64,000 bases of DNA from Flavobacterium sp. SUN052 (GTDB taxonomy: Bacteria > Bacteroidota > Bacteroidia > Flavobacteriales > Flavobacteriaceae), in contig NZ_JAPQNS010000010.1 in NCBI RefSeq assembly GCF_028867935.1, positions 262,075 to 326,074 on the forward strand. The letters are read 5' to 3'. Both the position numbers and the translations under genes were made by a program. The notes beneath the pieces were generated by a model. It was not told the origin of the DNA. It made no database searches and saw only the letters and a list, made by a program, of their open reading frames with translations. Shown here piece by piece: positions 1-64,000 of this stretch; the first letter of the stretch is position 1; each line of letters opens with the position of its first letter.

Positions 1-145
1 TACGATGAAAACCGACAATAACCAGTTGCTGCTTCACACAAACATGGAAGCTGGTCACGGCGGAGCATCGGGACGCTTTGAGGCATTGAAAGAAGTGGCC
101 CTGGAATACGCGTTTATGCTAAATCTGCTGGGTGTTCAGCAGTAA
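1..145 (+). CDS. S9 family peptidase (oligopeptidase B-like), C-terminal end
   Basis: Open at the left edge; only the last 47 codons are present, ending LLGVQQ and TAA. The fragment contains MEAGHGG followed by a Gly-Arg and EYAFML. In prolyl oligopeptidase family S9A (protease II) this GHGG is where the catalytic His of the Ser-Asp-His triad lies, so the fragment carries the end of the peptidase domain. These enzymes cleave short peptides, often after basic residues. Ser and Asp lie outside the window. A palindromic repeat begins 6 nt after the stop. Family assignment is fairly secure from the C-terminal signature; the exact specificity cannot be judged. Confidence 0.8.
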
Positions 146-150
146 TAATT

Positions 151-226
151 GGAGCGCGGATTGAGCGGATGAAGCAAATTCACGCTGATAATTAAAATCT
201 GTAAAAATCCGCTCAATACGCGTTCC
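151..226. repeat. Palindromic repeat, ACGCGGAT family, copy A
   Basis: The two ends form 19-nt inverted arms (151-169 and 208-226) that agree at 17 positions, with GAGCGCGGATTGAGCGGA on the left. The loop contains ACGCTGAT, also present in copy B at 19261-19344. The element starts 6 nt after the peptidase stop and ends 16 nt before the next start codon. The transcript would form a long hairpin, which may act as a 3' end stabiliser or weak terminator. Confidence 0.75.
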
Positions 227-242
227 AATAAGAAGAAGAATT

Positions 243-1364
243 ATGGCGAAACAACAGGTAATCCGCGTCGGAACAACTAAGGACAAAACTGTTCAGAGCA
301 AAGCTCAGAAGGAATTTAACCGCCTGACAAAGAAGATTGAGAAGACCGAGAAGGAAATCAAAGAGCTTCGGGAAGGCGCGGAGAAAATCCGGCAACGGGT
401 CGAGAAGGAATACCGGCCGTTGGTGAAGAAATTGACCGATCTACAAGTCAGATTAGTTAAGCTTTTTGACCGGGCGCATGACCATAGCGATACCAAAAAA
501 GCGGAGAAGAAAAAGCTGGCGCACTTGATTCGGGAACTGGCTTTTGATTTGATCGACTATCAGGGTGTTGACGAACTAAAGCCCATCTACGATAAATACA
601 ACGATCAGAGCTACGATGCTGTAACCGACGATTTTGAGCAGAGCCAGTTGGATCAGATAAAACAATTGGCGAGCCAGATGCTGGGCATCGACCTGAGCGA
701 TATTGACGTGAATGACCCGGTGAAAATGCAGGAAATACTGAACCAGAAGATTCAGGAGCAGGAAGCCGCCGAGGCTGAACAACAACGACAAGCGGAAGAG
801 CGCCGGGCAAAACGGCCCAAAACCGAAAAACAACAGGCTCGCGAAGCCAAACGGGAGGAAGAAGCGCGTAATATTACCAAGTCGGTCAGAACCCTGTATA
901 TGGATTTGGTAAAGGCGTTTCACCCCGATCGCGAACCAGAAGAGTCTGAAAAAATTCGTAAAACTGAAATCATGCAGCGTGTCACGCAGGCATACGAAGC
1001 CAGTGATTTATTAGCCTTGCTTCGTCTTCAGATGGAGTTCAATCGTATCGATCAGGACCATTTGGAAACCCTGGCTGATGAACAGTTGGTGTACTACAAT
1101 AAGATTTTGAAAGACCAGGTGCAGGATTTAGATGGAGAACTGTTCAATTTGCAGTCGCAACTGGGCCGTATGTCGGGGTCGATGTTTGGATTTGTGCATT
1201 CGTCAATAAGTTTGGAATTCAGTTTTAATAATGACATCAGCAGAGTGAAGAAAAGCATTAAGCAGACTAAGTCAGACATTGAACTGTTTGCCGAGCTGGG
1301 AATGCTAAAATTATGGCTAAAGGAATATCAGATTCCAAAGCCAAATCAGATTACGTTTTTTTGA
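243..1364 (+). CDS. Coiled-coil protein with C-terminal J-like domain
   Basis: A 373-residue cytosolic protein without signal peptide. Residues about 20-110 and 160-215 are rich in Lys, Glu, Arg and Gln with heptad character, so long coiled coils are likely. Around residues 215-265 lies a J-like segment with the motif FHPDRE (His227-Pro-Asp229), followed by a helix KTEIMQRVTQAYEASDLLAL. HPD is the DnaK-activating motif of J proteins. The J module is internal or C-terminal, not N-terminal as in DnaJ, and no Gly/Phe region or zinc finger is visible. It is therefore a class C-like J protein whose client is unknown. Start ATG is preceded by AAGAAGAAG, a plausible ribosome site. About 140 residues follow the HPD and are predicted helical. 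Confidence 0.75.
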   Translation: MAKQQVIRVGTTKDKTVQSKAQKEFNRLTKKIEKTEKEIKELREGAEKIRQRVEKEYRPLVKKLTDLQVRLVKLFDRAHDHSDTKKAEKKKLAHLIRELAFDLIDYQGVDELKPIYDKYNDQSYDAVTDDFEQSQLDQIKQLASQMLGIDLSDIDVNDPVKMQEILNQKIQEQEAAEAEQQRQAEERRAKRPKTEKQQAREAKREEEARNITKSVRTLYMDLVKAFHPDREPEESEKIRKTEIMQRVTQAYEASDLLALLRLQMEFNRIDQDHLETLADEQLVYYNKILKDQVQDLDGELFNLQSQLGRMSGSMFGFVHSSISLEFSFNNDISRVKKSIKQTKSDIELFAELGMLKLWLKEYQIPKPNQITFF

Positions 1365-1382
1365 TTTCACAAAATAGGTAGG

Positions 1383-3782
1383 GTGGGGAAGAGCGAGGCT
1401 AATTTTTGGAAACTACTTCTGTTGAGTTTACTGACCACTGCTGTGTGTCAGGCGCAACAGTTTGAGCTATCATATCCGGTAGCTCGTTTGGTGGTGCAGC
1501 GCGGTGCCGATGGTAACGGACGGATCTATGTGTCGGGCCGAATCGGTTTTGCTGCTGATCGCATCGAGGGTCAGCTCACAGCTGCTGCGCCGGGGCAGGG
1601 CTTCTCTACAGCTTGGCAAACTATCCAGACAAATCCCCAGAACGGGGTTTTCTACGGGCAGGTTACGGGCGCTGGTGGTTGGTATGTGCTAACCGTACGC
1701 GCCATCCGAAACAACATTATCATTGGCGAAACCTCAGTACGTCCTGTTGGCATTGGCGAAGTGTTTATCACAGCCGGACAATCTAATTCGCGGGGTTTGG
1801 GAACCGGCGATAATGATCTGGGTACGGCAACCGACCGGGTTAGCACCATCGACTCCATTAATCACTATTATCCACCCAACAATCAGCCACTTTTTTCGTC
1901 AGGAGATCCGATGCCGTTTCCTACGTATAAAGCCATGACGGCCACCCGGCGTGTATTTCCAATGGGCGAAAGTTCGTGGGGATGGGGCGAGTTGGGCGAT
2001 TACATTGTTAGCCGGTATAATGTGCCGGTGGTGTTTTACAATGCCGGTTGGGACTCATCGACAATTGAAAACTGGATCAACACGGCAAACGGTATTGAGG
2101 CCTGTAATCGTTATTTCTGTAATGCAAACTGGCCAAATTTACAGCCGTACACCAATCTTAAAAATATTCTCCAATACTACGGCTCTGTGGGAGGAGCGCG
2201 GGCTGTTTTGTGGCATCAGGGCGAAGCCGAGTATGTCGATAACAGCGGTGGCAGCGTTCCACAGTACGCCAATCGACTTCGGGATCTGATCGCTAAAACG
2301 CGCTCTGATTTTAGTGGTCGCCAACTTCCCTGGGTAATTGCCAGGGCTTCATTTGATGGCTCGGTTAGTCGGCCAGAGGTGATTGCAAAACAGCAGGAAG
2401 TAATTGATACGCCTAATTTGCTGGCGTTTCAGGGGCCACTTAACGATACCATTGTAAACCGGCGGGCGGGCAACACTGACGTGCATTTTGGCAATGTAGC
2501 CCGTTTGCAACCACACCCACAATATTTCAACAACCCGAATGCCATTCCAGCAAATATGGGTTTATCGCGGTTTGCGCGTAACTGGAACAATAGTCTTTCC
2601 AACACATTTTTCCAGTCAGCCACTCCAATTTTGCCCGAACAATTTGCCGTTACAGGCAATGTAGCGACCATTATTCCACCCGGCGATAGCCTGCGTTTAT
2701 CCATCTACACGGTTGGCTCCTTTGGTAATGACAACGGCTGGCAGGTGCAACTGCTCGACTCTAGTGGCCGATTTATTCGGTCGTTACCCAGTAGTGGTGT
2801 CAATCCGGTGAACACCAAGTTACCCGGCGATCTTACGTCAGGGTGGTTTCGGGTGCGGGTTGTCGGTACGAATCCGGTTGCGCCCGCTGTGCCAACCAAC
2901 AAGTTTCAGTTGGGCACGCCACTCCCACAACCCAGAGCTGATTTAAGTTTGTCGATGGAATCGAGCCAACGGGTTGTGCGCGTAGGCGAAACCTTTACGG
3001 TTCAAATCAGGGTGCAGAACACTGGCCCCGACCCGGCTACCAACGTGCAGGTGCAGAATCGACTACCCAGCAATCTGGCTATTGTTTCAACAGCCGGACT
3101 GGCCAACAATGGTTCTTCTTTAGTAGGCACAATTAGTTCAATCGCATCGGGCGCCACCACAACGCTTAGCTTTCAGGCCCAGGCCGTGGCAGAAGGAACA
3201 TTCCGAAATGCTGCCGAGATTACGCAGTCGGGCACAATTGACCCCGATAGTCAGCCCGCTACGGGTACCAAAACAGGACAGGACGATGAAGCTGGCACTG
3301 AATGGCGCACACCGCAGCCGGGTGGGGCTATATTCGAATCGCCTAATCCGAACCAAATTCCGCTTCCGCCGGTACAGTCTAACCAACCCACGCCTGATCC
3401 ATCAACGGCTGATCTGAGTTTGCAACTGGTGGTCAATAACCAGACGCCTGTGGTGAGCGAGGTTGTTTCGTATTCGCTGGTGGTGACTAATAGGGGAGGA
3501 GCAACGGCTTCCAATATCAGTGTTGGGGCCGTGTTACCAGCCGGTCTGAGCTATGTGAGCGGTTTATCGGCATCGGGGCAAACCATAACGGGAACCATTG
3601 GTAGTCTGACTGCGGGCAACAGTGCTGTTTTGGTTTTTCAGGCTCGTGCTACGAGTCTTGGTGAAGCTCTCTCCAAAGCTCAAATTACAACCGCTTCTCC
3701 CGCTGATTCGGACTCAACACCGAACAACGGGACAGATAATGGCGAAGATGATACAGCACAGGTTATGGTTAGAGTGCGGTAA
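1383..3782 (+). CDS. Secreted SGNH/sialate O-acetylesterase-like protein with two DUF11 domains
   Basis: A 799-residue secreted protein. The start is a GTG; no better in-frame start was seen, and the signal peptide (KLLLLSLLTTAVCQA, cleavage before QQ) begins 10 residues later. Residues about 120-420 form an SGNH hydrolase of the sialate O-acetylesterase/CE6 type: GQSNSRG carries the nucleophilic Ser, HQGEAEY is the conserved block, and DVHFG carries the Asp-His pair. Residues about 520-640 and 675-799 are two DUF11 beta-sandwich repeats ending in the typical DSDSTPNNG...EDD motifs. Such proteins remove acetyl groups from carbohydrates. No recognisable type 9 secretion C-terminal domain follows. 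It begins 18 nt after the J-protein stop and converges on the next gene with 36 nt between stops. Confidence 0.8.
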   Translation: MGKSEANFWKLLLLSLLTTAVCQAQQFELSYPVARLVVQRGADGNGRIYVSGRIGFAADRIEGQLTAAAPGQGFSTAWQTIQTNPQNGVFYGQVTGAGGWYVLTVRAIRNNIIIGETSVRPVGIGEVFITAGQSNSRGLGTGDNDLGTATDRVSTIDSINHYYPPNNQPLFSSGDPMPFPTYKAMTATRRVFPMGESSWGWGELGDYIVSRYNVPVVFYNAGWDSSTIENWINTANGIEACNRYFCNANWPNLQPYTNLKNILQYYGSVGGARAVLWHQGEAEYVDNSGGSVPQYANRLRDLIAKTRSDFSGRQLPWVIARASFDGSVSRPEVIAKQQEVIDTPNLLAFQGPLNDTIVNRRAGNTDVHFGNVARLQPHPQYFNNPNAIPANMGLSRFARNWNNSLSNTFFQSATPILPEQFAVTGNVATIIPPGDSLRLSIYTVGSFGNDNGWQVQLLDSSGRFIRSLPSSGVNPVNTKLPGDLTSGWFRVRVVGTNPVAPAVPTNKFQLGTPLPQPRADLSLSMESSQRVVRVGETFTVQIRVQNTGPDPATNVQVQNRLPSNLAIVSTAGLANNGSSLVGTISSIASGATTTLSFQAQAVAEGTFRNAAEITQSGTIDPDSQPATGTKTGQDDEAGTEWRTPQPGGAIFESPNPNQIPLPPVQSNQPTPDPSTADLSLQLVVNNQTPVVSEVVSYSLVVTNRGGATASNISVGAVLPAGLSYVSGLSASGQTITGTIGSLTAGNSAVLVFQARATSLGEALSKAQITTASPADSDSTPNNGTDNGEDDTAQVMVRVR

Positions 3783-3818
3783 CGGGTGGTTATGTTCTAA
3801 AACCTGATGTGAGTTTCC

Positions 3819-6800
3819 TTAAACCATAACGGTTAAGGCTGTTTTGAGACGACCTACCAACGCTAAGCTATTTTTCGCTTTGTCTGGGCTCATGCCCAAA
3901 GCATCTTCCACAAACTCTAGGTGTTCAATTTCAGCTTGTTGGAGCCATTGACTGCCCATCTTTTTCCAGGCGGTTGTAAATTGTTGGAGAATATCCTCGT
4001 AGGTAACATCTTTATCACCGAGTTTATGGTCGAGGAGACTATGACATAACAGGAGCGTAGCTTCGGCTATCCAATCCCAGTACACTTTCTCATCGTCATC
4101 ACGATCGTGGATGGTAGTCAATTCTTTAGTAAGATCAGCCAGCAGGTCTCGTTTATCTTTTTGCCAGGAATGGGCACCCGTCAGCACCAGCGCTTGTTCG
4201 ATAATTAGCCAGTTGGTCAGCGGATAGTACTTCGTTTCCCCGCCTTTTACCGTGTAAGCGTTTTTGTAGAATGAGGCTGATTGTTCGTACGCCTTTTGTT
4301 TTGCGTCCTTATCAGTAGTGATCAGAGCCAGATTTTTATAAGCACTTCCCATCAAGTTTAGGCGTTCAGCGGTTTTGCCAAAACGCATCAGATTCTCCAC
4401 GTCTTTTATGGTTGTTTCAATAGCACCGGCAGCAACATCTGGGGTACTCTTTGCTTTTTTAACCTGGACGGCTTGCCACTTTAGCCGTGTGGTACAATAA
4501 CTCTCAATAGTCGACAAAGAGAAAGTAGCCCGCTCCTCCAACCAGAGTTTCTCAAACGTGGCCACCGCCAGTTCATACTCGCTCAGCCAACTGTACAGTA
4601 GCGCCTGAAGCTCCGTAACGCGCACGCTCTGTATAGAAGCCCGATTAACGGCCTGATCAATAGCTTCTATTGTTTTCAGTGCTTCATCTCGGTTATAGAG
4701 GCCACTTTCGATCTTGCCGAGCAAATTGCTCAGTTCAATTTCGGCTTCTTCGGCTACGACAAAGTCAAACTTAACATGAGGTTTTTGTGAATCTGCCGAC
4801 ATCGACAGTTTGTAGAACGGATCACCGTAGCACTGATAAGCTCCCCAGGTGTTGTTCTGCGAACCATACTGTGTGTATATACTTTTGCGGGCTTTCTGAA
4901 CGGCTTCGCCAAAGCTATTGCCTTCGAACAGGCATTGATAAAAACGCTCGGCAAAATCGAGAGCAGCACTGTCATTTACAGCCCAACCCGCCACAATTAC
5001 GGCCTTAACGCCGATCTCTATGAGTTGGGTGCCGATGTTAGCTGCCAACTGGAATCTACTTCGACTTAATTCCTCGGCTGCTCCATCGGCCTGACCCAGA
5101 AAGCAACAGTTCACAAATACCAATTCGGGCACGTTGCTCATCTGCTCAATGTACGCTGGGGTCAGATACGCTTCGGGGCCAATCAGCATTCCTGTCGGCC
5201 TTTTGGGGTCAGAAGCTGATTTAGGTATATCGTGGAATACACCATGTCCGGCGAGGTGGACAATCTTGTAATTTTTACAAAACAGAGTGCGGAGAATCTG
5301 AGCAGCCGAGGCATTAATGAGCTTGTTCACTTCGTAGCCTTGTACCGAAAGAAATTCGGCAACTTTTGTACCTTCCACCGATGCCGCCGGTAATTGATTG
5401 AACTTACCTTCTAAATTGGGATCGCCAATAACAATAGCTGTTCGCTCGGCAACGGGGGTGATATTGATGCGGAAATCGCCCGTTGCTAACTGACGGACCA
5501 TGCCAGCGTTAACGCACAAAGGCTGCGCGTCGGCGGCACTATCCTGTAACAATTCCCACGGGAAAGCGGCCGTGTATTTGTCGAGTATCCAGTTGATGTT
5601 GGTTTGCCGTTTCACCTGTGGCTTGAAGTCATTCGGAATCATCAACTCAAAAATGGCTCTGGCCAACTCGGGCGACCAATTGTCTTTCCGCGACAGATCT
5701 TCGAGCATGCCAGTCAGCGTTGCATTGAGAGTCCGTAATGATTTTTCTTCAAGACGGGCCGCATCCGTAGAAACGCTGAACTGTAACGTGCGCTGATCGT
5801 CTGATTCGGTTGCGCTACCCGGTGTTTGCCGCACCGTGATTCGGGTCCACCATTCGGTGGTATCGTCGATAGGCAAACGTTCGCGCCCACCGTCGAGTTT
5901 TTTGATGCCCCGCCCGGCTCTGATGATGTTTAGCGCCCGGTTTTCTTCCTGCTCAATGGCGCTCACGGCTTTGATGCACGCCAATGCACGGTCTTTGTAG
6001 AGTTCGATAAACTCGATGGTCTCTACAACGCGTGGGGTATCGTAAATCTGTCGAATCTTGGTGTTGGCATTCTGTACACCCTGAATGACAGCACGAACGG
6101 CACTGGCAATTGGCTGACCGCCATAGCCCGACCCAATCAGTAAGGCCGAAACCCCAATGCGTTTAGGGAGTGGTGTGCTGTTTGGTTGCCCGTCGGGCTT
6201 GTGGTTAAGCGTAGCCAGATACTTGGCGACTCCCTGCTCTACACTGCTGGTCAGTCGAAACTCTGTAAGCTCTCCCTGACGACCTAAACCCAGAATAACC
6301 GCACCCCGAATCTGTTTGCCAGTTTGGGAAATGAGGGTTTCACTGGTACCAAATGGCCCCGGATACAAGCCCAGCCGATGCCGTCGGCTCAACTCGCCAC
6401 TCAGATACCAATCGATGGCTTTCTCCGCGAAGAGAATACCGTCGTTCTCAAAATGGCCTGCCATAACCGGATACAGGGCATATTTCAAATCGCCATTGCT
6501 AACGGAAACGGATATAGGTACATCGCTTGGTACAAACCGGCTATTTGATTCTAATCCCAACAGCGTTTTCTCAACCCCTTCGGGCGATAAATTGAAATCG
6601 AAGGTTGTTTTGGCTTTGAACTCCGTATCAAGGCCGCGGATAGCTGGTTTGGTTTGACGCAATAGAGCTGTTGTGTCCGTGTTGAGCAGGTCGCTGATAG
6701 CAGCAAATAACTTCGGTTCGTTGGCCAGTTCGCCGTGCGGAACGTCGGAGAAAAAGACTGATTTCTGAATTTTCAGCGCATCGGGAATACCGCTTTCCCA

Positions 6801-9284
6801 GGTTACGCTTTCATCCCCCTCTTTTGTAGCCAGAAATTGCAACTCTTTCTGATTGCCTTTCTGAACAATTTGATACTTGCTGATCGTCTGCTGGTCTCGT
6901 CGCGATTGTCCGGCAATGTAAGCCGCTCGACTGAAGTCAATTTTTAGGGCACCTTTATTCACACTGGCGCGATACTTTCCGAACTCGTCTAGTAGGGGTT
7001 TGCTGGGGATGGGCCAGTCGGGATCGCCAAAAGCTTTTCGCATCTCGTCCCAGACTTGGACACTAGCAAAATCGTTATTCGGATCGGTAGCATCTAACGG
7101 TAGCAGGCTGAGAATACCAGGAAATTGGGTGAAGACCGAGAGCAAATCTTTTCGCGTGTGCGTCACGTCGATGTGGTCAAGGGTGCTGATCAGCGAATCG
7201 AGCCCAAACAATACATATGGAATGCGGAATGACCCGCCCAGCGGAGCGCCCAAAAATAACAGCCGAAAGTCGCGACTTGTATTCAGGGTTTGCCAGGTTT
7301 GAGCGTGGTTCAGGATAAAGTCGCGAATGAGGACCCCACCCATTGAATGCCCAATGAGTTTGATGGGTTGCCGGAACTTCAGCAGATTCAGCAGCTTTTG
7401 GTTGAGGGCTGCTGCATTATCGGCCATGCTGGCTCGCCAGTCGAACGGGAAGGTAACCACGTCATAATCTCGTTTCAGGTATTCCACCAGTTTGCGGTAC
7501 GAACTTCCTACCAGTCCATCGGCTCGTATGTTCAGGTTGTTTTCAGGGCTGTATTCTAAACGGCTCAGGCTACCGGCAACAAACCCAAAAAAGTTGATCC
7601 ACACCTGCTGGTCTTTCACCGTTAGTGTACTGCCCATAATGCCCGGTATCAATACCACAATGGGCTTCTGACCAGAAACGGTATCGGCAAATACCTTTCC
7701 GCCGGGTATCGACAGCTCAATATTTCTGATTTCCTGCGTAGTAAAGGCGCGGTTGTCCAGCTTCGAGAAACCCGATATAGGCGTATTGGCTGGGGTTTGC
7801 AAAGCCAGTCGTAGAATATCCTGGGTTCGAGAGTTGCTGAAATAACTAAAATGGCTGACCTCAGCGCTCTGATCAAAAAAATACTGAACCTTATCCGAAA
7901 TCCGCTTTGCCCCGTTGTACATAGAGCGCGTATCGACCACAAAATCGTTGTCGCCCAAAAAGAAAAGGTTCGACAATGCCACCTTGATAGCCTTCCATTG
8001 GGTACTCATCTCGGAATCTCCCGATATGATAATCAAAGGCGTATTAATGACCGTTTCAGGGTCAGCATTGTTGAGCATCTGGTTGAAAGGCGACCGGGGA
8101 CTTTGTGCTTCCAACCCCGGTAGAACCGATGCATCGTCTTTGGTTTTAATTAACTCGGCCAGCAGATCCTTGAAGGCAATGTAGGCGGGGTTAGCTGACA
8201 GCGTCGTTGCCAGGCCAACCAAGTTAAAAAGAACGTTGAAATAAATATCCAGTCGATGTGAGGCCAAAGTGGTGCCACTGGCCGTGCAGGCAACCCGGAT
8301 GAATTTGTCAATAAATATGCTTTTACCACGAACAGCGGCCTCGATTCGTTCGATCTGGTCGATGTCATGGGTTCTGTCTTGTTTTCGGAGGAAATCTTTT
8401 TCCTGAGCCGAGAACCCATTGGTGGCTGAATTGGCAAAAAATCGGTTCAGTGTATCGCCAACCAGCCCGCCCCGTGAGTGGCTAACCAGGGTTAACGTGG
8501 CTTTGGAAGGCAACTTGCCAACCAGATCCAGCACGTTGTCGAGTGGGCTTTTGGTAAGGGTTTCGTGTTCAAACGCCAGTACCTTTTCGCCGAACGTTTG
8601 GTTAATAAGTTGCCAAGACTGCGATTTACTTAAAGCGCCGAAAGATCCCAGCGTTGAAGAGGCCGTACCATGTAAGAAAAGCAGGTAATGACCGTCAGGT
8701 AACGATTTATTGGTGATGCTCAGGTCAAAATCACCTTCTGTGGTGCATTGAAGTGTATATAACCCTGGTTTATGATCAGACCCTTTAGGCAAGCCTAATC
8801 CGTGGTTTAACTGCTTTTGCTCCAGTTTACCCGCTAACCCCCTAACTACTGATTCAACTTCTTCATTGACCAGCTCTTCAACTCTATCCTTCAGAAATAT
8901 CTTAACGATTTTCAAAGCGACTCGCTGCAAAATTCCGCTACGGTTTTGTTCGCCTACGGTTAACTCAATGGGAATGTCAACAACGCTCTTTTCACCCAAC
9001 TCAACACTACGAACCTGGTTGGATGTACCAGGGAAAACGTCATCAATAGTCGTAAAGTCGCCCAGCCAGACTGTGCCATCATCAAACTGAAACTCAATAA
9101 CCTTGTCTTTATCCACGGTCTCTGGTTCCGACGCTATGACATTGCCACGGGTATCCGGACTGATTGTATAGGTTTTTTCGAGCGTCAGCGTGCCCGTTTT
9201 GGTGCCCGCTCCCTCCATATCTACTGTGCCGGGAATGCGGATAGTTAACGCTTGATCGGGAGAAGAAGAGTTAGAGTTGATCAT
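3819..9284 (-). CDS. Giant CHAT protease fused to two lipase-like alpha/beta hydrolases and a TPR-like tail
   Basis: 1821 residues from ATG at 9284 (MINSNSSS); an upstream in-frame ATG at 9353 would add 23 hydrophobic residues and looks less likely. Hydrolase 1, about residues 195-480: LLFLHGT, nucleophile in SHSRGG (Ser270), probable Asp447 and His478. Hydrolase 2, about 540-860, resembles LCAT: PGIMGSTL, GHSMGG (Ser647), GDESVTW (Asp824), VPHGE (His850). CHAT caspase-like domain, about 1215-1495: FPWELL, HLAGHG (His1347) and VNCCFLG (Cys1393 or Cys1394). Residues 1505-1821 are helical and TPR-like. All catalytic dyads or triads look intact. No signal peptide is evident, so it is probably cytoplasmic. 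CHAT domains cleave partner proteins in bacterial conflict systems; a lipase unleashed by proteolysis is inference. No obvious partner gene adjoins it. Confidence 0.8.
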   Translation of the reverse strand: MINSNSSSPDQALTIRIPGTVDMEGAGTKTGTLTLEKTYTISPDTRGNVIASEPETVDKDKVIEFQFDDGTVWLGDFTTIDDVFPGTSNQVRSVELGEKSVVDIPIELTVGEQNRSGILQRVALKIVKIFLKDRVEELVNEEVESVVRGLAGKLEQKQLNHGLGLPKGSDHKPGLYTLQCTTEGDFDLSITNKSLPDGHYLLFLHGTASSTLGSFGALSKSQSWQLINQTFGEKVLAFEHETLTKSPLDNVLDLVGKLPSKATLTLVSHSRGGLVGDTLNRFFANSATNGFSAQEKDFLRKQDRTHDIDQIERIEAAVRGKSIFIDKFIRVACTASGTTLASHRLDIYFNVLFNLVGLATTLSANPAYIAFKDLLAELIKTKDDASVLPGLEAQSPRSPFNQMLNNADPETVINTPLIIISGDSEMSTQWKAIKVALSNLFFLGDNDFVVDTRSMYNGAKRISDKVQYFFDQSAEVSHFSYFSNSRTQDILRLALQTPANTPISGFSKLDNRAFTTQEIRNIELSIPGGKVFADTVSGQKPIVVLIPGIMGSTLTVKDQQVWINFFGFVAGSLSRLEYSPENNLNIRADGLVGSSYRKLVEYLKRDYDVVTFPFDWRASMADNAAALNQKLLNLLKFRQPIKLIGHSMGGVLIRDFILNHAQTWQTLNTSRDFRLLFLGAPLGGSFRIPYVLFGLDSLISTLDHIDVTHTRKDLLSVFTQFPGILSLLPLDATDPNNDFASVQVWDEMRKAFGDPDWPIPSKPLLDEFGKYRASVNKGALKIDFSRAAYIAGQSRRDQQTISKYQIVQKGNQKELQFLATKEGDESVTWESGIPDALKIQKSVFFSDVPHGELANEPKLFAAISDLLNTDTTALLRQTKPAIRGLDTEFKAKTTFDFNLSPEGVEKTLLGLESNSRFVPSDVPISVSVSNGDLKYALYPVMAGHFENDGILFAEKAIDWYLSGELSRRHRLGLYPGPFGTSETLISQTGKQIRGAVILGLGRQGELTEFRLTSSVEQGVAKYLATLNHKPDGQPNSTPLPKRIGVSALLIGSGYGGQPIASAVRAVIQGVQNANTKIRQIYDTPRVVETIEFIELYKDRALACIKAVSAIEQEENRALNIIRAGRGIKKLDGGRERLPIDDTTEWWTRITVRQTPGSATESDDQRTLQFSVSTDAARLEEKSLRTLNATLTGMLEDLSRKDNWSPELARAIFELMIPNDFKPQVKRQTNINWILDKYTAAFPWELLQDSAADAQPLCVNAGMVRQLATGDFRINITPVAERTAIVIGDPNLEGKFNQLPAASVEGTKVAEFLSVQGYEVNKLINASAAQILRTLFCKNYKIVHLAGHGVFHDIPKSASDPKRPTGMLIGPEAYLTPAYIEQMSNVPELVFVNCCFLGQADGAAEELSRSRFQLAANIGTQLIEIGVKAVIVAGWAVNDSAALDFAERFYQCLFEGNSFGEAVQKARKSIYTQYGSQNNTWGAYQCYGDPFYKLSMSADSQKPHVKFDFVVAEEAEIELSNLLGKIESGLYNRDEALKTIEAIDQAVNRASIQSVRVTELQALLYSWLSEYELAVATFEKLWLEERATFSLSTIESYCTTRLKWQAVQVKKAKSTPDVAAGAIETTIKDVENLMRFGKTAERLNLMGSAYKNLALITTDKDAKQKAYEQSASFYKNAYTVKGGETKYYPLTNWLIIEQALVLTGAHSWQKDKRDLLADLTKELTTIHDRDDDEKVYWDWIAEATLLLCHSLLDHKLGDKDVTYEDILQQFTTAWKKMGSQWLQQAEIEHLEFVEDALGMSPDKAKNSLALVGRLKTALTVMV

Positions 9285-9511
9285 GGTTAAGGGGTAGAGA
9301 AAGGTAGAGGATTGTAAGCAGTAAGATACAGTAAAGAACCCGTTAATGAGCAATAACTGTACCTATCATTTTATCGGTTAAATGGCTAAAAATAAGGCTT
9401 CTAAGAATAGATGGTAGCTTTTCTCACATCAGACTTATTAAGCGCGCTATTTTAGAGAAAGACACCTTCTCGGACAGCGAAATCTATCCGTTACCTGTTG
9501 TTAGGTGACAC

Positions 9512-9547
9512 AAAAAAAGGTGGCCTGACTAGAGCCAGACCACCTTT
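9512..9547 (-). terminator. Rho-independent terminator after kdsA
   Basis: An imperfect stem pairs AAGGTGGCCTGACT with AGCCAGACCACCTT around a short loop. Read on the minus strand it is followed by seven T residues, so it ends the kdsA transcript 22 nt after the stop codon. No similar T run follows on the plus strand beyond three T. Confidence 0.8.
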
Positions 9548-9568
9548 CTTATAAAGCATTGTAGTGTC

Positions 9569-10381
9569 TTAAATCACCGCTTCCCGAACTCGTACCAACC
9601 GCTCCAGCAATGCTTCCAGTTGATCCAGTGGTAGCATATTTGCACCGTCAGATTTAGCGCAGGATGGGTCGGGGTGAGTTTCAATGAACAAACCGTCGGC
9701 ACCCACAGCAATGGCGGCCTTGGCAATAGTCGCAATAAGCGCAGGTTTGCCACCGGTTACGCCCGATGCCTGGTTGGGTTGTTGCAGAGAATGGGTGCAG
9801 TCCATCACTACGGGCACTCCAAATGACTGCATGGCCGGAATGTTCCGGTAGTCCACCACAAGGTCGCCGTAACCGAACGAATTGCCCCGGTCGGTCAGGA
9901 TTACAGAAGCGTCGGGGTTGATGGCCCGTACTTTTTCGGCGGCAAAGCTCATGCTCTCGCCCGACAAAAACTGGCCTTTTTTGATATTTACTGCTTTTCC
10001 CGTCCGGGCGGCTGCTTCAATCAGTTCGGTTTGGCGGCACAGAAAAGCCGGAATCTGTAATACATCTACAGCCTGAGCAGCCATGGCGGCTTCGTGCGAT
10101 TCGTGAATGTCGGTTACGGTTGGTATGTTGAAGGTATCACCCACTTCTTTCAAAATTGACAGGGCCAGCTCATCGCCAATGCCCGTAAATGAATTGGCTT
10201 TGGTGCGGTTAGCTTTGCGATAGGAGCCTTTGAATATGTATGGGATACGAAGTCGGTTAGTGATTTCGACGATGCGTTCAGCAATTTGTAGCGCCATATC
10301 CCGACCCTCGATAGCACAGGGGCCAGCCATCAAAAAGAAGTTGGACGAGTCGGTATGGTGAAGCTTGGGTAGTTGAATCAT
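9569..10381 (-). CDS. kdsA: 3-deoxy-8-phosphooctulonate synthase (KdsA)
   Basis: A 270-residue cytosolic enzyme that condenses phosphoenolpyruvate with D-arabinose 5-phosphate to give KDO 8-phosphate for lipopolysaccharide core synthesis. The TIM-barrel family motifs are all visible: AGPCAIEG near the N-terminus, FKGSYRKANRT, FLCRQTEL, GQFLSGE, and the C-terminal ETHPDP. Length is normal for the family. Cys22 in AGPC occupies the position of the metal-ligand Cys in metal-dependent KdsA enzymes such as that of Aquifex, whereas the metal-independent E. coli type has Asn, so a metal-dependent enzyme is predicted. The gene is monocistronic: a terminator follows it and acpP diverges from it. Confidence 0.95.
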   Translation of the reverse strand: MIQLPKLHHTDSSNFFLMAGPCAIEGRDMALQIAERIVEITNRLRIPYIFKGSYRKANRTKANSFTGIGDELALSILKEVGDTFNIPTVTDIHESHEAAMAAQAVDVLQIPAFLCRQTELIEAAARTGKAVNIKKGQFLSGESMSFAAEKVRAINPDASVILTDRGNSFGYGDLVVDYRNIPAMQSFGVPVVMDCTHSLQQPNQASGVTGGKPALIATIAKAAIAVGADGLFIETHPDPSCAKSDGANMLPLDQLEALLERLVRVREAVI

Positions 10382-10702
10382 TGGATTTGGTATCTGATTG
10401 ATAACTGCAAAGGTGCAACGGATTTAATGCACCTGCCAGTTCATACAACGCCTGTCTATCAACCACTAAACCGATAGATAGTATGTCTAATTGGAGACCA
10501 ATAAGTAGTATTGAGTTGACAATGGGGATATGAGATCAGGATAAGATGAGAAGGTGTTTTATGTTGCTAAAACATTGTATAACAGTATATTATAAGAAAG
10601 TTAAACAAATTGTGAAACGTTATGCAGCCGAAAAAATTGTTTGACAATGACGGGGGAAATGGTTTTCTTTGTGGCGTTTTTCAACCCCAATTGACTATCG
10701 AA
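10382..10702. promoter_or_regulatory. Divergent intergenic region between kdsA and acpP
   Basis: About 320 nt with no convincing gene. It must carry the start signals for both kdsA (minus) and acpP (plus). On the minus strand CACCTTTG, one base from the Bacteroidota box TAnnTTTG, lies about 30 nt before the kdsA start. A small dyad (CTATC...GATAG) is present near 10445-10482. The part nearest acpP is A/T-rich, as expected for a strong promoter, but no clear box can be named there. Confidence 0.35.
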
Positions 10703-10942
10703 ATGTCAGAAATTGCACAAAAAGTTAAGAACATCATTGTTGAGAAATTAGGCGTGGAAGAGTCGGAGGTAACCCCCGAGGCAAGCTTCACGAATGATCT
10801 AGGAGCAGACTCTTTGGATACCGTTGAGTTAATCATGGAATTTGAGAAAGAGTTTAACATTTCTATCCCTGATGATCAGGCCGAAAACATCGGTACTGTT
10901 GGTCAGGCGATTACTTACCTTGAGGAAAACGCTGGCAAATAA
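10703..10942 (+). CDS. acpP: Acyl carrier protein
   Basis: A 79-residue acidic protein that carries growing acyl chains on a phosphopantetheine arm during fatty acid synthesis. The prosthetic-group site is [15 protein letters not shown], with Ser37 as the attachment residue; the following [15 protein letters not shown] is typical of helix III. Start is placed at ATG 10703 (MSEIAQKV), which gives the family's usual length; the frame stays open upstream to 10622, but the extra 27 residues are unlike any acyl carrier protein. fabF and rnc follow, a group conserved in many bacteria, so a common transcript is likely. Confidence 0.95.
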
Positions 10943-10967
10943 GCCCGTAAACGGCTTTCTACTGTTT

Positions 10968-11040
10968 GAGTAATTAGGTGTTGCGGACAGCACCGCCTAA
11001 AGCTTCGCTTAGTCAAACTTAACTACTCAAACACGTAGTT
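10968..11040 (+). other. Structured spacer between acpP and fabF
   Basis: Nested inverted repeats fill this gap: outer arms GTTTGAGTAATTA and TAACTACTCAAAC (one mismatch), and an inner pair around GGTGTTGCGG and CAGCACCGCC. There is no T run, so it does not look like a simple terminator. It may be an RNA processing or stability element that lets acpP be expressed above fabF. Confidence 0.45.
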
Positions 11041-11094
11041 GCCTACTTAAATCTGCCCCGTTTTCTTCCTATTTTACCACCTGCGTTCATCTGT

Positions 11095-12393
11095 ATGACG
11101 TTCCGACGAGTTGTAGTTACGGGCCTTGGTGCCCTCACCCCCATTGGTAACGATGTACCCACGTTTTGGGATGGCTTAGCCGCTGGCACCAGTGGGGCTG
11201 GTCCCATTACGAAGTTCGATGCCAGCAAGTTCAAGACTAAATTTGCCTGTGAACTAAAGGGGCTTGACGTGCTTCAGTATATCCCTCGTCAGGATGCGCG
11301 TAAAATGGACCCCTTCACGCATTATGCGATTATTGCGGCTGATGAGGCCATTCGCGATGCTGGATTGGGACTGGAGCCTCAGCCATTGGGCCATGAAATG
11401 GTCGGTATGGTAAACCCTCAAGGGTTGAATTTAAATAAAATAGGCGTTATATGGGGGTCTGGCATTGGAGGCCTTAAATCCTTCGAGGATGAGGTGATCG
11501 ACTATGCCAAAGGCGACGGAACCCCGCGTATAAATCCGTTTTTTATTGTTCGAATGATTGCCGACAGTGCACCGGGTCAAATCTCGATGCGGTACGGTTT
11601 TCGGGGACCAAACTACGTGACGGTTTCGGCCTGTGCGTCGAGCTTGAATGCTATGATCGATGCGTTCAACTACATTCGGTTGGGCCGCATGACTATTTGT
11701 GTAACAGGAGGCTCCGAAGCAGCCGTTACCAGAGCTGGTATTGGCGGCTTTAACGCTAACCGAGCCCTCTCTGAGCGTAATGATTCACCCGAAACCGCTT
11801 CACGACCTTATGACAAAGACCGAGACGGATTTGTGTTGGGCGAAGGAGCTGGTGCGTTAATTCTTGAAGAATACGAACACGCTAAAGCACGGGGTGCCAA
11901 AATTTACGCCGAACTCATTGGTGGAGGCATGTCGTCAGATGCATTCCACATTACGGCCCCACACCCCGAAGGTTTAGGTGCTCGTTTGGGTATGCTCGAT
12001 GCGCTCGAAGACGCTGGCATTCAGCCCGAAGAAATAGATTACATTAATACCCACGGTACCTCAACGCCCGTGGGCGATCCACAAGAATTGAAGGCTATTC
12101 ACCAGCTCTTTGGCGACCATGCTTTCAACATGAATATTAGCTCCACCAAGTCGCAGATTGGCCACTTGCTGGGTGCAGCCGGCGCAGTGGAGTCTATTGC
12201 ATGCCTGTTTGCTTTGGAGCGTCAGCTTGTGCCGCCTACGATTAATCACTTTACCGATGACCCGGAGGTTGATCCGCGTTTTAACCTGACCTATAATCAG
12301 GCACAGCCGCGAAAAATGACCACGGTGATGAGCAATGGATTTGGTTTTGGGGGCCACAATGCATCGGTTATTTTCCGTAAACTCTCCGACTAA
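11095..12393 (+). CDS. fabF: Beta-ketoacyl-ACP synthase II (FabF)
   Basis: A 432-residue condensing enzyme that extends acyl-ACP with malonyl-ACP in fatty acid synthesis. Visible family features are VVVTGLGALTPIG at the N-terminus, the nucleophile in VSACASSLN (Cys180), the first catalytic His in NTHGTSTPVGD, the Lys-containing STKSQIGHLLGAAGA with the second His, and the C-terminal NGFGFGGHN. The length is slightly above 412 residues because of a short insert around GMVNPQGLNLN. It follows acpP by about 150 nt and its stop codon directly abuts the GTG start of rnc. Confidence 0.95.
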   Translation: MTFRRVVVTGLGALTPIGNDVPTFWDGLAAGTSGAGPITKFDASKFKTKFACELKGLDVLQYIPRQDARKMDPFTHYAIIAADEAIRDAGLGLEPQPLGHEMVGMVNPQGLNLNKIGVIWGSGIGGLKSFEDEVIDYAKGDGTPRINPFFIVRMIADSAPGQISMRYGFRGPNYVTVSACASSLNAMIDAFNYIRLGRMTICVTGGSEAAVTRAGIGGFNANRALSERNDSPETASRPYDKDRDGFVLGEGAGALILEEYEHAKARGAKIYAELIGGGMSSDAFHITAPHPEGLGARLGMLDALEDAGIQPEEIDYINTHGTSTPVGDPQELKAIHQLFGDHAFNMNISSTKSQIGHLLGAAGAVESIACLFALERQLVPPTINHFTDDPEVDPRFNLTYNQAQPRKMTTVMSNGFGFGGHNASVIFRKLSD

Positions 12394-13158
12394 GTGCAAC
12401 TCGCCTTGCCCCGCAGTTTCTTTGCTCCGATCCTAAATTTTCTCCGTTCCGGCGATGCCGCTAAACGGAAAAAATTAAAGACTGCCGTTGCCCATATTAT
12501 TGGCGAAAGCCCATCAAATCTGGGTCTATACCAACTGGCGCTTCGGCACTCTTCTGCCTCGAAAGAAACCGTAATTGTAGGCTTCCGAGAGTCGAATGAG
12601 CGGCTCGAATACTTGGGTGATGCTGTGCTTGGTATGGTGATTGCCGAGTATCTGTTCAAAAAATATCCCTACAAAGACGAGGGCTTTCTGACCGAAATTC
12701 GTTCGCGGATCGTGAACCGGGAGATGCTCAACAGCATTTCGCGGAAAATTGGTCTGGATCGCCTGATCGAGTATGACGGGGCCCGAACAAAGAGTTTACC
12801 CGCCCGTACGTCTATGTATGGCGATGCGCTGGAAGCACTAGTAGGCGCTATTTATCTGGATAAAGGATTCAGTTTTACGCGCCGGTTTATTCTGAAGAAC
12901 CTACTTTCGCACTATGACATTGACTCGTTGGTGCAGAATAATGCCAACTTTAAAAGTCGCCTGATCGAATGGTCGCAACGCGAAGGCAAAGAAGTTCGGT
13001 TCGATATTATTGCTGAGAAAGGGAATAGTCATTACCGGGAGTTCATTGCTCAGATCGTGATCGACGATGAGCCTTTTGCTACGGGAAGCGGCTATTCAAA
13101 AAAGAAGGCCGAACAGTCAGCGGCAGAGAAAGCACTAGAGTTATTGGAGACAAAGTAA
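12394..13158 (+). CDS. rnc: Ribonuclease III
   Basis: A 254-residue double-strand-specific endoribonuclease that processes rRNA precursors and structured mRNAs. The catalytic signature NERLEYLGDAVLG and the second metal-binding block GDALEALVGAIYLD are intact; residues about 185-252 form the dsRNA-binding domain, ending in GSGYSKKKAEQSAAEKAL. The start used is the GTG immediately after the fabF stop, giving translational coupling without a gap; the first 15 residues are not conserved, so a later start is possible. The acpP-fabF-rnc order supports co-transcription with fatty acid genes. Confidence 0.93.
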   Translation: MQLALPRSFFAPILNFLRSGDAAKRKKLKTAVAHIIGESPSNLGLYQLALRHSSASKETVIVGFRESNERLEYLGDAVLGMVIAEYLFKKYPYKDEGFLTEIRSRIVNREMLNSISRKIGLDRLIEYDGARTKSLPARTSMYGDALEALVGAIYLDKGFSFTRRFILKNLLSHYDIDSLVQNNANFKSRLIEWSQREGKEVRFDIIAEKGNSHYREFIAQIVIDDEPFATGSGYSKKKAEQSAAEKALELLETK

Positions 13159-13185
13159 TTGTTCTCCACAGATAGTGTAGAGTAT

Positions 13186-13218
13186 ATGCCACGCACTTTG
13201 GTGTCGTGGCATTTTTAT
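13186..13218 (+). terminator. Rho-independent terminator after rnc
   Basis: A perfect 8-bp stem ATGCCACG / CGTGGCAT with an 11-nt loop is followed by TTTTATT. It lies 28 nt after the rnc stop and closes the acpP-fabF-rnc unit. From here to 13468 I see no other feature except an A/T-rich stretch that probably holds the htrA promoter. Confidence 0.85.
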
Positions 13219-13468
13219 TGTCATAATTTGGCAAGTAAAATCCGTCAAAATGTCTGTTTACGACGTTTGGAGGCTTGTTTATGCGTCAAGTTGTCGGATG
13301 TGATGGATTGGTACGGAACTTGAAAAAGAGGTATACGTGAGCGGTGGGGCTGCCTCTTAACAAACCCTTGTTAATAATTGTTAAGTACCCATCCCACCAA
13401 GAATTTTTTGACCACCAGATTTCGTTATTTTACTGAATGACTCGCGGATCCTGGTAACGCGGGTAGCT

Positions 13469-15037
13469 ATGAAAACAGCCAGTCGGCATTCCGACAACGT
13501 ATTACCCTCAAAAAAACTAATGAAAAGCAACTGGAAAATCTTAACGCTGATTGCCATTCTGTCGAGTGCAATCACCCTGGCGGCTTACAATTTCCTCGGC
13601 TTCAATAACCGGGATGTTGTGATGAATGAGTCGTCGACGCCTAATATTACGGGTCGTTTAGCTGCCTTGACCGGTAACGGGACAGGAGCCCCCGGCGATT
13701 TCTCGTACGCTGCTGAATCGGCTACACCAATGGTTGTTCACATCAGAACAACTATGACTCGTACGGTACGTCAGCAACAGGTACCTGATATATTTCGTGA
13801 TTTCTTTGGTGACGAGTTTGGTGGAAGCCAACGGGGTGGTCAGCCACGTCGTCAGCAGGGACAAGCCTCTGGCTCAGGGGTTATTATCTCAAAAGACGGT
13901 TATATCGTAACCAACAACCACGTGGTGCAGGATGCCGATGAAGTGGAAGTGGTTATGACCGACAAGCGTAGCTTTAAAGCGAAAGTGATTGGTACTGACC
14001 CTTTGACGGATTTAGCCGTAGTGAAAATTGAAGCGAGCAACCTTCCTGCCATTACATTGGGCGACTCAGATGCCCTGAAATTGGGTGAGTGGGTGTTAGC
14101 TGTTGGTTATCCGCTTGATCTCGAATCGACCGTGACAGCCGGTATCGTGAGTGCGAAAGGTCGTGGTATTGGTATCCTGAATCAGAATGTAGATCGGAAC
14201 GATCCTAAAGCGGATACGCCTATTGAAGCCTTCATTCAGACCGATGCGGCTATCAACCCTGGTAACTCGGGTGGTGCCCTGGTAAACTTGCGTGGAGAAC
14301 TGGTAGGTATTAACTCGGCTATTGCTTCGGCTACAGGTTATTACAGCGGTTATGGCTTTGCTGTTCCGGTGTCGCTTGTGAAAAAAGTAACAGCTGACTT
14401 GCTGAAATATGGTAATGTTCAGCGTGGCTACCTCGGTGTCTTGCCGATTGAACTGGACAGCAAAGTTGCTAAAGAAAAGAACGTGAAAGTAGGTCGTGGT
14501 ATCTACCTTGATAACGTAGTTGACAATGGTGCAGCCAAAGCAGCTGGTCTGCAAAAAGGCGACGTCATTGTGAAAATGGAAGGCCAGCCCGTTGATTCGG
14601 ATGCTCAGATGCGCGAAATCATTGGTCGTCGTCGTCCGGGAGATGTGATCAACGTTACGGTAAACCGGGGCGGTGATGAGCGCGACTTCAAGGTAGAACT
14701 CCGTAACCGCAATGGTGGTCGTGATGTGATCAAAAAAGCGGAAGCGGCAACAGCATCAGTAAGTTCACTCGGTGCTGAACTGGAAGACCTGAACGCCCGC
14801 GATTTGCAGCAATTAGGAATTCCAGGTGGTGTGCGGGTTAAGAAACTTGCCGATGGCAAACTTGCTGAGACGGACATCGAAGAAGGCTTTGTGATTGTGA
14901 AGGCTAACGGCAAAAACGTGAAGTCGGTGAAAGATTTGCAGGCCATTTTGAGCGGTACTAAAGAAGGCGAAGGCCTGATGCTGATCGGAATGTACCCTGG
15001 TAGCTCACGGATGTACTATTACGCGGTGCCTGTTTAA
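13469..15037 (+). CDS. Periplasmic serine protease of the DegP/HtrA family
   Basis: A 522-residue protease and chaperone for misfolded envelope proteins. A single N-terminal hydrophobic segment (ILTLIAILSSAITLAAY) serves as signal or anchor. The trypsin-like domain has the triad His151 (TNNHVV), Asp181 (TDLAVV) and Ser267 (NPGNSGGAL). Two PDZ domains follow, about residues 310-410 and 425-520. ATG 13469 gives 17 residues before the hydrophobic part; the in-frame ATG 13520 (MKSNWKIL) is an equally good start. Stands alone between two terminators. The segment between signal and protease domain is rich in Gln, Gly and Arg (residues about 110-133), as in other HtrA linker loops. Confidence 0.92.
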   Translation: MKTASRHSDNVLPSKKLMKSNWKILTLIAILSSAITLAAYNFLGFNNRDVVMNESSTPNITGRLAALTGNGTGAPGDFSYAAESATPMVVHIRTTMTRTVRQQQVPDIFRDFFGDEFGGSQRGGQPRRQQGQASGSGVIISKDGYIVTNNHVVQDADEVEVVMTDKRSFKAKVIGTDPLTDLAVVKIEASNLPAITLGDSDALKLGEWVLAVGYPLDLESTVTAGIVSAKGRGIGILNQNVDRNDPKADTPIEAFIQTDAAINPGNSGGALVNLRGELVGINSAIASATGYYSGYGFAVPVSLVKKVTADLLKYGNVQRGYLGVLPIELDSKVAKEKNVKVGRGIYLDNVVDNGAAKAAGLQKGDVIVKMEGQPVDSDAQMREIIGRRRPGDVINVTVNRGGDERDFKVELRNRNGGRDVIKKAEAATASVSSLGAELEDLNARDLQQLGIPGGVRVKKLADGKLAETDIEEGFVIVKANGKNVKSVKDLQAILSGTKEGEGLMLIGMYPGSSRMYYYAVPV

Positions 15038-15067
15038 GTGTAGAAGTTAACGATTTGAATACCACAT

Positions 15068-15105
15068 AAAGCCTGCCCGGTGTAAACTGGGTAGGCTTTA
15101 TTGTT
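15068..15105 (+). terminator. Rho-independent terminator after htrA-like gene
   Basis: Stem AAAGCCTGCCC / GGGTAGGCTTT (one mismatch) with a 10-nt loop, followed by ATTGTTTT. It lies about 30 nt after the protease stop codon. Confidence 0.8.
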
Positions 15106-15212
15106 TTAGGACGGCCGCTTGTTTTACGACAAAAGCGTGCTTTACGCATTATCTGTTTGAGTAGAGTACCAACGCCCGGTATCTTCAGTACCTGACTTCA
15201 CTTTCCTGAATC

Positions 15213-16136
15213 ATGGGGCAACAACCAGACCGCCGGTCATTTCTTAAAACCATATCAGCCAGTGTGCCGCTGCTGGCAAGTGCGGGGACTGCCCCGGCCA
15301 TGAATGCAACGGGTGGACAAGCATCCAAACCTGTTGGGCCATTGCGACTTAGCTGCAACCTGTACTCTTTCAACGAGCCGTTGCTGGTAAGTAAATCAAT
15401 GACTTTGGAACAGGTGCTGGCGTTTTGTTCCGAAGTAGGCTTTGATGCCGTCGATCCAACGGGCTACTACTTCCCGGGATACCCGGCTGTTCCAACCGAC
15501 AGCTATATCTATGAAATCAAGCGAAAAGCATTCCGGCTTGGTCTAGACATTAGCGGGACGGGTGTCCGTAATGACTTTACCCTCCCCGACGCGGCCAAAC
15601 GCAAGGCCGAAATTGAACTAGTCAGACAGTGGGTCAATGTAGCGGCTAAATTGGGCGCACCAGTATTGCGGGTTTTTGCTGGTAAAAATATTCCTGCGGG
15701 GCATACCCGCGCCGAGGTGCTAAACTGGGTAGTTGATGCCCTTGGCGAATGCGTTGACTACGGCTCGAAGCTGGGTGTGATCATTGTCTTACAAAACCAC
15801 GCCGATTTCATCGAGACCGCCGAGCATGTGCTGGAGATTCTGAATAAAATTAAGTCCGACTGGTTGGCCGTTAACTTAGACGTTGGTAGTTTCAAAATGG
15901 GTGATCCGTATCCTCAAATTGCCAAAATAGCTCCGCTAGCTGCTACGTGGCAGATCAAGGAAAACCTGTTTGTCGATGGAAAGGAAATAGAAACTGACCT
16001 GACAAAAATTATGCGTATCGTTCGTGAATCTGGCTACAAAGGGTATCTTCCCATCGAAACGCTCGGCAAGGGCGATCCCCGCCAGAAAGTGCCTGTCTTT
16101 TATGACAAGGTAAAAAAGGCGTTGGATTCGCTTTAA
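15213..16136 (+). CDS. Tat-exported sugar phosphate isomerase/epimerase-like TIM barrel protein
   Basis: 307 residues. It opens with a twin-arginine signal (RRSFLKTISASVPLLASAGTAPA), so the folded protein is expected in the periplasm. The remainder matches the xylose-isomerase-like TIM barrel family: LSCNLYSFN, GFDAVDPTGYY, GVIIVLQNH, the metal-site-like NLDVGSF and the C-terminal GYLPIETLG. Members isomerise or epimerise sugars or their derivatives, but the substrate cannot be read from sequence. It is the first of three consecutive Tat-exported proteins (27 nt and 20 nt gaps), so a joint role in breakdown of an oxidised or unusual carbohydrate is inferred. Confidence 0.8.
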   Translation: MGQQPDRRSFLKTISASVPLLASAGTAPAMNATGGQASKPVGPLRLSCNLYSFNEPLLVSKSMTLEQVLAFCSEVGFDAVDPTGYYFPGYPAVPTDSYIYEIKRKAFRLGLDISGTGVRNDFTLPDAAKRKAEIELVRQWVNVAAKLGAPVLRVFAGKNIPAGHTRAEVLNWVVDALGECVDYGSKLGVIIVLQNHADFIETAEHVLEILNKIKSDWLAVNLDVGSFKMGDPYPQIAKIAPLAATWQIKENLFVDGKEIETDLTKIMRIVRESGYKGYLPIETLGKGDPRQKVPVFYDKVKKALDSL

Positions 16137-16163
16137 TGTAGAGCTACTAACATTATTTTCTAT

Positions 16164-17603
16164 ATGACAAAGTCAACGGATAACGCTCGTCACGAGGCAG
16201 CCCGTGGGGGTGCCGGTTCGCCGGATCGATCCCGGCGGACATTTCTCAAGACCCTCGGCGTAGCAGCAGCAGTGCCAACGGCCGTAACCGGGGCTAGTGC
16301 AGCGCCCACTACTCAGTATCTGAACCTGATAAAAAGCCACGCCAGTACAGCTGCCAACAGCAAGGTTCGGATCGCTTTGATCGGAACGGGAGGAATGGGC
16401 ATTGGTGATACCCAGACTGCTCTGATGGTAGATGGTGTGGAGATGGTAGCCGCCTGCGACCTGTACGACGGTCGTTTGCGTCGGGCAAAAGAGCTCTGGG
16501 GTGATGGGCTTACTGTTACCAAAGATTACCGAACCCTGCTCGACCGCTCTGATATCGACGCTGTTATCAACGCAACCACCGACCACTGGCACGAGAAAAT
16601 CTCGTCGGATGCCATGCGGAAAGGAAAGCATGTGTATTGCGAAAAGCCGATGGTCCAGAAAGTAGAGGATGGGCACACGCTCATTGGCGTCTCTAAAGAA
16701 ACCGGTAAGGTGTTTCAGGTGGGTAGTCAGTTTGCATCGTCGATTATTATAGCTAAAGCAAAAGAACTGCTGAAGGCGGGCGACATTGGCGAGCTGGTAT
16801 TTGCCGAAGCTCAATATGACCGTCACAGCGCTATGGGTGCCTGGCAGTACTCGATTCCGCCTGATGCTTCACCCCAAACGGTTGATTGGGATACTTATCT
16901 CGGATCAGCACCTAAACGCCCTTGGGACCCACTCCGGTTTTTCCGGTGGCGCAACTATCAGGACTATGGTACGGGTATCGCAGGTGATTTATACGTTCAC
17001 CTGCTGACAACCCTGCACACCGTTACGGGTTCGCTTGGTCCCAACCGGGTGTATTCGAGCGGGGGAACGCGCTATTGGAAAGATGGCCGCGACGTGCCCG
17101 ATATTCAGTTAAGCATCTACGATTACCCCAAAACGGCCGAGCATCCCGAGTTTAACCTGACAACCCGCTCTAATTTCGTGGATGGAGGGGGCGGTGCTTA
17201 CCTCGTTCGGCTGGTGGGTACCGAAGGCGATTTATCGATTGGGTGGGATAGCCTGACGGTGCGTAAAAACAAGTTTCCGAAGGCACCGGGTATGTCGATC
17301 GACAATTTCCCCAAAGATCAGAAGGAGTTGTTCGTCGCTGAATACAACAAAATGTACCCGTCGGTACCAGAAATGGAAGGCCCCAAAGAGTTCAAATACA
17401 TGGTGCCGAAAGATTACAAAGGTGACCGCTACGAGCATTTCGTGAACTTCTTCAGCTCTGTACGCGATAAAAAGCCCAATATCGAAGACGCTACGTTTGG
17501 TCTGCGCGCCTGTGGGCCAACACAGTGCGGTAACATGAGCTTGTTCCAGAAGAAAGTGGTGAGCTGGGACCCCATCAAAATGAAAATCGGCAACGCCGTG
17601 TAA
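16164..17603 (+). CDS. Tat-exported Gfo/Idh/MocA family oxidoreductase
   Basis: 479 residues. Residues about 24-48 hold a twin-arginine signal (RRTFLKTLGVAAAVPTAV). The Rossmann domain starts at VRIALIGTGGMGIGD, followed by AACDLYDGRL and the family motif EKPMVQ after HVYCEKP, where Lys is the usual catalytic or cofactor-orienting residue. The C-terminal part is the alpha/beta substrate domain with GDLYVHLLTTLH. The enzymes oxidise or reduce sugars with NAD(P); export in a folded state fits Tat because the cofactor must be bound before transport. It lies inside a three-gene Tat cluster. The substrate is unknown. Confidence 0.85.
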   Translation: MTKSTDNARHEAARGGAGSPDRSRRTFLKTLGVAAAVPTAVTGASAAPTTQYLNLIKSHASTAANSKVRIALIGTGGMGIGDTQTALMVDGVEMVAACDLYDGRLRRAKELWGDGLTVTKDYRTLLDRSDIDAVINATTDHWHEKISSDAMRKGKHVYCEKPMVQKVEDGHTLIGVSKETGKVFQVGSQFASSIIIAKAKELLKAGDIGELVFAEAQYDRHSAMGAWQYSIPPDASPQTVDWDTYLGSAPKRPWDPLRFFRWRNYQDYGTGIAGDLYVHLLTTLHTVTGSLGPNRVYSSGGTRYWKDGRDVPDIQLSIYDYPKTAEHPEFNLTTRSNFVDGGGGAYLVRLVGTEGDLSIGWDSLTVRKNKFPKAPGMSIDNFPKDQKELFVAEYNKMYPSVPEMEGPKEFKYMVPKDYKGDRYEHFVNFFSSVRDKKPNIEDATFGLRACGPTQCGNMSLFQKKVVSWDPIKMKIGNAV

Positions 17604-17623
17604 TTCTCTAAACTGATACCGAA

Positions 17624-19249
17624 ATGACACCTCTCAATCGCCGACTTTTCCTGAAGCAACTAGGCCTTGGAGCTGCCGGCCTGACCTTAGTCACCGCTCC
17701 CAGCTTTAACGCTCCTGGATGGGCTGCTCCAACTCGCTCTGCCAAACTTCCCCGAAGCTTGCCTGCTTTACAGGGAGTTGCGTCGGAGGGGGTGCTCAAT
17801 TTCGTGAATGCGGTAGAAAAAGCTGATCTGAATCTGCACAGTTTAATGGTTGTGCGTCACGGGCAGGTGGTGGCCGAAGGTTGGTGGGCACCTTACGCGC
17901 CCGAGCTGAAACATACATTGTATTCACTCAGTAAGAGTTTTACGTCGACAGCGGTGGGTATGGCCGTTGCCGAAGGCAAGCTAACGGTTAACGATAAAGT
18001 GGTATCGTTCTTCAAGAACGACCTGCCCGCTACTGTTAGCGAGAACCTGGCGGCTATGCGCGTTCAGGATCTGTTAACCATGTCGACTGGTCACGATAAA
18101 GAACCAACCAGTATGATGCGTAATGATGGCAACACGAACTGGGTTAAGGCCTTTCTGGCTCACCCCGTCGAGCATAAGCCAGGAACGCATTTTGTGTATA
18201 ACAGCGGGGCTACTTATATGCTCTCGGCCATTGTGCAGCATCTTACGGGTCAAACGGTGTTGGCGTATCTGAAACCCCGTTTGTTTGTTCCGCTTGGTAT
18301 CGAAGGTGCCGATTGGGAGGTTGACCCCAATGGCATCAATACGGGCGGTTGGGGCCTTCGCGTGCGCACTGAAGACATTGCAAAGTTTGGGCAGTTGTAC
18401 CTGCAAAAAGGCATGTGGAATGGTAAGCGGCTCCTTTCGGAGGCCTGGATCACGGAAGCCACCAGCATGCACATTATGCAGCCGGGCGACGAAAGCAAAC
18501 GGAGTTCAAGCGACTGGTTACAGGGTTACGGGTATCAATTCTGGCGGTGCCGTCACGATGCCTACCGGGGCGATGGTGCCTTCGGTCAATATTGCGTTGT
18601 TCTCCCCAAAGAAGACGCCGTGGTGGCTATCACTTCCGAATCGTCGAATTTGCCGGCTATTCTCAATGCTGTTTGGGATCACATTTTGCCCGCTTTTCAG
18701 GGGACAGGTCTGTCGGCCGAAAAAACTGCCTCGGCTTCGTTAACGCAAAAGTTAAAAAGCCTTGCGCTGCCTTTACCGAAGGTCGAATCTACGTCACCCA
18801 AAATGGCGGCTATTAGCGGAAAGACCTTCCACTTTGCTGATAATTCGATGAAAGCTTCATCAGCCTCACTGACGTTTGGTAAAGATGGTTGCATCTTCAA
18901 ACTCCGTGACGACTCTGGCGACCATCAGGTGAATGCCGGTATTAGTCGTTGGATAGAAAGCGAAACAACGTTCCCAACGAAGCCGCTAAAACTGGTGCCT
19001 ACGCCCGTTCCTGGCGAAACCAAGTCGCGAGTTGCGGCCAGTGGTACCTGGCAGGATGCTAACACGTTCATGATGACCTGGCGATTTATTGAAACAGCCC
19101 ATTACGAGACGGTTACCTGTCGTTTCGGAGCCGACGATACAATGGCTGTGGAGCTTGAAAGCAGTGTTGCTAAACTTTCCAAAACCAAAGACAAACGGCC
19201 TGTTCTGGAAGGAAAACTAGGCGCTGAAGTCGGAATGAAAAAGAGTTAA
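17624..19249 (+). CDS. Tat-exported serine hydrolase, class C beta-lactamase-like
   Basis: 541 residues, with a twin-arginine signal at the N-terminus (NRRLFLKQLGLGAAGLTLV). Residues about 60-360 have the penicillin-binding fold: nucleophile in YSLSKSFTS (SxxK), the Tyr motif in FVYNSG, and a later GQYCVVLP in place of the third motif. A C-terminal beta domain of about 170 residues (from VESTSPKMAAISG) resembles the lipocalin-like tails seen in esterase-type members. Function is more likely esterase or D-aminopeptidase than antibiotic resistance. Third gene of the Tat cluster; palindromic repeat B starts 12 nt after its stop and may act as its 3' end. Confidence 0.82.
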   Translation: MTPLNRRLFLKQLGLGAAGLTLVTAPSFNAPGWAAPTRSAKLPRSLPALQGVASEGVLNFVNAVEKADLNLHSLMVVRHGQVVAEGWWAPYAPELKHTLYSLSKSFTSTAVGMAVAEGKLTVNDKVVSFFKNDLPATVSENLAAMRVQDLLTMSTGHDKEPTSMMRNDGNTNWVKAFLAHPVEHKPGTHFVYNSGATYMLSAIVQHLTGQTVLAYLKPRLFVPLGIEGADWEVDPNGINTGGWGLRVRTEDIAKFGQLYLQKGMWNGKRLLSEAWITEATSMHIMQPGDESKRSSSDWLQGYGYQFWRCRHDAYRGDGAFGQYCVVLPKEDAVVAITSESSNLPAILNAVWDHILPAFQGTGLSAEKTASASLTQKLKSLALPLPKVESTSPKMAAISGKTFHFADNSMKASSASLTFGKDGCIFKLRDDSGDHQVNAGISRWIESETTFPTKPLKLVPTPVPGETKSRVAASGTWQDANTFMMTWRFIETAHYETVTCRFGADDTMAVELESSVAKLSKTKDKRPVLEGKLGAEVGMKKS

Positions 19250-19260
19250 TTGTAGTTTTT

Positions 19261-19344
19261 GGAACGCGGATGACGCGGAAAGAACGGATTTACGCTGATC
19301 GAAAAATTTGTGTAAGCCCGTTCTTTCCGCGTCATCCGCGTTCT
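19261..19344. repeat. Palindromic repeat, ACGCGGAT family, copy B
   Basis: A perfect 26-bp inverted repeat (19262-19287 and 19318-19343) around a 30-nt loop; the arms begin GAACGCGGATGACGCGG. The loop contains ACGCTGAT, as in copy A. No coding potential. It lies between a stop codon and the next start, both on the plus strand. Very stable as RNA, so it may end or stabilise the upstream transcript. Confidence 0.9.
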
Positions 19345-19357
19345 TAATGTTAATTGT

Positions 19358-19915
19358 ATGCACGAAAATTACTTCGAGAAAATAGACTTTTCGAAAACGC
19401 CACTCACAGCCGGGGAATACGAAAACTGCACCTTTGTTGACTGCGATTTTTCGAAAACAGACCTTTCGGCGAAAACGATTTACGAGTGCGAATTCAAGGG
19501 CTGTAACTTTAACGGAGCTAAACTGCCCCGGACACCACTACGGGATATTCAGTTCAAAAACTGCAACCTGACGGGATTGCGATTTGCCAACGCTAGTGGA
19601 TTTCTCATGTCCGTTTCGTTTGATAACTGCGTGCTGAATCGTTCTTCATTCTTCAAACTGAAAGTCAGAGATTCGGAGTTCAGAAATTCAAGCCTGCACG
19701 AGGTAGATTTCACCGAGACTGATTTGCACAGCGTGTTGTTCGATAACTGCGATCTGTCGCGAGCTGTGTTTGAAAACGCTATACTGGAGAAAGCCGACTT
19801 CCGAACGGCTTATAACTACGCCATTGATCCCGCGTTGAATCGAGTCAAAAAAGCGAAGTTCGCCGTAAATGGTTTGGCTGGTTTGCTGCACCGCTATGAT
19901 CTTGACATTGAGTGA
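19358..19915 (+). CDS. Pentapeptide-repeat protein
   Basis: 185 residues made of tandem five-residue units of the A(D/N)LXX type, with Phe or Leu at every fifth position (for example CDFSKTDLSAKTIYEC, CNFNGAKLP, VDFTETDLHSVLFDNC, ADFRTA). Such proteins fold as a right-handed quadrilateral beta helix. Some, such as Qnr and MfpA, mimic DNA and protect gyrase, but nothing here points to that role. No signal peptide, so cytosolic. The C-terminal 30 residues are outside the repeat and end in an amphipathic helix. It stands alone after repeat B. Function unknown. Confidence 0.85.
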   Translation: MHENYFEKIDFSKTPLTAGEYENCTFVDCDFSKTDLSAKTIYECEFKGCNFNGAKLPRTPLRDIQFKNCNLTGLRFANASGFLMSVSFDNCVLNRSSFFKLKVRDSEFRNSSLHEVDFTETDLHSVLFDNCDLSRAVFENAILEKADFRTAYNYAIDPALNRVKKAKFAVNGLAGLLHRYDLDIE

Positions 19916-19962
19916 AGGAATACTATTTCAATCAACGTCCGAATTAACCCCCAAATTCTGGT

Positions 19963-19970
19963 TAGTTTTG
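19963..19970 (+). promoter_or_regulatory. Putative -7 box of the Bacteroidota type
   Basis: TAGTTTTG fits the consensus TAnnTTTG at all fixed positions and lies 22 nt before the start codon of the small YjdM-like gene. No clear TTG box is found about 20 nt upstream. Confidence 0.45.
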
Positions 19971-19992
19971 CCGCCAACAAGACAAACCACCG

Positions 19993-20202
19993 ATGGACGT
20001 AAAAGATAGTAACGGCAATATTCTTGCTGATGGAGATTCAGTAACGCTTATCAAAGACCTGAAAGTACGCGGCTCATCAACTACCCTCAAACGGGGCACA
20101 ACCGTCAAGAAAATTCGCTTGACCGATGATCCCGATGAGGTTGATTGCCGCATTGGCGGTACCGCAATGGTGTTACGAACCGAGTTTTTGAAGAAGCTGT
20201 AA
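19993..20202 (+). CDS. Single-domain YjdM/PhnA-like protein
   Basis: A 69-residue protein starting MDVKDSNGNILADGDSV. It corresponds to the C-terminal domain of YjdM (formerly PhnA), which in E. coli is about 110 residues with an N-terminal zinc ribbon. Here the zinc-ribbon half is missing, and the single Cys (in EVDCRIGG) cannot form a zinc site. The core VTLIKDLKVRGSS...KRGTTVKKIRL is well kept and predicts a small SH3-like barrel. Despite the historical name it is not shown to act in phosphonate use. A TAnnTTTG box precedes it, so it is probably a single-gene unit. Converges with the aldarate cluster. Confidence 0.85.
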   Translation: MDVKDSNGNILADGDSVTLIKDLKVRGSSTTLKRGTTVKKIRLTDDPDEVDCRIGGTAMVLRTEFLKKL

Positions 20203-20222
20203 ACGTTACTTACTCGCTTACC

Positions 20223-21527
20223 CTACCATCGCACTGCCTGAAACGTCCAGCCCGGCTGTTTTTTCTGCATTTCGATTTCGTCGTCGCGTTTGGTAAGCCC
20301 ACAAGCAAGGTAATTCTGATGTAGGCTTGCCAGCGCTTCCCGGTCCAGTTCTACGCCCAGTCCGGGTCCTTGTGGAACCGCAACGGCTCCATCTTCAAAC
20401 TTCATACGGCCGCCCACAATCACCTCGTCTGATTGCCACGGATAATGGGTGTCCAGTGCGTAGGGCAAGTGGGGGAGAGCAGCTCCCAGATGTACCATTG
20501 CCGCCAGTGAAATGCCCAGATGGCTGTTGGAATGCATCGACAGGTCGCGGCCGAAGGTGGAGCAGATGCCGGTCAGCGTCATAGAAGCCCGCAGGCCACC
20601 CCAGAAATGGTGATCGCTCAGAATAATATCTTCAGCACCAATGGCGATACTATTCGGAATGTCTTCGAACGAGGTGGTACACATATTAGTAGCCAGCGGA
20701 GTTCGCAAGGCTTTGCGAACTTGAGCCATATTAGCTTGTCCCCGTACCGGATCTTCCAAGTATTCCAAAATCGGCTCCATCTGACGACCATACTGGATAG
20801 CTGTCTCCACCGTCCAAAGCGCATTGGGGTCTAACCGAAGTGGCACATCAGGGCCAAACGCATCGTGCAGGGCAAACATCGCGTCAACTTCCTGCTGCGG
20901 CTCAAACACCCCGCCTTTCAGTTTAATTGACTTGAATCCGAACTCATGGCACATGGCTTTGGCCTGAGCCACTATGCCAGCGGGGTCAAGCGCAGCCGCT
21001 TGCCGGGCAGCCGCCCACCCCTGGGCATTAGGATCGGTTCCGAAAGCCAGTTCACCCCCCGCTCCTTCGTATTTGTAGAATAAATACGCAGCAAATGGCA
21101 CCTGATCGCGCATTTTTCCACCGAGCAAATCCACCACGGGCCGGTTTGTTACTTTGCCGATGATGTCCATGCAAGCAACCTCGATAGCGCTGAAAATATG
21201 CACCAGTTTTCGCTGGTCCCAGGGAGATAAGCCTCGTTCAGCGGCTGAATCCGTACCAAAATGATCTTCTAACACGCGTCTGATCTGATTCAGCTGGAAA
21301 ACATCGAGCCCAATAATCAAGTCGCGGGCCAGGTCGAGGGCAGCATCGATGGCCGTGTTGCCGGGTATTTCGCTGATGCCCGATATACCGTCTTCAGTCA
21401 CCAGTTCTACTACCGTACGAAGAGCATAGGGTGCGTGCAAACCCGCTGCGTTGAGTAGGGGCGGGTCAACAATGGCGATGGGTGTGATGTGCATCTCACG
21501 GATGCAGGGACCTGTTTTTGGTGTCAT
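20223..21527 (-). CDS. Enolase-superfamily aldarate dehydratase (glucarate dehydratase-like)
   Basis: 434 residues; E. coli GudD has 446. The N-terminal capping domain reads ALRTVVELVTEDGISGISEIPG. The barrel contains the KxK base motif in IKLKGGVF, metal ligands in LRLDPNALW, LEDPVRG and ATNMCTT, and HSNSHLGIS on the barrel's C-terminal side, matching the glucarate dehydratase subgroup rather than mandelate racemase proper. It would dehydrate glucarate (or idarate) to 5-keto-4-deoxyglucarate. Last gene of the minus-strand cluster, 11 nt after the preceding stop. The substrate is predicted from family and from the aldolase, permease and second dehydratase beside it. Confidence 0.85.
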   Translation of the reverse strand: MTPKTGPCIREMHITPIAIVDPPLLNAAGLHAPYALRTVVELVTEDGISGISEIPGNTAIDAALDLARDLIIGLDVFQLNQIRRVLEDHFGTDSAAERGLSPWDQRKLVHIFSAIEVACMDIIGKVTNRPVVDLLGGKMRDQVPFAAYLFYKYEGAGGELAFGTDPNAQGWAAARQAAALDPAGIVAQAKAMCHEFGFKSIKLKGGVFEPQQEVDAMFALHDAFGPDVPLRLDPNALWTVETAIQYGRQMEPILEYLEDPVRGQANMAQVRKALRTPLATNMCTTSFEDIPNSIAIGAEDIILSDHHFWGGLRASMTLTGICSTFGRDLSMHSNSHLGISLAAMVHLGAALPHLPYALDTHYPWQSDEVIVGGRMKFEDGAVAVPQGPGLGVELDREALASLHQNYLACGLTKRDDEIEMQKKQPGWTFQAVRW

Positions 21528-21538
21528 TAGCTAGGGGT

Positions 21539-23077
21539 TTATGTCAGTGGGCCGGGGTTAAAAAGAACAAGATCATTGTGGATACCCAAACGATCGGTGG
21601 CTACTTTTTTCCTGCCACTGGCTACGTCTAAAATCATATGGAACAGGTTCCAGCCTAATTCCTCAATTGTTTTGTTACCAAAGGCGATTGGACCCGCGTC
21701 GAAATCAATCAGATCGAACCAGCGATTGCTCAGTTTGGAGTTTGAACTGACCTTAATCACCGGCACCATCGACAGGCCATAAGGCGTGCCGCGACCCGTA
21801 ATGAATACGTGCATGTTCATGCCAGCGGCCAGTTGCAGCGTACCACAAACAAAATCGCTGGCGGGCGTCGCTACAAAGTTTAAGCCTTTGGTTCGGACCT
21901 TATTGCCGGGGCTAACCACATCAACAATGGGGCTTGTCCCTGATTTGACAATCGAGCCGAGTGCTTTTTCGACAACATTACTCAAGCCCCCTTTTTTATT
22001 ACCGGGCGTGGGGTTTGCACTTCGGTCGGCTTGGCCAGTCAGCAGGTAATCGTCGTACCACTTCATCTCGTCTTTCAGCTTTTGCGCTACTTCGGGCGTG
22101 GCGGATCGGGCCACTAACAGATGCACAGCATCCCGGACCTCCGTTACTTCCGAAAAGAATACTGTGCCCCCCGCTCTAACGATCAAATCGGAGGCAAAGC
22201 CAGCCACTGGATTGCCGGTTATGCCCGAAAATGCATCGCTTCCTCCGCATTGCATTCCCACGACCAGATCAGAGGTCGGGCAGGTTTCGCGGGTTCGGGC
22301 ATTCAGTTTTTTTAGGTGATATTCGGCCATGCTCATGATGCCCGTTATCATTTCGTCAAAGCCAGTGAACGATTCATCCTGTAGATACAGAATCGACTGG
22401 TCATCAGTGCTGGTTTCTGTTGACAACAACCGCTCTGGCCGTAGCTTCTCGCAGCCCAGGCCAATTACCATAATTTCTCCCCCGAAATTGGGGTTCTGAG
22501 CAATATTCCGAATTGTTCGGATTGGGATTATTGCGGCTGGCGCATCAATGGCAATACCGCAACCGTAACTGTGGTTGAAGGCAAAAACATCATCGACGTT
22601 AGGGTATTTGGGAAGCAGCTCCTGTTTTATTTTGGTTGTAATAAACTGAGTGATACCCGCTACACATTGCACGCTCGTGGTGATTCCCAGAACATTTTTG
22701 GTGCCCACGCTGCCATCGGCGTTCCGGTACCCCTCAAAGGTGTAGCCTTCCAGTGGTTCAATCGCCGTTTGGGTTGGTTTGGTAAAGGGAATACTGTCCA
22801 GATCGGGTGGTTGAGGGAGCTGGATTTTGGTTTCGTTAATCCATTCCCCCTGCCGAATATACGTAGCAGCATGCCCAATCACTTGCCCATACCGAATGAT
22901 TGACTCGTCTTCGGCAATGTTGGTTAGCGCAATTTTATGACCCATTGGTATGGTCTGCACCGCTACCAATCCCGGTAACACAATTGTCCCTTTTTGTAGC
23001 CCCAATTCACCACATGCAATACCAACGTTATCTGCCGGAGTGGTCTGAACAACTGTGTTTTCGTTGCCTGTTGTCAT
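21539..23077 (-). CDS. UxaA/GarD family dehydratase (altronate or galactarate dehydratase)
   Basis: 512 residues. An N-terminal SAF-like domain (about 20-105, [21 protein letters not shown]) is followed by the large UxaA/GarD catalytic region with [27 protein letters not shown] and [12 protein letters not shown]; the conserved Cys and His residues are expected iron ligands. Fused SAF plus catalytic domains are normal for both galactarate dehydratase and altronate dehydratase, and sequence alone does not separate them. In the company of a glucarate-type dehydratase and a GarL-type aldolase, galactarate dehydratase is the better guess. It begins 9 nt after the permease gene. Confidence 0.82.
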
Positions 23078-23086
23078 GGTACATGC

Positions 23087-24547
23087 TTAAACCAGTGGGA
23101 AAAGTTGTGAGGCAATCATGACTAGTATAAGACCCGTAATACCCATGAGCGTTTGCATGGGGGCAACGGTTTTTAGAGCTTCGGCTTCGGTCAGATTGCT
23201 GGTCTTGCAAACAATCCAAAACCCGGCGTCATTCATCCAGGGGACTAATTTGGCCCCACTGCCAATAGCCAGGCACAAATACACGGGGTTGAACCCTAAA
23301 TTTCCGTTCTGAGCCATTCCCGACAAAATTCCCGACGCCGTGATCAGGGCTACTGTTGCCGAGCCTTGAGCTGTTCTGACGATGGCCGTAATCAAAAAGG
23401 CTAGGGGAATCAGCGCCATCTGGTAATCTTTGGTTAGGTCGGCGATGCGGGTACTGATACCTGTTTGCTGCAATATTCCCCCAAAAGCCCCACCAGCAGC
23501 CGTAATCAGAATAATACCTCCGCCACTCATTAGAGCGGTGTGTACAAAGGCCGTTATCCCTTCTTTACTGGTTTTTTTCTGGCTGGCAAGCACCAGCAGC
23601 GCAAAGATGCCGCCTGTGATCAGGGCTATATTTTTATCTCCGAAAAAAAGTACCACATCAAGAAAACGATTCAGTATTGGCAGCGAGGTGAGGGGAGCCT
23701 TGGGGGTGGCAAAGGCATCTACGAAGGAACGAATACAGATGGTTACCAGCGGAAAAACAACGGGTAGCAAGGCTAATCCCAACGGAGGAAGCTGTTTGTC
23801 ATCTTTATTGGCGATGGCGTTGATGTCTTCCAGGCGCGCATCGAGCGAATCGCGAAGAGGGATAGGCCACTTTTTGTTGGCCCAGGCGGCATAAAAATAA
23901 CCGGTAGTGATGGTGCAAAGCCCCAGAATGACACCACAAACCATCATCAGTCCAATGGGTACGTTCAGCTCACCAACCAAAAACAAAGGCCCGGGCGAAG
24001 GAGGGACAAATGAGTTAGCCATAACGGCACCAGCAACCACCGTCAGCACAAAAAACAGATAATTTTTACCCACGCGCAAACTCATAGCCTTCGCCAGAGG
24101 CATCATGAGGAAAATAACCGTGTCTACAAAAACGGGGATAGTCAGGAAAAAGCTGCTTAGTACAAAGCCAACCGGGGCTTTTTCAATACCCGTTAATTTG
24201 AGCATCGACCGCACAATTCGTTCAGCAGCACCACTGTCTAACATGGCTTTACCGATGATGGCGGCCATGGCAATCAGGATGCCGATTTTAGCACACGTAT
24301 TACCGAATTCCGTAGCAATGCGTTCGCCATAACTTTTGGTGGCCAGTTTCAGAGCTGCCTCAGCGGAGTTGCCTTTCAAGACATAAAACTCCTGGACAGC
24401 CGAAACCGGGGTTAGGAGAGCTACTACCAAAGCTGCCAACAGCAGAGCCAGAAAGGGGTGCAACTTCAGGCCGATAATGCCTCCTACAACAATCAGCACG
24501 CCAACGAGCAAAATAAAAATTGGATCATTCAGGAACGGTAGGGTCAT
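23087..24547 (-). CDS. GntP family sugar-acid permease
   Basis: 486 residues with about 12-14 hydrophobic membrane segments, beginning FILLVGVLIVVGGIIGLKL and ending LMGITGLILVMIASQLFPLV. The central block MANSFVPPSPGPLFL is characteristic of the gluconate:H+ symporter family (GntP, GntT, DsdX). In this setting, between an aldolase and two sugar-acid dehydratases, it most likely takes up an aldarate or aldonate with protons across the inner membrane. E. coli glucarate uptake uses an unrelated MFS permease, so this is a non-orthologous pairing. Follows the aldolase gene by about 77 nt that contain a repeat remnant. Confidence 0.88.
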   Translation of the reverse strand: MTLPFLNDPIFILLVGVLIVVGGIIGLKLHPFLALLLAALVVALLTPVSAVQEFYVLKGNSAEAALKLATKSYGERIATEFGNTCAKIGILIAMAAIIGKAMLDSGAAERIVRSMLKLTGIEKAPVGFVLSSFFLTIPVFVDTVIFLMMPLAKAMSLRVGKNYLFFVLTVVAGAVMANSFVPPSPGPLFLVGELNVPIGLMMVCGVILGLCTITTGYFYAAWANKKWPIPLRDSLDARLEDINAIANKDDKQLPPLGLALLPVVFPLVTICIRSFVDAFATPKAPLTSLPILNRFLDVVLFFGDKNIALITGGIFALLVLASQKKTSKEGITAFVHTALMSGGGIILITAAGGAFGGILQQTGISTRIADLTKDYQMALIPLAFLITAIVRTAQGSATVALITASGILSGMAQNGNLGFNPVYLCLAIGSGAKLVPWMNDAGFWIVCKTSNLTEAEALKTVAPMQTLMGITGLILVMIASQLFPLV

Positions 24548-24574
24548 TATAGTGAAAGTAGAAAGAGTGAAAGA

Positions 24575-24624
24575 GCAACGGTCCGACGGTTCGGAGAGTG
24601 TCGGCGGGCTTTAACCCGTCCGAT
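24575..24624. repeat. Repeat remnant between permease and aldolase genes
   Basis: The stretch contains CGGTCCGACGGTTCGGAGAG and CGGCGGGCTTTAACCCGTCC, a G/C-rich sequence unlike the surrounding codons with partial dyads (GTCCGAC/GTCGG, GGCGGGC/ACCCGTCC). It begins directly after the aldolase stop. I suspect a copy of an interspersed repeat but see no second copy in this window. Confidence 0.35.
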
Positions 24625-25398
24625 TCAGGATTGTCGGAAGGTGGCTAACTTTTGAGCTAGTGCCCGTGCTCCATCGGCAACAAAGGTTGCATCGGCACCA
24701 CAGGCAATAAATCGGATGCCCAAGTCGTGATAGCGCTGGTAATCAGCTGGGTTGAAAAATAAAATACCTGTTGCTTTTCCGGCTTTTCGAGCGGCATTAA
24801 CCGTTTCCTGGAGTGCTTCTTTAAACATAGGATGGTCGAACTGACCGAAAATTCCTAACTCCATGGATAAGTCGGCGGGGCCGATAAAAAGCACATCGAC
24901 ACCTTCTACAGCGGCCACTTCGTCGAGATGGTTGAGTACTTCGCGGGTTTCGACCTGCACAATGCCCAAAATAGTATCTGGGGCCTGCTGATAATAGTTG
25001 TCAAAATCGCTGCCAAAGCTCGTTGCCCGCACCATTTTAGCCACCCCCCGGTTGCCGTGTGGAGGGTAATGTAGCCCGCTGATCACTTTTTGTGCTTCAG
25101 CCGCATTGTTAATCTTGGGGCACATGATGCCTTCTGCACCCATATCCAGGATTCGCTGAATGCGTGGTGCTTCTGCACTCTCGACCCGGACCAGCGCTGC
25201 CGTGGGCGAGCTTTGGAGAGCCTGAAGTTGATAAATTACGTCGCGTTCCGAACCCGCGCCGTGTTCGAGATCAATGAGCACCCAGTCGAAACCAGCCTGG
25301 CCCACAATTTCTGCCGTTAGTGAGCTGCCCAGGTTCAGCCAGCAGCCATGGAGCGTTTCGCCCCGTTTGAGTCGTTGTTTGAGGTTTTTCATTTTCAT
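24625..25398 (-). CDS. HpcH/HpaI family aldolase (GarL/RhmA-like)
   Basis: 257 residues. The class II pyruvate aldolase family is clear from LHGCWLNLGSSL, DWVLIDLEHG (His is the catalytic base), MVRATSFG, VQVETREVLNHL, and FIGPADLSMELG, which supplies acidic metal ligands. GarL cleaves 5-keto-4-deoxyglucarate to pyruvate and tartronate semialdehyde, which fits the dehydratases downstream; RhmA-type cleavage of keto-deoxyrhamnonate is the alternative. First gene of the cluster. An in-frame ATG at 25392 (MKNLKQR) is a possible alternative start. No tartronate semialdehyde reductase gene adjoins the cluster. Confidence 0.87.
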   Translation of the reverse strand: MKMKNLKQRLKRGETLHGCWLNLGSSLTAEIVGQAGFDWVLIDLEHGAGSERDVIYQLQALQSSPTAALVRVESAEAPRIQRILDMGAEGIMCPKINNAAEAQKVISGLHYPPHGNRGVAKMVRATSFGSDFDNYYQQAPDTILGIVQVETREVLNHLDEVAAVEGVDVLFIGPADLSMELGIFGQFDHPMFKEALQETVNAARKAGKATGILFFNPADYQRYHDLGIRFIACGADATFVADGARALAQKLATFRQS

Positions 25399-25470
25399 AC
25401 TATGAGCTGAATGTCAGGGAAATCTAACGGCTATTGTCTAACTTTTCTTTGTACGCTGTAAAGCTTTATA

Positions 25471-25508
25471 AAAAAACGCTCATCAAACCGAGGCCAGATG
25501 AGCGTTTT
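25471..25508 (-). terminator. Hairpin with T run upstream of the aldarate cluster
   Basis: Stem AAAACGCTCATC / GATGAGCGTTTT with a 13-nt loop. On the minus strand a run of seven T follows, so it is oriented to stop minus-strand transcription 70 nt before the aldolase start. No minus-strand gene lies upstream of it to be terminated, since the next gene to the right is on the plus strand. It may therefore be a leader attenuator or the end of a short untranslated RNA. Confidence 0.65.
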
Positions 25509-25584
25509 CGATGGTGCTGATGGACAGCTAGATACAAGCAAACAAAAATCAAATGATTTATGACATCCTCTCCAAAAAAAGCCG

Positions 25585-25592
25585 TACTTTTG
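25585..25592 (+). promoter_or_regulatory. Putative -7 box of the Bacteroidota type
   Basis: TACTTTTG matches TAnnTTTG exactly and lies 41 nt before the start of the 51-residue protein gene. The expected TTG box about 20 nt further upstream is not obvious. Confidence 0.5.
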
Positions 25593-25633
25593 CGCTCTGA
25601 TTTTTGGAACTGACAAAATACAATTATACAATC

Positions 25634-25789
25634 ATGGGAACGGAATTAAAGCGCAAAGACCGCAAGAACAAGGCCCGCGCGAACAATAAAATTGCAAAAA
25701 TTAAAGAATTGCTTCGCAAGCCTGAGATCAAAAATGTAGACGTAGAAGCCATCAAGGCATCGTTTGCAGAGAAAAAAGCGGCTGCTTAA
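25634..25789 (+). CDS. Small basic conserved protein, 51 residues
   Basis: Start at ATG 25634 (MGTELKRKDRKNKARANN). The protein is strongly basic at the N-terminus, with a helical middle (KIAKIKELLRKPEI) and an Ala/Lys-rich end. An upstream ATG at 25604 in the same frame exists but lies very close to the presumed transcription start. A good TAnnTTTG box precedes it and a strong terminator follows 54 nt after the stop, so it is its own transcription unit, as expected for an abundant small protein. The composition suggests nucleic acid or ribosome binding; that is inference, and I cannot name a family. Confidence 0.75.
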   Translation: MGTELKRKDRKNKARANNKIAKIKELLRKPEIKNVDVEAIKASFAEKKAAA

Positions 25790-25842
25790 TTAGTGAGTAC
25801 TCACGCGAAAGAAACTCGTTATGAGTTTGTTCGCTGCCTCAT

Positions 25843-25880
25843 AGAGATGACATCTTTTCAACATGGTGTCATCTCTTTTG
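25843..25880 (+). terminator. Rho-independent terminator after the 51-residue gene
   Basis: Perfect 10-bp stem AGAGATGACA / TGTCATCTCT, 14-nt loop, then TTTGTTTTTGG. It ends the short plus-strand unit just before the convergent gene at 25903. Confidence 0.85.
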
Positions 25881-25902
25881 TTTTTGGGCAAATGCATCGC
25901 CC

Positions 25903-26244
25903 TTACTTAGTGGCAACCCGCTTCAGTTTAGACTGTAGCTCCTGCGTTTTCTTCTTGATTTCCCGACGCACAATCCGCCGGGTGTCCATCATCACCCGAA
26001 ATCGAACAGCCTGTCCCAGTAGCCCCAAGCCTCCATTGATTAAAATAAGGCTGTACGTACCCGTAAGCACCCATTGGCCGGTTGGTTGATTGGTGTGCTT
26101 CAGATGAGCCGCTTCGCTAAAAATGCACAAACCAGCCCCAATCGCCAGCAAACTAGTGACGGATAAAAGGAGCCATTTGGTGCGGGTGCTCATCCGCTTA
26201 ATTACACGTTTGCCAGGAGGCTTCACTGGCCCACTGATTGCCAT
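25903..26244 (-). CDS. Small membrane protein with two transmembrane segments
   Basis: 113 residues from ATG 26244 (MAISGPVKPPGKR), which starts 20 nt after the glycosyltransferase stop; the longer open frame to 26331 would overlap that gene and is not preferred. A basic N-terminus is followed by two membrane segments (WLLLSVTSLLAIGAGLCIF and TGTYSLILINGGLGLLG) and a basic coiled-coil tail (REIKKKTQELQSKLKRV). The tail predicts a cytoplasmic helical end. No family recognised. Spacing suggests co-expression with the glycosyltransferase, perhaps as an accessory membrane subunit, but that is only position-based. Confidence 0.65.
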   Translation of the reverse strand: MAISGPVKPPGKRVIKRMSTRTKWLLLSVTSLLAIGAGLCIFSEAAHLKHTNQPTGQWVLTGTYSLILINGGLGLLGQAVRFRVMMDTRRIVRREIKKKTQELQSKLKRVATK

Positions 26245-26264
26245 GATGGTGTCGTTTTTAGCAA

Positions 26265-27287
26265 TTACGAGGGATATTCTACATCGACGCCCGTTTCGCG
26301 AAAGCCTTTCGGCTCGCGCCAGCGTTTCCAACCTTCCTGTATAAAGCCAGTGCCGTAGCCAATTAACTGCACAAAAGCAGCCACCACACTCAGCAAGCCT
26401 ACAGTTATGCTTTTTTCCTGGCGGGCTCCGTCAATGAGAATAAGCACTGAAAATACGGAAAAAATCGCAATGGCGCAAGTAAAAAGCACTGGACTAATAA
26501 ATGCCCATACTGGTATCGACGCTACACCCAGCGTAAACAGGGCCGGAAATAGGTGTACTAATTTTAATTCAGCTGGATAAAATCGCGAAATATTGATGCG
26601 GGCTCGCCCAAAAAAACGCAATTGCCGGAAAAACTGCCCGAAGTTGGTGCGCCGTTTATGGTAGATGAAAGCATCCGGGATAAGGCCCGTTCGAAACCCG
26701 TTTTCGATGATCCGAATGGCAAACTCAATATCCTCGCCCATCCGGGTAATCCGGTAGCCCCCTACCGTTTCCCATACTTTCCGCGACAAGCCCATGTTGA
26801 AACTCCGTGGGTGAAAGGTGCCACCCAGGTTCTTTTTGCTCCCTCTGATTCCACCCGTGGTGAAGGGGGAAGTCATTGAATAGCTGATCGCTTTCTGAAC
26901 AGGCGTAAAATCGGGGTGGGCCGCATCGGGACCGCCGTAAGCATCTAAGGGCAAGTTGGCCTCCGCTTGCTGTTGAAGATGCTTGCTAACCGTCTCAAAA
27001 TAATGCGGAGGAATGATGGCATCGGAATCGAAAATCACGAAATAGTCGCCCGTCGCCCGTTCAAATCCATAGTTTCGGGTAAAGCCCTGCCCTGAATTCG
27101 GCTTAAAAAAGTATCTAACCGGAAGCCGGTCGGCAAACTCCGCCACCACTCCGTCTGCTTTCACCGTTGATCCATCCTCAATCACCAGAATCTCGAACGG
27201 CCTGACCGTTTGTTTGGTCAGGCTATCCAGCAGTTCACGGAGTTCGCCGGGACGGTTATAGATGGGAATGATTACGGAAAAACGCAT
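26265..27287 (-). CDS. Glycosyltransferase family 2 with C-terminal membrane segments
   Basis: 340 residues. The GT-A domain begins FSVIIPIYNRPGELRELLDSL and carries VIEDGS, the DxD motif in VIFDSDAIIPP, and the acceptor-side RMGEDIEFAIR. After about residue 235 come hydrophobic stretches (LFPALFTLGVASIPVWAFI, VLFTCAIAIFSVFSVLILI, SVVAAFVQLIGYGTGFI) that anchor it in the inner membrane. Such enzymes transfer a sugar from a nucleotide donor to a lipid or polysaccharide. The substrate is unknown. The inverted repeat bounding the GxxExxY unit lies 9 nt upstream of its start codon, so its native promoter or leader has been displaced or replaced. Confidence 0.87.
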   Translation of the reverse strand: MRFSVIIPIYNRPGELRELLDSLTKQTVRPFEILVIEDGSTVKADGVVAEFADRLPVRYFFKPNSGQGFTRNYGFERATGDYFVIFDSDAIIPPHYFETVSKHLQQQAEANLPLDAYGGPDAAHPDFTPVQKAISYSMTSPFTTGGIRGSKKNLGGTFHPRSFNMGLSRKVWETVGGYRITRMGEDIEFAIRIIENGFRTGLIPDAFIYHKRRTNFGQFFRQLRFFGRARINISRFYPAELKLVHLFPALFTLGVASIPVWAFISPVLFTCAIAIFSVFSVLILIDGARQEKSITVGLLSVVAAFVQLIGYGTGFIQEGWKRWREPKGFRETGVDVEYPS

Positions 27288-27295
27288 TTTTGAAT

Positions 27296-27918
27296 GGCAC
27301 GCAGATGACGCGGATTTGGCTGATTTTTCGCGAATTTTTTGAAATCCGCTTATCCTTGATACTGATCGTGATTATCAGAAGCAAGAAGCAATTTGATTTG
27401 TATGTTTCTTGCTATCATTACAGCAAAACTAAACCTGTAAGCATTATGACCGTAGCTGTACAATCTTCAACAGACCAAATTATTAAGTGTTTCTATAAAG
27501 TATATAACGCCCTGGGCTATGGCTTTCTGGAAAAAGTTTACGAGCGAGCCTTGTTAGTTGAACTTCGCCATCAAGGTTTTCGATGCGTTAATCAAGCTCC
27601 TATCAATGTCTATTATGAACAAGAACTTGTAGGTAAATACTTCGCAGATATTCTGATAAACGATGAAATTATTCTGGAGCTAAAAGCGGTGAATAGTCTT
27701 GTTATGGAGCACGAACTTCAACTTATTAACTACCTAAAAGCAACACCAATAGAATTAGGATTTCTGTTTAATTTCGGCCCAAAGCCAGAATTTAAACGTA
27801 AGGCTTTTTCTAATACAAATAAAAACCTCTATTGATCCTCAATTGATTGTGTTGATTAGTCCTATCCAAAGACAGGCTGATCTGCGGAAATCAGCCCAAT
27901 CCGCGTTATCCGCGTGCT
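27296..27918. mobile_element. GxxExxY gene unit bounded by 31-bp inverted repeats
   Basis: The left end (27296-27326, GGCACGCAGATGACGCGGAT on the plus strand) and the right end (27888-27918, same sequence on the minus strand) agree at 27 of 31 positions in inverted orientation. Both belong to the ACGCGGAT repeat family of copies A and B. Between them lies a single gene of PD-(D/E)XK type. The unit separates hemL from the glycosyltransferase gene, which share a strand, and the right end supplies the last three codons and the stop of hemL. No clear target-site duplication is visible beyond a 2-bp AT. Treating it as a mobile unit is inference. Confidence 0.6.
27446..27835 (+). CDS. GxxExxY protein (PD-(D/E)XK nuclease-like)
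   Basis: 129 residues from ATG 27446 (MTVAVQSS); the frame is open upstream to 27290, but that stretch is the repeat and leader. The name-giving motif is exact: GFLEKVY near residue 30. A nuclease-like core follows: ADILINDEIILELKAV, in which Asp and the Glu-x-Lys pair match the PD-(D/E)XK pattern, then LINYLKAT and a LGFLFNFG strand. The family has no settled function. Here the gene has its own inverted-repeat boundaries and the opposite strand to both neighbours, and its A/T content is higher than theirs, which suggests later arrival. Confidence 0.85.
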   Translation: MTVAVQSSTDQIIKCFYKVYNALGYGFLEKVYERALLVELRHQGFRCVNQAPINVYYEQELVGKYFADILINDEIILELKAVNSLVMEHELQLINYLKATPIELGFLFNFGPKPEFKRKAFSNTNKNLY

Positions 27919-29192
27919 ATTATCAAACTTTCCTCATTAGCCTTGATTACGTGCTCAATCAAGTCATCCGTTAGAGCAACGGATACGAACAGGCTTTCAA
28001 ATTGGGACGGAGCCAGGTAAACACCCCGTTCCAACATGGCGTGGAAATACCGCCCAAAACGGGGTAAGTCACAGGTTTTGGCTGTTACGAAGTCGGTGAC
28101 GGGCTGATCGGTCATGAACATAGTAAACATGGACCCGATCTGGTTGATGGTATAAGGTAAGCCTAACTTGTTCAGGCTGGTGCGGAAACCCGTTGCCAGC
28201 TTGTTGCCGATTTCCTCCAGGCGCGTGTAAACCTCTGGGTGATCGTTAAGATGATGGAGCATGGCTAAGCCCGCCGACATGGCGATTGGGTTACCCGATA
28301 AGGTTCCAGCCTGATATACAGGGCCAGCGGGCGACACCATATTCATAATGTCGGCGCGGCCACCGTAAGCTCCTACGGGCATGCCTCCACCAATAATTTT
28401 GCCCATTGTGGTGAGGTCGGGGGTGATACCAAACCGTTGTTGAGCTCCGCCTGGTGCCAGTCGGAAGCCCGTCATGACCTCATCGAAAATATAAACGATG
28501 CCATGTTTGGTGCAGAGATCACGAAGGCCTTCCAGAAAACCCGGTTCGGGCAAAACGCAGCCCATATTACCTACCACTGGTTCCAGAATCAGCGCGGCAA
28601 TCTGATTATTATTATTGTCGATGAGCGCTTCAACAGCGGCCAGGTCGTTGTATGGAGCGGTGAGCGTATCGAGCGCCGTTGCCTTTGTTACACCAGGACT
28701 GTCGGGGGTTCCCATGGTCATGGCTCCACTTCCGGCAGCAATCAGAAACGAGTCGCCGTGGCCGTGATAGCAACCTTCAAACTTGATAATCTTGTCGCGG
28801 CCTGTAAACCCACGGGCCACCCGAATAGCGGCCATCGTAGCCTCAGTGCCTGAATTGACCATGCGGACTTTTTCGACGGAGGGCACCATCGATACGATCA
28901 GTTCGGCCATTTCCACTTCTTTGCGGGTAGGAGCACCAAACGAAAATGAATTTTGAATGGCATCGCGCACCGCTTTTTCAACCGATTCAAACGCATGGCC
29001 CAATATCATTGGTCCCCATGAGTTGATCAATTCGATATACTGCCGGTCATCTTCGTCGTAGATGTAGGGTCCTTTGGCCGATTTAATAAATAGTGGATTG
29101 CCACCCACAGCGCGAAACGCCCGTACCGGTGAGTTTACTCCACCCGGAATCAGTGTTTTGGCCCGTTCAAAAAGTTGTTCGCTTGTTGTCAT
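27906..29192 (-). CDS. hemL: Glutamate-1-semialdehyde 2,1-aminomutase
   Basis: 428 residues from ATG 29192 (MTTSEQLFERAK); an ATG 18 nt upstream is less likely. This PLP enzyme converts glutamate 1-semialdehyde to 5-aminolevulinate in C5-pathway tetrapyrrole synthesis. Typical motifs are IPGGVNSPVRAF, MVNSGTEATMAAIRVAR, KFEGCYHGHGDSFL, and TMGKIIGGGMPVGAYGG with the PLP-binding Lys. The last codons (Ala-Arg-Gly-stop) are formed by the inverted-repeat end of the neighbouring GxxExxY unit, so the native C-terminus may have been slightly altered. Minus-strand gene order places it after the periplasmic-binding protein gene. Confidence 0.95.
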   Translation of the reverse strand: MTTSEQLFERAKTLIPGGVNSPVRAFRAVGGNPLFIKSAKGPYIYDEDDRQYIELINSWGPMILGHAFESVEKAVRDAIQNSFSFGAPTRKEVEMAELIVSMVPSVEKVRMVNSGTEATMAAIRVARGFTGRDKIIKFEGCYHGHGDSFLIAAGSGAMTMGTPDSPGVTKATALDTLTAPYNDLAAVEALIDNNNNQIAALILEPVVGNMGCVLPEPGFLEGLRDLCTKHGIVYIFDEVMTGFRLAPGGAQQRFGITPDLTTMGKIIGGGMPVGAYGGRADIMNMVSPAGPVYQAGTLSGNPIAMSAGLAMLHHLNDHPEVYTRLEEIGNKLATGFRTSLNKLGLPYTINQIGSMFTMFMTDQPVTDFVTAKTCDLPRFGRYFHAMLERGVYLAPSQFESLFVSVALTDDLIEHVIKANEESLIIARG

Positions 29193-29205
29193 AGTATTGT
29201 AGAGA

Positions 29206-29306
29206 CGCAAAAGCGTCTTAGGCGCGTCAGCAACACGTTAATAAAACAAAATGCTGACGCATAATGGAGACGCAAAATCTTGCCGGTCCGCCGGTGCGGT
29301 CTTTAC
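29206..29306. repeat. Palindromic intergenic repeat with GAGACGCAAAA arms
   Basis: Contains GTAGAGACGCAAAAGCGTCT, then GCGTCAGCA (29224-29232) paired with TGCTGACGC (29252-29260), then GGAGACGCAAAATCTTGC. The mixture looks like a degenerate inverted repeat related to the GAGCCGCAAGATTTTGCG element at 59996-60111. No open frame. Confidence 0.55.
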
Positions 29307-29311
29307 ATGGA

Positions 29312-31039
29312 TCAATTAACTTTTACAAACTTGCCTCCTGTGAATTTCACAATGGGGACAATCTGATTTTCGTTGTTTTTGGTGTAATCGAAGCCCGACA
29401 AAACGTAGTCTTCCTCGGGTTCGGTACGCATGGTTGCCCAGTTTTTGAGCGGTGTACCCCGCTTGGCAATTTGCCGCCCGAAAAATAGCAACTGATCGTA
29501 ACCCTGGCAGACAAATATGGATGGGATCATATTGCGCTCACTGAGGTATTTAGCCTCGAAATCGTGAGCAGCGGGACGGTCAGGATCGATAAAATCAGGG
29601 TAGAGCAAATACATTTCGCGACGGTTAAACGTCGAGGCCGATGTCTTATAAAAATCGAACGAAGATGACGTAACAAGCAGCGGCCCGTTTACGCGTCGGC
29701 GAGTGAGTGCATCCAGCATTCGAACGCCATCATCGGCATTGCTGCTGGCAAAAAATACGTGCCCTGGTTTGTTCACGTCGGATACTTGCATGCCAAGAGC
29801 CATTGATTCGGCCGTGCCACTCGCTTTACGGAACTCAACAACCTGATAACCTGCTTTTTGGGCTTCGGTTTGGTACGCAAGCGCCAGCGCAGAGTCGCGA
29901 CGAGCAGCACCAAAATAGATGCCCACTTTTTTGGGTGGGTTTAATGATTTTACAAAATCGAGCGAGCGGAGAGCCTGCTGATTTAAGGAGGATTGCGCCA
30001 GAAAAGTCGACGGTTGGTTGGTCACCAATTCGCTGCTGGTAGCAGTTGGGTTTACCAGTACCATCCCGTTCTGATTCGTAAAATCGCGGACTAATCGGTT
30101 GGGTTCGGCGTAAAGTGGCCCGAAGACAAGGTCGGTTTGCCCGAAAACGGGGTTGTTGAGCAGTTCGAGCGTTTTATCATCGTCATTACCAATATCATAG
30201 GCAAACAGATTCACCGTCACGCCTTCCGACTGAAGCTTGGCTTTTGCCATCTTCATGCCATCGTACAAATCGTAAACGTATTGATTGTTCCGTTGGCGTT
30301 TTTCGGGGTCAAATTCATCAGCCCGGAAGGGAAACAGTACGGCAACGTTGTAGTAGCCTTTGGCCTTATTCCGGGTGGTCGTAGGAGTGGTGGTGGCCGA
30401 ACTCTTTGACGGAGCCTCAGTTACCGCTGGCGCTTGCGGCAGTACGGTTGGAACCCCATAACGGTTAGAAAGCCGGTCGGATAGCTCCAGGTCGCCTTTG
30501 TCTGTCGATTTCTGTTGAATCAGCGCAATAAGTGCCAAACCCAGATTACGATTCTCCGGGTATTGCCGCTGTAATGTTTTGAGCCTGTTCAGGTCGGTAA
30601 TTCGGCTGAAAAAATAACCTTCCATAAGGTCTATTTCGGTCCGAAACTCAGAGTCACTAATCCGGCGTAATGCCTGGATGGCATCGTCGGTTTTGTTGGC
30701 TTCAAAAGCGGCTGCTCCTAGTAGGTAGTTGGCATCATCTTTTTTGCGCCAATCCGGAAATTTGTCGAGTAACTGCTTTATCGTTTCCGTAGCTGCGGTG
30801 TAGCTGCGTTGCCGGAAAGACGCTACGGCATGGTAATAATACGCAAACGGAGCCAGTGCAGAAGGCCGCTGCATAATGGCCTGCAACTCTGTTTTTGCCC
30901 GCTCATAATCACCCAACTGCACGAGTTTAACGGCAGCCTTATACCGGCGTTCGGTTTCGGGTGGGGTTTGCGCCCATGCAGTGGTTTGGATGGTCAGAAA
31001 GCATAGTAGCGCGGCCACAAACCAGCGTTCTCTGTTCAT
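29312..31039 (-). CDS. TPR plus periplasmic-binding protein (LppC/LpoA-like or ABC-type receptor)
   Basis: 575 residues from ATG 31039 (MNRERWFVAALLCFLT), which gives a proper signal peptide ending TTAWA before QTPP. Residues about 30-190 form helical repeats of TPR type (RRYKAAVKLVQLGDYERAKTEL, AYYYHAVASFRQRSYTAATETI). Residues about 230-560 form a type 1 periplasmic-binding fold (YNVAVLFPFR, LVFGPLYAEPNRLVRDF, VGIYFGAARRDSALALAYQ). This combination is seen in LpoA, which activates a penicillin-binding protein, and in Bacteroidota proteins often labelled ABC receptors. No permease genes adjoin it, so an envelope or peptidoglycan role is plausible. Follows yidC on the same strand. Confidence 0.78.
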   Translation of the reverse strand: MNRERWFVAALLCFLTIQTTAWAQTPPETERRYKAAVKLVQLGDYERAKTELQAIMQRPSALAPFAYYYHAVASFRQRSYTAATETIKQLLDKFPDWRKKDDANYLLGAAAFEANKTDDAIQALRRISDSEFRTEIDLMEGYFFSRITDLNRLKTLQRQYPENRNLGLALIALIQQKSTDKGDLELSDRLSNRYGVPTVLPQAPAVTEAPSKSSATTTPTTTRNKAKGYYNVAVLFPFRADEFDPEKRQRNNQYVYDLYDGMKMAKAKLQSEGVTVNLFAYDIGNDDDKTLELLNNPVFGQTDLVFGPLYAEPNRLVRDFTNQNGMVLVNPTATSSELVTNQPSTFLAQSSLNQQALRSLDFVKSLNPPKKVGIYFGAARRDSALALAYQTEAQKAGYQVVEFRKASGTAESMALGMQVSDVNKPGHVFFASSNADDGVRMLDALTRRRVNGPLLVTSSSFDFYKTSASTFNRREMYLLYPDFIDPDRPAAHDFEAKYLSERNMIPSIFVCQGYDQLLFFGRQIAKRGTPLKNWATMRTEPEEDYVLSGFDYTKNNENQIVPIVKFTGGKFVKVN

Positions 31040-31054
31040 TGGAGCCTTTTTATT

Positions 31055-31157
31055 AAATGATGAATGCTTAATTGAACCGGCAAACCGGATGAGTTGGCTA
31101 TGCATGAGCATTCATCCGGTTTGTCAGCGCGATCAAGCATTCATCAACCATCATTTA
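31055..31157. repeat. Palindromic repeat between yidC and the TPR-binding protein gene
   Basis: Arms: GATGAATGCTTAATTGAACC followed by CAAACCGGATGA on the left, and TCATCCGGTTTG then CAAGCATTCATC on the right. The nested pairs give an interrupted stem of more than 24 bp. It fills the space between the yidC stop and the next start. Confidence 0.6.
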
Positions 31158-33023
31158 CTACTTTTTCTTGTTTTTCGGGTCGGCACGGCGTTGAGCTTCC
31201 TCTGCCTGTTTGCGAGCATCTTCGGCGGCTTGCAGCGACCGTTGAATATACGATTGGAATTTGCTTTTCTTGGCTCCTCCTTCGCCCGACTCAAACTTGC
31301 GCTTATTCTCATCGAGAATTGCCCGAATCTTACTTTCGTTAACAAAGTTGCGGATAATGAGCTGCTGCGCAATGGTTACCACGTTCGATACGAAGTAGTA
31401 CCAGGTTAAACCAGCCGGAAAGGAGTTCAGCACGAACATAAACATGACGGGGAAAATGTAGCTCAGGGCTTTCATGTTCACCGGGCCAGGTTGCTGCGGA
31501 GTCGTCTGGTTGTTGTAGTAAGCGTAAGCAATGGACGAAACCGTCATCATCACCGTAAACAAACTCAGGTGTGAGCCAACAAACGGAATAGTGGTACCGA
31601 ACTTAATGAACGCATCGTAAGTAGAGAGGTCAGGTGCCCACAAGAACGATTTGCCGCGAAGCTCGATCAGGTTAGGGAACAGCTGGAACAGGGCCAGCAA
31701 GATCGGCATGGTAGCTAACACCGGTACGCAGCCACTAAGCGGACTCACCCCTACCTGTTGGTACAGCTTCATCTGCTCCTGTTGCTGTTTGGTCATATCA
31801 TCACCAACTTTCTCCTTGATCTCAGCCAATTCAGGAGCCAACACGCGCATCTTGGCCATACTTACATACGACTTATACGTCAGCGGAGTCAGGATTAACT
31901 TCACGAACACCACCAGCAATACAATCAGAAGACCATAATTGCTCACGAATTTCTCCAACAGGTTAAACACCGGTACGAAGAAATACTTGTTAATCGGCTT
32001 TAGAATAGAATACCCGAGATACACGTTTTGGTCAAAATCGGTGGCTACCCCTTCTTTAATAACCTGGAAGTCATTAGGGCCGTAATAAAATCGATACTGT
32101 CCTTTGCCCGCCCGAACATCAGCTATCGGCAACGACACATCGGCCACGGCGGTTTTAACCGTCAGGCTGTCGTTGAGGTCAACAATTGTTTTGAATGACG
32201 CTTTTTGGAGTGGCGCGTTTTTGGCAATAAAGCTGGCCAGAAAATACTTGTGCTTGATGGAGAACCACTTTACCGGTTCTTCAACTGCTTTCTCGTCGCT
32301 GCTCTCCGACTCGGCTAAGTGACTGAAACTCTCGTCGGCCGTGAGGTAGTTAACTGTAGCGGCCAGGCGATTATTTTTCAGGTCGTTTTCGAACTGCGCC
32401 ATCCGATCCTGCCACATAAACCGGACATCTCCGCTGCCTATGTTGGTGAGGCCATTCAAACGCAGATCGTAATCAATAGTATAGCCATCGGCGGGAAGGC
32501 TATATACCTGCTCCACAGCTTGCCCCGGAGCTACCTCGGCCCGAAACACAATTTGTTGAGCCTGACCATTCACTGTGCCATTTTGGGCATCGGTCTGGTA
32601 ATAGAGTTTGTGCAGATCGACTTTGCCTTTATTGGTTGGCAGTTCAAGCACGGTTTGGTTCCGGCGCGAATCGATCAGTAACAGGGGCTTTTTGTCGAAC
32701 GTCGTGTAATTCTTCAACAGTACTTCTTTGACGCGGCCACCCAATGTGCTGAAGGTTACTTTTACCTGCTTGTTTTCCAGAACAATCTCTCTCTCCTGAC
32801 CCGAACTAGCCGATGCAAAATCGCCGTAGAGTTGCCGGGCTGCTGCCGAATCGAGGGGTTGGGTACGGTCTGTTGTAGACGCTGCCGACGTAGTGGTCGG
32901 CTTGGTTACTTTTGTTTGTTGAGCAGTGGGCTGTTCTTCCTTTGGAGGCTTGGGTACCAGAAACTGATAGCCGACCAGCATTGCCAGAATCAGCAGAATA
33001 CCAATAAGTTGATTACGATCCAT
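31158..33023 (-). CDS. yidC: Membrane protein insertase YidC
   Basis: 621 residues. The N-terminal anchor (LIGILLILAMLVGYQFLVP) is followed by a Ser/Thr-rich linker and the large periplasmic beta domain (about 75-350). The conserved insertase core starts near residue 360 with FNLLEKFVSNYGLLIVLLVV and includes the family Arg/Lys-rich cytoplasmic loop, LSGCVPVLATMPILLALFQLFPN, and the later membrane segments ending FPAGLTWYYFVSNVVTI. The C-terminus is a basic tail (KQAEEAQRRADPKNKKK) that can contact ribosomes. It inserts proteins into the inner membrane alone or with SecYEG. It follows pyrG, a pairing I recall as common in Bacteroidota. Confidence 0.97.
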   Translation of the reverse strand: MDRNQLIGILLILAMLVGYQFLVPKPPKEEQPTAQQTKVTKPTTTSAASTTDRTQPLDSAAARQLYGDFASASSGQEREIVLENKQVKVTFSTLGGRVKEVLLKNYTTFDKKPLLLIDSRRNQTVLELPTNKGKVDLHKLYYQTDAQNGTVNGQAQQIVFRAEVAPGQAVEQVYSLPADGYTIDYDLRLNGLTNIGSGDVRFMWQDRMAQFENDLKNNRLAATVNYLTADESFSHLAESESSDEKAVEEPVKWFSIKHKYFLASFIAKNAPLQKASFKTIVDLNDSLTVKTAVADVSLPIADVRAGKGQYRFYYGPNDFQVIKEGVATDFDQNVYLGYSILKPINKYFFVPVFNLLEKFVSNYGLLIVLLVVFVKLILTPLTYKSYVSMAKMRVLAPELAEIKEKVGDDMTKQQQEQMKLYQQVGVSPLSGCVPVLATMPILLALFQLFPNLIELRGKSFLWAPDLSTYDAFIKFGTTIPFVGSHLSLFTVMMTVSSIAYAYYNNQTTPQQPGPVNMKALSYIFPVMFMFVLNSFPAGLTWYYFVSNVVTIAQQLIIRNFVNESKIRAILDENKRKFESGEGGAKKSKFQSYIQRSLQAAEDARKQAEEAQRRADPKNKKK

Positions 33024-33029
33024 TTAATT

Positions 33030-33172
33030 TAAGTCACAAGTCTTTTTGAGTCACAAGTCAGAAGTTAGAAGTCAAAAGCTGGCTGACACAGAAACAACAA
33101 CTACGGGAGATGTTGGTACGTTAGCCGACTTTTGACTTCTACCATTCGACTTTTGACAGTCGACTTTCTTGC
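33030..33172. repeat. AAGTCAAAAGTCGAAAGTC-type repeat cluster
   Basis: Short direct and inverted variants of AAGTCAxAAGTC occur on both sides: AGTCACAAGTC, AGTCAGAAGTTAGAAGTCAA on the left and GACTTTTGACTTCTACC, CGACTTTTGACAGTCGAC on the right, so the stretch can fold on itself. It occupies most of the gap between pyrG and yidC. It does not code. Confidence 0.6.
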
Positions 33173-33218
33173 AAAATTACGCCTTTAGCGTGGGGAATTC
33201 AAACCGTCTGTCCGTTGG

Positions 33219-34979
<1,761 letters not shown>

Positions 34980-35143
34980 TTATTGTGATTTGATGGATGT
35001 ACTTGATTAGGTGTGGGTTACGGCTGGCTTTATTTTGTGCCCTTCTTTTTGTCAGGATACCCACAGTAACTATGAACCAAATACTGCGAAGGATATACTG
35101 GACTTGTTTGATACATTTACGGCTCAATTCCGTACTTCTTTTC

Positions 35144-37348
35144 ATGATTAACTACATCCTGTTACTGCTTACAATAGTTGGTGTTTCGACGGCAGTTGCC
35201 CAGGCTCCACAGGCACCAGCCAGTGCAACCCACATCATCATCGACACCCGTAAAACGGCCCTTGTGATCCGGGTTGATAAAGACCAGAACCCAACCATTG
35301 TTCACCTTGGTCAGAAGCTCACCCGCACCGACGAATACGCCCGAATTCCGGGCAACGGCAAACGGGGGGAAGACTATACGGGTATTTACAATTCGGTGTA
35401 CACCCCCGCCGGAGGGCGTAACCTATTGGAACCAGCCATTCAGGTAACTCACGCCGACGGTAACCCCTCGCTCGACCTGCGGTATGTACGGCATGAGAGC
35501 AAGCCAGCGGGGGAGGGCGTTGTGCTGACGACCGTTTACCTGAAAGATCCGCAGTATCCGTTTGAAGTAACGCTGTATTACAAAGCGTACCAGAATGAGG
35601 ACGTAATTGAACAATGGTCCACGATTCGGCACACCGAAAAAAAGGCCGTAACGCTACACAAATATGCGTCGGCTAATCTCTACATTCCGGCTCAGAACTA
35701 TTATCTGACGCACTTCCACGGCGATTGGGCCAACGAAATGAACCCGACCGAAGTGCCGCTGACAGAAGGCATCAAAGTGCTGGATACCAAGTTGGGCACC
35801 CGCGCCGATCTGTTTCAGCCGCCTTCGTTTCTGGTAGCGCTGAACCAGCCCGCGCAGGAAGACAAGGGTGAAGTGATGGCAGGCACGCTGGCCTGGTCGG
35901 GTAATTATCAGATTGCGTTTGAGGTTGATCCGCTGCACAACCTACGCATGACGGCGGGCATTAACCCCTATGCATCGGCCTACACGCTGGAGCCGGGCAA
36001 CCAATTTACAACGCCTGCTTTCCTGTTCACCTATTCGAATACGGGCACCGGAACCGCCAGCCGCAGTTTGCACCGTTGGGCGCGGAAACACCGGATTCCA
36101 CAGGGAGAAGGCAACCGCCTGACGCTGCTGAACAATTGGGAAGCCACCTATTTCGACTTTAACGAAGAGAAACTGTCGGCGCTGTTTAAAGACGGCAAGA
36201 AACTGGGCGTCGATCTGTTTCTGCTTGATGATGGCTGGTTCGGTAACAAATACCCCCGCAACAACGACCGTGCTGGCCTGGGCGACTGGCAGGAGAACGT
36301 GAAGAAACTGCCACATGGGCTGGGTCATCTGGTAAAAGATGCCGAAAGTGCGGGTGTGAAATTTGGCATCTGGCTGGAACCCGAAATGGTGAGTCCCAAA
36401 AGCGAACTTTACGAAAAGCATCCCGATTGGGTGCTGAAACTCCCCAATCGGCAGGAGTATTACTTCCGCAATCAGTTGGTACTCGACCTGACCAATCCGA
36501 AGGTGCAGGATTTTGTCTACGGTATTGTGGATGAGGTTATGACCAAGAATCCTACACTGGGTTATATCAAATGGGACTGTAACGCGGTCATTTACAACGC
36601 CTTTTCTGCCACTAATCCAAACCCTTCACACCTGTATGTGGAGTATGTGCAGGGCTTATATAAAGTAGCGGAGCGGCTACGAGCCAAATACCCAACGTTG
36701 CCCATGATGCTCTGTTCGGGTGGGGGTGGCCGTGTCGACTATGGGGCTCTGAAGTATTTTACGGAGTTCTGGCCGAGCGATAATACCGATGGGCTGGAGC
36801 GGGTGTTCATTCAATGGAACTACTCCTATTTCTTCCCTGCTATTGCCACTTGCAACCACGTCACCGACTGGGGCAAACAGCCCATCAAGTTCCGTACGGA
36901 TGTGGCCATGATGGGGAAGCTGGGGTACGATATTGTGGTGAGCAAACTCGACGAAAAAGAATTGCAATTCAGCCAGGAGGCCTTGAAAACTTATGATCGA
37001 ATCAAGCCTGTAATTTGGAAAGGGGATCAGTACCGGATGGCCTCGCCTTACACGGGTGATGTGGCCTCGCTGATGTATGTGAGCGAAGCAAAAGATAAGG
37101 CGGTCTGGTTCTCGTATCTGACCAAAAACCGCTACAAAGCGGGCAGTGTGGCTCCAATTCGCTTGCAGGGCCTCGACCCTGCCAAGAACTACACGGTTCA
37201 GGAGTTGAACGTATATCCCGGCACCCGGTCGAATATCAATGCCAATACAGCGACCTATTCGGGAAATTACCTGATGACTATTGGATTCAACCCGAACGTT
37301 GATACGCGCCGGGCCAGTGTTGTTCTCGAACTCACCGAAACTAACTAA
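35144..37348 (+). CDS. Alpha-galactosidase, glycoside hydrolase family 36
   Basis: 734 residues from ATG 35144 (MINYILLLLTIVGVSTAVA, signal peptide cleaved before QAP); the frame is open to 34997 but the extra 49 residues have no role. GH36 hallmarks: LLDDGWFGNKYPRNND, FGIWLEPEMVSPKSELYEKH, the nucleophile Asp in YIKWDCNAV, and the acid/base Asp in CSGGGGRVDYGAL followed by FWPSDNTD. The N-terminal 320 residues form the beta super-sandwich. It removes terminal alpha-galactose from oligosaccharides such as raffinose or from galactomannan. Secreted. The next gene starts 4 nt after its stop. Confidence 0.93.
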   Translation: MINYILLLLTIVGVSTAVAQAPQAPASATHIIIDTRKTALVIRVDKDQNPTIVHLGQKLTRTDEYARIPGNGKRGEDYTGIYNSVYTPAGGRNLLEPAIQVTHADGNPSLDLRYVRHESKPAGEGVVLTTVYLKDPQYPFEVTLYYKAYQNEDVIEQWSTIRHTEKKAVTLHKYASANLYIPAQNYYLTHFHGDWANEMNPTEVPLTEGIKVLDTKLGTRADLFQPPSFLVALNQPAQEDKGEVMAGTLAWSGNYQIAFEVDPLHNLRMTAGINPYASAYTLEPGNQFTTPAFLFTYSNTGTGTASRSLHRWARKHRIPQGEGNRLTLLNNWEATYFDFNEEKLSALFKDGKKLGVDLFLLDDGWFGNKYPRNNDRAGLGDWQENVKKLPHGLGHLVKDAESAGVKFGIWLEPEMVSPKSELYEKHPDWVLKLPNRQEYYFRNQLVLDLTNPKVQDFVYGIVDEVMTKNPTLGYIKWDCNAVIYNAFSATNPNPSHLYVEYVQGLYKVAERLRAKYPTLPMMLCSGGGGRVDYGALKYFTEFWPSDNTDGLERVFIQWNYSYFFPAIATCNHVTDWGKQPIKFRTDVAMMGKLGYDIVVSKLDEKELQFSQEALKTYDRIKPVIWKGDQYRMASPYTGDVASLMYVSEAKDKAVWFSYLTKNRYKAGSVAPIRLQGLDPAKNYTVQELNVYPGTRSNINANTATYSGNYLMTIGFNPNVDTRRASVVLELTETN

Positions 37349-37352
37349 AACC

Positions 37353-37802
37353 ATGCTACTGAACGATTTGACCACCTTGTTCCACCGCGACCTGAACAAA
37401 CTCAAGAGTGAGTTGAGCCAATACCGCGATGAGCACAACATTTGGGCTGTACCACCGGGTATTACTAACTCGGCGGGTAATCTGGCGCTGCACCTGATTG
37501 GGAACCTGAACACCTATATTGGGGCCGAACTGGGCCTGACGGGATACATTCGCGACCGGGACGCCGAGTTTTCTCTCCGCTATGTTCCCCGCGCCGATCT
37601 TCTTAAGCAAATCGACGAAACCATCGCTGTAATTAATCAAGCGCTGCCCACACTTAATCCAACTCTTTTAGACAAGGAATATCCTTTGCTGGTGTTTAAA
37701 GAAAAGACAACTATCTGTTATTTCCTCGTGCATCTGGCTACGCATTTAGGCTATCATCTAGGGCAGGTTAATTACCACCGGCGGCTGGTAGAGGGAGCGT
37801 AG
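37353..37802 (+). CDS. DinB/YfiT-like four-helix protein
   Basis: 149 residues from ATG 37353 (MLLNDLTTLFHRDL), 4 nt after the GH36 stop; the upstream open frame lies inside GH36 and is not used. The DinB superfamily signature is present: a His in LALHLIGNLN and two His in LVHLATHLGYHLGQVNYHR, which together form the usual three-His metal site. Members bind a divalent metal and some act as thiol-S-transferases. It is cytosolic, unlike its secreted neighbour, so the tight coupling may reflect shared induction and not joint catalysis. Confidence 0.82.
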   Translation: MLLNDLTTLFHRDLNKLKSELSQYRDEHNIWAVPPGITNSAGNLALHLIGNLNTYIGAELGLTGYIRDRDAEFSLRYVPRADLLKQIDETIAVINQALPTLNPTLLDKEYPLLVFKEKTTICYFLVHLATHLGYHLGQVNYHRRLVEGA

Positions 37803-37836
37803 AGAAGTTGCTCTATGTTACAGACTTATGTCGAGA

Positions 37837-37936
37837 AATTGCTGTCGCGAGGGCCTTCGACTCCGCTCAGGCTGACGGTCAGGTTGGGAGTTCCCGGTCA
37901 GCCTGAGCGGAGTCGAAGGCCCTCGCGGCAGCAATT
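37837..37936. repeat. Palindromic repeat, CTTCGACTCCGCTCAG family, copy 1
   Basis: Two 40-nt inverted arms (37837-37876 and 37897-37936) agree at 39 positions around a 20-nt loop. The arms read AATTGCTG(T/C)CGCGAGGGCC then CTTCGACTCCGCTCAGGCTG. The second copy is at 55979-56100. No open frame of note. Confidence 0.95.
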
Positions 37937-38006
37937 AAGTTAGCATTATCAATCAATGATGAACTTGTCTTACTACCTCATTGCGCAACACGGTAGTAGC
38001 TTTCGT

Positions 38007-38014
38007 TATCTTTG
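38007..38014 (+). promoter_or_regulatory. Putative -7 box of the Bacteroidota type
   Basis: TATCTTTG fits TAnnTTTG and lies 37 nt before the start of the secreted 198-residue protein. ATTG at 37980-37983 is a possible upstream box, though the 23-nt gap is a little long. Confidence 0.5.
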
Positions 38015-38051
38015 TTCAACTATTTTTCATTCCTTTCCTCAGTAAACTAAC

Positions 38052-38648
38052 ATGAAATCCTTATTCCTTCTCTTGCCTTTTGCGCTGCTGACCGCTCCAG
38101 CTATTGCCCAAACCGTGATTCCTGCGCCCGACATGCAGATCAAACTGGCGGTGATGGCTGCTCCCTCCGACAAAAAAGACGGCGCTACTGTGATTGGCTT
38201 TGCCAACGATGGCAAGTACGTAACCCTGCGCAAAGGCACCAACGATCTGGTTTGCCTCACCGACGATCCCGCTCAGAAAGGCTTCAGTGCCGCCTGCTAT
38301 CATGAATCGCTGGAGCCATTTATGGCCTGGGGGCGGACGTTGAAAATGGCGGGCAAGAAAGGCCCGGAGGTGAACGAGCAGCGCGACAAAGATGCCAGAG
38401 CGGGCAAATTCAAGATGCCCAGCCAACCGGCCACGCTGTTCGTCTTTTCGGCACCGGCCGACCGTTACGACGAAGCTACGGGGACGGTTACCAATGGCAA
38501 CTTGCGCTATGTGGTTTACATAGCCAATGCCACTGCCGAAAGTACGGGCCTACCGCTCAAATCTGAGATTCCGGGTATGCCGTGGATTATGGACCCCGGC
38601 ACCTACCGGGCGCATATTATGATTACACCACCGCCACCCGCTAAATAA
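38052..38648 (+). CDS. Secreted protein of unknown function
   Basis: 198 residues with a clear signal peptide (MKSLFLLLPFALLTAPAIA, cleaved before QTV). The mature part contains VIGFANDGKYVTLRKGTNDLVCLTDD and a C-terminal PWIMDPGTYRAHIMITPPP. Two Cys residues (in LVCLTDD and AACYHES) could form a disulfide. I recognise no family. It is preceded by its own TAnnTTTG box and followed 45 nt later by the GH3 gene, so it may be co-transcribed with GH3. Predicted periplasmic. Confidence 0.75.
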   Translation: MKSLFLLLPFALLTAPAIAQTVIPAPDMQIKLAVMAAPSDKKDGATVIGFANDGKYVTLRKGTNDLVCLTDDPAQKGFSAACYHESLEPFMAWGRTLKMAGKKGPEVNEQRDKDARAGKFKMPSQPATLFVFSAPADRYDEATGTVTNGNLRYVVYIANATAESTGLPLKSEIPGMPWIMDPGTYRAHIMITPPPPAK

Positions 38649-38693
38649 GCCCGTTGAAGAACTTGTAACTGAATGAACAATCACCGTAAAACC

Positions 38694-41045
38694 ATGAACA
38701 AAAAACTTGTACTAACACTACTAACCACCAGCCTTGCTGCTACATCAGGCTGGGCACAGAACTGGACCGAAGCCCGGTTCGGCGACATCGTAACTGTTAC
38801 CAACAAAGGCGGTCAGACACTGGGTTACGCTACCACTTCGGGCGTGAAGCTGATTGTCGACAAAGGCCTGGCGTTTAAAGACCTGAACAAAAACGGTAAG
38901 CTTGACGCCTACGAAGACTGGCGTTTGCCCGTTGCTGCTCGGGCCAAAGACCTAGCCTCCCAAATGAGCGTTGAGCAAATTGCGGGACTGATGTTGTACA
39001 GCAAACACCAGCCTATTCCGTCGGCACCGGCTGGCCCGTTTGCCGGTACGTATGGCGGTAAAGTGTTTGCGGAGAGTGGAGCCAAACCAACTGATTTGTC
39101 AGATCAGCAAAAGGAGTTTTTAACCAAAGACAACGTTCGCCATGTGCTGATCACATCGGTACAAAGCCCGGCTGTGGCCGCTGGCTGGAACAACAACGCG
39201 CAGGCATTGGTAGAAGGGCTTGGGTTGGGAATTCCGGCCAATAACAGTTCGGACCCCCGCCACGGAACTCGTGCCGATGCCGAATACAATGCTGGTGCTG
39301 GTGGTACTATTTCGATGTGGCCCGGCTCGCTCGGGCTGGCCGCTACCTTTAACCCTGAACTCGTTCGGAAATTTGGGCAGATAGCCGCTACGGAATACCG
39401 GGCGCTGGGCATCGCCACAGCGCTGTCGCCCCAGGTCGATTTATCTACAGACCCTCGCTGGTACCGACTCAGTGGTACGTTTGGCGAAGATCCAAAACTG
39501 ACAACCGATCTGGCTCGAGCCTATATCGACGGTTTTCAGACTTCGATGGGTACCAAAGAAATTAAGGATGGCTGGGGCTACAACAGCGTCAATGCGATGG
39601 TGAAGCACTGGCCAGGAGGGGGCTCGGGCGAAGGCGGCCGCGATGCCCACTATGGTTACGGTAAATACGCCGTTTATCCGGGTAATAATTTTGCTACGCA
39701 TTTCCTGCCGTTTACCGAAGGAGCGTTTAAACTGGCTGGTAAAACGGGCATGGCGTCGGCGGTGATGCCTTACTACACCATCTCGTACGGTCAGGATAAA
39801 AAGAATGGCGAAAACGTAGGAAACAGCTATAACAAATACATCATCACCGACTTACTGCGTACTAAATACGGCTACAACGGGGTTGTTTGCACCGACTGGA
39901 ATATCACCGCTGATGAAACGGCTGTCGACGTGTTCTTGACCGGCAAATCGTGGGGTGTTGAAAAGCTAAGTTTGGCCGAACGGCATTACAAAATCCTGAT
40001 GGCGGGTGCCGATCAGTTTGGGGGTAATAACGATGCTGCACCCGTACTGGGAGCGTATCAACTGGGCGTAAAGGAACACGGGGAAAAAGCCATGCGGACG
40101 CGGATGGAACAGTCGGCGGTGCGCTTGCTGACGAATATTTTCCGGGTTGGTCTTTTCGAAAATCCGTATATCCAGCCCGAAATGGCGGCTAAAGTCGTTG
40201 GGCAAGCTGAGTTTATGCAGGCTGGTTATCAGGCTCAGTTGCAGTCGGTGGTGATGCTGAAAAACAAAGCCAACGCCTTGCCCTTGACCAAAGGTAAAAC
40301 GGTGTATATACCCAAACGTTTTACGCCTGCCGGTCGTAATTTTCTGGGTATGAACACCCCCGAAAAGCTTGATTATCCGGTTAATCTGGCCATCGTCAAA
40401 AAGTACTTTAATGTAACTGAAAACCCCGACGAGGCTGATTACGCCCTCGTGTTTATGCGGAGCCCCGATTCGGGCGGTGGTTACAGCAGTCAGGATGCCA
40501 AAGCGGGTGGTAACGGCTACGTACCGGTTAGCCTGCAATATGGTGACTACACGGCTCAGGGTGCTCGTAACCCCAGTTTGGCGGGTGGAGATCCACTGGA
40601 GAAATTCACCAACCGCAGTTACGAAGGCAAGCCAGTGAAGACGGTCAACAGCAGCGACTTGACCATGGTGACCGAGACCTACGCCAAGATGAAAGGCAAG
40701 CCGGTGATTGTGGCGCTTCAGATGGCGAACCCGACCATTTTCAGCGAGTTCGACAAACAGGCCAACGCCATTCTGGTTCATTTTAGCGTTCAGGATCAGG
40801 CGCTGATGGAGATAATGACGGGGGCTAATGAACCATCGGCTCTGTTGCCGGTGCAAATGCCCGCTGACATGAAAACCGTTGAAGCCCAGGCCGAAGACGT
40901 TCCCCGCGATATGAAACCCTATGTTGATTCGGAAGGTAATACCTACGACTTTGGCTTCGGTATGAACTGGAAAGGCGTCATCCGCGATAGCCGCACGGCT
41001 ACCTACAAAAAAGAGGCCATGAAGTCGAAACTGGCTATCAAGTAA
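38694..41045 (+). CDS. Glycoside hydrolase family 3 beta-glucosidase-like protein
   Basis: 783 residues from ATG 38694 (MNKKLVLTLLTTSLAATSGWA, signal peptide); an ATG 21 nt upstream is possible. GH3 barrel features: LSPQVDLSTDPRWYR, MVKHWPGGG, and the nucleophile Asp in GVVCTDWNIT. The alpha/beta sandwich follows (residues about 520 onwards, VVMLKNKANALPL, DYALVFMRSPDSGGGY). The active-site loop GGGSGEGGRDAHYGYGKYAVYPG is long and unlike typical KHF-type beta-glucosidases, so the sugar specificity may differ. No fibronectin-like third domain is obvious; the last 60 residues hold a short C-terminal piece. Followed closely by the YceI gene. Confidence 0.88.
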   Translation: MNKKLVLTLLTTSLAATSGWAQNWTEARFGDIVTVTNKGGQTLGYATTSGVKLIVDKGLAFKDLNKNGKLDAYEDWRLPVAARAKDLASQMSVEQIAGLMLYSKHQPIPSAPAGPFAGTYGGKVFAESGAKPTDLSDQQKEFLTKDNVRHVLITSVQSPAVAAGWNNNAQALVEGLGLGIPANNSSDPRHGTRADAEYNAGAGGTISMWPGSLGLAATFNPELVRKFGQIAATEYRALGIATALSPQVDLSTDPRWYRLSGTFGEDPKLTTDLARAYIDGFQTSMGTKEIKDGWGYNSVNAMVKHWPGGGSGEGGRDAHYGYGKYAVYPGNNFATHFLPFTEGAFKLAGKTGMASAVMPYYTISYGQDKKNGENVGNSYNKYIITDLLRTKYGYNGVVCTDWNITADETAVDVFLTGKSWGVEKLSLAERHYKILMAGADQFGGNNDAAPVLGAYQLGVKEHGEKAMRTRMEQSAVRLLTNIFRVGLFENPYIQPEMAAKVVGQAEFMQAGYQAQLQSVVMLKNKANALPLTKGKTVYIPKRFTPAGRNFLGMNTPEKLDYPVNLAIVKKYFNVTENPDEADYALVFMRSPDSGGGYSSQDAKAGGNGYVPVSLQYGDYTAQGARNPSLAGGDPLEKFTNRSYEGKPVKTVNSSDLTMVTETYAKMKGKPVIVALQMANPTIFSEFDKQANAILVHFSVQDQALMEIMTGANEPSALLPVQMPADMKTVEAQAEDVPRDMKPYVDSEGNTYDFGFGMNWKGVIRDSRTATYKKEAMKSKLAIK

Positions 41046-41098
41046 ACTAGTTGATTCCCCTTTTTATAATACCCACGTACACTAAACCATTCATTATC

Positions 41099-41668
41099 AT
41101 GAAAGTAATAGTTCTCTGTTGCAGTGCATTGCTCTGTTCTATCAGCGCTTTTGCGCAAGTCTGGTCACTTGACAAAGGCCACTCGAAGATTTCGTTTATG
41201 GTGACTCACCACATGATTTCGGAAGTAGATGGATACTTCCGAAAATTTGACGCCAAAATGACATCGACCAAAGATGATTTTTCGGACGCTGTTTTTGAAT
41301 TAACGGCCGAAACCGCCAGCATCAATACCGAAAACGAACGGCGAGATAATGACCTCAAAGGCGAAAATTTCTTCGATGCAGCCAACAAACCGACCATGAC
41401 GTTTAAAAGTACATCGTTCAAGAAGGTAGGCAAGTCGAAATACAAGATGAACGGTGACCTGACCATAAAAGGGATTACAAAACCGGTTTCGCTTGACGTA
41501 ACTATGGTTGGACCGGAGCCCAATCCGAACAATAAGAAGCCCGCCGTCGGCATCAAAGCGGTAGGGACTATCAACCGCAAAGATTTTGGCCTAGGTGCAT
41601 CTATGCCATCCGCACTTGTCAGTGAAGAAGTTGAGTTGAAAGCTACTGGCGAGCTTCAGAAGAACTAA
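41099..41668 (+). CDS. YceI family periplasmic lipid-binding protein
   Basis: 189 residues from ATG 41099 (MKVIVLCCSALLCSISAFA, signal cleaved before QVW); the frame is open 48 nt further upstream without a sensible start. The YceI lipocalin-like fold is recognised from VWSLDKGHSKISFMVTHH, the SINTENERRDNDLKGENFFD block and KMNGDLTIKGITKPVSLDV. Family members bind isoprenoid-type lipids in an eight-stranded barrel in the periplasm; some respond to alkaline or oxidative stress. It starts 53 nt after GH3 and ends at a strong bidirectional terminator. Confidence 0.92.
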   Translation: MKVIVLCCSALLCSISAFAQVWSLDKGHSKISFMVTHHMISEVDGYFRKFDAKMTSTKDDFSDAVFELTAETASINTENERRDNDLKGENFFDAANKPTMTFKSTSFKKVGKSKYKMNGDLTIKGITKPVSLDVTMVGPEPNPNNKKPAVGIKAVGTINRKDFGLGASMPSALVSEEVELKATGELQKN

Positions 41669-41681
41669 GATCAGGTAATTT

Positions 41682-41731
41682 ATTTACGAAAAAGCCGCGT
41701 CAGCTAAATTGAACGCGGCTTTTTCGTAAAT
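41682..41731. terminator. Bidirectional terminator between yceI-like and NAD(P)-binding genes
   Basis: A perfect 19-bp inverted repeat (ATTTACGAAAAAGCCGCGT and its complement) with a 12-nt loop. The stem ends in A5/T5 runs on both strands, so it can stop both convergent transcripts. Confidence 0.92.
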
Positions 41732-41734
41732 AGC

Positions 41735-42523
41735 CTAAACAGATTGCTTTGAACGGCTCTGCAAATACGTTTCCCACGATTGCGAATCTGCCGCTATTTC
41801 GGGGCAGGTATTGTAGCCCTTTGCGAATGCGTGCATCAGTTTGCCAACGGTAGGTAGGGCTAAAACAGGCTTCTTTCGTGATTGATACCGTTGCCAGATG
41901 TCAACCATCGTTCTTAAGTCCAACACCTCTTTTCCGCCCAGATTCAGTACTTTATGTTGAGGATTGTCATCGGCAATAGCCAATAGGCTTGAGGCTACGG
42001 ACTCAACACTAATGGGTTGGGCTTTTAGGCTACGCGGTACCAGACCAATCGGAAAACGAAATAGCTTACTGATAAAGTGGTCGATTAGATTATGAAACTG
42101 AGTCGATCTCAAAATGGTGTAGGGAATGGGGCTTTCCTGAATCAGCGTCTCAGCAGCCAGTTTAGCCCGGTAATAAGGAAACGGAATTCGATCAACACCC
42201 ACAATCGAAATATAAATAAGATGGTTTACACCAGCCTCTTGAGCCGCAGCCAGCAGATTCCGAATAGCTACTACCTCCATTGGCTCGTTGCCAATTGTGC
42301 TTTGGTTACTAGCTAAATGAAGCACCGTACCAATGCCCTTCAGCGAGGATGCAAGACCATCGCTCGTTTCTAAATCAACCTGCTGCCAGGGCAGGTTATG
42401 CGCATTTTTTTGGGGAGGATTACGGCTGGTCAATAAATAGGGGATGTCCTCCCGCTCCCGGAGTTTAGCTACAACAGCCGAACCCAGTACACCAGTGGCA
42501 CCAGTCACACACAGCTTTTTCAT
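41735..42523 (-). CDS. NAD(P)H-binding (NmrA/epimerase-like) oxidoreductase, probable ECF41 target
   Basis: 262 residues. The Rossmann motif is CVTGATGVLGSAVV, followed by TVLHLASN, the lineage-typical LIYISIVGVDRIPFPYYRAKLAAE (YxxxK) and YTILRSTQFHNL. It belongs to the atypical short-chain dehydrogenase group that includes NmrA and epimerase-like proteins. Upstream on the same strand lies an ECF41 sigma gene, and an ECF41-type promoter is found 28 nt before this start. In ECF41 systems the neighbouring target is a carboxymuconolactone decarboxylase, oxidoreductase or epimerase gene, so this is the expected partner. Its substrate is unknown. Confidence 0.85.
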   Translation of the reverse strand: MKKLCVTGATGVLGSAVVAKLREREDIPYLLTSRNPPQKNAHNLPWQQVDLETSDGLASSLKGIGTVLHLASNQSTIGNEPMEVVAIRNLLAAAQEAGVNHLIYISIVGVDRIPFPYYRAKLAAETLIQESPIPYTILRSTQFHNLIDHFISKLFRFPIGLVPRSLKAQPISVESVASSLLAIADDNPQHKVLNLGGKEVLDLRTMVDIWQRYQSRKKPVLALPTVGKLMHAFAKGYNTCPEIAADSQSWETYLQSRSKQSV

Positions 42524-42550
42524 TCATGCTTTTAGTTGGTTTGCGCTCAA

Positions 42551-42577
42551 GACAAACCAACCCCACACTTTGTGACA
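42551..42577 (-). promoter_or_regulatory. ECF41-type promoter
   Basis: On the minus strand TGTCACA, 16 nt, then TGTC. From memory, ECF41-dependent promoters have TGTCACA-N16-CGTC, so only one base differs. The second box is 28 nt from the start codon of the oxidoreductase. A second, inverted TGTCACA lies at 42607-42613. Confidence 0.75.
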
Positions 42578-42753
42578 GGTGATGTTAAAAAAAATTAGCA
42601 CTGGTTTGTCACAGCCAGACGGTGGGGTTGTGCACACTGGTCTCCGGGGGGCCACATCTAGTGTATCATGTAAACCATCTGGAAATGCTTCCCATAGTTG
42701 ATCAGGTTGCCAATGTAGTAACACTATCGATGGGAGTACTTGTCTCTGCTCTT

Positions 42754-43620
42754 TTACTGCTGTTCTCCCGTCAGCGGGGGTAGCTTATCGGGATTTCGAA
42801 TAAAAAAAAGACTACTGACTCCGGTCTCGTCCATGTCGATTGCCATTATCGAACTCAGGGCGTGTGTATCTTTTTGAAAAATAAGGAGCCCGGGCCCCCC
42901 ATTCACCAGCACGGGTTTTGCGTACTGACTGGGCATATTTTTTCTGGCCAGACCAGATAAAAAAGCCATTACAGGCTCAATACCCACCAGCGTATTCAAG
43001 GCGGCTGTTGCCTTACCGCCCCCGTCAGAATACACGATAATATCGTCTTTGAGGAGTTGCACGAAGTTGTCGATATTGCCCGACTGACTGGCTACTGTGA
43101 ACGCATGCACCAGCATTTGTTGGTGCTGTAAATCAATGAGAAAGCGTTTTTTGGTGGTAGTCAGCTTCTCTTTAGCCCGATGATAAAGTTGTCTGATATT
43201 GGCTTCGGCCAGCGTCAAAAGCCTGGATAGTTCGGCATTGTCGACATCAAAACTTTCCTTCAACAGAAAAACGGCGCGTTCCGTAGGCGTTAGTTTTCCG
43301 AGCAGAATCATAAATCCGTACGACACATCAATCTGAGCGTCGACTCGATGGAAATCATGGGTCAGGATCGGTTCAGGGAGCCAGGTGCCTTTGTAGATTT
43401 CACGTTGCCGTTTCACTCTTGCCAGATGGTTCAGGCTCCGGTTCATCACCGTTTTAGCCAGATAGGCAGGTGGGTTTTCGATGTCTTTTTGCTCATGGGT
43501 CGCCCAGTGAATCAACGACTCCTGCACAATATCTTTACTAACCGCTACCTCCCCCGTCATCCGGTAAGCTAATTCGAACAGACGAGTTTGGTAACGGGTA
43601 GTAAGTTCCTGAATCTCCAT
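42754..43620 (-). CDS. ECF41 (SigJ-type) sigma factor with SnoaL-like C-terminal domain
   Basis: 288 residues. Region 2 is at about 8-75 (ELAYRMTGEVAVSKDIVQES) and region 4 at about 105-165 (KLTPTERAVFLLKESFDVDNAELSRLL...NIRQLYHRAKEKL). Between them lies the WLPEP motif typical of ECF41. The C-terminal SnoaL-like domain of about 110 residues carries DGGGK and, near the end, NPDKL, the two other ECF41 signatures. In this group the C-terminal domain replaces a separate anti-sigma factor and both inhibits and assists the sigma. No membrane anti-sigma gene is nearby, as expected. Presumed target is the downstream oxidoreductase. What stimulus it senses is unknown. Confidence 0.93.
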   Translation of the reverse strand: MEIQELTTRYQTRLFELAYRMTGEVAVSKDIVQESLIHWATHEQKDIENPPAYLAKTVMNRSLNHLARVKRQREIYKGTWLPEPILTHDFHRVDAQIDVSYGFMILLGKLTPTERAVFLLKESFDVDNAELSRLLTLAEANIRQLYHRAKEKLTTTKKRFLIDLQHQQMLVHAFTVASQSGNIDNFVQLLKDDIIVYSDGGGKATAALNTLVGIEPVMAFLSGLARKNMPSQYAKPVLVNGGPGLLIFQKDTHALSSIMAIDMDETGVSSLFFIRNPDKLPPLTGEQQ

Positions 43621-43637
43621 AATTGCTTTGCTAGTTC

Positions 43638-43728
43638 GACCACCCCCAACCCCCTCCTAAAACAGGAGGGGGCTTTTTAAGCTGTTTTTTTAGCCCCCTC
43701 CTGTTTTAGGAGGGGGTTGGGGGTGGTC
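43638..43728. repeat. Perfect 37-bp inverted repeat, GGAGGGGGTTGGGGGTGGTC type
   Basis: Arms 43638-43674 and 43692-43728 are exact complements, separated by 17 nt that include T6. The arms read GACCACCCCCAACCCCCTCC then TAAAACAGGAGGGGGCT; each arm also contains its own short dyad (CCCCCTCCT...AGGAGGGGG). It fills the space between the sigma gene start and the aldo/keto reductase stop. Confidence 0.97.
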
Positions 43729-43734
43729 CCCAAA

Positions 43735-44730
43735 CTACTTAACCAATTCCAGCTCGTCTAAGTGACCAGTAATAAATTCTATTTCAGAAGCGCTTAGGTC
43801 TATGTCGGCAGCAGCGGCATTTTCCAGTGCCTGTTTGTCGTTGCGGGCTCCTGTCAGAGCGATGGTGATGCCGGGTTGTTCGAGCGTCCACTTCAATACC
43901 AACTGGCCAATCGTGACCTGTTTGTCGTTGGCGAGTGGCGTGATTTTGTCGAGAAATGTATTAACCCGTTCCAGGTTTTCATCCTTAAAGAAATACAAGG
44001 TAGCCCGGTGGTCGTCGGGGGCAAACTGATGCCCCGGCTTCATTTTTCCCGTTAATAAACCACGTTCCAACGGGCTATAAGCCAGAATCGACAGGTTATT
44101 TTCAATGCAATAGGGGATAGTATCAGCTTCGATTGCCCGCTTCGCCATGCTGTAAGGAACCTGGTCCGAAACCAGATTGATGTACTTACGCGCTTCGGCC
44201 AGCTGCTCGAAATTGTAGTTGCACACCCCGGCATACCGCACTTTTCCCTGCTCGATCAGACGCGAAACGGCTTCCATTGTTTCAGAAATGGGGGTTGTCA
44301 CATCTGGCCAGTGAATCTGGTAAAGGTCGATATAGTCGGTTCTCAGGCGTTTCAGGCTGTCTTCGCACTCTTTCACAATACTCTCTTTGCCTGCATAACG
44401 GTAGATCTCGATGGGTTCACCTACAGTGTTCTTGCTCTTCATCGACAGCGTTCCTTTAGCGATGTCCCAGCGCATACCGTATTTGGTGAGAATCTGAACT
44501 TTGTCACGGGGGAGATCCTTAATAGCCTCTCCCACAATTTCTTCGCTCAGGCCCTGACCATAAACCGGGGCTGTATCGATGGACGTAACGCCCACCTCGT
44601 AGGAAGCCTGGATGGCTTTAACAGCTTCACTGCGTTCGGTACCTCCCCACATCCAGCCACCGGCTGCCCAGGCACCAAACGTGATTACTGAAATATCGAG
44701 ATCGGAATTGGCTAGTTTACGGTATTGCAT
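43735..44730 (-). CDS. Aldo/keto reductase
   Basis: 331 residues. The NADPH-dependent TIM barrel family is clear from the catalytic tetrad: Asp in SIDTAPVYG, Tyr in the same block (YGQGLSEE), Lys in ILTKYGM, and His in DLYQIHWPD. Later IAYSPLERGLLTGK-like (LAYSPLERGLLTGKM) and IALTGARND bind the cofactor. Members reduce aldehydes and ketones; length and the AIQASYEVGVTSIDTAPVYG start fit the AKR11/12-like sugar and general-stress group. Cytosolic. It is separated by a strong hairpin from the sigma gene and has 78 nt to the esterase gene upstream. Confidence 0.92.
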   Translation of the reverse strand: MQYRKLANSDLDISVITFGAWAAGGWMWGGTERSEAVKAIQASYEVGVTSIDTAPVYGQGLSEEIVGEAIKDLPRDKVQILTKYGMRWDIAKGTLSMKSKNTVGEPIEIYRYAGKESIVKECEDSLKRLRTDYIDLYQIHWPDVTTPISETMEAVSRLIEQGKVRYAGVCNYNFEQLAEARKYINLVSDQVPYSMAKRAIEADTIPYCIENNLSILAYSPLERGLLTGKMKPGHQFAPDDHRATLYFFKDENLERVNTFLDKITPLANDKQVTIGQLVLKWTLEQPGITIALTGARNDKQALENAAAADIDLSASEIEFITGHLDELELVK

Positions 44731-44808
44731 AGTCTGAAATTTTAACGGTACTGACTAAGGTTGATAAAGAAATTGATTGATCGAATTCAAGGAGCTAAAC
44801 CGGCGGTT

Positions 44809-45711
44809 CTACGGCTGGTTTAGAAAATTATTGTCCGCCAGCCAGTCGGCCATGCGCTGCGGCCAGGTGTTAATTGATTTCAGCTTTGATCGATTCCCCA
44901 TGTTGAACCCGTGTTTTCCCTGGGTATAGATATGAACTTCAACGGGAACCTTAGCGGCCCGATATTTCTGAAGAAGTGTGACAACGGGCCCTGAGCAGCA
45001 CACATCGTCATTGGCGGCCAGCATAAACGCGGGGGGCGCATCAGCTGGAACCGTTTCAGGAACACCTAACGGGCCAGGATAAATCAGGATTTGAAAATTT
45101 GGTTTGCCATCCAGCCGGTCAATGGGGTCGGGGGCGTCGGCGGTGCCTTTGCCAGACGCATACGCCACCATTTCGACCACTTCGCCACCTGCCGAAAAAC
45201 CAAGCATACCGAGCCGGTTGGGATCAATCCTGAACTCTTTGGCTCTGCTCCGCACTAATCGCATGGCCCGATAGGCATCTTCGCGTGGGTGTTTATCGAG
45301 TGAATACGGCGAGTTTTCTTCACGTGCCAAACGATATTTCAGTACAAAAGCGGCCACGCCAATGCTGTTCAGATACTCAGCAGGCTGGAGACCTTCAGCA
45401 TTAAAAACAAGCTCCCGATGACCACCACCGGGGCAAATGATAACGGCCGCCCCCGTGGCTTTGTCTTTGGGCGGCAGATAAACCGTGATCGATGGGTTGT
45501 TAATGTGCTTTACCCAGTAGTCTTTGGCTTGTTCGGGTTCATCGCGTTTGCTTTCGAAACCCGGCGCCCCCTTTGGCCAAAGTGGTATTACATGCTGGCC
45601 ACCCTGGGCTAGCGCTAGTGAAGCCGAACCGCCCAGCAGTAGAAGGGTAACTAGTTGGCCAATCAGCGAGTTGACTCGTACACTCTTCCAGTATGTAAAA
45701 AAGACAGCCAT
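44809..45711 (-). CDS. Secreted alpha/beta hydrolase (esterase/xylanase-associated type)
   Basis: 300 residues. An N-terminal hydrophobic signal (LVTLLLLGGSASLALA, before QGG) directs export. The hydrolase has the oxyanion-type ICPGGGHRELVF, the nucleophile in LGMLGFSAGGEV (GxSxG), an Asp in AANDDVC, and a late catalytic His in YTQGKHGFNMG. These features fit the BD-FAE/acetyl-esterase family that deacylates plant polysaccharides. It lies 34 nt after the DUF1080 gene on the same strand, and a joint polysaccharide-related role is plausible. The specific ester substrate is not predictable from sequence. Confidence 0.85.
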   Translation of the reverse strand: MAVFFTYWKSVRVNSLIGQLVTLLLLGGSASLALAQGGQHVIPLWPKGAPGFESKRDEPEQAKDYWVKHINNPSITVYLPPKDKATGAAVIICPGGGHRELVFNAEGLQPAEYLNSIGVAAFVLKYRLAREENSPYSLDKHPREDAYRAMRLVRSRAKEFRIDPNRLGMLGFSAGGEVVEMVAYASGKGTADAPDPIDRLDGKPNFQILIYPGPLGVPETVPADAPPAFMLAANDDVCCSGPVVTLLQKYRAAKVPVEVHIYTQGKHGFNMGNRSKLKSINTWPQRMADWLADNNFLNQP

Positions 45712-45745
45712 CGTATCGGTTTAGTCAGGAATTGGACACAGTAAT

Positions 45746-46585
45746 CTAAAGAAGTTCGACTGGTAATTTCTTGATTCCGCGTACCTGAATGTTGCGGTAA
45801 AACACTTCGGCCCCTTCCGATTGAATTTGAATTTTGCCTTTGGTGAGCGGTTCAACTTGTCCATTAACAAGGTGGCGTGTGTGCATCAACACCATATTCA
45901 CTTTGCCATTCATAACGTGCAGGCAGGTATCGCCCAGGCAATACAGATCTACAACATTCCACTGGCCCGACGGTTTTTCGGTGTCCGGGCTTTTAAGGCA
46001 CGAACGGCCATTAGGCGTTTTGTCTTGAAACATAACTGGTGTGCCGCCGGGTTGATACACGTACTTGCCTTTGTCATTTTTGCTGGCCGGAATGTCGGTT
46101 AGTACATCCATAACGCCCCAGTAATCACCACAATCGCCTTCCTGAATCTGGTATTCAAACGATTCCATCCAGAGCATGGGGGTTCCATGTGCGCCAGCAC
46201 TGTGATAAAGCAGTCCACTATCGCGGGGTTGTCCAAGTTTGGGGGGCCATTGTTGAGTGCCCCATTTGAATTCCAGCCGAAGGTGATAATTTTCGAAATC
46301 GGCCAGGGTATTGATACCGCCAAAGGTTTCACCCGAAATGCGCAGGGCTGGTTTCCCGTCGACTGTCACCACGGAAAAAACGTGATTAGGATCGTTGTTC
46401 AAGCCAATTGGCGCTTTTTTAGCCGACTTATCAGCTGTATACGGACTGTCGAGGTAGGTTTCCCAGCCTTTCAGATTTTTGCCGTTGAAGAGTGAAATCC
46501 ATTCTTCGGATTTCCGCAATGACTGGGCCGAAACGGACGTGAGTGTTAGTAAACCAATACAGGCCGTGAAAAACAGTGATTTCAT
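45746..46585 (-). CDS. Secreted DUF1080 (3-keto-disaccharide hydrolase-like) protein
   Basis: 279 residues from ATG 46585 (MKSLFFTACIGLLTLTSVSA, signal before QSL). The fold is the concanavalin-like beta sandwich of the DUF1080 family: WISLFNGKNLKGWETY near the start, FENYHLRLEFKWG, NSGLLYHS-like SGLLYHSAG, EYQIQEGDCGDYW, and the late GKIQIQSEGAEVFYRNIQV. Characterised relatives hydrolyse 3-keto-disaccharides, acting after a 3-dehydrogenase of the Gfo/Idh or GMC type. The esterase gene follows it. No 3-dehydrogenase is adjacent; a Tat-exported Gfo/Idh enzyme lies about 29 kb away. Confidence 0.9.
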   Translation of the reverse strand: MKSLFFTACIGLLTLTSVSAQSLRKSEEWISLFNGKNLKGWETYLDSPYTADKSAKKAPIGLNNDPNHVFSVVTVDGKPALRISGETFGGINTLADFENYHLRLEFKWGTQQWPPKLGQPRDSGLLYHSAGAHGTPMLWMESFEYQIQEGDCGDYWGVMDVLTDIPASKNDKGKYVYQPGGTPVMFQDKTPNGRSCLKSPDTEKPSGQWNVVDLYCLGDTCLHVMNGKVNMVLMHTRHLVNGQVEPLTKGKIQIQSEGAEVFYRNIQVRGIKKLPVELL

Positions 46586-46627
46586 GAAGGTAGGGTAGTG
46601 ACTAGTTAATATGGTGCAATCTGCCAA

Positions 46628-46667
46628 ACAAAAGCCCCTTGCTATAATGCGAGGGGCTTTTGCATAT
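46628..46667 (-). terminator. Rho-independent terminator after sprA
   Basis: A 10-bp stem AAAAGCCCCT / AGGGGCTTTT with a 12-nt loop; T-rich flanks on both strands. Located about 70 nt after the sprA stop and just upstream of the DUF1080 start, so it insulates the two. Confidence 0.82.
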
Positions 46668-46738
46668 ACTTCTTTAAGGCAGAATGTAATTTCGTCTACT
46701 AAGCTTGCTGGTTGGCTAACAGCGAATTTTGGGGTGTC

Positions 46739-49700
46739 TTACTCCGCCAGATTAAACCGCACTTGCACACCACCAGCAGTAGTAGCCCGGCGGTACGAGT
46801 TTAGCACGAGCGGATCATTGTAGGTCCGGTCGAAGTACAAGTTCAGGTTCAGTCGGCGGCTCACCACATAGTTGATCGTGGGGCGAATCTGGAAATTGTA
46901 ATTACCCGACGTGATGATCTGCTCCCCATCCAGTTTCCGCTGAATAGCCCGCGTGTCGCGGAGCGTAAACTGGAATTGGAACGTCATGTCGTTTTTAAGT
47001 TTTTTGCGTTGACCATTCACCAAAAACGGTAGCTTGAAATTGTTCTTGGTAAAGCCCACCGTTGTGGTAATGTCCTTATTGGTCAGATCCGCTACCTGCG
47101 AGTTCGAGAAGTTTAAGGCTACGTCGCGGCTCTGGTTGTATTCAAGCCGGGCCGACCAGCGGTTTTTGGTCTGGAACTGAACGCCAATCAAGGGCGCAAA
47201 TCGTTCCTGCATCTGAATCGTGCTCATCACAAACACCGGAATGTAATCGCCGTTGAGCGTGGCGCGGCTGGCTAGCGGGTATCCCTGAACGGCGAGATTC
47301 ACGAAGGTGGCTGTGTAATCGAGTGACGAAATGAAGTTGCCGACACTATAGTTCGATGAGTAGCTGTGAGCTATTGTGAACGAGCTAAACCGCTTCTTGA
47401 ATCCCGGCAGACTGCTCAAACCTGTATAGTCGACGCGCCAGTTGGGTAGCGGGAAGTTGTAGAACGGCGAGAGTTTGGTCTTCTCCACATCCTGTCCACT
47501 ATAAGCCGCAAAGAAAGCCGGAATCAAAACGTCCTGCGCATTTTTGTTATACACACCTGTCCGATCAGGATTAGCTTCCAGTAAACGTCTTTGAATTATT
47601 GCCCGGTTGTCTTCAAATCGTTTGAACAACGAGGACGCGCTCAGGTCAACTTTAGGGTTGAAGCCTAAATCCTTAAACGCCGTGCGGAACGACCAGAACG
47701 ACATGCTAAACTGTCCATTGCGAACCGGACTCTGGCTCACGAAATCTCCCCCAATCGTTTCGGGCCGGTAGAACTCCTGATAGGCATCCGAGCGAGTCAG
47801 ACGCATCTGAATGTTCATACGGAAGTCTTTAAAAGGCTCCAGGTTGGTTGTCGCCGTAAAGTTCTTGGCAATGCTTTGCTGGAATGCCGTGTTCAGGACC
47901 GTACTCCGAGTTGTCCAGCCGTTGTTGGCCGCTTTGATCTGGATTTCGCGATCCTGGCTACCCAGCACAAACGGTAAGCCCGGTGCCCCGGAATTATCGA
48001 GGCCAAAGAAACGCGGGCTACGCAGGAAGCCCGGCAAAATGGTCGACTCCTGAATGATGTATGAGAAGTTGATACCCCGCACCGTCAGCAAAGCTCGGGT
48101 AGCGGCTTTAATCAGCCGGTTGTCGTTGCGGGTAATTTCTTCAATATCACCTGGGCTACGGGCAAAGTTTTTGCGCACGGGCGAAGGCGTATTGGCCCAG
48201 CGTAGCGCCTTAATTTTGTTGTAGAGCAACACAAAGTCAATCCGCCCCGTGATACCCCGCTCGCGGTTGTTGCGCAACACGTTACCAAACGATGTACCCG
48301 TTGAATCGACGAGTCCGTATGAGTTAGCCTGAAACTGATAGCCCATGGCGTAGTTTACGTCGGCAGCAATCCAGTCGGTCAGTGGGAACTTGTCTAGTGG
48401 CAAACGATAGGTGAACCGGATGTCCTGTTGGTAGTTTTTCATCCGACCCAGTTTCTGAACGCTCCGCCATACCGAGTCACGTTTCCAGCCTTCGCTGACA
48501 TCACCTGCCGGTTCATCGATAATGGCGTTGGCCTGCGCTTTGTAGGTCAGCAGGAGGTTTTTGCTGAGGTTCCAGGTCAGGTCGTAGTAGCGATTGAACA
48601 GGAAGTATTTCTCGAACAGAGGTGCTATTCCCGCCGTTGTCAAGCCGTTTGAAGCCGGGTCGGAGTTACGAAGTTGCGTTTTGATAAAGCTCCGGTCAAC
48701 ATCCGTTCGGATCGACACGATGGATGGTAGCGGGTTGAAATTGAAGTCTTTGAGCCAGAACAAATATTTGCGTTCCAGGCTTTTTACGCTCTTGAACGGT
48801 TCCCAGTTGATCGGTTGCGGACTGTAGGTATACGCAATGCCACCCCGATACTGTCGCTGCAAATACTGATCGGTCAGGATGTTGGTGCGAACAATGTCGT
48901 TGAAAGCGTACGAGAACCCAAAGTTTTCAATGTCGTAGAAATGGTTTTTACCCGCTGTTCCCACCTTCACCTTGCGCACATTGGAGAGGTTCAATCCCCG
49001 GCGCGTGGTGCGGTCTTCGACCATCCGCCGGTAAGCCGCCCGCGCTGACCCGTCGGGGAAAGCCATCAGCGCTTCTTCGAGTGGGTTGTCGGGGTCGAGC
49101 GGGTCAAAATGGGGAGCCACCCGGCGCGAGTCCATGTTGAGGTACATTGGAATGCGAAGCCCCCAGCTTTCCGGGAAGAATTTGTCAATCGAAAGCGCCG
49201 ATGATACCCCATATTCTGTGGTGAGGTCACGCGTTCGTTCGCCTACTTTGGTTTGCACTCCACCAAACCCGAACGTGGTAATTTTGCCGGATGCCGTCAC
49301 GTTACCAAGGTCGGCTAGTTTTACGTTTAGGGCGCCAACTCCCGCCCGCCCGGCCGTTTGGTCGTAACCGTTAGTGCGTAGCTCGTTCACCCAAATGGTG
49401 AAGGTTTTGGGTTGCTGATCTTCTGTTTTCGGGTTGCGAATACCAATCATTACGGTTTGTACCGCGCTCAAATCGGGGTTACCCACAACCGTAATCTTAA
49501 ACCGGCCATCCGACGACCGACCTTCAAACGGCACCGATGATTTACGAGTCAGTTGCTGATTACGAGCATTTTTCAAGTCAACCAAGTCCTGAAGAGCAAT
49601 GTCAATCTCGTTATTGGCGGGCCAAATTCGACGCTGGAATGTTTCGTCATTGGGGTCACCGTTGATGTTGGAAGGAGTTGCCTCCAGCCCCGGTGTTTCA

Positions 49701-52700
49701 ATCTCGTAATAGTTGTCGGTGAAGTCAGTACCAACGCGCATAAATGCCGATACCGCACCACTTTCGTCGGCCTGGTTATGCATATGCACAAACATTTTCA
49801 GCCGCTTGCGGAATAGCAGATCGAGGTTGGTGATGCGGAAGGCACCCCGCGAATCGCCGTCGCGCAGGTTGGTTACACTCAGTGCCATCGACTGTTCATT
49901 CAGTTCAACGTTGGCAATCTGGGTGAAGTCGCGGTCGCGGATAAAGCCTGGCGGTACGGTGTAGGTGTACTTCGTTTGGGGAGCTACACCACCCGATGTT
50001 GCCGTAGTGCTTTCCTGGCTGTTTTCTTCAATGTTTACCGTGGTGACCTTAAACTGAGCGTCGTAAGGTTCCGGTACTTCCTGCAAACCCCGCTGATTCA
50101 GGTCACCCAGATACCGGCGGTACTGATTGGCTTCCAGTTGCAACTGTCCAAAGCGGAGCACAACTGGCTCCTGGAAATCAGTCAGATACATCCGAATAAA
50201 CCGGATCGACTTGAAACCGTTGATGTTACCCACCTTCCGGCCGAATTCCCGCACCGGAACGCGGAACTGATACCAAACCGTACCGTTCGTTTCAACTTTA
50301 TCAACAATGTATCCCTTACCAACCTGCAACTGTCCCGGCCGGAGATCAATCGAATATTCGTAGTAAGCTTCATTGTCGTTGATGGTATTGTCGATGTTCA
50401 AATCTTCAATATCGGGCAGGTTGGTCGACGAAGGAGTCAGATACTGGTTGCGGTTGTTGAGGTCTTTTGAGTTACCATCCATACCCATGTACTGTTTGTA
50501 GCGAGCCACAATGTACTTCACGGAGTCGGCCTGCGGACCGAGGTAGAACTTGAAGTCGTCATTGGAAGGGTCACCCAAAATCTGCTCATACACGTCTGGG
50601 CTAACCCGTTGCCGAATATCGGCTAAGAAGGCCTGGAACTTAACTTGCTCCTGAGCGTTGCTCAAGCCATCCAAACCAACGTCCTGCTGCTCCAAAGCAC
50701 CTTCAGTATTCTGGAACGCATTAGTCACAAATTGTTGCTTCGTTGCGAAACCCCAGGGAGTTTCTTCATTGGCAGGACTCCGATCGTCACCACTGATTTT
50801 TAGGCCATTCTCGAAATTATAACGGCCGTCTTTGATCACATCTTCCGAAATGTCGCCGAGGTTGAACAATAGTCGTCCACCCGTAGTGTTGTTGCGGTTG
50901 CGCGAGGGATCAGGTGTGCCGCGTACAACGCCATTTTCACCCGGTAGAAACGGGTCCATCATCCAGAACGTCATGGTCTCGACGTTGGCATTATCGAAGT
51001 CAATATCAGACCCAACTGCGCGGGTTACGGCCCCAAAATTCTGGCGTGGGTTTTTCAGCGTACCGTCGGCGTTCAGGTCGGGGTTGTAATTGTACATACC
51101 CCGTTCTGCCGGGAAATACGCTACATCGAGCACGTTGGTTGGTAACACAACCGTGGGCGTCGACCGGCCGGGGAACAACTGGGTAGGCAGGAAGAATGTC
51201 TCGTAGTAATTCTGCTTTTCCTCGTTGGTGAGGTTCAGTGGGATATTGTTGCCGAGGTTATCGTTGTAAATGGTCTGGTCGACAGAATACACCGAAATCC
51301 GGGCCCGGTTATATGCGTATTCAAGTGGGTTAGCCAGCGTTCCCTGTGGGAATTGCAGGGGTGTAGCGCCCAAACGCCAGCGGGTAGGCTGACGGGTCAG
51401 ATCATAAATGGTACGGGCTGCCTCAAAATCGTCGATAAACGAGTTATCGTTTACGCGGGGAGCAACGCCGGGGATCAACTGCGCCACTTCGCCCTGAAAC
51501 GCGATGGTCGACATTTCTTTAGTTTGAATAAACGGCAACCGGTCCAGAATACGCGTCAAACCGGGCGAGTCGCGCCGAAGGTTGAAGTTGAAACCCAGAA
51601 TGGTGTTGTTCACCGGCTCGTTGCCGATGGCTACACGAGTCAGGAAACCCGCTGGGGTTTCGCGCATGTTCATGGCCGTCATACCGATGCTCATATCGGG
51701 GCTAAGGGCATAATCCAGGCGCGTACCGATCAACCGGCGAATCTGGTTCTGGAACAGATCGGGGAGTTCGTAGGCAATCCTAATTTCGCGACCCGATGCT
51801 ACCACGCCTTCATTCAGAATGCGGAGTTGACTCGTTGATGACTCATAAATATAATCGCCACCGGGGGTAAGTGGCACGCCACCCGCCGTTACCTGAACCG
51901 ATTCCTCTTTCACACCATACGGAAGGGTAACAGCTGGGCCAGAGGCCGATTGCACGTTGCCACGGAGGAAAAACTTGTTGCGGTCGGGCAACTGCTGAGC
52001 ATCAGCAAGAGTCCTGCGGTATAGCTCGTCGAACACATACTTAGCCCGCAAATCTTCTTCGGAGGCATCGAATTGTCGCGATAGATACGAGCCGAATGGT
52101 TCCAGAATCGGGAAGATGATACGACCGTACCGGGGATCAACGGTCACGTTCTCTACAAAGTCGAAGTTGCCGTCAGGTTGCCTGTCCAACTGCTGATTCA
52201 ACTGGTCCATGCCAAAAACCTGTACCAGTGGCTTATCACGCAGATTCGCCCCTTCCTGCAAATTCGGATTATCAACGCCGGTTTGGTCGTCTTTGTACAC
52301 AATTCGTAACTGGAATCCCTGACGATTAATTTGTTGATTGCTAAGGGTATAGATGTTTTTCATCATCAAGTCCCACATTGGCAACTGGAGGTTGTTGCGG
52401 ATGGTGGCCGACTTAATCATCTTCAGCACCAGCACCTGGTCGTCTTTCAGATTTTGGTAATCTTCGGTGAGTTCACCCACTTTATAGTGGCGACCTTGGT
52501 AGGTGTACTCGTAGGCAACAGCCAGTACTTCGTCGTTGCGCAGGGGCGTCAACAGCGAGATATAGCCTAGTTCCGGGTGAACCTTGTACTCCCGATCTGT
52601 CAGGCGTTTGGCACCGCGTAGCAGGTCATAGTCTACACCTTTCTGGAAACCAAAGGCATCGAGTGCAAAATTGGTCCGGTCAACCTGCCGAATGTCGGGG

Positions 52701-54310
52701 GTGGCACGGAGCCGGGCAAACAAAGTATTCGATTCGTTGGCGGCTACGGCGGCACCCGCTACAATTTGCACGTTAGGGTTGTTGGGGCTGTTGAGCCGCC
52801 GATTTTCACCCAAATCCGAGAAACCAGCAATGTTGCGCAACGACTCGGTAGTGTTGGTCCGGTTGGTTACGTACACTTCTACCCGCGTAATAGTAACGCC
52901 AGTGGTGATCATAGGCAACGACTTCAGACCACGTTCGTAATTGTCCCGGAAAAACTGCGAGAGGAAAAAGTGCCGGTTTTCGTCGTATTGATCGGCGCGA
53001 AGTTCAAACGGGCGGCCCACTTGCCCAGCCCGAATTGTAATTTCCTGTTTCTTCGAGCGTTGCTGCGACCCAACTAGAGTAGCGTTTAAGCGGCCAAAAC
53101 GCAACTGGGTTTTTATACCGAACAGGTTTTGTACCCCCGGAATTAACTGGCTATTGATTGGCCAGCTAATGTTACCGAGTTCGAGACCCTGGAGGATGTT
53201 TTCGTTCTTGGGCGTAAAATCAGGCACCGAGGGTGCCCCCAAACTCCGGCTTAAATTCGGAGCATTGGGCATACCCGGAAGACCACCCGGCAGATTGGGC
53301 AACAGACCCTCTGGTTTATAATTCAGTTTGAGGGCGTTCTCAAAGTTGAAACTGGCTTTAGTATCAAAGTTGGCCAGCATTCCCAGGCGTTCACCAATCT
53401 TGCCGTTAAAGTTGATGTTGATCTGTTCGTTGAAAATGAAGTTACCCTGCCGCCGTTGCTGAACCGGAATCTGCGGATTGTCGATGAACTGGTGCAGATA
53501 GCCGAAATCGAGCATCACGAAACCATTAGGCTTGAAATCGACAGCGGTGCCGCCAAACAACCGATCCACCACGGGTGGTAGTTCGAGTTTAGGGAACAAG
53601 CCACGCCCTTTTACCGCACTATTTCCATCCCGCTGGGAACTATAATCCCGCCAAACCGACTGCTGAGCCCGCTCATTCTGCAAACGGTTATAGCTGTCGT
53701 ACGGAATATTTTCGCCCGGCCGGAAAGGCAATCCTGGAGTGGGGTAAGTAGGCGAGAAAGAGGGGGCTGCGGGTGTACCCGTAGCTGATTGAGGAGCGCT
53801 TGGTGCTGTACTTTGTCCGGTACCCAGATCGCCAGATCGTCCGACCCGCTCGTAGACAGACAGGTTTTTCCCGTTGTCCAGACGAACGTCGGTACCTACT
53901 GCCTTGGGGTCGCGGAGAATAAACGGTGAGCGCGAAGTGCGTTCCGAAAAGCGGGTTGCGTATCGATCGGGCCAGTTGATAGTGGGCCGTCGTCCCGACG
54001 AACGAGCCGCTCTGATACTGTCGGCCCGATCCTGAATAGCCTGCCGGGCATTGGCCCGCCGGGTTGAGTCGGCTTGTTGCGCTTCTGTGCGGGTAGGCGT
54101 TCCGCGGTCCGGCGTTCCGGTTGTGGTGCGCCGGGGCACGGTTCCCCTTCGCCCATTTTGAGCCCACACGGGAGTATCCAACGCCCCAATGGCGGTGAAA
54201 CCCAGTATAGTAACCGTACATACCCGTATCACGGTCTTCTGGCGCACACGGCGACGAAACGTAAAAAAGGGCAGGAAAAGGGAATTGTGAACAGAGTAAG
54301 GGTTCACCAT
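46739..54310 (-). CDS. sprA: SprA, outer-membrane translocon of the type 9 secretion system
   Basis: 2523 residues, close to the usual size (about 2300-2500). An unusually long N-terminal region precedes the signal core (VIRVCTVTILGFTAIGALDTPVWA, before QNG). A Pro/Thr/Ser/Arg-rich stretch follows to about residue 200. SprA-specific segments are GFVMLDFGYLHQFIDNPQIP, NLFGIKTQLRFGRLNATLVGSQQRSKKQEITIRAG (and similar), SYLSRQFDASEEDLRAKYVFD and the C-terminal strand NYVVSRRLNLNLYFDRTYNDP. SprA forms the 36-strand barrel that exports T9SS cargo, needed for gliding and for secretion of cell-surface adhesins and hydrolases. Its stop is followed by a terminator; ruvA lies upstream on the same strand, as I recall for other Bacteroidota. 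Confidence 0.95.
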   Translation of the reverse strand: MVNPYSVHNSLFLPFFTFRRRVRQKTVIRVCTVTILGFTAIGALDTPVWAQNGRRGTVPRRTTTGTPDRGTPTRTEAQQADSTRRANARQAIQDRADSIRAARSSGRRPTINWPDRYATRFSERTSRSPFILRDPKAVGTDVRLDNGKNLSVYERVGRSGDLGTGQSTAPSAPQSATGTPAAPSFSPTYPTPGLPFRPGENIPYDSYNRLQNERAQQSVWRDYSSQRDGNSAVKGRGLFPKLELPPVVDRLFGGTAVDFKPNGFVMLDFGYLHQFIDNPQIPVQQRRQGNFIFNEQININFNGKIGERLGMLANFDTKASFNFENALKLNYKPEGLLPNLPGGLPGMPNAPNLSRSLGAPSVPDFTPKNENILQGLELGNISWPINSQLIPGVQNLFGIKTQLRFGRLNATLVGSQQRSKKQEITIRAGQVGRPFELRADQYDENRHFFLSQFFRDNYERGLKSLPMITTGVTITRVEVYVTNRTNTTESLRNIAGFSDLGENRRLNSPNNPNVQIVAGAAVAANESNTLFARLRATPDIRQVDRTNFALDAFGFQKGVDYDLLRGAKRLTDREYKVHPELGYISLLTPLRNDEVLAVAYEYTYQGRHYKVGELTEDYQNLKDDQVLVLKMIKSATIRNNLQLPMWDLMMKNIYTLSNQQINRQGFQLRIVYKDDQTGVDNPNLQEGANLRDKPLVQVFGMDQLNQQLDRQPDGNFDFVENVTVDPRYGRIIFPILEPFGSYLSRQFDASEEDLRAKYVFDELYRRTLADAQQLPDRNKFFLRGNVQSASGPAVTLPYGVKEESVQVTAGGVPLTPGGDYIYESSTSQLRILNEGVVASGREIRIAYELPDLFQNQIRRLIGTRLDYALSPDMSIGMTAMNMRETPAGFLTRVAIGNEPVNNTILGFNFNLRRDSPGLTRILDRLPFIQTKEMSTIAFQGEVAQLIPGVAPRVNDNSFIDDFEAARTIYDLTRQPTRWRLGATPLQFPQGTLANPLEYAYNRARISVYSVDQTIYNDNLGNNIPLNLTNEEKQNYYETFFLPTQLFPGRSTPTVVLPTNVLDVAYFPAERGMYNYNPDLNADGTLKNPRQNFGAVTRAVGSDIDFDNANVETMTFWMMDPFLPGENGVVRGTPDPSRNRNNTTGGRLLFNLGDISEDVIKDGRYNFENGLKISGDDRSPANEETPWGFATKQQFVTNAFQNTEGALEQQDVGLDGLSNAQEQVKFQAFLADIRQRVSPDVYEQILGDPSNDDFKFYLGPQADSVKYIVARYKQYMGMDGNSKDLNNRNQYLTPSSTNLPDIEDLNIDNTINDNEAYYEYSIDLRPGQLQVGKGYIVDKVETNGTVWYQFRVPVREFGRKVGNINGFKSIRFIRMYLTDFQEPVVLRFGQLQLEANQYRRYLGDLNQRGLQEVPEPYDAQFKVTTVNIEENSQESTTATSGGVAPQTKYTYTVPPGFIRDRDFTQIANVELNEQSMALSVTNLRDGDSRGAFRITNLDLLFRKRLKMFVHMHNQADESGAVSAFMRVGTDFTDNYYEIETPGLEATPSNINGDPNDETFQRRIWPANNEIDIALQDLVDLKNARNQQLTRKSSVPFEGRSSDGRFKITVVGNPDLSAVQTVMIGIRNPKTEDQQPKTFTIWVNELRTNGYDQTAGRAGVGALNVKLADLGNVTASGKITTFGFGGVQTKVGERTRDLTTEYGVSSALSIDKFFPESWGLRIPMYLNMDSRRVAPHFDPLDPDNPLEEALMAFPDGSARAAYRRMVEDRTTRRGLNLSNVRKVKVGTAGKNHFYDIENFGFSYAFNDIVRTNILTDQYLQRQYRGGIAYTYSPQPINWEPFKSVKSLERKYLFWLKDFNFNPLPSIVSIRTDVDRSFIKTQLRNSDPASNGLTTAGIAPLFEKYFLFNRYYDLTWNLSKNLLLTYKAQANAIIDEPAGDVSEGWKRDSVWRSVQKLGRMKNYQQDIRFTYRLPLDKFPLTDWIAADVNYAMGYQFQANSYGLVDSTGTSFGNVLRNNRERGITGRIDFVLLYNKIKALRWANTPSPVRKNFARSPGDIEEITRNDNRLIKAATRALLTVRGINFSYIIQESTILPGFLRSPRFFGLDNSGAPGLPFVLGSQDREIQIKAANNGWTTRSTVLNTAFQQSIAKNFTATTNLEPFKDFRMNIQMRLTRSDAYQEFYRPETIGGDFVSQSPVRNGQFSMSFWSFRTAFKDLGFNPKVDLSASSLFKRFEDNRAIIQRRLLEANPDRTGVYNKNAQDVLIPAFFAAYSGQDVEKTKLSPFYNFPLPNWRVDYTGLSSLPGFKKRFSSFTIAHSYSSNYSVGNFISSLDYTATFVNLAVQGYPLASRATLNGDYIPVFVMSTIQMQERFAPLIGVQFQTKNRWSARLEYNQSRDVALNFSNSQVADLTNKDITTTVGFTKNNFKLPFLVNGQRKKLKNDMTFQFQFTLRDTRAIQRKLDGEQIITSGNYNFQIRPTINYVVSRRLNLNLYFDRTYNDPLVLNSYRRATTAGGVQVRFNLAE

Positions 54311-54403
54311 TGGAAATGCGTCAAATCGGTGGTTGGACAGGTCACGTTACGAGTTCTGCTCAGGTCTGTACATGAAACGGCGAACATCGTGCCAATCGTA
54401 TTA

Positions 54404-54492
54404 AACAGTGAGCAATTATCAGTGAACAACGAACAGTGAGCAGTGATTGTCTTGGAGACTATTGATCGTTGTTCACTGCTCGTTGTTGACTG
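54404..54492. repeat. Palindromic repeat, AGTGAACAACGAxCAGTGAG family, copy 1
   Basis: AGTGAACAACGAACAGTGAG (from 54421) pairs imperfectly with CGTTGTTCACTGCTCGTTGT (from 54467). A shorter direct copy, CAGTGAGCAATTATCAGTGA, precedes it. The second copy of this family is at 59290-59399. The element separates sprA from ruvA. Confidence 0.75.
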
Positions 54493-55089
54493 TTATCGCA
54501 GAGCCCTGCGAATTACGTCTTCAACGCTCAGGTCTCCGCCATCGGCGCTGTTCAGGATAGAATCGACGTTTTTCTCGGCTAGCGGACGTTGGAAGCCAAG
54601 GGCAACCAGGGCTGCCAACGCTTCCTCGCGAACGGGATTCACTCCGGCTGCCTGACGATACGTAGGGCCATCGGGGATGACGCCCGCCTTTTTCATTTTA
54701 TCTTTCAGTTCCAGAATAATACGTTGAGCAGTTTTGGCACCCACCCCTTTTATTCCCTGCACCACCCGAACGTTTTCAGACAGAATCGCCATCCGAAGTT
54801 CTGAGGGAGTCAGGGCCGAAAGCGCCATTAGGGCCGTATTTGGGCCAACACCCGACACGCTGATCAGGTCCTGAAACAGGGTTTTCTCGTCGGCATTGGC
54901 AAACCCGAACAGTAGTTGAGCATCCTCGCGAAAAATGTGGTGGATAAATAATTTCAGTTTATCGCCCCCGGCAGGCAAGGTAGAATAAGTAGCCAGGGAG
55001 ATGTGAACCGCGTAGCCCACGCCTTTGATATCAATAATGGCGTAGGTCGGCTCTTTGTAAGCCAGCGTTCCGTCTAAGTATGCAATCAT
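54493..55089 (-). CDS. ruvA: Holliday junction branch migration protein RuvA
   Basis: 198 residues. Domain I is an OB fold beginning MIAYLDGTLAYKEPTYAIIDIKGVGYAVHIS; domain II has the two helix-hairpin-helix motifs (LISVSGVGPNTALMALSAL and GIKGVGAKTAQRIILELKDK); domain III at the C-terminus (EALAALVALGFQRPLAEKNVDSIL) contacts RuvB. The tetramer binds four-way junctions and loads the RuvB motor during recombination and repair. Length is standard. Upstream of sprA on the same strand, with a repeat hairpin between. Confidence 0.97.
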   Translation of the reverse strand: MIAYLDGTLAYKEPTYAIIDIKGVGYAVHISLATYSTLPAGGDKLKLFIHHIFREDAQLLFGFANADEKTLFQDLISVSGVGPNTALMALSALTPSELRMAILSENVRVVQGIKGVGAKTAQRIILELKDKMKKAGVIPDGPTYRQAAGVNPVREEALAALVALGFQRPLAEKNVDSILNSADGGDLSVEDVIRRALR

Positions 55090-55218
55090 TCCCGATTTGG
55101 GTCTCGTTTACGTTGATTCTAACCTGTAAATATACGAAAAATCAGAGAGAATGTAGGGTAGGAAGCGGGTATGGTTTCCAGGGAAAGTGTGTTTTCGCGT
55201 AACAAGAAACAGAAGATG

Positions 55219-55764
55219 TTATTGACGCACATCAAAGCGCCCTTCTGTGACGCTGACTGTGCCCGTACCATTAGGTTGGCCATTAAGATTGACTGCTCCC
55301 GCCTTAAATGAAAAAGTTCCTGCAACGACTCCGGTTAATGTATCACATTTAGTGATAATAACTCGGCCAGTATTGACCGAAGAAGTCATATATGCTTGTC
55401 CAGAAGTAATTCGATAGAGTCCAAAATTTTGCTGATTGAGTGTCGTTGGGGGAGTATCATAATTTAAATCATAGGTCCCTGGTTTGATGCTGGCTAAAAA
55501 AAAACTTAAATCCTCCCCTGTACGCGCATAAGTTTGAATATATATTCCTCTAACAAGTGGAAATCGAGTTATAACAAACAAGCCTCCTGAAACTGGCTTT
55601 AAGCCGGAAAATGCCCCCCCCCCATCCGGTATATACGTTTTTCCATTGACCTTGCAACCAAACTTATTGGCTCCAATCCGGGTGGCGCGGGGTAATGGGT
55701 CTTTAGGCTGGCAGCCAAAAAATAGCAGAGGAATACAGAGGGGAAGGAGATAACGATGTGTCAT
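55219..55764 (-). CDS. Lipoprotein with homopolymeric tracts
   Basis: 181 residues. A type II signal peptide ends in LLFFGCQ, with Cys18 as the lipid-bearing residue. The mature part starts with GANKFGCKVNGKTYIP, seen in small Bacteroidota lipoproteins of the DUF6252-like kind, then forms a predicted beta sandwich ending GTVSVTEGRFDVRQ. Two long single-base runs lie in the coding frame on the minus strand: G10 at 55614-55623 (Gly48-Gly50) and T9 at 55496-55504 (in SFFLAS). Either could slip and switch the reading frame. Function unknown; probably outer-membrane or periplasmic. Confidence 0.8.
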   Translation of the reverse strand: MTHRYLLPLCIPLLFFGCQPKDPLPRATRIGANKFGCKVNGKTYIPDGGGAFSGLKPVSGGLFVITRFPLVRGIYIQTYARTGEDLSFFLASIKPGTYDLNYDTPPTTLNQQNFGLYRITSGQAYMTSSVNTGRVIITKCDTLTGVVAGTFSFKAGAVNLNGQPNGTGTVSVTEGRFDVRQ

Positions 55765-55810
55765 GGCGTGATTAATCGTGTTTGGCCCCTAAAAAAGGTC
55801 GTGGCCGAAA

Positions 55811-55822
55811 GCACAAAAGGTA
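55811..55822 (-). promoter_or_regulatory. Putative -7 region for the lipoprotein gene
   Basis: On the minus strand the sequence TTACCTTTTGTGC contains TACCTTTT, one base off TAnnTTTG, 47 nt before the lipoprotein start codon. No partner box assigned. Confidence 0.3.
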
Positions 55823-55978
55823 ACAAGATGAAAATAAAATGGATTAAGTGTGGGTATTGGTATACTACGTAAGTTGTTAATTGAATGACGAAATGTAGAT
55901 AAAATATATTGACGAAACCAATAGGAATAGTGTATTAAGGGGATAGAATACGTTTGGAAGCTTAGCACTAGTTAACCG

Positions 55979-56100
55979 AATTGCTGCCGCGAAGGGCTTC
56001 GACTCCGCTCAGCCTGACCCAACAGTTGATTCAGAATGGGCAACTGCTCATAAGCTGCCCGTCAGGCTGAGCGGAGTCGAAGCCCTGTGCGGCAGCAATT
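55979..56100. repeat. Palindromic repeat, CTTCGACTCCGCTCAG family, copy 2
   Basis: Two 40-nt inverted arms (55979-56018 and 56061-56100) agree at 38 positions around a 42-nt loop. They begin AATTGCTGCCGC and contain CTTCGACTCCGCTCAGCCTG, matching copy 1 at 37837-37936. It occupies part of the 359-nt gap (55765-56123); the remainder of that gap is A/T-rich and holds no gene I can support. Confidence 0.95.
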
Positions 56101-56123
56101 TCCAAACTTACCCTAGACATGGT

Positions 56124-57146
56124 TTACTTTACGTCAACAGTGCGAAAGAATGCCTTTAATTGCTCGATTTCACCATCGGTTATTGCCGGGAAGTTGGCTA
56201 TGCGGAACGTGGTTTCTTTCCATTTTCCGTAGCCGTTGCCGAGGGTAATGCCTGCCTGTTGAGCGGCTGTTTTGATGGCTTTTATGTTGGCTTCGGACCC
56301 CTCCAGCGCAATGACGGTTTGGGAGCGCATTACCGGGTCGTTGATGAGTAATTGAAACGGCAAATGGGACACCTCTTGCTCGAAAAAGGAATACCAGTCG
56401 GCGGCCCGCTGACGAGTGCGGGCGTCTACATCGGCAATGGGGGGTAACTGCTGGAGTACCCGCATCAGGCAATAAATACCGAGGCCGTTGGGTGTGTAGG
56501 GCGTTTGAAACTTGCTGAAATTCTCGTGCATGAACAGCAGGCTGTTGTAGTGATTCCGTTCGCCTACAGTCGTCGCCCGTTCCAGAGCTTTCGGTGAATA
56601 AATCAGTACCGCCAAACCAGCCGGTAGCCCAAAACACTTTTGCACCGAGGCAAACCAGACATCAGCCTGTTGCCAGTCGAGCACAATCCCCGCCATCGAT
56701 GATACCGCATCCACGGCTATGAGCCAATCCGATGGCACTTCCTGCCGCCATTTAGCCAATTGCTCTCGCGACACTTGCGTACCATTAGAAGTTTCGTTTT
56801 GTACCACGCACAGAATATCGGCATTGCCCCCGTTGAAAGGTCGGATACGGTGGGCGTACTCCCCCCATTTTTCGCCAAAAGCGCCAGTAGTAGGGTGCAG
56901 CGTGGTTTTGGTCGTGAGCGACTGAGCTACAATTTCCCAGCACTCCGTTGCCGACGATACCAGCGCAACGTGATAGTCGGCCGGAATAGCCAGCTTCTCA
57001 TGTAGTAAGCGGGCTGTTTCGCGGACAATGTCCATAAAGCCCGCACTCCGGTGGTTCAGGCTCACCACACCCGACCGCACCGCTTCAGCTGCGTAGTCGG
57101 CTACTTCGGGATATACTTTTGATGGACCGGGATAAAAGGTAATCAT
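56124..57146 (-). CDS. Class V aminotransferase, phosphoserine aminotransferase-like
   Basis: 340 residues. Begins MITFYPGPSKVYPEVADYAAEAV, followed by SLNHRSAGFMDIVRETARLL, which matches phosphoserine/alanine-glyoxylate aminotransferases. VSSATECWEIVAQSL binds the PLP phosphate, DAVSSMAGIVLDW holds the PLP Asp, and SVQKCFGLPAGLAVLI the Schiff-base Lys. It may transaminate 3-phosphohydroxypyruvate for serine synthesis, but it lacks the full SerC length (about 360) and no serA adjoins it, so the substrate is uncertain. Its start overlaps the aroQ stop by 4 nt (ATGA), implying translational coupling with aroQ. Confidence 0.82.
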   Translation of the reverse strand: MITFYPGPSKVYPEVADYAAEAVRSGVVSLNHRSAGFMDIVRETARLLHEKLAIPADYHVALVSSATECWEIVAQSLTTKTTLHPTTGAFGEKWGEYAHRIRPFNGGNADILCVVQNETSNGTQVSREQLAKWRQEVPSDWLIAVDAVSSMAGIVLDWQQADVWFASVQKCFGLPAGLAVLIYSPKALERATTVGERNHYNSLLFMHENFSKFQTPYTPNGLGIYCLMRVLQQLPPIADVDARTRQRAADWYSFFEQEVSHLPFQLLINDPVMRSQTVIALEGSEANIKAIKTAAQQAGITLGNGYGKWKETTFRIANFPAITDGEIEQLKAFFRTVDVK

Positions 57147-57568
57147 GGCTCACTGATTAAATAGCGTACAGCCATTTCGTACCCCATTAGTCCTAGCCCA
57201 ACAATGACGCCTTTGCATTTGGCTGAGAGATAGCTGTGGTGCCGGAACGACTCGCGAGCATGAACGTTGGAAATGTGAACCTCGACCGTCGGGGCTGTTA
57301 CCGCCGAAAGGGCGTCGGCAATGGCGATTGATGTGTGGGTATAAGCCCCCGCGTTGATCACGATGCCGTCGATAGTAAAACCGAGTTCGTGAATTTTATC
57401 AATCAGTTCTCCTTCGTGATTCGACTGAAAATAGTGAATTTGCACGTCCGGGAACTGTTCTTCGATTGTTTTTAAGTAATCGACAAAGGTGCGGCTTCCG
57501 TAAATGTGCGGTTCGCGCTTGCCCAACAGGTTGAGGTTCGGGCCGTTCAGGATTAGGATCTTTTTCAT
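57143..57568 (-). CDS. aroQ: Type II 3-dehydroquinate dehydratase
   Basis: 141 residues from ATG 57568 (MKKILILNGPNLNLLGKREP); the longer open frame runs into a repeat and is not used. Catalytic elements of type II dehydroquinase are all present: the flexible loop with Arg and Tyr (KREPHIYGS), Asn in GIVINAGAYTHTS, and the catalytic His in VEVHISNVHARESFRHHSYLS. It converts 3-dehydroquinate to 3-dehydroshikimate in the shikimate pathway and works as a dodecamer. It is translationally coupled to the class V aminotransferase gene. xerD diverges from it across a palindromic repeat. Confidence 0.96.
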   Translation of the reverse strand: MKKILILNGPNLNLLGKREPHIYGSRTFVDYLKTIEEQFPDVQIHYFQSNHEGELIDKIHELGFTIDGIVINAGAYTHTSIAIADALSAVTAPTVEVHISNVHARESFRHHSYLSAKCKGVIVGLGLMGYEMAVRYLISEP

Positions 57569-57577
57569 ATTTCTTAC

Positions 57578-57656
57578 CGCAAAGGCGCAAAGGGAACGCA
57601 AAGACGCAAGTCAGTTTACTCCTTAGCGCTCTTTGCGTCCCCTTTGCGCCTTAGCG
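57578..57656. repeat. Palindromic repeat, CGCAAAGGCGCAAAGGGA family
   Basis: Left arm 57578-57608 (CGCAAAGGCGCAAAGGGAAC then GCAAAGACGC) and right arm 57626-57656 (its near complement, GTCCCCTTTGCGCCTTAGCG at the end) agree closely over about 31 nt with a 17-nt loop. It fills the divergent gap between aroQ and xerD, so both promoters must lie within or across it. Confidence 0.85.
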
Positions 57657-57667
57657 TTTAAACTGTT

Positions 57668-58582
57668 ATGTGGCAAAGTTATATCAACAGCTTCATTAGT
57701 TATCTGAAACTAGAGCGGTCGCTGGCCGAAAACTCGGTGGAAGCCTATGAACACGATGCCGTTAAGTTATGGCAATACCTGTCGATGCACGGCGCAGCTG
57801 TGAATCCCAATCAGGTAAACGAAGGCCATCTGTTCGGGTTTCTGGCTTACCTGAACGAATTGGGTTTGTCGGCGCAGAGTCAGGCCCGGATACTGTCGGG
57901 CTTGAAATCATTTTACAAATACTTGCTACTTGAAAACCTGATCGACCATGACCCAACCCAATTAATCGAAGGGCCTAAAACCGTCCGGAAACTACCCGAC
58001 ACGCTCAGTTTTCCCGAAATTGAGTCAATGCTCGAATCTATTGACCTCTCTACATCCGCTGGGCCGCGCGACCGGGCCATGCTCGAAGTGCTGTACAGTT
58101 CGGGGTTGCGAGTGTCAGAACTGCTCGATTTGCGTATCACAAACTGCTATTTCGAGGTGGGTTTTTTGCGGGTGCTGGGTAAAGGAAGCAAAGTTCGGCT
58201 GGTGCCCATTGGTAAAGATGCCATGCACTACACCCAGCTTTACATCGACTCGGTGCGAGTGATGCTCGACGTAAAAAAAGAAGCCCTCGACCGGGTATTT
58301 CTCAACCAGCGGGGTAGTTCGTTATCCCGTATTTCGGTTTTTACCATGATCAAACGGGTAGCTGCCGAAGTAGGCATTCACAAAACAATTAGCCCGCACA
58401 CATTTCGACACTCGTTTGCTACCCACCTGATCGAAGGCGGGGCCGACCTTCGGGCCGTGCAGCAAATGCTGGGCCACGAATCCATCACCACCACCGAAAT
58501 CTACACGCACCTCGACCGCGACTTCCTGACGCAAACCATGATTGATTATCACCCGAGAGGGAAACGGAGAGAACGGCGTTAA
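57668..58582 (+). CDS. xerD: Tyrosine recombinase XerD-like
   Basis: 304 residues, the usual length. The N-terminal core-binding SAM-like domain (about 1-95, FISYLKLERSLAENSVEAYEHD) is followed by the catalytic domain. Catalytic Arg148 is in SSGLRVSELLDL, the HxxR box in ISPHTFRHSFATHLIEGGAD, the second His in MLGHESITTTEIYTHLD, and the nucleophile is Tyr279. XerC/XerD resolve chromosome dimers at dif with FtsK. No integration site or phage gene is nearby and the sequence is of housekeeping type, so XerD (or XerC) is preferred over a phage integrase. Confidence 0.93.
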   Translation: MWQSYINSFISYLKLERSLAENSVEAYEHDAVKLWQYLSMHGAAVNPNQVNEGHLFGFLAYLNELGLSAQSQARILSGLKSFYKYLLLENLIDHDPTQLIEGPKTVRKLPDTLSFPEIESMLESIDLSTSAGPRDRAMLEVLYSSGLRVSELLDLRITNCYFEVGFLRVLGKGSKVRLVPIGKDAMHYTQLYIDSVRVMLDVKKEALDRVFLNQRGSSLSRISVFTMIKRVAAEVGIHKTISPHTFRHSFATHLIEGGADLRAVQQMLGHESITTTEIYTHLDRDFLTQTMIDYHPRGKRRERR

Positions 58583-58587
58583 CAAAA

Positions 58588-58616
58588 ACTCCCCGTAGCC
58601 AATGACCACGGGGAGT
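58588..58616 (+). terminator. Hairpin after xerD
   Basis: Perfect 9-bp stem ACTCCCCGT / ACGGGGAGT, 11-nt loop, 6 nt after the xerD stop. There is no T run, so it may stabilise the 3' end or act with a factor. Confidence 0.55.
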
Positions 58617-58701
58617 CCCATACTCCTGTTAACCCTAACCTAAACCACTATGATGCTGTTTTTCAATTGACTAATCAATTATATGAAATTTATTGCATAA
58701 A

Positions 58702-59244
58702 TCATGCCATACTTTCTGCGCCTGATTTCTCACCAACAAACTGATGCTCAGCCTGCTTGAATAAAACGTTGAACGAAGTCAGGCTCCCATACATACGAGT
58801 AATGTATTGCTGAATAGCAATCTTTTCCTCGTCGGTGAGACCGCTCGCATTAACGCGCTGCTCCAAAGTCCGCATCCGGTCGCGGAGCATCACGATCTTG
58901 TGAAAAAACGTGTCGATGGGTATTTCTTTGGCGGCTAAATCAGTTCGGCCGGGTTTCAGAATCAGCTTACCACCTTTCCATTTATCGCCCAATGGCACGA
59001 TTTCTGTAACATCCGCCCACTTTTGCAACACCCTCGACAAGGCCATTTCAACATCAAACAAGCTAACCAAATCAGTATCTGGCTCCACGGCTTCAACCAC
59101 CGTCAATGGTGCGTCGAAGCGCATCACCCGAACGCCATGTTGTATATACGTAATAGTGTAGCCGTTGGATTTCAGGTTGATAACAACACCCGGTCCAAAG
59201 TCGGGATGCTCTACGCGGGAGCCAATACCCAGCAATGTTTGCAT
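58702..59244 (-). CDS. Conserved protein with N-terminal Tudor/SH3-like domain
   Basis: 180 residues from ATG 59244 (MQTLLGIGSRVEHPDFG); the open frame extends 12 codons upstream but this start is better placed. Residues 5-55 form a small beta barrel with GSRVEHPDFGPGVVI, similar to the CarD/Tudor-like modules of UvrD and Mfd partners. The rest is helical (LRDRMRTLEQRVNASGLTDEEKIAIQQYITRMYGSLTSFNVLF), with a coiled coil near residues 115-165. No signal or membrane segment. Function unknown; the barrel suggests binding to RNA polymerase or another nucleic-acid protein, by analogy only. Confidence 0.7.
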   Translation of the reverse strand: MQTLLGIGSRVEHPDFGPGVVINLKSNGYTITYIQHGVRVMRFDAPLTVVEAVEPDTDLVSLFDVEMALSRVLQKWADVTEIVPLGDKWKGGKLILKPGRTDLAAKEIPIDTFFHKIVMLRDRMRTLEQRVNASGLTDEEKIAIQQYITRMYGSLTSFNVLFKQAEHQFVGEKSGAESMA

Positions 59245-59289
59245 GATAAATGATTGATAATTCAATAAACCAACAGGCAAAGTTTATGC

Positions 59290-59399
59290 CAGAAACAGTG
59301 AGCAGTGAACAACGAGCAACCAACAGTAAATTGCGAACGTTTGCTACTGCTAGTGCATACTGTTTGCTGCTCACTGCTCGTTGTTCACTGTTCTCAGTT
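59290..59399. repeat. Palindromic repeat, AGTGAACAACGAxCAGTGAG family, copy 2
   Basis: Begins ACAGTGAGCAGTGAACAACG and ends TGCTCACTGCTCGTTGTTCA, an inverted pair with an interior of ATTGCGAACGTTTGC-type sequence. Related to 54404-54492. It lies beside the 3' end of the methyltransferase gene. Confidence 0.75.
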
Positions 59400-59990
59400 C
59401 CCTCTCAATACATTACAAACACACTTTCCTTTTGAGGTAATGGTGGTGGCTTCGTCGAGAAGGGGAAAACCATTTTTGATGGCATCCCAGAGTTCTGCAC
59501 TGTGCTTGTGATCGTTAATTGTCACAATTAATAGGCCGTCAGGTTTGAGGTACGTTGCCAGTCGTTGCAGGGTTTTCAATGGGTGCTTGCTATAATAGAT
59601 AACCTCGTTGAAGATAATCAGGTCAAATTTGCCCTCGGGCTTGTAGGTATCCATGTCGGCCACGAGGTAGGTGCATTTGTTGTCGCCCGCGTCGGCAGCA
59701 GCTTTTTGGATAGCCAGATCGGAGATGTCGGTGCCTACAAAGCGGCTATAATTTTGCGATTGCAGCCGTTGTTGCAGCAATCCTTCTCCGCATCCAATTT
59801 CCAGAATATCGGGCCCTTGACCATTTTGAGTGGGCTTCAGAAATTTTACATAGCCAACGATTACGCTGAATCGGGCCAGTTCGTCCATTGCTTTGAGCCC
59901 ATCCCAAAGGCCCTTGCCATATTGATGATTCCAGCGATCCCGATTAATACGGAATATTTTACGCTTAACGAAGGAGACAATTTTATCCAT
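59394..59990 (-). CDS. Class I SAM-dependent methyltransferase
   Basis: 198 residues. The Rossmann-like fold shows motif I in DILEIGCGEGLLQQRL, an acidic residue after the second strand (FVGTDISDL), KCTYLVADMDTY for the adenine-binding loop, and FDLIIFNEVIYYSKHPLKTL as motif IV. The N-terminus is basic (VSFVKRKIFRINRDRW). Such small cytosolic methyltransferases act on metabolites or cell-surface precursors; the substrate is unknown. The last codons overlap repeat family copy 2, so the gene ends at the repeat boundary. Confidence 0.85.
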   Translation of the reverse strand: MDKIVSFVKRKIFRINRDRWNHQYGKGLWDGLKAMDELARFSVIVGYVKFLKPTQNGQGPDILEIGCGEGLLQQRLQSQNYSRFVGTDISDLAIQKAAADAGDNKCTYLVADMDTYKPEGKFDLIIFNEVIYYSKHPLKTLQRLATYLKPDGLLIVTINDHKHSAELWDAIKNGFPLLDEATTITSKGKCVCNVLRGN

Positions 59991-59995
59991 TATTG

Positions 59996-60111
59996 TAGAG
60001 CCGCAAGATTTTGCGTCTCACGTGCAGAATAGTTATTTAGTGCTAATTTATAGTTGATTGGCTAAGCACAAAAATCATCCCGAGGATGAGCCGCAAAATC
60101 TTGCGGCTCTA
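59996..60111. repeat. Inverted repeat with GAGCCGCAAGATTTTGCG arms
   Basis: Left arm 59996-60020 (TAGAGCCGCAAGATTTTGCG...) and right arm 60087-60111 are near-perfect complements (about 23 of 25), with a 66-nt loop. A related sequence is at 29206-29306. It sits between divergent genes, so both promoters overlap it. Confidence 0.85.
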
Positions 60112-60115
60112 CGTA

Positions 60116-60123
60116 TATCTTTG
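60116..60123 (+). promoter_or_regulatory. -7 box very close to a start codon
   Basis: TATCTTTG fits TAnnTTTG and ends 5 nt before the ATG at 60129. Transcription from it would begin at or next to the start codon, giving a leaderless mRNA. No good upstream box, because the repeat occupies that position. Confidence 0.4.
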
Positions 60124-60128
60124 CTAGT

Positions 60129-61343
60129 ATGATCGTCGACACTTCACAACTCACTTGCCAGAAAGACGCGTTTTCACTGCCCACTGATATTCACTACCTC
60201 AACTGCGCCACACGCGGCCCCTTCAGCAGAACGGTCGAGCAGGCGGGTACAGAGGCTATTCGCTTGCAAACCAATCCGTTTTCGCTCACGGCTGCTCATT
60301 TTTTTGAGCAACCCAATCGGGTTAAACAACTCTTTTCGGAGCTCATCAACAACCGAGTAAATGGTGATGCGGTAGACCGGGAACTGGACCCGGACCGTAT
60401 CGCTGTGGTACCGTCGGTGTCGTATGGTATGGGTGTGGTGGCGCGCAACCTGCACCGCAAGCCGGGTATTGCCCGTGGGCAGCAAATTGTGTTGATCAAC
60501 GATGAGTTTCCGAGCGATGTGTACGCCTGGGAGCGGGTTTGCGCCGAACTGGACCTAAGCATTGTAACCGTGCCGATGCCTGCCGAACTGCCGCGTGGCG
60601 CTGCCTGGAGCGAGCGCCTGTTGGAGGCTATTGGCCCGCAAACGGCCCTTGTTGTGGTGCCGCCCGTGCATTGGATGTACGGCGTTCGGTTCGACTTGGA
60701 AGCTATTTCGCGCCGGGCCAAAGAGGTGGGCGCGTGGCTGGCTATCGATGCCACCCAGACCATCGGAGCCATGCCGTTCGATTTAGACCGTATTCGGCCC
60801 GACGCGCTGGTTTGTGTGGGGTATAAATGGCTCATGGGGCCGTACTCAACGGGTTTGGCGTATTTCGGCGAAGCACTTGACGATGGTATTCCCCTTGAAG
60901 AAACGTGGATGGGCCGGATAAACAGCGAGCAATTTCACCGCCTGACGGAGTATCAGTCTACCTACCGACCAAAAGCCTACCGCTATAACGTGGGTGAGCA
61001 GAGCCATTTTATTCACATGCCAATGCTCGAAGCAGCCCTTACGCAGCTACTGAACTGGCAACCCGAACACATTCAGAATTACGCCCGCGACCTGATGGCC
61101 GATGCCCTTACCGAACTCGAAACGGTTGGCTGCCGGGTAGAAGAGGAACCCTGGAGGAGCCACCATTTATTAGGGTTGTGGTTGCCGAGTACTGCCGACC
61201 CGGTAGCTGTTCAGCAGGCGTTACTGGCTCGTAAGGTATCGGTTTCAGTACGGGGCCGGGCCTTGCGGGTATCGCCTAATGTGTACAACGATGAGCGCGA
61301 CGTGGCCGCTTTTGTCGACGCGCTGAAAGGGAGTTTATCGTAG
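60129..61343 (+). CDS. Class V aminotransferase (cysteine desulfurase/kynureninase-like)
   Basis: 404 residues. The fold-type I class V family is seen from HYLNCATRGPFSRTVEQAG, the PLP-phosphate loop near VVPSVSYGMGVVARNL, LAIDATQTIGAMPFD with the PLP Asp, and VCVGYKWLMGPYSTGLAYF with the Schiff-base Lys. The C-terminal domain carries ARKVSVSVRGRALRVSPNVYND. No Cys resembling the catalytic loop Cys of SufS or IscS is visible at the expected place, so a desulfurase role is doubtful; selenocysteine-lyase-like or isopenicillin-N-epimerase-like members are alternatives. Substrate unknown. Its 3' end overlaps the small membrane gene by 9 nt. Confidence 0.85.
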   Translation: MIVDTSQLTCQKDAFSLPTDIHYLNCATRGPFSRTVEQAGTEAIRLQTNPFSLTAAHFFEQPNRVKQLFSELINNRVNGDAVDRELDPDRIAVVPSVSYGMGVVARNLHRKPGIARGQQIVLINDEFPSDVYAWERVCAELDLSIVTVPMPAELPRGAAWSERLLEAIGPQTALVVVPPVHWMYGVRFDLEAISRRAKEVGAWLAIDATQTIGAMPFDLDRIRPDALVCVGYKWLMGPYSTGLAYFGEALDDGIPLEETWMGRINSEQFHRLTEYQSTYRPKAYRYNVGEQSHFIHMPMLEAALTQLLNWQPEHIQNYARDLMADALTELETVGCRVEEEPWRSHHLLGLWLPSTADPVAVQQALLARKVSVSVRGRALRVSPNVYNDERDVAAFVDALKGSLS

Positions 61344-61535
61344 CGTATCCAACCCTGTTGTGTCGATAGCGGTACCATCAACCTGCGATTGGGTTTCGCC
61401 GGGAAGTGCTCGTTCCACCTGTTTGCGCCGGTTCCAGGGAGCCGTGGTGCGTCGGGCCATGTCGATGGTAATCAGAATAACAACGAGCAGGAACGCTAAA
61501 AAAATGATGATAAAAAGTCGGCGGTTGCGATTCAT
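61335..61535 (-). CDS. Small single-pass membrane protein
   Basis: 66 residues. A basic N-terminus (MNRNRRL) is followed by one membrane segment (FIIIFLAFLLVVILITIDMA) and a polar tail (APWNRRKQVERALPGE). The orientation rule predicts the N-terminus in the cytoplasm and the tail in the periplasm. No family recognised. It overlaps the end of the convergent aminotransferase gene by 9 nt. The gene is supported by the clean membrane topology and the compact space, not by homology. Confidence 0.6.
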   Translation of the reverse strand: MNRNRRLFIIIFLAFLLVVILITIDMARRTTAPWNRRKQVERALPGETQSQVDGTAIDTTGLDTLR

Positions 61536-61552
61536 ACAGAATAAGTAAATGG

Positions 61553-61610
61553 AAATCGGGTAAATGAGTGATTGGTGTAAGCTAGCCGAGTTACCTCAAT
61601 TACCCGATTT
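61553..61610. repeat. Palindromic repeat, AAATCGGGTAAATGAG arms
   Basis: AAATCGGGTAAATGAG (61553-61568) pairs with CTCAATTACCCGATTT (61595-61610), one mismatch, 26-nt loop. It lies between the small membrane gene and sixA and may act as a terminator for sixA. Confidence 0.7.
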
Positions 61611-61619
61611 ACCCATAAA

Positions 61620-62120
61620 TCACTCCGCTAATTCCTTTGGTGAAACCTGAAAAGATAGTGCTCCGGTTCGTCCCGAGACTTCGGCCCAACTGAGGTCATC
61701 GAAAGTAATGGCAACAACGGCCCCCTTGCTCATAGAGCCAACAGACTGGTGAGTCAGAAACTCCGAAAAGTACGACACGTCGGGGTTGTGGCCCACAATC
61801 ATGGCGGTTTGGTATTCATCGGACAGTTTGTTCACGGCAGCCAGGTAAGCCCGTGGCCCACCGTCAAACAGGTGATCGTCCAGAACAATCTGATCACGGT
61901 CAATTTTCAGCTGTTCGGCAATAACCTTAGCCGTATCTCTGGCGCGGTTGGCGGTACTGCTAATCAGATAGTCGGGTTTAACGCCCTGACTGTGGAGATG
62001 ACGACCCATGCGGGCCGCAGCCATGAATCCTTCAGGAGTAAGCTCTCGGTCGTGGTCGCGCCCGAATTGACTATGATCTTCTGCTTTTGCGTGGCGAACA
62101 ATGTATAAGGTACGTTGCAT
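61620..62120 (-). CDS. sixA: SixA-type phosphohistidine phosphatase
   Basis: 166 residues, the size of E. coli SixA. The histidine phosphatase signature is LYIVRHAKAEDH with the nucleophilic His10 and neighbouring Arg9; the second Arg is in LISSTANRARDTA and the second His in MIVGHNPDVSYF. SixA removes phosphate from His residues of phosphorelay or PTS proteins. The acid/base residue is expected in the DDHLFDGGP segment. It is cytosolic. Monocistronic-looking, with a lipoprotein gene 24 nt upstream on the same strand. Confidence 0.9.
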   Translation of the reverse strand: MQRTLYIVRHAKAEDHSQFGRDHDRELTPEGFMAAARMGRHLHSQGVKPDYLISSTANRARDTAKVIAEQLKIDRDQIVLDDHLFDGGPRAYLAAVNKLSDEYQTAMIVGHNPDVSYFSEFLTHQSVGSMSKGAVVAITFDDLSWAEVSGRTGALSFQVSPKELAE

Positions 62121-62144
62121 CGGAAGTGGTTTGTGGCTGCAACT

Positions 62145-62705
62145 TTACAACTTTTTTTCTTTCTCCAGTTTCATGCCGGTAATATTCCAGCAGGTCTGGG
62201 TGTTGGTTCCCTTGCACTCAAACATGGCAAAATGCTCAACGGTGTCGGGAAGCCGTTCGAAATACAGCACAAAATCAACGCGTTCGTTACCTTTCACGTC
62301 CAGCGTATTTGGCGAGGTTGGAATGCCCGTTGCCTTCACCAGTTTATACGTGTCGTGGCTGTCTTTGGGAATCAGTACGGCTTCGGGCTGAATGGAAATG
62401 GCGCTCGAGGCACTGCTATACGTGTAGTCGCGACCACGCGGATCGCCTAGCGAGAACGTCATATACAAAACGGTGTAGCTGGCTGTTTGCTGAATGTCGT
62501 TCAGGCGAATACTAGGGTCACTGGTTTGGCCCAAACCGTTGATCGGATCGGGCAGGAGCTTCCGGCTACGCACCACCTGAGCACCAGTTGGACCCGGTGC
62601 GTAATACTCTGCTTCGTCGACGGGGGGAGGAGGGCCGGGTAAAGGCCGGGTGCTCGAACAGGCTCCGGCAAGTAGGCTAACAAAAAGGTAAAGGAGCGTT
62701 TTCAT
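62145..62705 (-). CDS. Lipoprotein of unknown function
   Basis: 186 residues. The signal ends in a lipobox LLAGACSS, with Cys16 the lipidated residue, then a Pro-rich linker (RPLPGPPPPVDEAEYYAPG). The body contains NDIQQTASYTVLYMTFSLGDPRGRDYTYSSASSAISIQPEAVLIPKD and a C-terminal CKGTNTQTCWNITGMKLEKEK with a possible Cys-Cys disulfide. I recognise no family. Predicted to be anchored to the outer or inner membrane facing the periplasm. The 3' end is 24 nt from the sixA start, so the two are probably co-transcribed. Confidence 0.72.
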   Translation of the reverse strand: MKTLLYLFVSLLAGACSSTRPLPGPPPPVDEAEYYAPGPTGAQVVRSRKLLPDPINGLGQTSDPSIRLNDIQQTASYTVLYMTFSLGDPRGRDYTYSSASSAISIQPEAVLIPKDSHDTYKLVKATGIPTSPNTLDVKGNERVDFVLYFERLPDTVEHFAMFECKGTNTQTCWNITGMKLEKEKKL

Positions 62706-62765
62706 GCGGGTAAAGCTGCTGTTTACACCAACTAATTTACAGGAAATTGGTTGAAATGAATGGAC

Positions 62766-62862
62766 GGCACACTTATTTTACGGATGACACGGATAACCAC
62801 GGATTTTTCACGCTAAATATCCGAGTTGAATTCGCCAAATCTGTGAAACCTGTTGGTGCGCC
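62766..62862. repeat. Degenerate ACGCGGAT-family repeat, copy E
   Basis: Reads GGCACACTTATTTTACGGAT then GACACGGATAACCACGGATT. Its right end (GGTGCGCC) complements its start only weakly, so the palindrome is degenerate, but the repeated (A)CACGGAT units link it to copies A-D. It lies in the 204-nt divergent gap between the lipoprotein gene and gnd, beside an ATACTTTG box (62880-62887) that may serve gnd. Confidence 0.5.
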
Positions 62863-62909
62863 GTTGCGATCATCTCAGCATACTTTGCAAAACCTCAGAA
62901 CTCTAAATC

Positions 62910-63812
62910 ATGCAAATTGGATTCGTTGGCCTTGGTAAAATGGGCTATAATCTCGTTGTTAACCTGCTTCGCCACAAACACGAAGTGGTTGGGTACGACA
63001 TCAATCCCGAACTGGTAAACCTCATCAAAGGCGAAGGCGCCGGGGGCGTTGGTTCGTACGAAGAACTGTTTCAGGCACTGCCTACTCCCCGGGTGATCTG
63101 GCTCATGATTCCGGCCGGGCCACTGATCGACAAAGTGCTGGATCAACTACTGGCTGCAGGGCTGTCGTCGGGCGACATTGTGATCGACGGGGGCAACTCG
63201 CACTATCAGGATACCCTTCGCCGGTACGAAATGCTCAAGGGAAAAGGTGTATCGTATGTTGATTGCGGTACGAGCGGTGGTATTAGTGGTGCTCTCAATG
63301 GAGCCTGCACCATGGTCGGTGGTGACCCCGAAGCGATCGAAAAACTCGATGATGTGTTCAGAGAAATCTCTGTGGAAAACGGCTACCTTCATACGGGGCC
63401 GACGGGTAGCGGCCACTTCACCAAAATGGTACACAATGGCATCGAGTACGGCATGATGCAGTCTATTGCCGAAGGCTTCGAGGTGCTGGAAAAAAGTCCA
63501 TTTCCGATTGATTTCGAAGCAGTTGCCAAAAACTGGAATAACGGTTCCGTGATACGTGGCTGGCTGATGGAACTGACCGAAAATGCCTTTAAGAAAGATG
63601 CCAAACTGGAAGGCATAAAAGGCCGGATGTTCTCATCGGGTGAAGGTAAATGGACGCTCGAAACGGCGATGAACCTCGGTGTACCTACGCCTGTTATAGC
63701 GCTCTCGCTCATGATGCGCTACCGCTCGTTACAAGACGACACCTTTACGGGTAAAGTGGTAGCTGCCCTGCGGAATGAGTTTGGTGGCCACACCGTAGTG
63801 AAAGCAGAGTAA
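62910..63812 (+). CDS. gnd: 6-phosphogluconate dehydrogenase, decarboxylating (short form)
   Basis: 300 residues. The cofactor domain starts MQIGFVGLGKMGYNLVVNLL and uses DINPEL after the second strand; the substrate motifs are VDCGTSGGISGALNGACTMVGG (with the SGG phosphate site) and GHFTKMVHNGIEYGMMQ with catalytic Lys and His nearby. It oxidises 6-phosphogluconate to ribulose 5-phosphate. The 300-residue form lacks the C-terminal tail of the 470-residue E. coli enzyme and fits the GntZ/YqeC group. The short family is often NAD-preferring. Ends at a strong terminator. Confidence 0.93.
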   Translation: MQIGFVGLGKMGYNLVVNLLRHKHEVVGYDINPELVNLIKGEGAGGVGSYEELFQALPTPRVIWLMIPAGPLIDKVLDQLLAAGLSSGDIVIDGGNSHYQDTLRRYEMLKGKGVSYVDCGTSGGISGALNGACTMVGGDPEAIEKLDDVFREISVENGYLHTGPTGSGHFTKMVHNGIEYGMMQSIAEGFEVLEKSPFPIDFEAVAKNWNNGSVIRGWLMELTENAFKKDAKLEGIKGRMFSSGEGKWTLETAMNLGVPTPVIALSLMMRYRSLQDDTFTGKVVAALRNEFGGHTVVKAE

Positions 63813-63833
63813 GAACTTCCTGAACGGAATTCT

Positions 63834-63872
63834 AAAAAGGGTATCGGGAAAATGTTCTCGATACCCTTTTTT
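63834..63872 (+). terminator. Rho-independent terminator after gnd
   Basis: Stem AAAAAGGGTATCG / CGATACCCTTTTT with a 12-nt loop, followed by TTTTTTGC. It lies about 22 nt after the gnd stop. Confidence 0.93.
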
Positions 63873-63952
63873 GCACTGAAGCTGTTTAAACTTTACGAAA
63901 AATCCCCAAAGGAGTGAGAATTTTGAGGTGCGAACTTCAAATAAACACTACA

Positions 63953-64000
63953 ATGGGGATCATGGACAAAGGTATGATTGAGACGTGGATTATACCACAT
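63953..64000 (+). CDS. Possible start of a further gene, cut by the window edge
   Basis: An open frame from ATG 63953 (or ATG 63962) runs 16 codons to the edge: MGIMDKGMIETWIIPH. The style resembles the beginnings of some Bacteroidota IS transposases, but 16 residues are too few for a call. No inverted-repeat end could be recognised upstream. Confidence 0.25.
   Translation, partial: MGIMDKGMIETWIIPH

What the first reader, a model, noticed from the sequence alone, without database searches (positions are those of the whole stretch)
3819..9284. A single protein joins two lipase folds, a CHAT caspase-like protease and a TPR-like tail
Seen directly: two separate GxSxG-type hydrolase sites (SHSRGG and GHSMGG) with plausible Asp and His partners, a complete CHAT dyad (HLAGHG and VNCC), and about 300 helical residues after it, all in one 1821-residue frame. 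Known: CHAT proteases activate partner toxins or gasdermins in bacterial immunity. Inference: the protease may sense a signal through its helical tail and free, activate or destroy the lipase domains, giving a membrane-damaging response within one polypeptide. The gene stands alone, without helper genes, which makes a self-contained system plausible. About 300 residues between the second lipase and CHAT (about residues 880-1190) are unassigned; the stretch with AVILGLGRQGEL and LLIGSGYGG could be one more domain.
Basis: partly seen in the sequence, partly recalled or inferred. Interest (0 to 1): 0.8.

Follow-up and report, generated by a model that had tools for sequence, protein, structure and literature searches.

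The report
Protease-lipase fusion, probable bacterial immune effector
One large bacterial protein carries two lipase-type enzymes, a caspase-like protease and a sensor-like tail whose predicted fold resembles the regulatory region of the human stress kinase ASK1; it is probably a stand-alone, membrane-attacking immune or cell-death protein that comes and goes between related bacteria.

The parts
3819..9284 (-). whole gene, 1821 residues, ATG start at 9284, stop at 3819-3821
8730..9284 (-). N-terminal beta-rich domain (residues 1-185); its first part is found also in hydrolase-free relatives
   Evidence: secondary structure; segment HMM (residues 1-69 of P0194 and P0198, E 5e-6 and 3e-7)
7770..8729 (-). 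hydrolase 1 (residues 186-505), DUF7379, putative triad Ser270-Asp447-His478
   Evidence: profile match to a solved putative lipase 7x2p E 0.0023
7680..7769 (-). linker between the hydrolases (506-535), low confidence at 511-528, with Arg520 kept in 120 of 121
6660..7679 (-). hydrolase 2 (536-875), LCAT / lysosomal phospholipase A2 fold, putative triad Ser647-Asp824-His850
5940..6533 (-). macro-like domain (918-1115), closest in sequence to the leucine aminopeptidase N-domain; conserved His944, Asp948
4791..5861 (-). CHAT / separase-like protease (1142-1498), dyad His1347-Cys1394 (His1343 and Cys1393 also invariant in 121 of 121)
3822..4763 (-). helical tail (1508-1821), TPR-S, ASK1 central-regulatory-region-like fold
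9521..9537 (-). terminator-like hairpin between kdsA and the gene (a consensus match; the number of such matches in the region, 6, equals chance, 6.3)
9569..10381 (-). flank: kdsA-like gene (name recalled), upstream neighbour
   Evidence: used for the empty-site test
1383..3782 (+). flank: 799-residue secreted-looking protein (SGNH/DUF11-like by eye), tail-to-tail neighbour; a relative of it lies directly beside kdsA in four genomes without the gene at that site

Best explanation
A cytosolic, single-gene conflict (immune or programmed-death) effector. The constant frame (N-domain, macro-like domain, CHAT protease, TPR-S/ASK1-like tail) is the sensing and switching part; the two hydrolases are its cargo, most likely phospholipases that act on the cell's own membrane. 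A cue of infection or stress, sensed through the tail and/or the macro-like domain, switches the CHAT protease on, and the protease and lipases together stop or kill the cell. Shown: domains, intact catalytic residues, modular cargo, patchy gain or loss, TIR linkage in part of the family. Inferred: cytosolic location (no signal peptide seen by eye, no strongly hydrophobic stretch), signal, order of events, substrate, outcome.
For: Four Pfam families above cut-off. Both putative triads and the CHAT dyad invariant in 121 of 121. Fold matches to Csx29 and separase (CHAT), ASK1 regulatory region (tail), macro-like domains and lysosomal PLA2/LCAT. Fixed frame with 0, 1 or 2 hydrolases: 5, 16 and 123 of 345 proteins. 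Patchy: 7 of 200 genomes of the S. arboris family, and the site is empty in 4 of the 30 kdsA loci fetched, the ones where the other flank could be recognised. TIR within 5 kb in 6 of 12 copies, expected 0.15. Relatives lie beside TIR-nSTAND1-LRR, ThsB_TIR, a SLOG protein and a caspase-TIR protein, and one between two TIR-nSTAND1-WD40 proteins on a Rhizobium plasmid. Seven plasmid records cover 72-81% of the chain at about 30% identity (22 records match in all). Kaur et al. 2020 (PMC7159879, passages) report that caspase-superfamily domains in VMAP systems always have a neighbouring alpha/beta-hydrolase gene.
Against: No defence profile matches (PADLOC 0 families). The window copy has no TIR gene beside it; 44 of 50 neighbourhoods show no TIR within 5 kb. 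In the G452 family 28 of 33 full-length loci fall into three shared neighbourhoods (9, 15 and 4 loci) beside ordinary-looking genes, which suggests stable vertical inheritance and fits a physiological role as well. CHAT is kept without hydrolases. The 11 genomes were chosen after seeing their neighbourhoods, and one of the six positives (G099) rests on a TIR match below the Pfam cut-off.
Confidence: 0.55

Rival explanations
1. A physiological (non-immune) enzyme: a regulated lipase-protease in membrane turnover or stress response, inherited vertically and lost in many lineages.
For: Shared chromosomal places beside ordinary-looking genes in the family of G452 (9, 15 and 4 loci); no conflict genes recognised by eye beside the window copy and no TIR in its first 20 kb.
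Against: Only 7 of 200 and 33 of 390 genomes of two families carry a relative; empty site in relatives; plasmid relatives; TIR linkage in part of the family; caspase-like protease plus TPR-S.
Confidence: 0.25
2. Self-activation as the first reader proposed (a variant of the best explanation, not exclusive of it): CHAT cuts its own chain, for example at the linker between the hydrolases, to free or destroy the lipases.
For: Low-confidence linkers at 511-528 and 914-921; Arg520 in the first linker kept in 120 of 121 and not aligned in any of the 16 proteins without hydrolase 2.
Against: CHAT dyad kept 5 of 5 in proteins with no hydrolase. Arg520 may be structural; the second linker is not conserved. 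No full-chain model.
Confidence: 0.2
3. Thoeris-like effector (also a variant of the best explanation): a TIR enzyme makes an ADP-ribose-type signal which the macro-like or TPR-S part binds.
For: TIR and ThsB_TIR neighbours of some relatives; macro-like fold; experimental precedents for macro and caspase-like effectors in type II and IV Thoeris (PMC12847820 passages; PMC11204291 abstract and section 7).
Against: PF01661 (Macro) matches none of 24 members; the sequence is closer to the aminopeptidase N-domain, which is not a known ADP-ribose sensor (recalled). No TIR beside the window copy; 44 of 50 loci without one.
Confidence: 0.3

Closest known systems
TPR-CHAT protease Csx29 (Craspase, type III-E CRISPR)
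   Different: Csx29 has its repeats before CHAT (passage), and is governed by Cas7-11; here two hydrolases and a macro-like domain precede CHAT and the repeats follow it
Type II and type IV Thoeris effectors (TM-macro ThsA; caspase-like protease)
   Same: macro-type fold and caspase-type protease, which in Thoeris act downstream of TIR (passages in PMC12847820; the primary papers of Rousset 2025 and Sabonis 2025 are not held)
   Different: here both are in one chain with two lipases; no TIR beside the window copy; macro-like part is nearer the aminopeptidase N-domain
VMAP / MoxR-vWA ternary conflict systems with caspase plus alpha/beta-hydrolase
   Same: pairing of a caspase-superfamily protease with an alpha/beta hydrolase (PMC7159879, passages)
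   Different: there the hydrolase is a neighbouring gene in a MoxR-vWA setting; here one gene, no MoxR or vWA recognised in the window. The terms CHAT and lipase do not occur in that paper's main text
TPR-S sensor proteins and the ASK1 regulatory region
   Different: fused to a protease and lipases; ligand untested. That TPR-S was proposed to read NAD-derived signals and is related to ASK is recalled (Burroughs and Aravind 2020); the paper is not held
Lysosomal phospholipase A2 / LCAT, and Tle4
   Different: bacterial fusion, probably cytosolic; activity untested

Membership tests
CHAT protease (PF12770) | profile score above curated cut-off | tested here: met
   93.7 bits against 24
CHAT protease (PF12770) | His-Cys dyad | tested here: met
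   His1347 and Cys1394 121 of 121, 137 of 138 and 129 of 130 non-gap cells among 224 further proteins
CHAT protease (PF12770) | caspase/separase fold | tested here: met
CHAT protease (PF12770) | proteolytic activity | not testable with these tools
   -
TPR-S (PF20308) | profile score above cut-off | tested here: met
   39.6 bits against 27.6; 20 of 20 members, window included, matched at E<=0.1
TPR-S (PF20308) | binds an NAD-derived signal (a prediction in the literature, recalled) | not testable with these tools
   -
LCAT/lysosomal PLA2 (PF02450) | profile above cut-off and catalytic triad | tested here: met
   40.1 bits against 21; Ser647, Asp824, His850 121 of 121; triad geometry not measured
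LCAT/lysosomal PLA2 (PF02450) | phospholipase or acyltransferase activity | not testable with these tools
   -
DUF7379 (PF24096) | profile above cut-off | tested here: met
   101.4 bits against 33
Macro domain (PF01661) | Pfam Macro profile match | tested here: not met
   0 of 24 members at E<=0.1
Macro domain (PF01661) | macro fold | tested here: met
Aminopeptidase N-domain (PF02789) | profile match | tested here: inconclusive
   12 of 24 members, best E 3.6e-7, but no match at E<=0.1 for the window's own domain
Thoeris | TIR (ThsB) gene in the same operon | tested here: not met
   no TIR match in the first 20 kb of the window; among 20 scanned neighbours of relatives, ThsB_TIR above cut-off in L042 and L059
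VMAP / MoxR-vWA ternary system | MoxR and vWA genes in the neighbourhood | tested here: inconclusive
   neighbours in the window were only read by eye: kdsA, acp, fabF, rnc on one side, SGNH/DUF11-like and DnaJ-like on the other
Known anti-phage systems in PADLOC-DB 2.0 | profile match | tested here: not met
   0 families of 5027 models at E<=1

The most novel reading that the evidence does not exclude
A one-polypeptide Thoeris-like effector: TIR enzymes, adjacent in some relatives and acting at a distance in others, make an ADP-ribose-type signal that the macro-like domain and/or the ASK1-like TPR-S tail reads, which switches on a caspase-like protease built into the same chain as one or two phospholipases. 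The cargo slot between the N-domain and the macro-like domain is exchangeable (0, 1 or 2 hydrolases).
Probability: 0.3. Interest if true: 0.85.

Novelty: new variant of a known kind. Interest (0 to 1): 0.6.

Why it matters
If right, protease, lipases and a sensor resembling the ASK1 regulatory region are joined in one bacterial protein, so a caspase-to-membrane death pathway could be tested with a single gene. The natural series with 0, 1 and 2 hydrolases separates what the sensor-protease frame does from what the lipases add. It would also link the TIR/ADP-ribose signalling of Thoeris with the TPR-S/ASK lineage.

Tried and rejected
Split-gene form: the second copy in G063 (L034) appeared as an 880-residue lipase gene overlapping a 959-residue protease gene. 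Reading the junction shows a one-base frame difference inside a conserved stretch, so it is a frame-broken copy (or a sequence error), not an evolved split; I dropped it as evidence for a two-gene system.

Canonical Macro family: rejected as a family name for the middle domain (0 of 24), kept as a fold.

Phage origin: no match in 50,697 phage records and no viral structure match at E<=0.001. Element ends at the insertion: one 10-base inverted match near the two ends (3804 and 9423), which I judge to be within chance; no element identified. Base composition is not unusual (0.49 against 0.50).

Hydrolase 1 did not appear in the VIA rows shown, where other domains filled the list; this is no evidence against the fold.

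Literature: no paper holding DUF7379; none holding CHAT, TPR-S and lipase together; none holding pYEATS, CHAT and TPR. Searches gave background only. Only open-licence PMC texts are held, so absence from print is not shown. Papers of which passages were seen without use here: PMC10907252, PMC8195603, PMC12419801, PMC9503650, PMC12881547, PMC12799240, PMC12162218, PMC12926258; of PMC11417357 only the outline with abstract.

Partial inputs: the two structure alignments held 53 of the 120 listed homologues; the domain alignments A3, A4 and A5 held 24, 21 and 20 of 46 worked-out stretches.

Full report
The observation. The frame at 3819-9284 (-) is real: 1821 residues from an ATG. Pfam gives DUF7379, LCAT, CHAT and TPR-S, all above their cut-offs. 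NCBIfam gives only a weak match to the HetF model (15.7 bits against a cut-off of 1200) and PADLOC none.

Conservation. A search of about 5.8 billion proteins gave 687 relatives at E<=1e-10 (120 listed; only the 7991 candidates sharing most words were scored). Of the 120 listed, all but P0098 carry all four Pfam families as precomputed. In a MAFFT alignment of the window protein and these 120, Ser270, Asp447, His478, Ser647, Asp824, His850, His1343, His1347, Cys1393 and Cys1394 are each 121 of 121. Set against the usual CHAT motif (recalled), Cys1394 is the likely nucleophile; it is kept 16 of 16 in one-hydrolase relatives, where Cys1393 is 15 of 16 and His478 15 of 16. In the 224 further proteins, many of them fragments, a few cells depart: for example Ser647 136 of 138, His850 132 of 135, His944 159 of 163 non-gap cells.

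The middle domain. By sequence it is closest to the aminopeptidase N-domain: PF02789 in 12 of 24 members scanned (best E 3.6e-7), no match for the window's own domain, and no match to Macro PF01661 in any of the 24; the only solved matches at E<=1 are two aminopeptidases, at E 0.055 and 0.92. Its most conserved stretch, Gly943-His944-Phe945 and Asp948 (121, 121, 121 and 120 of 121), sits between a strand and a helix, and Gly1055-Gly1056 (121 of 121) in another such loop. In the ThsA macro domain, ADP-ribose is held by two loops of this kind (PMC11204291, section 7). That the positions correspond is my reading of the strand order, not a measured superposition. His944 and Asp948 are kept 5 of 5 in proteins without hydrolases, but 3 of 4 in the plasmid set.

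A fixed frame with exchangeable cargo. Profiles of six segments were run over all 345 proteins collected. The full order occurs in 123; N-domain, hydrolase 1, macro-like, CHAT, tail in 16 (1375-1429 residues); N-domain, macro-like, CHAT, tail without any hydrolase in 5 (P0190, P0191, P0192, P0194, P0198; 1014-1017 residues; one is from Chitinophaga sp. SYP-B3965 on a 3.5 Mb contig, so not a contig-end fragment; the N-domain match covers its first 69 residues). The remaining 201 hold shorter or other orders; many are marked partial or lie on short contigs, so I do not read architecture from them. Two of the listed proteins, P0032 and P0078, carry YEATS-type families in addition (PF03366, PF20305). 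On plasmids, relatives of 1795 and 1788 residues in Azotobacter and Paracoccus yeei have DUF7379, LCAT and CHAT but no TPR-S match at E<=0.001.

Distribution. The tool's 'relatives' of the window's genome gave 1 of 60, the genome itself, but the others are 0.3-5.7 Mb and seem not to be close kin (see below). In the family of Spirosoma arboris (found) 7 of 200 genomes carry it, one of them twice. In the phylum sample 9 of 395 match, S. arboris included, of which four (G274, G408, G511, G643) have shorter architectures. In the unnamed family of G452 (probably Chitinophagaceae, from names such as Terrimonas and Chitinophaga among the homologues; inferred) 6 of 245 match with a full-length query and 33 of 390 in a larger sample with a hydrolase-free query. 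Plasmids: 22 records match; seven cover 72-81% of the query, at about 30% identity, and several others only a domain. Phages: none.

Empty site. The kdsA-like neighbour was found in 145 of 150 genomes of the S. arboris family; the closest are G127 (98% over residues 1-191 only, locus not fetched), G114 (95%), G098 and G062 (93%). Of the 30 loci fetched, four (L127, L128, L129, L133, from G114, G098, G062, G089) have a relative of the 799-residue flank gene (53-72% identical) within 1.5 kb downstream of kdsA; in L128 the two frames abut. None of these four genomes is among the seven carriers (G062 is listed there without a match; the other three, by their handle numbers, are in the unlisted rest). 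The window gene is thus a single-gene insertion at a junction conserved in these four, or was lost in them. No element ends were found.

Neighbourhoods. Fifty loci, the window included, were compared. In the G452 family 28 of 33 full-length loci fall into three shared neighbourhoods: 9 loci with a 353-residue cluster (by eye fructose-bisphosphate aldolase, with phosphofructokinase and methylglyoxal synthase on the other side in most), 15 with a 179-residue cluster, 4 with a third. This looks like stable, vertical inheritance beside ordinary genes. In four Spirosoma-type loci (L007, L035, L036, L037) a shared flank gene lies close downstream of the gene, with different inserts. Pfam scans of 20 chosen neighbours found TIR-nSTAND1-LRR 162 bases upstream in L007; TIR-nSTAND1-LRR and caspase-TIR around the frame-broken copy in L034, with a TPR-S/MAP3K_TRAF_bd protein further on; a weak TIR match 3 bases upstream in L036 (E 1.4e-4) and 43 bases downstream in L037 (E 6.7e-4), both below cut-off; a SLOG (STALD) protein 12 bases downstream in L038; ThsB_TIR 394 bases downstream in L042; and nSTAND1 87 bases upstream and TIR/ThsB_TIR 60 bases downstream in L059. 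On Rhizobium leguminosarum plasmid pRL31b3 a CHAT-TPR-S relative lies between two TIR-nSTAND1-WD40 proteins, not directly adjoining them.

Is the TIR link more than chance? In 11 genomes with 12 copies, 78 TIR_2 matches at E<=0.001 were placed. Six of 12 copies have one within 5 kb against 0.148 expected (P about 1e-9), five within 3 kb against 0.118; the estimate uses rounded genome sizes and ignores contig ends. One of the six (G099) rests on a match below the Pfam cut-off. The 11 genomes were chosen after their neighbourhoods had been seen and leave out nearly all carriers of the G452 family. A phmmer search with seven TIR stretches over all 50 loci finds TIR within 5 kb in 6 of 50, none in the window and none in the 28 shared-place copies of the G452 family. 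The link seems real for a part of the family and is absent for the rest.

How it most likely works. Shown: intact catalytic residues, constant frame, cargo variation, patchiness, partial TIR linkage. Inferred: the protein waits in the cytosol (no signal peptide by eye; highest 19-residue hydropathy 1.46); a cue read by tail and/or macro-like domain switches CHAT; the lipases then damage the membrane. Csx29 is a worked example of allosteric switching of CHAT through its repeats (PMC10028731, passages). Macro and caspase-like effectors activated by TIR products are reported for type II and type IV Thoeris (PMC12847820, passages). Kaur et al. note that caspase-superfamily domains in VMAP systems always have a neighbouring alpha/beta-hydrolase gene (PMC7159879, passages): here the two are one protein. 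Whether CHAT cuts its own linkers is open: Arg520, in the low-confidence linker between the hydrolases, is kept in 120 of 121 and has no aligned residue in the 16 proteins without hydrolase 2, but it may be structural.

Against this. CHAT stays intact in the five hydrolase-free relatives, so it probably has other substrates there. Shared chromosomal places in one family fit a physiological role. No known defence profile matches. The window copy has no partner gene at hand.

Verdict. It is a new variant of a known kind: a caspase-type conflict effector with lipase cargo. The self-contained-system idea is plausible but not shown.

Noticed in passing
G000 (whole genome of the window): Five further CHAT matches: three in frames of 947-984 residues and two in 523-residue frames; the window protein is the only TPR-S match.
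   Followed up: no
G000:C37:192134-192517 (L050): A second DUF7379 match in a 1140-residue frame of the same genome.
   Followed up: no
L064 8169-13892: 1907-residue NACHT-TPR-LRR-TIR-CHAT protein beside an AAA ATPase and a vWA (CoxE-like) protein, resembling a MoxR-vWA-type conflict system; its CHAT is 54% identical to that of P0194.
   Followed up: partly
L034 3852-5240: 462-residue protein joining MAP3K_TRAF_bd (PF13281) and TPR-S, a bacterial relative of the ASK regulatory region, in the same cluster as the frame-broken copy.
   Followed up: no
L037 12161-12724 and L047 3665-4351: Similar-looking small proteins (MASYN...) lie 43-45 bases downstream of the gene in two genomes; weak TIR_2 match in the first, the second not scanned.
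   Followed up: partly
P0032, P0078: Relatives with extra YEATS-type families (PF03366, PF20305).
   Followed up: no
G001-G059: The genomes given as same genus and order as the window's genome are 0.3-5.7 Mb, while G114, G098 and G062 of the Spirosoma arboris family share 93-95% identical kdsA: the window's genome may be filed under the wrong genus.
   Followed up: partly
L124 4360-7605, L125 4238-7522: A gene of 1081 or 1094 residues directly upstream of the Paracoccus plasmid relatives, overlapping by 4 bases or 37 bases away; no family in one, a solute-binding domain in the other.
   Followed up: partly
window 46739-54310 (-): 2523-residue protein that looks like the SprA gliding/secretion protein of Bacteroidota (by eye, name recalled).
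   Followed up: no
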